Of a stretch of 20,267 nucleotides of DNA, positions 1 through 20,267 are shown piece by piece. The position numbers were made by a program, and so were the translations under genes. The notes beneath the pieces are model-generated. The model saw only the letters and a list, made by a program, of their open reading frames with translations, was not told where the DNA came from and did no database searches. Source of the stretch: Candidatus Bathyarchaeota archaeon (GTDB lineage Archaea > Thermoproteota > Bathyarchaeia > TCS64); assembly GCA_016867505.1 (NCBI GenBank), contig VGJH01000002.1:1-20267 (forward strand). The letters run 5' to 3'. How positions within the stretch are numbered: the first letter of the stretch is position 1; the number at the start of each line of letters is the position of its first letter.

Positions 1-1
1 C

Positions 2-328
2 ATTTTAGATTTTGCAGATAAAGATGATTTAGTATATTTTGATCCACCGTATCTTCCTATAAGTGATACATCTAATTTTACATCGTACTCGTCAAATGGA
101 TTTAGTTGGGATGATCAGCTGAGGCTTAAAGAAGTGTGTCAAAAATTATGTGAAAAAGGTGTTTATTTCGTTTTAAGTAATTCTTATGTTGAGCAACTTT
201 TAGCAATTTATATGGAAATCGAATCTTTTAGAGTTGAAATTGTTACTGCTAATCGGGCTATTAACTCTAAAGCATCTAATAGAGGAGCAGTTAAAGAATT
301 GCTGATAACAAATATACCTGAAAATTAA
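2..328 (+). CDS. dam: DNA adenine methylase (Dam family), C-terminal part, 5' truncated by window edge
   Basis: The open frame runs in from the left edge and stops with TAA at 326-328, giving about 108 residues of a Dam-type N6-adenine methyltransferase. The catalytic motif IV DPPY is encoded at about 41-52, followed by the family pattern PxSxTxxFTxY, a DQxRL segment, the LSNS motif and a C-terminal AxRxINS...RG...ELLI block. This family methylates adenine, commonly in GATC, using S-adenosylmethionine. The N-terminal SAM-binding motif is outside the window, so neither intactness nor specificity can be judged. No restriction endonuclease is visible downstream, so it could be an orphan methylase or half of a system whose other part lies to the left. 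Confidence 0.9.
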   Translation: MLDFADKDDLVYFDPPYLPISDTSNFTSYSSNGFSWDDQLRLKEVCQKLCEKGVYFVLSNSYVEQLLAIYMEIESFRVEIVTANRAINSKASNRGAVKELLITNIPEN

Positions 329-383
329 AGTATTGGATTAGTAAAAGTCATCCGAAATGATATTTTTAATTTTTATTTTAGTG

Positions 384-470
384 GCTTAGTAATAATATAT
401 AGTAAAACTGTAGAAAAAATAGAATCATTAGCAAAATAAATGGCATATTTATCATATTTTTAATTCAAGT
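384..470. repeat. Repeat B, diverged copy 1
   Basis: This segment downstream of the methylase stop aligns with the two closer copies at 2221-2300 and 5829-5908. Shared words are the TATATAGTA core at 396-404, AACTG, the AATAGA word and ATTAGC. The 12-bp palindrome of the other copies (TACTATATAGTA) is changed to TAATATATAGTA. Function is unknown. Confidence 0.55.
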
Positions 471-504
471 ATTTTGATAAATATACTTGATAATTCGTGG
501 AATT

Positions 505-522
505 GAGGATAAAACCTACGAT
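505..522 (-). promoter_or_regulatory. Motif A core, orphan copy
   Basis: GAGGATAAAACCTACGAT is identical over 18 bases to the core of the modules upstream of the paralogs at 2144, 8069 and 8748. Read on the minus strand it would be a TTTTATCC TATA-like box pointing leftward, but no minus-strand gene lies between 1 and 490. It may be the leftover promoter of a lost paralog. Confidence 0.55.
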
Positions 523-588
523 TAGTTAATTTAAGGGAGTTCAGATACCTTTATTTACCATTTTGGGATTTAATTATCTAGTGGTAAA

Positions 589-852
589 ATGGCAGTTATT
601 GTTGAGTCTGATGATAGTGGAAGAATAGTGATCCCTAAAAAGATCAGAGAAGAGTTAGGCATCACAGGCAAAACACAATTCATCTTAACAAAAAATAACA
701 GAGGTCAGATACTGATTCAGAAGCTTGAGGTGGAGGAGATTGCGAAGAGGTTAAGAGAAGAACTGAAAGACACTCCTGTCGAGGATTTAGCGAAAGGCAT
801 CAGGGAAGAGATTAATGAAAGAGTCAAGAAAACCTATCCGTCTATTACTTGA
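589..852 (+). CDS. vapB: AbrB/SpoVT-type antitoxin (VapB-like)
   Basis: The 87-residue protein begins with a swapped-hairpin AbrB domain (about residues 3-46) carrying the family signature DSGRIVIPKKIREELGI. A charged helical tail rich in Glu, Lys and Arg follows and probably wraps the toxin. Such antitoxins bind the operon promoter as dimers and neutralise a PIN ribonuclease. The ATG at 589 gives a correctly sized N-terminus. Its end overlaps the start of the PIN gene by 38 bp in another frame, typical of translational coupling in toxin-antitoxin pairs. Upstream 547-560 is T-rich and could hold the TATA box. The family assignment is firm; the VapB role rests on the neighbour. Confidence 0.88.
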   Translation: MAVIVESDDSGRIVIPKKIREELGITGKTQFILTKNNRGQILIQKLEVEEIAKRLREELKDTPVEDLAKGIREEINERVKKTYPSIT

Positions 853-1261
853 TAATAACGTCTTTGTAGCTGCAGTTAAGAATCCAACTGCAAAAAGTAT
901 CAGTCTTCAACTCATTCTAAAAATAATTAAGGATTCAGACATTCAACTTGTGGGCAACATGTTTCTTCTAGAGGAGATGGCTAAGTATGCTGAGGTCTTC
1001 AAATCTCCTACTGTGGCTCTGATTCTTGAGGCGTTGGTTTCGAAAATGGATGTGATAGAGATAAAGGAGAGTTTCATTAAGCTTGTCAAAGGCTACTTCA
1101 CGATGAGTGAATTAGTGGATGCTGTTCACGCTGCAACTTGTCTGCAGGCTGAGGCTATCTTGGTTACTAATGATAAGCATTTTAGTAAAATGAAAGAATC
1201 AGAAATTATTATTGTGTGGAGTATCTCGGAAGCTCTTAAGGAGTTAGGTATTAGGAGCTAA
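815..1261 (+). CDS. vapC: PIN-domain ribonuclease toxin (VapC-like)
   Basis: This 148-residue PIN-fold protein has the expected acidic metal-binding set: D13 in LLLDNNVFVAAV, E53/E54 in the LLEEMAKY helix, D102 in ELVDAVHAA and D120 in ILVTNDKHF. VapC toxins use Mg2+ or Mn2+ to cut RNA, often tRNA or rRNA, and are held inactive by the cognate AbrB-type partner. It overlaps the antitoxin frame by 38 bp. The ATG at 815 is the only reasonable start because D13 follows closely. The catalytic residues all appear present, so the toxin is predicted active. Its target is not inferable. Confidence 0.86.
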   Translation: MKESRKPIRLLLDNNVFVAAVKNPTAKSISLQLILKIIKDSDIQLVGNMFLLEEMAKYAEVFKSPTVALILEALVSKMDVIEIKESFIKLVKGYFTMSELVDAVHAATCLQAEAILVTNDKHFSKMKESEIIIVWSISEALKELGIRS

Positions 1262-1282
1262 TATACAAAAAATAAATCAGTA

Positions 1283-1350
1283 GTTGATTAAAAAGCCCAA
1301 TTAACTGAATAATCAACCATGAAGCTCAACACTCAAATCAGTTAAATTGG
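1283..1350 (+). other. Interleaved inverted repeats 3' of the PIN gene
   Basis: Two inverted repeats are interleaved just after the toxin stop. GTTGATTA (1283-1290) pairs perfectly with TAATCAAC (1310-1317). CCAATTAACTGA (1297-1308) pairs with 1338-1350 over 12 bp with one bulged base. The 5' arm of the second stem lies in the loop of the first, so the two stems are either mutually exclusive or a pseudoknot. Confidence 0.5.
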
Positions 1351-1470
1351 ATATAACCCATTTGAAATAATATTAACATAACATTAGGGCTATGATTATG
1401 TCACTGAAATGGATGAAGTTAAACTATTCAGGAAACCTGAAACCACGTAAAAGTTCGCAGATGAATATAA

Positions 1471-1536
1471 GAGTGGGTTCGGTGAGATTGGATCCTACCC
1501 CAATGTGGAGACATTACCCGCAATCCCCTTTTTTTT
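1471..1536. repeat. Repeat C, copy 1 (T-run ended element)
   Basis: This ~65-bp element abuts the stop codon of the disrupted paralog. Its core, TGGAGACATTACCCGCAATC and following C residues (from 1506), recurs at 8172, 9231 and, diverged, 7494. Eight T residues (1529-1536) end it on the plus strand, so it could terminate rightward transcripts from the toxin operon. A 6-bp stem with wobbles can form between GGGTTC and GGATCC (about 1475-1495). Confidence 0.65.
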
Positions 1537-1988
1537 CATTGAGTTGATTTTAATTGAGGATTAGCTTTAAAAAACTCGTCATACATTCTCCCCCTCTCAA
1601 CGAAATCCTTCTGGTTTGTTGGAAAAGTCCACTTCAGCGTTGGATAGCGCTTCTTCGCTTCAGCATACAAGTACTTGTAACCATAATACGACATAGGATC
1701 ATAGATTACCCCATTCGCTTGGATGCCCTGGGTTCTTATGATGAGTTCATACTTTTCATATATTTGAATAACAGTCGATGGATTATAGAGCTGGAACAGC
1801 AGGTCAGCGTCAATTAATCCTTCTTTTAGTAGTATGCCCAAATTGTTGAATTGGTTTATTACATAGAATATTTTCGTGATCACGCCAGGGTTAACATATT
1901 GGCCATATTTTCTTCTAAACTCCTCAACTGATTTGAAGTCAGAGTAATTGTACATTATATCAAAGAATGTGTCATACCATTGATTCAT
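1536..1988 (-). CDS. Surviving ORF of a disrupted single-pass membrane protein paralog
   Basis: From the ATG at 1988 this frame encodes 150 residues, matching the soluble C-terminal region of the paralogs at 7524 and 8203. A Trp/Tyr-rich helical segment (MNQWYDTFFDIMYNYSDF) is followed by a VEEFRRKYG segment resembling their YDxFExKY motif. The transmembrane helix of the intact paralogs is encoded upstream in the same frame (1989-2144) but cut off by a TAA. If translation starts at 1988 the product would be soluble and lack its anchor. Architecture resembles DUF4760-like proteins, a tentative family guess. The C-terminus, ending FKANPQLKSTQ, differs from the IPE-type ends of the other two. 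Confidence 0.6.
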   Translation of the reverse strand: MNQWYDTFFDIMYNYSDFKSVEEFRRKYGQYVNPGVITKIFYVINQFNNLGILLKEGLIDADLLFQLYNPSTVIQIYEKYELIIRTQGIQANGVIYDPMSYYGYKYLYAEAKKRYPTLKWTFPTNQKDFVERGRMYDEFFKANPQLKSTQ

Positions 1989-2144
1989 GTTTGTCTGCAG
2001 CCTCTGGAATACCTGGTCTCTTCTTCGGATCTTATCGTTTGCTCTGAGAATCGTTACATAGTAGTATGCTGCGAAGCATACTCCAGTTGCAGTAGCAACA
2101 TTGGATATTAAGGGAATAATTTGAATTTAGTCTAATTCCACCAT
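1989..2144 (-). pseudogene. 5' part of the same paralog, interrupted by TAA at codon 6
   Basis: Reading from ATG at 2142-2144, the frame gives MVELD, TAA (2127-2129), then IQIIPLISNVATATGVCF and onward without further stops to 1536. It aligns residue for residue with MVEYELTQIVQMVSQIATAI of the gene starting at 8069. The stop falls where that paralog has Leu, as expected from a single TTA-to-TAA change. The segment encodes the membrane helix (GVCFAAYYYV). Motif A and an AGG ribosome site precede it at the same spacing as in the intact copies. There is no in-frame ATG, GTG or TTG between the stop and 1988. Confidence 0.75.
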
Positions 2145-2166
2145 TCAACATCTACCTGAAAATAAT

Positions 2167-2196
2167 CTAGTATGAACTGAGGATAAAACCTACGAT
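2167..2196 (-). promoter_or_regulatory. Motif A, copy at the disrupted paralog
   Basis: This 30-base module is identical at 8092-8121 and 8770-8799. On the minus strand it contains GTAGGTTTTATCC, which fits an archaeal BRE/TATA region. The TATA-like TTTTAT would place transcription start shortly before the ATG at 2144. The gap from module to start codon is 22 nt, the same as at 8069. Confidence 0.65.
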
Positions 2197-2220
2197 TTAA
2201 AATTAGATTAAAAAGTAGCC

Positions 2221-2300
2221 CGGGAGTACTATATAGTATAACTGTTGAATAAATAGAGCTATTAGCTAAATATTTAGTATATTTAACATAATTTAATACC
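2221..2300. repeat. Repeat B, copy 2 (left flank of surface-protein gene)
   Basis: This 80-bp sequence begins CGGGAGTACTATATAGTATA and is 90% identical (8 mismatches in 80, counted by eye) to 5829-5908 in direct orientation. It contains the perfect 12-bp palindrome TACTATATAGTA (2227-2238) and a second one, CTAAATATTTAG, later in the copy. It lies between motif A and the surface-protein gene. Confidence 0.8.
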
Positions 2301-2412
2301 AATCAACCATAGGTTTTAGATATAGGATGTAATAAACAGAGAATATAATTTATAATGAAAAATATTAAAAATGGTTCTAATAATGATATTCTAATTAGAA
2401 AACGGTGATTTA

Positions 2413-5400
2413 TTGTATTTAAAATCGGTTCTGAAATGGATATTATTTTTTTGTTTATTGTTTAGTAATTTAAATATTTTAAAAATTGATCAAGTTAGTG
2501 GGGAAAATAAAATTGTTGATTCCCCTTTATTATGGTCACTTTATTCAGATAATCCTAATGATGTATGTATCTCCTCAGATGGAAAAATAATTGTTGTATG
2601 TACAGGGCAAGGCTTTAAAATTTTTAAAGATATACTAAAAACACCATCTTGGGATTATAATTTTAATAGTCAATTAGTATCAACTTCTCTCTCACTAGAT
2701 GGAAATTTTATGGTATGTGGAGTTGATCCAGGTATTCTTTATTTATTTAATATAAATACTCCAAAACCACTTTGGAGTTGTAAGTTAGATAGTAGAATTG
2801 CTGAAGTATCTATTGATAGGAATGGTGAAAATATTGTAGTTACTACACAGAAAAAGATTGATGGATTAACTGCAAAAATTTACTTGTTTTCAAGAAATAG
2901 TAACGCTCCAATCTGGTTTTTTGAGCTAGATGCAGCAGGCTCGATGTATCGTCCAGTCGCTATCTCCGCAGATGGAAAATATATTATTGCTGGGGGGGAC
3001 TCTATCCCATGTTTACACCTTTTTACACCATCAACTAATATTCCTTTATGGATTTATGAACCAAATTATACTCCTTGGTTATCAGCAGTTGCAATTTCAG
3101 AAGATGGCAGTTATATTGTTGCTGCAAATAACCAAGCAGGTGCTATACAATGCTTCTCGAAGGATAACAATAAACCTCTTTGGACTTATTTCAGTGGTCA
3201 AGACATTTATCAAATTGCTATGTCAGTAGACGGTGAATACATTGTTGCAGGTGGAATAAAATCTACTTTATACTTATTCTCAAAAAAAGATGGTTTAATA
3301 TGGAGTTACAAAGTAGGTGGCTCCATTAACTCAGTATCAATTTCAGGCGATGGAAAATATATCGTCGTTGGTAGTCAAGATAACCATATTTATCTATTAT
3401 CAAGAGAGGATAAAACACCTATCTGGAGTTATAGAACAAATGGTGGGGTGTTTTCAACAGCAATATCCTCCAACGGAGATTACATTATTGTGGAAAGTCG
3501 AGATAAGTACGTGTATTTTTTTAAAACTTTAATAAATGGTGAGCGAAAATCAACCACTTTTAAGATCAACTCACCAAAACTCGAATTAAATAATAGTGAA
3601 CCTATTCTGTTACACTTCAAATTGACATCCCAGAACAAGCCAATATCAGATAAATTAATTACTTGGGATTCAGAGGATGGAGAATTTGAGTACGAATGTG
3701 GTTTTACTGATTCAAATGGTGAAGTCTCTATTATGTACACAACACCAATTATCGATAATCAGTCTAAAATTTCAATCACTGCAAATTTTGCTGGAGACGA
3801 ATTTTATTATCCCACTAATAATAATTTATCATTAATAATAAATTCTTTAACAACATGGAAACTACATCCTACAATAAAAATTAAAGGTGATTTAGAATTT
3901 ACCTTAGACAAAGGTGTTATTGGAGGAAGTGGCGTTAAAGAAGATCCATTTATTATTGAAGGATGGGAGATTAATAGTGAGAAAAATTGTGGGATATTTA
4001 TAGAAAATACAAATAAATATGTAATTATTAGAAATATGCATATTTTTGGGGAGTATTCCTCTTCCCCCACAAATTGTATACAACTTGGGAATGTACAAAA
4101 TATTGTTATTGAAAATTCGGTTTTTGAGAAAAGTAGTAATTTTGGAATTTATATTGATACAGCTTCTAATATTAATGTAAATCATAATGTTATAAGGAAT
4201 AATGCAAGACAAGGCATTTCAGTATTGAAAGCAAGTTATATTACAATTAGTGATAATATTATTAACAATAACGGTGATTTAGGATTTGAATCCTTTTTTA
4301 CTTCAAATGGATTGATAATAAATAATGTTGTTAATAGTAATAGTAAACATGGTATTGGTATTTATTATACTAATTATACAAAAATTAGTAACAACACTGC
4401 ATTTTGTAATGGTTGGACTGGAGTAAGCATATCCTATGATTCAAATAATAACCTTTTAACAGATACTAATATCCAAAAAAATGGGTTATGTCCATGGAGT
4501 GTTGGTGGTATACAATTAAAAGAAAATTCTAATAACAATGTTATTAAAAATAATGATATAGAAAATAATTTAACATTTGGTATAAATGTTATCAATAAAT
4601 CAGTAAATACAACAATAGAAAATAATAAAATATCAAATAATAATGCGTTAGCAATTAATTTAATATTGATAAATAATGCAATTATCAAAAACAATGTTAT
4701 AAGTAATAATGAGCAAATTGGAATAGCTTTATGGGATTCATATGAAAATAAAATAATAAATAATACAATAAAAGAAAATAAGCAGGGCGGATTATTTTTT
4801 AGTCAATCATTTGACAACATTATTTATAAAAATAATTTCATTAATAATCAGCCACAACTATGTAATTCTGAAATTAGTAATAATGAATTAAAATTAGGTG
4901 GAGAGGGAAATTATTGGAATGATTATAAAGGCAATGATCTAAACTTTGATGGTATCGGTGATACTTCTTACCAAAATTTAGATCCATATCCCTTCATAAA
5001 TGAGAATGGCTGGCTAACCCAGTTCAATTTAACCGTGAAAACCAATTTCCCATTAATACCATTCAAAATTGAAAACCTAGCATATAACACAGAGAATAAT
5101 GGCATAAAAACGATAAATTTGGGATACATTAAAAGCTATAAAATTAGCTTCCCCGAAGAGATCAAAGCCACAGATAATACTAGATTGAAATTCAGGAAAT
5201 GGGAAGACTCATCAATAAACTCTACAAGGATAATCAACATATCATCACACACTACCATCCAAGCTTCTTATGTTGAACAAGCCCACGTGAATGTTGTATC
5301 ACAATATGGTGAAGTTTCTGGTGGAGGTTGGTATGACGTAGGATCTGAAACAACAATCACCCTAAAACAGACAATAATCTCCAATAATATGACTAAAGCT

Positions 5401-5796
5401 GTTTTCAGTGGATGGGCAGGCAACTACTCTAGCTCAAACCCCACAATCACTTTTATCGTTTCTGATCCAGTCAACCTTGAAGCTAGTTTCATGAAACAAT
5501 ACTATTTGAAGGTGGAATCAGAGTTTAGTCAGACATTGGGTTCAGGGTGGTATAATGAAGGAACTAAGGCATCTTATTCAATTCAGGAGACAAAGCTCTC
5601 CTCAAATCTCTTCATATCAAAAGTCTTCAAAGGATGGTCTGGAGATTCTGCATCTGTGTCTCAAACTAATGTAATTGTAGTCGATAAGCCAATAACAATT
5701 AAAGCAATTTGGGTTGATGATTTCACAGCCATATATATAATTGGAGGAGCCTTTCTAGCCATAATTTTGGTATTATTCTTAATTAAACGAAAATAA
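2413..5796 (+). CDS. Large secreted, C-terminally anchored multidomain surface protein
   Basis: The 1127-residue protein starts at TTG 2413, preceded by GGTGATT. A signal peptide (about residues 1-31, hydrophobic ILFFCLLFSNLNIL) leads to eight repeats of the form VAIS-DGKYIVAGG-LYLFS-PLWSY (about 36-373), predicting an eight-bladed propeller. An Ig-like segment follows (about 385-475). An Asn-rich parallel beta-helix of NosD/PbH1 type covers about 505-860 and closes with GEGNYWNDYKGNDLNFDGIG and DPYPF. Three tandem beta-rich units with FxGW or FRKW motifs (about 870-1100) come next, then a transmembrane anchor (IIGGAFLAIILVLFLI) and basic tail (KRK). It is probably displayed outside the membrane for binding polymers, surfaces or cells. 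The beta-helix DNA is extremely AT-rich compared with the ends. Flanking B repeats suggest it may have been inserted or exchanged as a unit. No catalytic residues are recognised. Confidence 0.88.
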   Translation: MYLKSVLKWILFFCLLFSNLNILKIDQVSGENKIVDSPLLWSLYSDNPNDVCISSDGKIIVVCTGQGFKIFKDILKTPSWDYNFNSQLVSTSLSLDGNFMVCGVDPGILYLFNINTPKPLWSCKLDSRIAEVSIDRNGENIVVTTQKKIDGLTAKIYLFSRNSNAPIWFFELDAAGSMYRPVAISADGKYIIAGGDSIPCLHLFTPSTNIPLWIYEPNYTPWLSAVAISEDGSYIVAANNQAGAIQCFSKDNNKPLWTYFSGQDIYQIAMSVDGEYIVAGGIKSTLYLFSKKDGLIWSYKVGGSINSVSISGDGKYIVVGSQDNHIYLLSREDKTPIWSYRTNGGVFSTAISSNGDYIIVESRDKYVYFFKTLINGERKSTTFKINSPKLELNNSEPILLHFKLTSQNKPISDKLITWDSEDGEFEYECGFTDSNGEVSIMYTTPIIDNQSKISITANFAGDEFYYPTNNNLSLIINSLTTWKLHPTIKIKGDLEFTLDKGVIGGSGVKEDPFIIEGWEINSEKNCGIFIENTNKYVIIRNMHIFGEYSSSPTNCIQLGNVQNIVIENSVFEKSSNFGIYIDTASNINVNHNVIRNNARQGISVLKASYITISDNIINNNGDLGFESFFTSNGLIINNVVNSNSKHGIGIYYTNYTKISNNTAFCNGWTGVSISYDSNNNLLTDTNIQKNGLCPWSVGGIQLKENSNNNVIKNNDIENNLTFGINVINKSVNTTIENNKISNNNALAINLILINNAIIKNNVISNNEQIGIALWDSYENKIINNTIKENKQGGLFFSQSFDNIIYKNNFINNQPQLCNSEISNNELKLGGEGNYWNDYKGNDLNFDGIGDTSYQNLDPYPFINENGWLTQFNLTVKTNFPLIPFKIENLAYNTENNGIKTINLGYIKSYKISFPEEIKATDNTRLKFRKWEDSSINSTRIINISSHTTIQASYVEQAHVNVVSQYGEVSGGGWYDVGSETTITLKQTIISNNMTKAVFSGWAGNYSSSNPTITFIVSDPVNLEASFMKQYYLKVESEFSQTLGSGWYNEGTKASYSIQETKLSSNLFISKVFKGWSGDSASVSQTNVIVVDKPITIKAIWVDDFTAIYIIGGAFLAIILVLFLIKRK

Positions 5797-5828
5797 TCTT
5801 ATAATTTATTAAAATATTCTTAATTGTT

Positions 5829-5908
5829 CGGGAGTACTATATAGTATAACTATCGAATAAACAGAGCTATTAGCTAAAATATTATTATATTTAACATATT
5901 TTAATACC
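5829..5908. repeat. Repeat B, copy 3 (right flank of surface-protein gene)
   Basis: This is the direct-repeat partner of 2221-2300, starting with the same CGGGAGTACTATATAGTATA and ending TTTAATACC. The TACTATATAGTA palindrome is at 5835-5846. A motif-A-like word, GAGGGTAAAATCATGAT (5949-5965), lies 114 nt to the right of the palindrome, compared with 112 nt in copy 1. Confidence 0.8.
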
Positions 5909-5976
5909 GTGCTAATCAGGGGTTATTAAATAAAAATTATGTTAAGTAGAGGGTAAAATCATGATGACTGAAATAA

Positions 5977-7407
5977 TTATTTTGATGAGAGTTTAGTCAA
6001 TGTATTCAAAAACCAGTCAAATGCTTTATCCAAATCCTGCCTAGTCGTCCTATGATTAGTAATACACAATCGTATAGCCTGTTTACCATTCACAACAGTG
6101 CTAGTTGGAATAAAATCAGGCAACTCCTCATACCATTTAGAAAGAGTTAATCCCCTCAAACGCTTAATTTCATCTTCATCAAGACCAATCCCCTTATACC
6201 TGAAACAAACAATATTAGAAACAACTGGAGCCAGCAACTCAAACCCAGCTGTTTCCTCAACTCTCTTCCCAAAATACTTAGCCTGCTCAATATTCTGCTC
6301 AATCAAAGCAGCATACTTCTTCACACCATGCTCCTTAAGGCTCATCCAAGCCTTCAATGAACGGAATGGCCGAGAAAGCTCAACAGTAAAATCAACAAGT
6401 GATCTATCATGCTTAATATAATCAGCCTCATGAGCGAAACTCCTGTAATGTGCATCAGCATCCCTCACCAAAACGCAGCCAATCCCATATGGCATGTACA
6501 TCCACTTATGAAGATCAAATGTAAGTGAATCCGCCTTCTCCATACCTTTCACAAGATGCTTATACTTTGGTGATAACTGCACCCACGCACCAAAGGCGCC
6601 ATCCACATGGAACCATAAATCCTCTTCACGGCATAACTCTGCTAGGGCTTCAAGATCATCGAACGAACCAGTGTTAGTTGTTCCAGCACATCCCACCACA
6701 CAAACTGGCTTAAGACCAGCAATTTTATCCTCCTTAATCTTTTTACGCAACTCATCAACGTTTACTCGAAATTGATCATCAACACTTATCTTTCTCAGAT
6801 TATTTGAACCAACTCCAAGAACCTCAAGATCCCTGTCGATGCTGTAATGCATCTCATTTGAACCATAGAAAACGAGCTTACCGTTACCGCCCTCTTTTTT
6901 GATGTCGTATCCTGCTTTCGTGTTTCGTGCAACTGTTAGAGCAAGCAAGTTGCTCATTGATCCTCCACTAACGAGTACACCCGATGCTTCCAGGGGGTAG
7001 CTTAGCATCTCTTTGAACCATTCGATGACTTGAAGCTCCACGTAACTAGAAAACATTGTATTGGTTGTTGATAGGCTGTTTAAACCAGACATCCACATGT
7101 CAGCTAAGGCGCCAAAGGTGGTTCCAGTACCAATTACAGTATTCCAGCAACCTGGAGAGCATGCAGATGCTCCATGATTTTTTAATATCTTACTCTTGAA
7201 CTGTTTGTATGTTTCTTCTGATCCAAGAGGATCCAGTGGTAGTGATTCTTTTATTTCTTCAATTATTTGTTTTGTTGGAGGAATGAATGGTTTAACATCA
7301 CGTATGTTCTGGTGATAACTCACCATATCGGTAGCCATTTTTTGGGCTAGAATTTTCATTTTCTCCCAATCTTCAGGATCCAAGGTAAGTTCAAACAATA
7401 AAAACAC
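5977..7407 (-). CDS. PLP-dependent group II decarboxylase (aromatic amino acid/glutamate decarboxylase family)
   Basis: The 476-residue protein belongs to the fold-type I decarboxylases that remove CO2 from amino acids to give amines. The PLP lysine is in TFDLHKWMYMPYGIG (K301 from the GTG start). Upstream are VSGGSMSNLLALTVARN (phosphate-binding loop) and WFHVDGAFGAW (Asp contacting the pyridine nitrogen). The length and the N-terminal SPGCWNT segment resemble aromatic-L-amino-acid or tyrosine decarboxylases more than the ~380-residue archaeal MfnA. The substrate cannot be fixed from sequence. GTG 7407 gives an almost leaderless message if the TATA-like box at 7433-7438 is used. TTG 7398, preceded by CGGTG, is an equally good start. 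It is a monocistronic minus-strand gene. Confidence 0.88.
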   Translation of the reverse strand: MFLLFELTLDPEDWEKMKILAQKMATDMVSYHQNIRDVKPFIPPTKQIIEEIKESLPLDPLGSEETYKQFKSKILKNHGASACSPGCWNTVIGTGTTFGALADMWMSGLNSLSTTNTMFSSYVELQVIEWFKEMLSYPLEASGVLVSGGSMSNLLALTVARNTKAGYDIKKEGGNGKLVFYGSNEMHYSIDRDLEVLGVGSNNLRKISVDDQFRVNVDELRKKIKEDKIAGLKPVCVVGCAGTTNTGSFDDLEALAELCREEDLWFHVDGAFGAWVQLSPKYKHLVKGMEKADSLTFDLHKWMYMPYGIGCVLVRDADAHYRSFAHEADYIKHDRSLVDFTVELSRPFRSLKAWMSLKEHGVKKYAALIEQNIEQAKYFGKRVEETAGFELLAPVVSNIVCFRYKGIGLDEDEIKRLRGLTLSKWYEELPDFIPTSTVVNGKQAIRLCITNHRTTRQDLDKAFDWFLNTLTKLSSK

Positions 7408-7423
7408 CGAAAATAAATATGTT

Positions 7424-7446
7424 GAATAAAGGATAAATCTTACGAT
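7424..7446 (-). promoter_or_regulatory. Motif-A-like promoter of the decarboxylase
   Basis: The plus strand reads GGATAAATCTTACGATT (7431-7447), a diverged motif A. On the minus strand it gives ATTTATCC, a plausible TATA box about 25 nt before the GTG/TTG starts at 7407 and 7398. Confidence 0.5.
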
Positions 7447-7472
7447 TAATTTAACATAAAAATAGACCTAAG

Positions 7473-7524
7473 AGACCTAAACTTGAATTATAGTAGAGAC
7501 ATTGCCAGTAATCACAGTTTATTT
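7473..7524. repeat. Repeat C, diverged copy
   Basis: CCTAAAC, then ATAGTAGAGACATTGCCAGT and AATCACAGTTT, matches the C core with scattered substitutions (GAGACAT conserved at 7496-7502). It abuts the stop codon of the paralog at 7524, as the other copies abut theirs. The T-run is interrupted here. Confidence 0.5.
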
Positions 7525-8069
7525 TATTGATCTGGAATATATGTTCCAAATGTTTCAGGTATTTTATATGTTGGGTCAATGCTTCTCTGTATTTTCCACA
7601 TTTCAGTAGCTAGGAATTCAAAATTTGTTAAAAAAGATTCTCCATTGTAACGTTTCCTGTGCTCTTTTATTATTGATTCCCACTTTGTCCATTGATATAG
7701 GGAAGCTAGCCCGAGTAATGACCAGAGGTCATAAGCATCAATCATTTTATTCCGAAGCATGTAACCAAGAAATTCAAATTTCCCCCACATTACATACATT
7801 TTAGAGTCTGTGTCAACGTTATTATCTGAGTAATACTTTTTCTCAAAATCATCATAATCTTTCCAATTCATATTAAGTAACTCAAAATGGTCTTTCATAC
7901 CATTAATTTCTACTAAATAGTTTGCTGTTGAGGATAGTAGTTGAATTCTCCGATTTTTCTCTGCCGTTCTAAGAGTGATCACATAATATGTTGCTGCAAT
8001 ACATACTCCTATTGCAGTAGCAATCTGGGAAACCATCTGAACAATCTGAGTTAACTCATACTCTACCAT
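7524..8069 (-). CDS. Single-pass membrane protein of unknown function, paralog 2 (DUF4760-like)
   Basis: The 181-residue protein has one N-terminal transmembrane helix (about residues 10-33, GVCIAATYYVITL) followed by basic residues, so the C-terminal domain is probably cytoplasmic. That domain is helical and rich in Trp and Tyr, with the block LLNMNWKDYDDFEKKYYSDN and an LYQWTKWESIIKEHRKRY segment. It has the same length as the gene at 8203-8748 and shares MVxxE, GVCIAATYYV, SDNNxD and the IPE-containing end. The ATG at 8069 follows AGGTGAATAATGA. Motif A lies 22 nt upstream and repeat C touches its 3' end. The resemblance to DUF4760 is architectural only; no function is assigned. Confidence 0.72.
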   Translation of the reverse strand: MVEYELTQIVQMVSQIATAIGVCIAATYYVITLRTAEKNRRIQLLSSTANYLVEINGMKDHFELLNMNWKDYDDFEKKYYSDNNVDTDSKMYVMWGKFEFLGYMLRNKMIDAYDLWSLLGLASLYQWTKWESIIKEHRKRYNGESFLTNFEFLATEMWKIQRSIDPTYKIPETFGTYIPDQ

Positions 8070-8091
8070 TCATTATTCACCTGTGAATAAG

Positions 8092-8121
8092 CTAGTATGA
8101 ACTGAGGATAAAACCTACGAT
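8092..8121 (-). promoter_or_regulatory. Motif A, copy upstream of paralog 2
   Basis: All 30 bases are identical to 2167-2196 and 8770-8799. The TATA-like TTTTATCC reads on the minus strand toward the ATG at 8069, 22 nt from the module edge. Confidence 0.68.
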
Positions 8122-8137
8122 AAAATATTCATTAGAA

Positions 8138-8204
8138 GTGGGCTCAGTGGTATTTGAGCCTCACCTTATAATGGAGACATCACCCGCAACACACCCTATT
8201 TTTT
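8138..8204. repeat. Repeat C, copy between paralogs 2 and 3
   Basis: The element runs from GGGCTCAGTGGTATTTGAGC (perfect GCTC/GAGC stem) through TGGAGACATCACCCGCAAC (from 8172) to a T-rich end at 8199-8204 that meets the stop codon of the 8203-8748 gene. Read on the minus strand, GGCTCAAATACC resembles a tRNA T-loop. Confidence 0.65.
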
Positions 8205-8748
8205 ATTTATCTTGAACAAATTTAGCATATCTCTCAGGAATTCTATAATTGGGATCCTTCTGCAACTTCATCTTCAACATCTCATCAGCAAGATACTCAA
8301 ACCCGTCCCATGCATCACTCCCAAAAGACCTCCTCCTATACTCCTCAATAACAGACCTGAACTTCGTCCATGTCCAAACCACACCAGATGGACCAATCTG
8401 ATAGATGGTCTCACGGTCAAGGAAACCTGCCTTAAGCTGTCTACCAATAATGTTGTAAATATTCCAAATTGCCAGCCTATTCGCATGGTTGTCGATATTA
8501 TTATCTGAGCCATACTTTTCCTCAAATTCATCATAGCTACTCCATTTCATGTTCAATAACTCTGATAATCTCATAATATTTTCTGGCGATGTTTGTTGTT
8601 GGAGGAGATTATTTGTCATGTTTATTCGAAGTGCCCTCTGGTTAATTCTGAGGGTAACCACATAGTATGTTGCTGCTATGCATACTCCTAATGCAGTAGC
8701 TACTGCGGAGACTGCTTGAAGGGTCCATAAAAACTCTTGATCAACCAT
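8203..8748 (-). CDS. Single-pass membrane protein of unknown function, paralog 3 (DUF4760-like)
   Basis: This is 181 residues long, the same as its neighbour at 7524. The N-terminal membrane helix (VATALGVCIAATYYVVTLR, about residues 16-34) is the most conserved part. The cytoplasmic domain carries LLNMKWSSYDEFEEKYGSDN, a WTWTKFRSVIEEYRRR segment and IPERYAKFVQDK at the end. The ATG at 8748 follows AGGATGATAATAA. Motif A is 21 nt upstream and repeat C begins at the stop codon. Because each copy has its own promoter-like module, the paralogs are probably transcribed separately. Function is unknown; a signalling or membrane-stress role would be speculation. Confidence 0.72.
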   Translation of the reverse strand: MVDQEFLWTLQAVSAVATALGVCIAATYYVVTLRINQRALRINMTNNLLQQQTSPENIMRLSELLNMKWSSYDEFEEKYGSDNNIDNHANRLAIWNIYNIIGRQLKAGFLDRETIYQIGPSGVVWTWTKFRSVIEEYRRRSFGSDAWDGFEYLADEMLKMKLQKDPNYRIPERYAKFVQDK

Positions 8749-8769
8749 TTATTATCATCCTGAATTAAT

Positions 8770-8799
8770 CTAGTATGAACTGAGGATAAAACCTACGAT
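8770..8799 (-). promoter_or_regulatory. Motif A, copy upstream of paralog 3
   Basis: This is the third identical 30-base copy. ATAAAA at 8786-8791 is the minus-strand TTTTAT. A start site about 26 nt further would give a leader of about 14 nt containing AGGATGAT. Confidence 0.68.
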
Positions 8800-8828
8800 T
8801 AGAATAAGAAAAAAAGGGAGTCTATTCA

Positions 8829-9074
8829 TTACACAAACAAAACAATTTCATTACTTCCCATTAAATCAGGTTTTTTAGCAGTATTTTTTAACCACAAATC
8901 AAAACTATCTGTCTCAAAAAATGCTGCACGGTCCCAGCCAATTGATAGGGAATAAAATCCCATAAGTTTAACGCCTTTTACTTTATCCCATCTTTCCTTT
9001 GCTTCTTTTTCATACGCTTGTCTTTCTTCTCTTGTACCTTTCCACTGGAAATAGAATAATATAATCAACCTCAA
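8829..9074 (-). CDS. Small dimeric alpha/beta-barrel-like protein, unknown function
   Basis: The 81-residue product (IILFYFQWKG, RQAYEKEAKERWDKV, KLMGFYSLSIGWDRAAFF, SFDLWLKN, SNEIVLFV) has the strand-helix-strand-strand-helix-strand order of ferredoxin-like dimeric barrels (EthD/monooxygenase-like stress proteins). The start is probably TTG 9074, preceded by GAGGGG. An ATG four bases upstream is in another frame and soon terminates. A motif-A-like promoter lies upstream near 9118-9137. It sits in the same minus-strand cassette row as the membrane-protein paralogs. No catalytic residues are recognised. Confidence 0.6.
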   Translation of the reverse strand: MRLIILFYFQWKGTREERQAYEKEAKERWDKVKGVKLMGFYSLSIGWDRAAFFETDSFDLWLKNTAKKPDLMGSNEIVLFV

Positions 9075-9197
9075 CCATCCCCTCTTTTATCTTCACCTTT
9101 TATGGTTTCACCACAGTTTAACTGATAGTAAAACCTGAAAAGAGGTTAATGAAAGAATTATAAAAATATGCCGATAAGGGTAAAATAAAGTTGAAAA

Positions 9198-9262
9198 GTA
9201 AGCTCGTTGGGATTTAAACCTCACCCATAATGGAGACATCACCCGCAATCCCACTTTTTTTT
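9198..9262. repeat. Repeat C, copy 4
   Basis: The sequence GTAAGCTCGTTGGGATTTAA leads into ACCTCACCCATAA, then TGGAGACATCACCCGCAATC (9231-9250), ending in eight T residues (9255-9262). On the minus strand GGTTTAAATCCC looks like a tRNA T-loop. Confidence 0.65.
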
Positions 9263-9280
9263 GTTCAGTAAATTAATGAA

Positions 9281-9384
9281 TCAGTTGGTTTGCTTCATCT
9301 TCTCCGCTGCCATCTTCGTCTTCTCAAGAGTCAGGCCAGCGCGTGCGAAAAAAGTATTTTGAACCAAGCATGCGCACACGCTTC
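9281..9384 (-). pseudogene. Possible 3' remnant of a gene
   Basis: A minus-strand frame ends at TGA (9281-9283) and encodes about 34 residues whose C-terminal half looks protein-like (RAGLTLEKTKMAAEKMKQTN) with richer G+C codon use. An in-frame stop lies just upstream. Repeat C follows 3' of it, as it does for the paralogs. The parent family is not recognised, and chance is possible. Confidence 0.3.
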
Positions 9385-9455
9385 AGATGCATAATGAATG
9401 TATTTTACCTTAATCGTGCATTGCACATGCGCGCGCGGAAGTACATACCTCGGAG
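9385..9455. other. Short GC-rich stretch with no gene
   Basis: CpG-rich words (CATGCGCACACGC, CATGCGCGCGCGG) stand out from the AT-rich surroundings between the remnant and the dehydratase stop. No gene or clear hairpin was found. The whole gap 9075-9455 holds the A-like promoter, repeat C, the remnant and this stretch. Confidence 0.35.
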
Positions 9456-10430
9456 TTACTTGGGTATTTCTCCTTGGAATATCTTCACCAGTTTATCGAT
9501 ATCAATATTGCCGCCAGATACTATGCAAACGACTTTTCCAGATCCAGCCTTACCCGACAGAGCAGCTGCAACTGGCACTGCACCAGCTCCCTCAGCGATT
9601 ACTCGATTTCGTTCAGCTAACAAATATATAGCATCACATATCTCCCTCATACTAGAAACAGTTGCACCATCAAGTAGCCGTTTAGCTAAATCCCACATCT
9701 CGGGCAAAATAAATGGAACACCAATGCCCGATATAAAACTAGGAACAAACTCAACATCAACAGGTTTACCCGCTTTAAACGTAGAAGTCAATACAGGCAC
9801 GGTTTCTGCGTCACATCCATACAGTTTTGTATCAGGTTTTACAGCTTTTATCGCAGAAGCTACTCCACAACTTAAACCACCACCGCCAAATGGGATTAAC
9901 ACAGCGTCCACCTCAGGAAGGTCCTCAATTATCTCAAGTCCAATTGTCCCTTGTCCCGCCATAACCGTTGGATCACTAAATGGATGTACACATAATCCTT
10001 CTTCATCATAGAAAGCTGGATTAAATATTTGTTTAAGTTCATCCATACTTGCGAGTGGAGGAATCATCTTTATTTTTGCTCCCATTTTTTTCATTGCTTC
10101 TATTTTTGTTTTCGCTGCAGTACTGAAAGCATGTATGGTGCATGGCACACCGAGTTTTCTTGCGTTCCATGCCACTCCTTGTCCATGATTTCCAGCACTC
10201 ATTGTCCAGACTCCTTTTTTCAGGGTTTCTGGGTCTGCCATTTTCATAGCGTTACTTGCGCCTCGTATTTTGAACGAGCCAATCGGTTGAAGGTTTTCTA
10301 GTTTTAGATATATTTCCGCAGGGGCATCTTCAACGTTTAGTTTAACTAATGGAGTTCGTATGGCTGAGTCTGAGATTCGTTTTTGTGCTGCTTTGATTTC
10401 TTCTATTGGAATAGGATCATATTTTTTCAA
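9456..10430 (-). CDS. Threonine/serine dehydratase (PLP fold-type II)
   Basis: The 324-residue enzyme has the tryptophan-synthase-beta fold. The Schiff-base lysine is in GSFKIRGA (K54), with the SAGNHGQGVAW loop binding the substrate carboxylate, the PFGGGGLSCG loop binding the PLP phosphate and CIVSGGNID near the end. These enzymes deaminate L-threonine to 2-oxobutanoate or L-serine to pyruvate; close relatives are serine racemase and threo-3-hydroxyaspartate dehydratase. There is no C-terminal ACT-like regulatory domain, so it is the short, catabolic-type form and isoleucine feedback is unlikely through that route. The TTG start at 10430 is preceded by AGGAG, and a TTTTATCC box lies at 10478-10485. 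Confidence 0.9.
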   Translation of the reverse strand: MKKYDPIPIEEIKAAQKRISDSAIRTPLVKLNVEDAPAEIYLKLENLQPIGSFKIRGASNAMKMADPETLKKGVWTMSAGNHGQGVAWNARKLGVPCTIHAFSTAAKTKIEAMKKMGAKIKMIPPLASMDELKQIFNPAFYDEEGLCVHPFSDPTVMAGQGTIGLEIIEDLPEVDAVLIPFGGGGLSCGVASAIKAVKPDTKLYGCDAETVPVLTSTFKAGKPVDVEFVPSFISGIGVPFILPEMWDLAKRLLDGATVSSMREICDAIYLLAERNRVIAEGAGAVPVAAALSGKAGSGKVVCIVSGGNIDIDKLVKIFQGEIPK

Positions 10431-10469
10431 TCTTTTAATCTCCTGAAACAGATATCAATTTAGTTACGT

Positions 10470-10492
10470 TGAAGTGTGGATAAAATGCTCGA
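10470..10492 (-). promoter_or_regulatory. Promoter of the dehydratase (TTTTATCC type)
   Basis: GGATAAAATGCTCGAT on the plus strand gives ATCGAGCATTTTATCC on the minus strand, resembling motif A (ATCGTAGGTTTTATCC). A start site about 26 nt on gives a leader of about 25 nt containing AGGAG. Confidence 0.5.
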
Positions 10493-10649
10493 TACTAGGT
10501 TGCTAGCTCGTATAACGCGTTTCAAGGCATCATTTTATAGTGTTTGTGTGTTATTGTTTATTGTTATGAGAATCTATGTTGCTCTGCTCCTTGTGGCTTG
10601 TCTAACCCTAAGAATAGGCATGTAGCCCTGTTTTTATAACAGTTTTCGA

Positions 10650-10725
10650 TGGTAGCCCGGGAGAGATTCGAACTCTCGTCAGAGGCTCCAGAGGCCCCGA
10701 TCCTTGACCACTAGACGACCGGGCT
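10650..10725 (-). tRNA. tRNA-Gln (anticodon CTG) with encoded CCA
   Basis: The minus strand folds as a complete cloverleaf. The acceptor AGCCCGG pairs with CCGGGCT. The D-arm contains TAGTGGTCAAG. The anticodon stem GGGGC/GCCTC encloses loop CTCTGGA, giving anticodon CTG. A TGAC variable loop follows, then T-arm GAGAG-TTCGAAT-CTCTC. The discriminator is A and CCA is encoded at 10650-10652. No intron is seen. Confidence 0.95.
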
Positions 10726-10750
10726 GCTGACGATTCATAGGCTTTGAGGG

Positions 10751-10760
10751 GTAATATAAG
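10751..10760 (-). promoter_or_regulatory. TATA box of tRNA-Gln
   Basis: The minus strand reads CTTATATTAC about 30 nt before the tRNA 5' end, a typical archaeal spacing. Confidence 0.55.
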
Positions 10761-10924
10761 AATTTCACTTGCGTGGTTAATGTTTTTTGATTGATGATTT
10801 TTAATTATTTTTTCGTGTTTGATTTTTTTGGTGGATTGTTGGTGTTTTGTGAAAATGATGTTTTTGTATCATTTTTTGGTTGTTTTATGGTTTTTTTGTT
10901 CTGTTTCTTGTAGTTTTTATTAAT

Positions 10925-10941
10925 AGGAAAACTTATATATT
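10925..10941 (+). promoter_or_regulatory. BRE/TATA promoter of tfb
   Basis: AGGAAAACTTATATATT is a textbook archaeal purine-rich BRE plus TATA box. Transcription would start near 10960-10965. The region 10727-10924 before it is T-rich and holds no gene. Confidence 0.7.
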
Positions 10942-10946
10942 CATAC

Positions 10947-10962
10947 TTTAGCGAAAGCTAAA
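10947..10962 (+). other. GAAA-tetraloop hairpin at the tfb start region
   Basis: TTTAGC-GAAA-GCTAAA is a perfect 6-bp stem capped by a GNRA loop. It overlaps the expected transcription start, so it may act in DNA or at the mRNA 5' end. Downstream the leader has a second small hairpin around CTCCTTGGAG (10986-10995). Confidence 0.4.
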
Positions 10963-11026
10963 TGCTCCATGTGAACAGGCTCAGTCTCCTTGGAGAATGA
11001 TTCTGGGAAGGGGCTTAACCTAGACA

Positions 11027-11968
11027 GTGGTTGATATGTTAAGCCAAAAAAAAGTGTTGGATAATCCTAATGGGGATTCATGCCCAGAATGTGGTAGTAA
11101 GAATCTTATTAGTGATGAAGATACTGGCGAGATTATTTGTGGTAACTGTGGTTTAGTTCTTAAAGAGTCAATAATCAATTCTGGACCGGAGTGGAGGGCT
11201 TTTACTCCCAGTGAAAAGGAGAGTCGTAGCAGGGTTGGGGTGCCTATCTCCTTTTCAGTTCATGATAAGGGGTTAACAACAGTCATCGGCAGAATTGCTA
11301 AAGATGCTTTTGGTAGAAATATTCCCCTGAATACACGTCTTCAGATGCTTCGGATGAGGAAGTGGCAGATTAGATCTCGAGTGCATAGCTCTGAAGATAG
11401 AAACCTTGCTCAAGCTATGGCTGAACTTGATAGGTTATCAGATAAACTTCACATTCCTCAAAGCATTAAAGAGAATGCTGCTCTGATTTATCGTAAAGCC
11501 CTTGAGAAGGGGCTCGTTCGAGGTAGATCAATCTCTGCAATTGCAGCTGCATCTCTTTACGCTGCATGCAGAATAACTCAGACTCCCCGAACTTTAAGAG
11601 AGATCACCAAGCAGAGTCCTATTGATAAGAAAGATGTTGCTAGATGCTACAGGTTGATGCTCAGGGAATTAGATCTGCAGATGCCTAAACCTGATGCTCA
11701 ACTGAGGGTGCCAAAAATTGCTGCCAAAATTGGGTTAGGAGAGAAGACTCAGAGGAAGGCTGTTGATATTTTGAAGAGGGCTGAGAAACTTAAGACGACT
11801 GCTGGTAAAGATCCCATGGGTTTGGCTGCTGCTGCACTCTATATTGCGTGTGTTCTTACTGAGGAAAAGCGTACTCAGAAGATGATAGCTGATGCTGCTG
11901 GTGTCACTGAGGTGACAATTCGTAACCGTTACAAGGGGCTTAAAGAATCCCTTAAGCTTGATATTTAG
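11027..11968 (+). CDS. tfb: Transcription initiation factor B (TFB, archaeal TFIIB)
   Basis: The 313-residue protein recruits RNA polymerase to TBP-bound promoters. It has an N-terminal zinc ribbon (C19, C22, C38, C41 from the GTG start, CPEC and CGNC), then the B-reader/linker region (GPEWRAFTPSEKESRSRVG) and two cyclin folds (about 115-210 and 215-310). The second cyclin fold ends with the BRE-reading helix-turn-helix (MIADAAGVTEVTIRNRY). All expected parts are intact. The start is GTG 11027 or ATG 11036. A strong TATA box lies at 10930-10940, leaving a leader of about 65-75 nt, long for an archaeal gene. A T8 run after the stop is a likely terminator. Confidence 0.95.
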   Translation: MVDMLSQKKVLDNPNGDSCPECGSKNLISDEDTGEIICGNCGLVLKESIINSGPEWRAFTPSEKESRSRVGVPISFSVHDKGLTTVIGRIAKDAFGRNIPLNTRLQMLRMRKWQIRSRVHSSEDRNLAQAMAELDRLSDKLHIPQSIKENAALIYRKALEKGLVRGRSISAIAAASLYAACRITQTPRTLREITKQSPIDKKDVARCYRLMLRELDLQMPKPDAQLRVPKIAAKIGLGEKTQRKAVDILKRAEKLKTTAGKDPMGLAAAALYIACVLTEEKRTQKMIADAAGVTEVTIRNRYKGLKESLKLDI

Positions 11969-11973
11969 AAAAC

Positions 11974-11981
11974 TTTTTTTT
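11974..11981 (+). terminator. T-run terminator after tfb
   Basis: Eight consecutive T residues occur 6 nt after the tfb stop, matching archaeal intrinsic termination at U-tracts. Confidence 0.55.
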
Positions 11982-11987
11982 CCAAGT

Positions 11988-11998
11988 ATAAATTATAT
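11988..11998 (+). promoter_or_regulatory. TATA box of the DUF373 gene
   Basis: TATAAATTATA lies about 37 nt before the ATG at 12035, indicating transcription separate from tfb. Confidence 0.5.
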
Positions 11999-12034
11999 CA
12001 TCGAACTGTATTAGGATATTTGGGGCGGTGTGCT

Positions 12035-13165
12035 ATGTCTGAAGAAAAAATCCGTACACTAATTCTTTGTGTGGATAAAGACGATGACATTGGCAAGAAG
12101 GCGAACGTTGTCACCCCCATCATTGGTAAAGATGATAATGTGAAGGCAGCGACTGCGTTAGCGATTGCTGATCCAGAAGAAGCAGATTCTAATGCCATGT
12201 TTGGCGCTATAAAAATTTTTAATGACTTAATAATTAAATTTCCTGAAGAAGAGTATCAGGTTGCTACAATAACTGGCGCATCAGTTGGAGGATATGAAGC
12301 TGACAGGAAAATTGTTAAAGAGTTAAGTGAAGTCACTTCATATTTTAAAGCAACACATATCATTCTCGTGACTGATGGATTCTCAGATGCAGATATTACC
12401 CCAATAATAGAAAGCAGGATACCCATCACTTCTATTAGACATATTGTAGTAAAGCATAGTGAAAGAATTGAAGAAACATACGCAGTTTTTTTCAAATACT
12501 TGAAGATGCTTGTTGATGATCCATATTACTCAAGATTAGCATTAGGCGTTCCTGGGTTACTTTTATTGATATTTGGGTTCTTAATGGCATTAAACCAACT
12601 GCAGGTAGCAGGCATTGCAGTAACGCTAGTTCTTGGCTTTGTATTTGTTATAAAGGGATTTGGATATTATGACAAGCTAACAATGATGAGGCCAAGATTA
12701 CCACCACCAGAAAGACAACTGATATTTACATCAAGGTTAGTTGGTGCAATCGTAGTCTTAATTGGGTGTTATTTAGGGATTAAAGGTGTACAATTAAAAT
12801 TCCCCATACTTCCAGACCCATTTACTGATTTTAGTTTCTATATTGGTAATTTCCCTGTATTAACAGCATATTTCGTAATATCTGGGGTAAACATCATCAT
12901 TTTTGGTGTCATGGTTGCTTTAGCTGGAGGAGCAATCAACTCTTATCTTCGTAAAGATGAAGAATTTTGGCAAAGCATAATTAGCTTAATAGTCTCTTTC
13001 TGGCTTTGGCTAATAGCTATTGAAGCAGCAGGAATCCTACTTGAGCCATCAGCACCTATCAACCTCTTCTCCCCAATTGTATTATACACAATAGCCAGTG
13101 TTCTCTCAACCGTTTTTGCAGTTGCTTTAGTCTATAGGAGATACAAGAAACGTCCCTTCTCTTAA
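12035..13165 (+). CDS. DUF373 family integral membrane protein
   Basis: The 376-residue protein matches the archaeal DUF373 pattern. A soluble N-terminal domain of about 160 residues begins RTLILCVDKDDDIG and contains ITGASVGGYEADRKI and ILVTDGFSDADI. About six transmembrane segments follow (LGVPGLLLLIFGFLMAL, VTLVLGFVFVIKG, AIVVLIGCYLGI, VISGVNIIIFGVMVAL, LIVSFWLWLIAIEAAG, TIASVLSTVFAVALVY). The biochemical role of the family is unknown. ATG 12035 is chosen because GGTG precedes it and the protein then begins directly with the family's N-terminal strand; a TTG at 12020 is an alternative. It lies between tfb and uppS in the same direction. Confidence 0.88.
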   Translation: MSEEKIRTLILCVDKDDDIGKKANVVTPIIGKDDNVKAATALAIADPEEADSNAMFGAIKIFNDLIIKFPEEEYQVATITGASVGGYEADRKIVKELSEVTSYFKATHIILVTDGFSDADITPIIESRIPITSIRHIVVKHSERIEETYAVFFKYLKMLVDDPYYSRLALGVPGLLLLIFGFLMALNQLQVAGIAVTLVLGFVFVIKGFGYYDKLTMMRPRLPPPERQLIFTSRLVGAIVVLIGCYLGIKGVQLKFPILPDPFTDFSFYIGNFPVLTAYFVISGVNIIIFGVMVALAGGAINSYLRKDEEFWQSIISLIVSFWLWLIAIEAAGILLEPSAPINLFSPIVLYTIASVLSTVFAVALVYRRYKKRPFS

Positions 13166-13186
13166 AGAGTCAATTAATATTACAAC

Positions 13187-13196
13187 AAAGTTTATC
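13187..13196 (+). promoter_or_regulatory. TATA-like box of uppS
   Basis: AAAGTTTATC lies about 35-44 nt before the TTG start at 13231. It resembles the TTTATC boxes on the minus-strand genes. Confidence 0.4.
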
Positions 13197-13230
13197 TTCA
13201 GAGCATAAGGTTAAGGCTTAAGGATACGTT

Positions 13231-14013
13231 TTGCTAAGGGGCTTTCTGAATACTATCGGAGTATACAAAATATATCACAAGTGGCTTCTAAACCAAATCA
13301 AAACAGGAGAAATGCCCAACCATATCGGAGTAATCCTCGATGGCAATCGAAGATGGGCAGTTCAACGAGAGAAAGTACCCTGGGAAGGACACTACGCTGG
13401 CGGAGAAAATGTAAAAGAATTTCTCAAATGGTGCTTAAACCTAAAAATTAAAACCGTCACTCTTTACGCGTTATCAACTGAGAACTTCAATCGTTCACCA
13501 CGCGAACTTGAAGAATTAATGAGCATGTATGAAAAAGCACTGGAAGAAGTGATTGCTTCAGACATTCTAAACAAATACCAGGTTCGAGCCCATGTTATTG
13601 GAAGAACCTCTTTACTTCCCAAAACTCTTCAAGAGTTAATCAAAGACGTTGAGAAAAAAACTGAGAATCATGATCAATTCTATCTGAATGTCGCTCTTGC
13701 TTATGGGGGAAGAAGTGAAATAGTTGACGCGACAAAAGAAATCGCTGCTCTAATTAAATCAGGTAAAGTAGAGCCTGAGGAGATTAATGAGAAGTTAATT
13801 GAAAAACACCTTTACACATCACATCTTCCTCAACCTGACCCCGATTTAATTATCAGGACTGGTTCGGAGTCAAGGTTAAGTAATTTCTTATTATGGCAAG
13901 CAGCATATAGTGAATTATTCATTGTAGATGTATATTGGCCAGATTTTAGGGAAATCGACCTTGAGAGAGTAATACGTGATTATCAAAAAAGACATCGTAG
14001 ATATGGAAAATAA
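13231..14013 (+). CDS. uppS: cis-Prenyltransferase (UPP synthase family, polyprenyl diphosphate synthase)
   Basis: The 260-residue enzyme adds isopentenyl units in cis to an allylic diphosphate. In archaea this makes the dolichyl-type lipid carrier for glycosylation. Motif 1 HIGVILDGNRRWA has catalytic D37 and diphosphate-binding R40/R41. TLYALSTENFNR is motif 3. The C-terminal RTGSESRLSNFLLWQAAYSE and DVYWPDF carry the isopentenyl-diphosphate-binding Arg and Ser residues. TTG 13231, preceded by AAGG, gives a normal length. The product chain length cannot be read from sequence. A pyrimidine-rich tract after the stop (14016-14031) may terminate the transcript. Confidence 0.93.
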   Translation: MLRGFLNTIGVYKIYHKWLLNQIKTGEMPNHIGVILDGNRRWAVQREKVPWEGHYAGGENVKEFLKWCLNLKIKTVTLYALSTENFNRSPRELEELMSMYEKALEEVIASDILNKYQVRAHVIGRTSLLPKTLQELIKDVEKKTENHDQFYLNVALAYGGRSEIVDATKEIAALIKSGKVEPEEINEKLIEKHLYTSHLPQPDPDLIIRTGSESRLSNFLLWQAAYSELFIVDVYWPDFREIDLERVIRDYQKRHRRYGK

Positions 14014-14170
14014 TTCTCTTCTTTTATTCAAAACTTTCCGCTAATTCTTAGCTACTTTTTCACCAAATAAAATTTAATTATGCTTCTATATCATTTTTTA
14101 AATGTTAACAATGAATATTCATAATTAGTAATTATGAATCTACATACTTGAAAAAAATGCATTCTCTATA

Positions 14171-14186
14171 GGGAAGATTTAAAAAA
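14171..14186 (+). promoter_or_regulatory. Candidate promoter of the smc operon
   Basis: GGGAAGATTTAAAAAA fits a BRE plus TATA box. It would start a leader near 14210, about 120 nt before the mini-ORF at 14331. Confidence 0.45.
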
Positions 14187-14204
14187 GGAATTAGAGTATT
14201 ATTG

Positions 14205-14221
14205 CTCTCATCAAATGAGAG
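14205..14221 (+). other. Hairpin in the smc leader
   Basis: CTCTCAT-CAA-ATGAGAG is a perfect 7-bp stem with a 3-nt loop, placed near the expected start of the smc transcript. The rest of the gap 14014-14330 shows no gene. Confidence 0.4.
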
Positions 14222-14330
14222 TAACTACAACAGAGACGAACTGGATAACCCATAATCCCACTATAATACGTAATAATACTGCCTACAATCATCGTATCTC
14301 GAACGTAGATTTTGAATTATTTAAAGGAGA

Positions 14331-14417
14331 ATGGTAACTAACCGCGTCCGTCTACCCGAAGTTGCCTCATTAAAGCAAAAACCGGGAAGGAGATTAACCA
14401 AATGGAGGGAACACTAA
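14331..14417 (+). CDS. 28-residue basic mini-ORF immediately upstream of smc
   Basis: ATG 14331 opens a frame of 28 codons (MVTNRVRLPEVASL, then KQKPGRRLTKWREH) ending in TAA at 14415-14417, one base before the proposed AUA start of smc. The product is strongly basic. AAAGGAG precedes the ATG but only 1 nt away, so initiation may be weak or leaderless. It could be a leader peptide coupling translation to smc, a small DNA-binding protein or chance. Nothing in it identifies a known family. Confidence 0.4.
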   Translation: MVTNRVRLPEVASLKQKPGRRLTKWREH

Positions 14418-14418
14418 C

Positions 14419-17400
14419 ATAGTCTACATAAGCAAAATTCTCATCCGTAATTTCAAATCATTTGGAGGACAAATAAAGCTCAACTTTCAATCAGGATTTA
14501 ATATAATTACCGGTCCGAATGGAAGTGGTAAAAGCAACATCATCGATGCTATCCAATTTGTTTTAGGTGAATTGGCTTCTAAACGTATGAGGGTTCCTGA
14601 CTTTGGTGGTCTCATTTATGATGGCGCTGGGGAACAAGATGTTGGTAAATCTCAGATAGCGCAGGTGACAATTTATTTCGATAACTCTGATAGGGGCTTA
14701 TCTTCTGATCGAAGTCAAGTCAGCGTTGGTAGAAAAGTTGATAGAGACGGAAAAAGTGATTATTATCTTAACGGAAAAAGGACTTCACGTAAAATAGTTT
14801 TAGATTTACTACAATTAGCAGGCATAACTCCAGGAGGTTACAATATTGTGCTCCAGGGTACTGCAACACGTCTAAGTGATTTAACGCCATCAGAACGCAT
14901 GAGTGCTCTTGAAGATTTAATTGGAATAAAAGAGTATGATGAGAAAAAGTCTGAAGCAAAAATACGTTTAACCGAAGCTGAAAGAAAAATTGAAGTAGCT
15001 TCAGCGAGAATAGATGAAGTTAGAAAAAGAGTCGCTGAACTTGAGCGACAAAGAAATGATGCTTTAAGATATAATCATCTTAACCGAGAAGAAAAACGTC
15101 TTACCGCACTAAAATTAAGTTACCAAATAAATCAGCTTGAAGAAAAATTAAGTGGATTAATGCAACAATTTAGAGAACATGAAGTAGAAGTAACAAAACT
15201 AGAGGAAGAAAAGAAGCAACTTAGAGAAGAACGTGATATTGCAAGGAATAGAGTTGAAGAATTTAACAGAGAAGCTTCAGAGAGAGGAAACACTAGATTA
15301 CCTCTACTAAAATCAGATCTTGTTGGTAAGAAAACACTTAGAGATAATGTTTCAACTAGATTAAAGGAAATTACTTCTCGTCGAAATTATTTAGAAAAAG
15401 CAATAATTGATAAACAGAATGAGTTAACCCAATCTGAAGACGAGGTAGCAGAACGTAGAGGACAACTTAACAACCTGAATGAAAGATACAAAGAATTGAC
15501 TTATTCATTACAGATTAAAAAGGATGAATTTAATCATATTATTGGAGTCTTACAAGTTTCACGAAACACTGCTTCACAGAATCAGAAACGACTGGAGGAT
15601 CAGACTGAAAATTTAGTTCCAATCCAAGAAACACTGAGCGGTCTTGAAATTGAAATCAATGCATACAAGAATGCCATTAATAACCTTGAAGAAAAAATTC
15701 ATGAACAAGAAAATAAAAAAGACGATTATGAAAAAACAATTGATAATTTAAAAGAAAAATTAAACGAGTATGCTAGTCTGAAGAATCAAGAAGCTGTAAA
15801 CCTTGAAGCCATGCTCACAAATTTGGAGAACCAGATCGAGAGGCAAAAAAACTTACGCAGCACAATTGAGAACGCTAATATTTTAGCTAAACAAGCAGAG
15901 ACTTCGATCACGGAATTTTCTGCTAAACGCGATTTATGGAGACAATTAGTAGTCGAAGAAAAAGCGCTTGAACGAATAAGAGAGATTGGGGAAGCAGGTG
16001 CGCTTGATGGTTATCATGGCCCAGTTAAATCTCTGATTAAAGTGGATATTCAAAATCAGAGGGCCATTTACTCTTCAGCTTTAGGCTGGATGAATGCCAT
16101 CGTTGTTGATGATCTTGGTGTAGCAATCAACTGCATTGAGAGGCTTAAAAAAACTAAGTTAGGGATGACCAAGTTTATTCCCCTTGATCAATTAAAGAAG
16201 GCAGAGCCTTTACCAAAGTTAACAATTGATGGCGTTATAGGGCCTCTTATTGATGTAATTAACTGTGATGATGTCTATCTCCCTATTGCTGAAATGATTT
16301 GGGGAGATACTTACCTGGTAAAAGACTCAGACACTGCAACAAAGGTGGTTTCAACTGGTTATAGAGCAGTGACAACCTCAGGAGATGTTTATGAGCCAAA
16401 TGGAGGAATAATTGGTGGCTATTATAGAAGACCTCCAGATTACTCAAAACTTGTACCGACAGAAGAGTCTATTGACACACTATCAAAGACCATCAAAACA
16501 TTAAGACAGAAACTTAAAACAAGAATGACTGATTTAAAGGCAAGCGGAGGAAACCTCCGTGGATTCTCAACATATATGGATGAATCTAAGAAACGAATGA
16601 CTAGAATTGACACAGAAGTTCTTGAAACCAACGAAAGAATTGAACGGCTTGAAAAAACTTTAGCAACTACAATTGAAGGCATTGATAAATTTAGAAAAGG
16701 TAAAGAACGTCAAGAGCAATTATCTGTAACCCTATTAGAGCGTAAACAAAGGGTTATTCAACAAATTGATGAAATTAAGCAATCAATTTCACAGCTTAAG
16801 GAATTTAAGCCATCTGATTTAACAGAGCTTGAGATAAAACGTTCTAGTCTTGACTCTGAGATAAGTAATTTACAGAATTTAATAAGAGACGTTGAGAATG
16901 CTCAATCAGTTCAGAGTGGTTTTGTTGAAAGAGTTCTTTCCATCAGAATCACTGAAGCATCTGAACAGAGTAAAAAAATGACTGAAGAAAGCTTAACCTT
17001 AGAACATGAATACACCCAGAACCAAGAACAACTAATTGACATTAATAGAGAGATCGAAATCATCGAACTCGATTTAAGCAGTCTAACAGGTGAAGTTGAA
17101 GCAACAACAAATGTCATAGAACAACAGCAGAAAACCCTCCGAATGATAAACCAGAGAATGGAGGACCTTGAGCGTCGAAGAGAATCCGCAGATAAACGGC
17201 TGAACCAAATTACATTAGATATTGAGAAACTCAAATTCCAGAGTGAGCAGAAACTTGACGAATTAGCCACAAATGGGTACGAAGACAAACTTAACATAAC
17301 TGGTCTAGAAATTGAATTACTTGAATCAAGAATCCAACAAGTACGTTCTGAACGTGGTAATATTGGCGCAATCAACCAGCTAGCCTTAGAACAATATAAT

Positions 17401-17973
17401 GATTACATGACGAATTACAAGAGTCAGAGTACAAGAATAAATGAACTTGAAGAAGAGAAAGCAGGAATACTGAAATTCATTGAGCAGGTTGAAAGAGAGA
17501 AAACCGACCACTTCATGACTGCTTTCAACGAAGTCTGTGAAAACTTCAGCACAATATTTGGTAAAATCACTGGTGGTGGGGATGGTAGACTCGAACTTCA
17601 GAAACCTGAAGAACCCTTCTCAGGAGGAGTTGATCTATACCTCCAATTCCCAGGGAAACCCATGCGGTTAGGCAGTGGGGCATCCGGAGGAGAACGATCC
17701 GTTGCTGCCATCGCTTACTTGTTAGCAATACAAAAATTCCTTAGAGCACCCTTCTACGTCTTCGACGAAGTTGATGCACATCTCGATGATCTTAATACCA
17801 GCAGATTAAGTGAAGTACTGAAAGAAAGTGCAGTTGATTCACAGTTTTTGATGATCAGCCTAAAAGATGTGATGGTCCACAACGCTGACCGAATATATGG
17901 TGTATTCTCTCAAGGCGGAAAAAGCAGAGTGTTAGCGCTTCCCATGAAAAATAAGGTGGAGACTGTTATATGA
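14419..17973 (+). CDS. smc: Chromosome segregation ATPase SMC, probable AUA start
   Basis: Starting at ATA 14419 the protein has 1184 residues, a normal SMC length. It begins MVYISKILIRNFKSFGG, with Walker A GPNGSGKSN at residues 32-40. A long coiled coil follows, then the hinge (about 525-675, GYHGPVKSLI to GGIIGGYYRR) and the returning coil. The C-terminal head carries signature SGGERS (about 1086) and Walker B FYVFDEVDAHLDD (about 1112). With ScpA and ScpB it forms the ring that organises and segregates chromosomes. No ATG, GTG or TTG occurs in frame between the stop at 14395-14397 and TTG 14572, and starting at 14572 would delete Walker A. A perfect GGAGG (14404-14408) lies 10 nt before the ATA. 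Its last codons overlap scpA by ATGA. Confidence 0.93.
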   Translation: MVYISKILIRNFKSFGGQIKLNFQSGFNIITGPNGSGKSNIIDAIQFVLGELASKRMRVPDFGGLIYDGAGEQDVGKSQIAQVTIYFDNSDRGLSSDRSQVSVGRKVDRDGKSDYYLNGKRTSRKIVLDLLQLAGITPGGYNIVLQGTATRLSDLTPSERMSALEDLIGIKEYDEKKSEAKIRLTEAERKIEVASARIDEVRKRVAELERQRNDALRYNHLNREEKRLTALKLSYQINQLEEKLSGLMQQFREHEVEVTKLEEEKKQLREERDIARNRVEEFNREASERGNTRLPLLKSDLVGKKTLRDNVSTRLKEITSRRNYLEKAIIDKQNELTQSEDEVAERRGQLNNLNERYKELTYSLQIKKDEFNHIIGVLQVSRNTASQNQKRLEDQTENLVPIQETLSGLEIEINAYKNAINNLEEKIHEQENKKDDYEKTIDNLKEKLNEYASLKNQEAVNLEAMLTNLENQIERQKNLRSTIENANILAKQAETSITEFSAKRDLWRQLVVEEKALERIREIGEAGALDGYHGPVKSLIKVDIQNQRAIYSSALGWMNAIVVDDLGVAINCIERLKKTKLGMTKFIPLDQLKKAEPLPKLTIDGVIGPLIDVINCDDVYLPIAEMIWGDTYLVKDSDTATKVVSTGYRAVTTSGDVYEPNGGIIGGYYRRPPDYSKLVPTEESIDTLSKTIKTLRQKLKTRMTDLKASGGNLRGFSTYMDESKKRMTRIDTEVLETNERIERLEKTLATTIEGIDKFRKGKERQEQLSVTLLERKQRVIQQIDEIKQSISQLKEFKPSDLTELEIKRSSLDSEISNLQNLIRDVENAQSVQSGFVERVLSIRITEASEQSKKMTEESLTLEHEYTQNQEQLIDINREIEIIELDLSSLTGEVEATTNVIEQQQKTLRMINQRMEDLERRRESADKRLNQITLDIEKLKFQSEQKLDELATNGYEDKLNITGLEIELLESRIQQVRSERGNIGAINQLALEQYNDYMTNYKSQSTRINELEEEKAGILKFIEQVEREKTDHFMTAFNEVCENFSTIFGKITGGGDGRLELQKPEEPFSGGVDLYLQFPGKPMRLGSGASGGERSVAAIAYLLAIQKFLRAPFYVFDEVDAHLDDLNTSRLSEVLKESAVDSQFLMISLKDVMVHNADRIYGVFSQGGKSRVLALPMKNKVETVI

Positions 17974-18641
17974 CTGATAAATTTGAGAAACCCTACTACC
18001 TCCGCCAGCCATGGGACATTCTATTCCGTGAAAATAAACTTGAAAAAATTAGTCCTTGGAGTATTAATTTAGTAGAATTGTTATCAAGCCTGCTTAAGGA
18101 GATGGAACGAGTTGGCATTGATTTTAGGATAGCAGGCACAGCAGTTAACAGCTCAGTTTTAATCTACCTGAAAAAAGCAGAGCTATTACTCGCGATGGAA
18201 GAAGCTCCCCAACCTCAGATAGATGATGCTGGAGAAGTCTATTTACCACCAGCTGTTCCACTTCCCTTCAGGTTTGAGTTTACTACAACAAGCATACAAG
18301 ATCTGATTAATGCTTTAGAAAAAACATTAAATGAAGAGGCAAATAAAAGCGACATTCCCAGGTTACCTACTTTACCTTTACCAATCCCTAATTTTCTAGA
18401 CATAGAGCAATATCTTGTAGAAATCGAGTCAAGAGCAGAAGAGCTACTTGAAAAAATTAAAAACCAGATTGTTTCTGGTAATGAATTAAGATTTATTATT
18501 ATGATCGAAGGCTTACCTCGCTTTGAATCTGTCAGACTGTTCATGATGCTTCTCTTCCTTGCACAGAGAATGGATATTGATCTGATTCAAGATGAGGAAG
18601 AAACGGATATTCAAATCGTTTTAAGGGTGAAAAAAGAATGA
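17970..18641 (+). CDS. scpA: Segregation and condensation protein A (kleisin)
   Basis: This 223-residue kleisin bridges the SMC heads and binds ScpB. The N-terminal region (WDILFRENKLEKISPWSINLV) is the characteristic start that contacts the SMC neck. A helical segment (LLSSLLKEM, LIYLKKAELLL), an acidic/proline linker (about 75-140) and a C-terminal winged-helix (LPRFESVRLFMMLLFLAQR, about 165-222) that binds the SMC cap follow. The ATG overlaps the smc stop (ATGA), and the stop overlaps scpB the same way, so the three are translationally coupled and probably made in fixed ratio. Confidence 0.88.
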   Translation: MTDKFEKPYYLRQPWDILFRENKLEKISPWSINLVELLSSLLKEMERVGIDFRIAGTAVNSSVLIYLKKAELLLAMEEAPQPQIDDAGEVYLPPAVPLPFRFEFTTTSIQDLINALEKTLNEEANKSDIPRLPTLPLPIPNFLDIEQYLVEIESRAEELLEKIKNQIVSGNELRFIIMIEGLPRFESVRLFMMLLFLAQRMDIDLIQDEEETDIQIVLRVKKE

Positions 18642-19276
18642 TTTCAGATTCGTTAAAAAATAAGACAAAGCTAACTGCATTAGAAGCAGCGTTGTACGCT
18701 GCAGGTCATCCACTAGGTATTGAAGAATTAATGCATGTTGTTAGCAGTAAATCAGAAAAAGTAGTAATAGGTTTAATAAATGAGTTAATTCACAAATTCG
18801 AATCCCGTAACGGTGCTCTCGAAATTAAAATCCTTCCTGGAAATAGAGTGGTAATGCAGCTGAAATCTACATATAATTCACTTGTCAGAGAGTTCACACA
18901 CAAACCTCTATTGAAAACAAGTTCTCTAAAGACATTAGGTTATATTGCATATTATCAGCCAATCGAGCAGGGACAAGTTATTGAAAGCCGTGGAGGACAC
19001 ATTTACTCCCAGTTACGTCATATGGAAGAACTTGGATTAATCATTCGGGAAAGAGTAGACGAAAAAAGATTCGTTATAAAAACCACCCCCTTCTTTGGCG
19101 ATTACTTTGGCATTGGCGCTAATCCAGAGAACTCAAAAATGCAATTCAAACAAATTTTTGAACACGTGAAAGTGCCTGAAATCAAAGTACAGGAACCAGT
19201 CATTAGTGTACCCTTAACAGACTCTAGGGATGGGCTCGCCGATGGGCTTCCTCAATATCCTCGTCCCGCCAACTAA
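18638..19276 (+). CDS. scpB: Segregation and condensation protein B
   Basis: The 212-residue protein has the two winged-helix domains of ScpB. The first covers about residues 10-80 (LTALEAALYAAGHPLGIEEL), the second about 88-160 (KTLGYIAYYQPIEQGQVIES and HMEELGLIIRERVDEKRFVI, ending TPFFGDYFGI). It dimerises on the ScpA linker. The C-terminal ~45 residues after FGIGANPEN look unstructured. The last 63 bp (TDSRDGL to PRPAN) are antisense to the end of hypE, so this tail is probably dictated in part by the hypE reading frame. The start is ATG 18638, overlapping the scpA stop. Confidence 0.88.
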   Translation: MISDSLKNKTKLTALEAALYAAGHPLGIEELMHVVSSKSEKVVIGLINELIHKFESRNGALEIKILPGNRVVMQLKSTYNSLVREFTHKPLLKTSSLKTLGYIAYYQPIEQGQVIESRGGHIYSQLRHMEELGLIIRERVDEKRFVIKTTPFFGDYFGIGANPENSKMQFKQIFEHVKVPEIKVQEPVISVPLTDSRDGLADGLPQYPRPAN

Positions 19277-20239
19277 AGTCTTCATCAGAACCATTCCTGG
19301 ATGATCTTTTTTAACTTCACCCACGATTTTCGCGTCTTTTCCATGCTCAGTATTCCTAATTGCTGCCAGTACATTTTCAGCCACTTTCTCTTCAACAATT
19401 AAAACTGCCTTACCTTCGCATGTTACCTCATATGGGTCAAGTCCCAGCATATCTGAGGCAGATTTCACACTCTGTTTAACTGGAATACTACCATCCTCTA
19501 ACCATATGCTTACATTAGATTTTTCAGCAATGTCATTTAGTGCAGAGGATAAACCTCCACGCGTCAAATCTTTCATTGCATGAACACCGCCAATACTCAA
19601 AGCTGCTTTTATCGTATCCCAAATTGGCCCAACATCAGATTTCAATTCTGTTTTAAATGACAAACCTTCTCTAACAGACATCAAAGCTATCCCATGATCA
19701 CCGACTGTCCCTGTTATGATGACTTTATCCCCTACCTTTGCTTGACTATCTAATATTCTAGGACCTTTCAAAACTCCTATGCCTGCGGTAGATATTACAA
19801 TACCATCAAGTGATCCTTTTGGCATTACCTTAAAATCTCCACTAATTATAGCAACCCCCGCTTCAACTGCAGCTAAATCCATTGATTTCACCAATTTTCG
19901 AAGATCCTCAATGAGGTAACCTTCCTCAACGATTATTGAGTCTAAGATAGCTATTGGTTCTGCTCCCATTACAGCAGTGTCATTAACTGCTCCAGATACT
20001 GCTAATCGACCCAGGTCTCCGCCTGGAAAGAAAATTGGCTTAACTGTATGACCATCCATCGTAAGAATAATTTCGTTTCCACATAATCTAATGGAGGCGC
20101 CATCATCCATTGCATCTAAACCAATGCCATCCTTAACCTCTCGTTTCGTAAAGCCTTTAATGAATAATTCTTTGATGAGTTCATCCATTGCAGAGCCTCC
20201 TGCGCCATGGTTTAACTTGATGAAGTCTTCGGTTGCCAT
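19214..20239 (-). CDS. hypE: Hydrogenase maturation factor HypE (carbamoyl dehydratase)
   Basis: The 341-residue protein of the PurM/ThiL superfamily converts an S-carbamoyl group (delivered by HypF) on its C-terminal cysteine to thiocyanate, the source of the CN ligands of NiFe hydrogenase. The essential C-terminal PRVC is present at the very end. Other family signatures are LNHGAGG (N-terminal), MDDGASI, SGAVNDTAVMGAEP, ISGDFKVM and DLTRGGL. It is complete, so the organism probably matures a NiFe hydrogenase. The ATG at 20239 follows GAGG with 7-nt spacing. It is convergent with scpB and overlaps it by 63 bp; other hyp genes would lie to the right. Confidence 0.94.
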   Translation of the reverse strand: MATEDFIKLNHGAGGSAMDELIKELFIKGFTKREVKDGIGLDAMDDGASIRLCGNEIILTMDGHTVKPIFFPGGDLGRLAVSGAVNDTAVMGAEPIAILDSIIVEEGYLIEDLRKLVKSMDLAAVEAGVAIISGDFKVMPKGSLDGIVISTAGIGVLKGPRILDSQAKVGDKVIITGTVGDHGIALMSVREGLSFKTELKSDVGPIWDTIKAALSIGGVHAMKDLTRGGLSSALNDIAEKSNVSIWLEDGSIPVKQSVKSASDMLGLDPYEVTCEGKAVLIVEEKVAENVLAAIRNTEHGKDAKIVGEVKKDHPGMVLMKTLVGGTRILRKPIGEPIPRVC

Positions 20240-20267
20240 CTGTTATCCTCAAAACAAAATACTTTAT

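What the first reader, a model, noticed from the sequence alone, without database searches (positions are those of the whole stretch)
14395..14574. smc appears to start at an AUA codon; every canonical start would delete Walker A
In the smc frame a TAA lies at 14395-14397 and the first ATG/GTG/TTG after it is TTG 14572, beyond the codons for the Walker A motif (14512-14538). The intervening 51 codons encode a perfect SMC N-terminus (VYISKILIRNFKSFG and GPNGSGKSN). ATA at 14419 occupies exactly the Met position expected before VYISK, with GGAGG at 14404-14408. A non-AUG, non-NUG start on an essential-type ATPase would be unusual and would cause automated annotation to truncate the gene.
Basis: partly seen in the sequence, partly recalled or inferred. 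Interest (0 to 1): 0.75.

Follow-up and report, generated by a model that had tools for sequence, protein, structure and literature searches.

The report
Archaeal genes starting at AUA/ACG
A chromosome-segregation gene in an uncultured archaeon seems to begin at AUA, which is not a usual start codon, and relatives begin this gene and several others at ACG, so gene finders cut off the front of these proteins.

Summary
The SMC frame opens after TAA 14395-14397; ATA 14419-14421 sits at the Met column, 10 nt after GGAGG; the first ATG/GTG/TTG (NUG) is TTG 14572, past Walker A.

A sequencing error is very unlikely. The five genus genomes found with a full smc all lack NUG at this column: ATA in two, ACG in three. 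In 18 of 18 parsed loci from other genera of the family it is NUG. Codons 2-51 are under strong purifying selection. ATA and ACG rows lie in different clades, with canonical-start clades between.

It is not confined to smc. In stretches not chosen for the genes at issue, 17 of 597 testable ORFs lacked NUG; 5 of the 17 have ACG where an ortholog has NUG, none has another ACN. The five: INO1, BshA, a NUDIX protein, YbaK-like, ribosomal L30e. INO1 also starts with ACG in the window's own genome, directly after an in-frame stop.

Best reading: near-cognate initiation at AUA/ACG by the ordinary initiator tRNA, positioned by Shine-Dalgarno pairing. RNA editing is not excluded. No RNA or protein data were available.

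The parts
14320..14325 (+). TATA-like TTTAAA of the presumed smc promoter
   Evidence: Sequence; the stretch around it is conserved in the five genus genomes. Promoter role is inferred.
14331..14417 (+). 28-codon ORF ending one base before the ATA; considered as leader peptide or frameshift donor and rejected
   Evidence: Length differs between genomes (28, 15, 9, 9, 9 codons) and the peptide is not conserved.
14395..14397 (+). In-frame stop TAA that closes the smc frame upstream
   Evidence: all five genus genomes have an in-frame stop within 15 codons upstream of the start column.
14404..14408 (+). Shine-Dalgarno-like GGAGG
   Evidence: a GAGGG core is kept at this place in the five genus genomes.
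14419..14421 (+). ATA, proposed start codon of smc
   Evidence: Aligns with ATA in G001, ACG in G002-G004 and NUG in 18 of 18 parsed loci of other genera of the family.
14419..17973 (+). smc coding sequence (1184 codons plus stop)
   Evidence: PF02463, PF06470, PF13476; TIGR02169 688 bits, under its cut-off of 729.4, and TIGR02168 543.4 under 567.35.
14512..14538 (+). Walker A codons (GPNGSGKSN)
14572..14574 (+). First canonical start codon in frame (TTG); would delete Walker A

Best explanation
smc is translated from the AUA at 14419. The GGAGG upstream pairs with 16S rRNA and sets the initiation complex on the codon, where the ordinary initiator tRNA (anticodon CAU) accepts one mismatch and inserts Met. 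This archaeal family tolerates such starts more widely: ACG, one transition from AUG, is a minor start codon in about 1% of sampled genes, and AUA is a counterpart seen in the two AT-rich genus members. Shown: position, conservation, selection on the N-terminus, recurrence in other genes, an initiator-type tRNA gene with CAU in an ACG genome. Inferred: that ribosomes start there, that Met is inserted, and that initiation is weaker than at AUG.
For: smc column ATA, ATA, ACG, ACG, ACG in the five genus genomes with a full smc, NUG in 18 of 18 parsed loci of other family genera; four of the five are separately named assemblies. Purifying selection on codons 2-51. G000 and G001 both keep ATA although their SMC proteins are only 79% identical. 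At least 4 changes of the start label on a 44-row tree, ATA and ACG rows in different clades (for rows without DNA the label is the source's gene call). Other genes: 5 ACG among 17 flagged of 597 testable ORFs, no other ACN, P 3.7e-5 against the ACG codon frequency of 1.15%. INO1 ACG in G000, G003, G005; BshA ACG in G002, G003. L30e ACG in G020 and G017 against ATG in 23 readable loci. A strong SD (GGAGG, GGGGG or GAGGG type) precedes nearly all of these ACG codons; the NUDIX one is weak. Initiator-type tRNA with CAT in G003.
Against: No RNA, ribosome or peptide data. The AUA case rests on one gene in two genomes. G001 has a TTG at SMC residue 8 and G004 an ATG at residue 7, without an SD but usable in principle. 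G001 gave 0 of 133 and G004 0 of 47 further ACG cases. L30e overlaps the gene before it, so coupling may help there. The exact initiator anticodon-arm pattern was seen in 7 of 12 genomes searched and not in G000, G004, G005, G012 or G020 (several are incomplete). aIF1 looks ordinary by eye, so no cause of relaxed recognition was found.
Confidence: 0.72

Rival explanations
1. The transcript is edited so that the start reads AUG (C-to-U for ACG, another reaction for AUA), as plastids do for some ACG starts.
For: Plastid rpl2, psbL and ndhD transcripts gain AUG from ACG by C-to-U editing (PMC9845219, passages). The cases here are ACG in all genes but smc of two genomes.
Against: AUA would need a different reaction. 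No shared motif around the ACG codons beyond the SD was apparent by eye. No editing enzyme was searched for.
Confidence: 0.08
2. SMC starts at an internal NUG. In G000 this would be TTG 14572, giving a protein without Walker A; in G001 and G004 a NUG at residue 8 or 7.
For: Gene callers place starts there (P0001, P0004-P0006, P0011, P0014).
Against: Codons 2-51 are under purifying selection; G000, G002 and G003 have no NUG before Walker A; the SD fits the ATA/ACG, not the internal codons (by eye).
Confidence: 0.04
3. Translation begins at an upstream AUG and reaches the smc frame by frameshift, or an intron brings in an AUG.
For: ATG 14331 opens an ORF ending one base before the ATA; ATG 14402 lies close by.
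Against: Neither is conserved as a peptide, ORF lengths differ, and ATG 14402 is absent in three genus members. Leader folds are ordinary: z -0.91, 0.09, -0.30, 0.95. In G000 INO1 the ACG directly follows an in-frame TAA. Introns were not searched for systematically.
Confidence: 0.04
4. Termination-reinitiation: a ribosome ending the preceding gene restarts at the nearby ACG without needing a good start codon.
For: In G020 and G017 the L30e ACG lies inside the end of the preceding gene, whose stop begins 5 nt after the A of ACG. Coupling is strong for overlapping pairs in Haloferax and E. coli (PMC10666635, passages).
Against: smc has 405 nt without an annotated ORF before it (preceding ORF ends at 14013), and coupling is nearly lost at about 20 nt in that paper. 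Upstream gene ends were not mapped for every other ACG gene.
Confidence: 0.07
5. Sequencing or assembly error, or dead genes.
Against: Four separately named assemblies carry the non-NUG codon in full-length smc ORFs; other genes repeat it; dN/dS-type counts show function.
Confidence: 0.02

Closest known systems
GUG and UUG starts (table 11 practice)
   Same: One-mismatch codons read by initiator tRNA with SD help; single substitutions from AUG.
   Different: Those mismatch at the first base; ACG mismatches at the second and AUA at the third. Gene callers accept GUG/UUG and not ACG/AUA.
Rare CUG and AUU start switches in prokaryotes (PMC5622118, passages)
   Same: Non-NUG or rare starts reached from AUG in closely related genomes.
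   Different: That survey lists, from 61,358 ancestral AUG starts, 363 GUG, 113 UUG, 2 CUG and 1 AUU; the passages seen name no ACG or AUA. It used annotated genes, so it could hardly see them.
GUC start of a leaderless Halobacterium mRNA (cited in PMC4574771, passage)
   Same: Non-canonical start in an archaeon.
   Different: Single leaderless case; here SD-led, several genes, several genera.
AUU starts of E. coli infC and pcnB (recalled)
   Same: Chromosomal non-NUG start kept in evolution.
   Different: infC is autoregulated through the start codon (recalled); no such loop is known for SMC, INO1 or BshA.
Plastid ACG start codons (PMC9845219, passages)
   Same: Genomic ACG at start codons of several genes, a ribosomal protein among them.
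   Different: There the RNA is edited to AUG; here editing is untested and AUA would need another reaction.

Membership tests
SMC chromosome segregation ATPase | N-terminal Walker A head, hinge, C-terminal head | tested here: met
   PF02463 in two stretches, PF06470 hinge, PF13476/PF13555 when read from ATA. NCBIfam TIGR02169 and TIGR02168 match over nearly full length but under their cut-offs.
Non-canonical translation start (AUA/ACG) | No NUG at or upstream of the conserved N-terminus in frame | tested here: met
   G000, G002, G003 smc; INO1 G000, G003; BshA G002, G003; NUDIX G003; YbaK-like and L30e G020. Exceptions with other NUG in frame: G017 L30e (upstream TTG, GTG), INO1 G005 (GTG 4 codons on), smc G001 and G004 (internal NUG).
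Non-canonical translation start (AUA/ACG) | Ribosome initiates at that codon | not testable with these tools
   Needs ribosome profiling, N-terminal peptides or reporters.
Non-canonical translation start (AUA/ACG) | Conserved protein sequence begins at that codon | tested here: met
   Purifying selection right after it for smc; in-frame stops within 15 codons upstream in the five genus genomes.
Start created by RNA editing (plastid type) | AUG in the transcript where DNA has ACG | not testable with these tools
   No transcript reads.
Altered initiator tRNA | Initiator tRNA anticodon other than CAU | tested here: inconclusive
   G003 initiator-type tRNA has CAT; the exact arm pattern was found in 7 of 12 genomes, not in G000 or G020. 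No CGT initiator found: the G003 CGT match is not a tRNA by ARAGORN.

The most novel reading that the evidence does not exclude
One family of Bathyarchaeia has relaxed start-codon recognition: ACG (and AUA in AT-rich members) is a regular minor start codon, used in about 1% of genes including smc and a ribosomal protein, with an unchanged initiator anticodon. Start codons then drift by single transitions from AUG (GUG, ACG, AUA), and gene callers miss the new ones.
Probability: 0.45. Interest if true: 0.8.

Novelty: new variant of a known kind. Interest (0 to 1): 0.62.

Why it matters
If true, chromosomal start codons in an uncultured archaeal group are wider than gene callers assume, and their proteins are cut at the N-terminus, here removing an ATP-binding site. 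Matched ATG/ACG orthologs also offer a natural setting to ask how archaeal initiation factors set start-codon fidelity.

Tried and rejected
Rejected: ORF 14331-14417 as conserved leader peptide or frameshift donor. RNA structure: four leaders folded, z -0.91, 0.09, -0.30, 0.95. Rfam on 11 sources gave only the tRNA at 10653-10725. An initiator tRNA with another anticodon: not found in the G003 stretches. An odd aIF1: the G003 protein reads like those of G031, G030 and G006 by eye (the G028 frame was misplaced and not read; G000 and G020 gave no SUI1 match). Phage tblastn with the SMC N-terminus: 12 records, all under 60% identity.

Weak or contrary results: a first pass flagged 74 of 331 ORFs, many of them antisense frames; replace it. 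Codons at Met-aligned columns: ACG 10 of 419 (8 with SD) against ACA 3, ACC 2, ACT 1, but 4 of the 10 lie in loci fetched because of ACG and 3 look misaligned. Stricter rules: ACG 5 of 226 against ACA 1; 2 of those 5 lie in such loci and one has no SD. Of the 12 flagged ORFs without ACG, 4 contain masked bases; the others were only looked over as printed and not resolved one by one. The P value treats 33 aligned codons as independent draws and is rough. 4 of the 30 smc loci (L032-L035) were not parsed. Only 8 INO1 loci were printed, others. In one search, 5 of 30 L30e loci gave no aligned start codon (G006, G023, G026, G027, G060). L30e pattern over 256 class genomes: 18 matched, 17 ATG, 1 ACG.

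Papers: eight searches showed no account of ACG or AUA starts in archaeal chromosomes in the listings; this covers only the held open-access library and listed rows. Hecht 2017 was not held.

Full report
WHAT IS THERE. The window is contig 2 of an incomplete genome (G000, 1.6 Mb in 350 contigs, 82% complete). The nearest named relatives are Candidatus Bathyarchaeota. In the smc frame TAA lies at 14395-14397, then PNGGNTN, then ATA 14419-14421, then VYISKILIRNFKSFG; the first NUG is TTG 14572, after Walker A. GGAGG at 14404-14408 precedes ATA by 10 nt. The product read from ATA has the P-loop domains; the product read from TTG 14572 lacks them.

COMPARISON OF SMC STARTS. One search covered 61 genomes; 60 had a match and 30 loci were cut. 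Of six genus genomes (own included), five hold full smc; G005 gave only a 29% identical relative. At the Met column they read ATA (G000), ATA (G001, 79% identical), ACG (G002, 70%), ACG (G003, 69%) and ACG (G004, 67%). In the 18 parsed loci from other genera of the family the column reads ATG 9, GTG 5, TTG 4. Further out L029 and L037 have ATG and L038 (G033, another family) has CTG; L032-L035 were not parsed. The five genus leaders keep a GAGGG core. G001 has a TTG at SMC residue 8 and G004 an ATG at residue 7, both without an SD; G000, G002 and G003 have no NUG before Walker A.

THE N-TERMINUS LOOKS TRANSLATED. Over codons 2-51, the ten pairs of the five genomes give pN 0.00-0.10 against pS 0.38-1.17 (Nei-Gojobori counts). 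All five have an in-frame stop within 15 codons upstream. A tree of 44 SMC proteins puts the ATA rows in one clade and the ACG rows in another, with clades of canonical-start proteins between; at least 4 changes of the label 'no canonical start' are needed. For rows without DNA this label is the source's gene call and is weaker evidence. Others of the same clade (P0002, P0007-P0010, P0015) have a canonical start. P0003 reads through the promoter region from a TTG and carries Thr at the Met column.

OTHER GENES. Stretches of G001, G003, G004 and the sister-genus genome G020 were compared frame by frame. All data: 23 of 694 testable ORFs had no NUG where a homolog has one. The clean count drops loci and contigs chosen for smc, INO1 or BshA: 597 testable, 17 flagged, and 5 of the 17 have ACG at a NUG-aligned column. 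No other ACN occurs there; other near-cognates are AGG 2, ATA 1, ATC 1, ATT 1. ACG is 1.15% of codons, giving P 3.7e-5 for 5 of 33 columns (rough). By genome: G003 3 of 167, G020 2 of 250, G001 0 of 133, G004 0 of 47. The five are INO1, BshA and a NUDIX protein in G003, and L30e and a YbaK-like protein in G020. Of the other 12 flagged ORFs, 4 hold masked bases and the rest showed no convincing start in what was printed.

Wider sampling of three of these. INO1 in 32 genomes (30 with a match, none in G002): ACG in G000, G003 and G005, ATG in G001 and G004. In G000 the ACG directly follows an in-frame TAA, so nothing upstream can serve. BshA in 32 genomes: ACG in G002 and G003, ATG in G004, TTG in G000, NUG in seven other family loci. 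L30e in 60 genomes (30 loci): ACG in G020 and G017, ATG in 23, not readable at the start in 5. There the start overlaps the end of the preceding gene, so ATG to ACG is a synonymous Asp change (GAT to GAC) in that gene. The G020 L30e frame is masked and scores under cut-off; the G017 one is whole and passes the NCBIfam L30e cut-off (106.5 against 77 bits), though it has a TTG and a GTG further upstream in frame. Families: INO1 TIGR03450 under cut-off but PF01658 over it, BshA TIGR03999 over cut-off, YbaK-like PF04073 and NUDIX PF00293 over cut-off.

PATTERN. Sampled GC is 0.36 in the window and 0.33 in G001 (both ATA at smc), 0.57 in G003, 0.52 in G004, 0.56 in G020 and 0.62 at the G002 smc locus (ACG). 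The G000 INO1 ACG is an exception. ACG and AUA, like GUG, are single transitions from AUG, which fits drift under tolerant recognition (inference).

MECHANISM. Best reading: SD-led initiation with the ordinary initiator tRNA at a one-mismatch codon. G003 carries an initiator-type tRNA gene (CAT); the exact arm pattern was seen in 7 of 12 genomes and not in G000, G004, G005, G012 or G020. aIF1 is described as destabilising non-AUG complexes in archaea (PMC6237735, passages) and looks ordinary in G003. Leaders show no special fold. Editing, coupling, internal and upstream starts are weighed as rivals. Whether a weak start serves to keep SMC low is untested.

KNOWN AND NEW. A survey of start switches names GUG, UUG, CUG and AUU as fates of AUG (PMC5622118, passages), from annotated genes. 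A GUC start in Halobacterium is cited in PMC4574771 (passage). AUU is put at about 0.3% of AUG in E. coli, citing Hecht 2017 (PMC10666635, passage; Hecht itself not held). Eight searches of the open library listed no account of ACG or AUA starts in archaeal chromosomes (listings, and passages of a few papers). I therefore call it a new variant of a known kind, non-canonical initiation, unusual in codon, recurrence and age. All of it rests on DNA comparison.

Noticed in passing
L038 (G033, another family of the class), smc start: The Met column of smc is CTG, with no NUG at or upstream of it in frame; a further non-NUG smc start outside the genus.
   Followed up: no
L230 (G020) and L235 (G017), position 1501: L30e ATG to ACG coincides with a synonymous GAT to GAC Asp change in the overlapping preceding gene, a simple route by which start codons can be lost.
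   Followed up: partly
window 17970-19276: Two ORFs directly follow smc with 4-nt overlaps (17970-18641 and 18638-19276); by position and recall they look like scpA and scpB. No family search was run on them.
   Followed up: no
window 589-1261: Two overlapping ORFs that look by eye like an AbrB-type antitoxin and a PIN-domain toxin (recalled; not searched).
   Followed up: no
window 2413-5796: 1127-aa TTG-started ORF that looks like a secreted repeat protein (beta-propeller then parallel beta-helix by eye) with a C-terminal hydrophobic segment; not searched.
   Followed up: no
L126 (G003 contig 1) 10957-11073: tRNA-Tyr with a predicted 42-nt intron.
   Followed up: no
window 10650-10725: tRNA-Gln (CTG), minus strand.
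   Followed up: no
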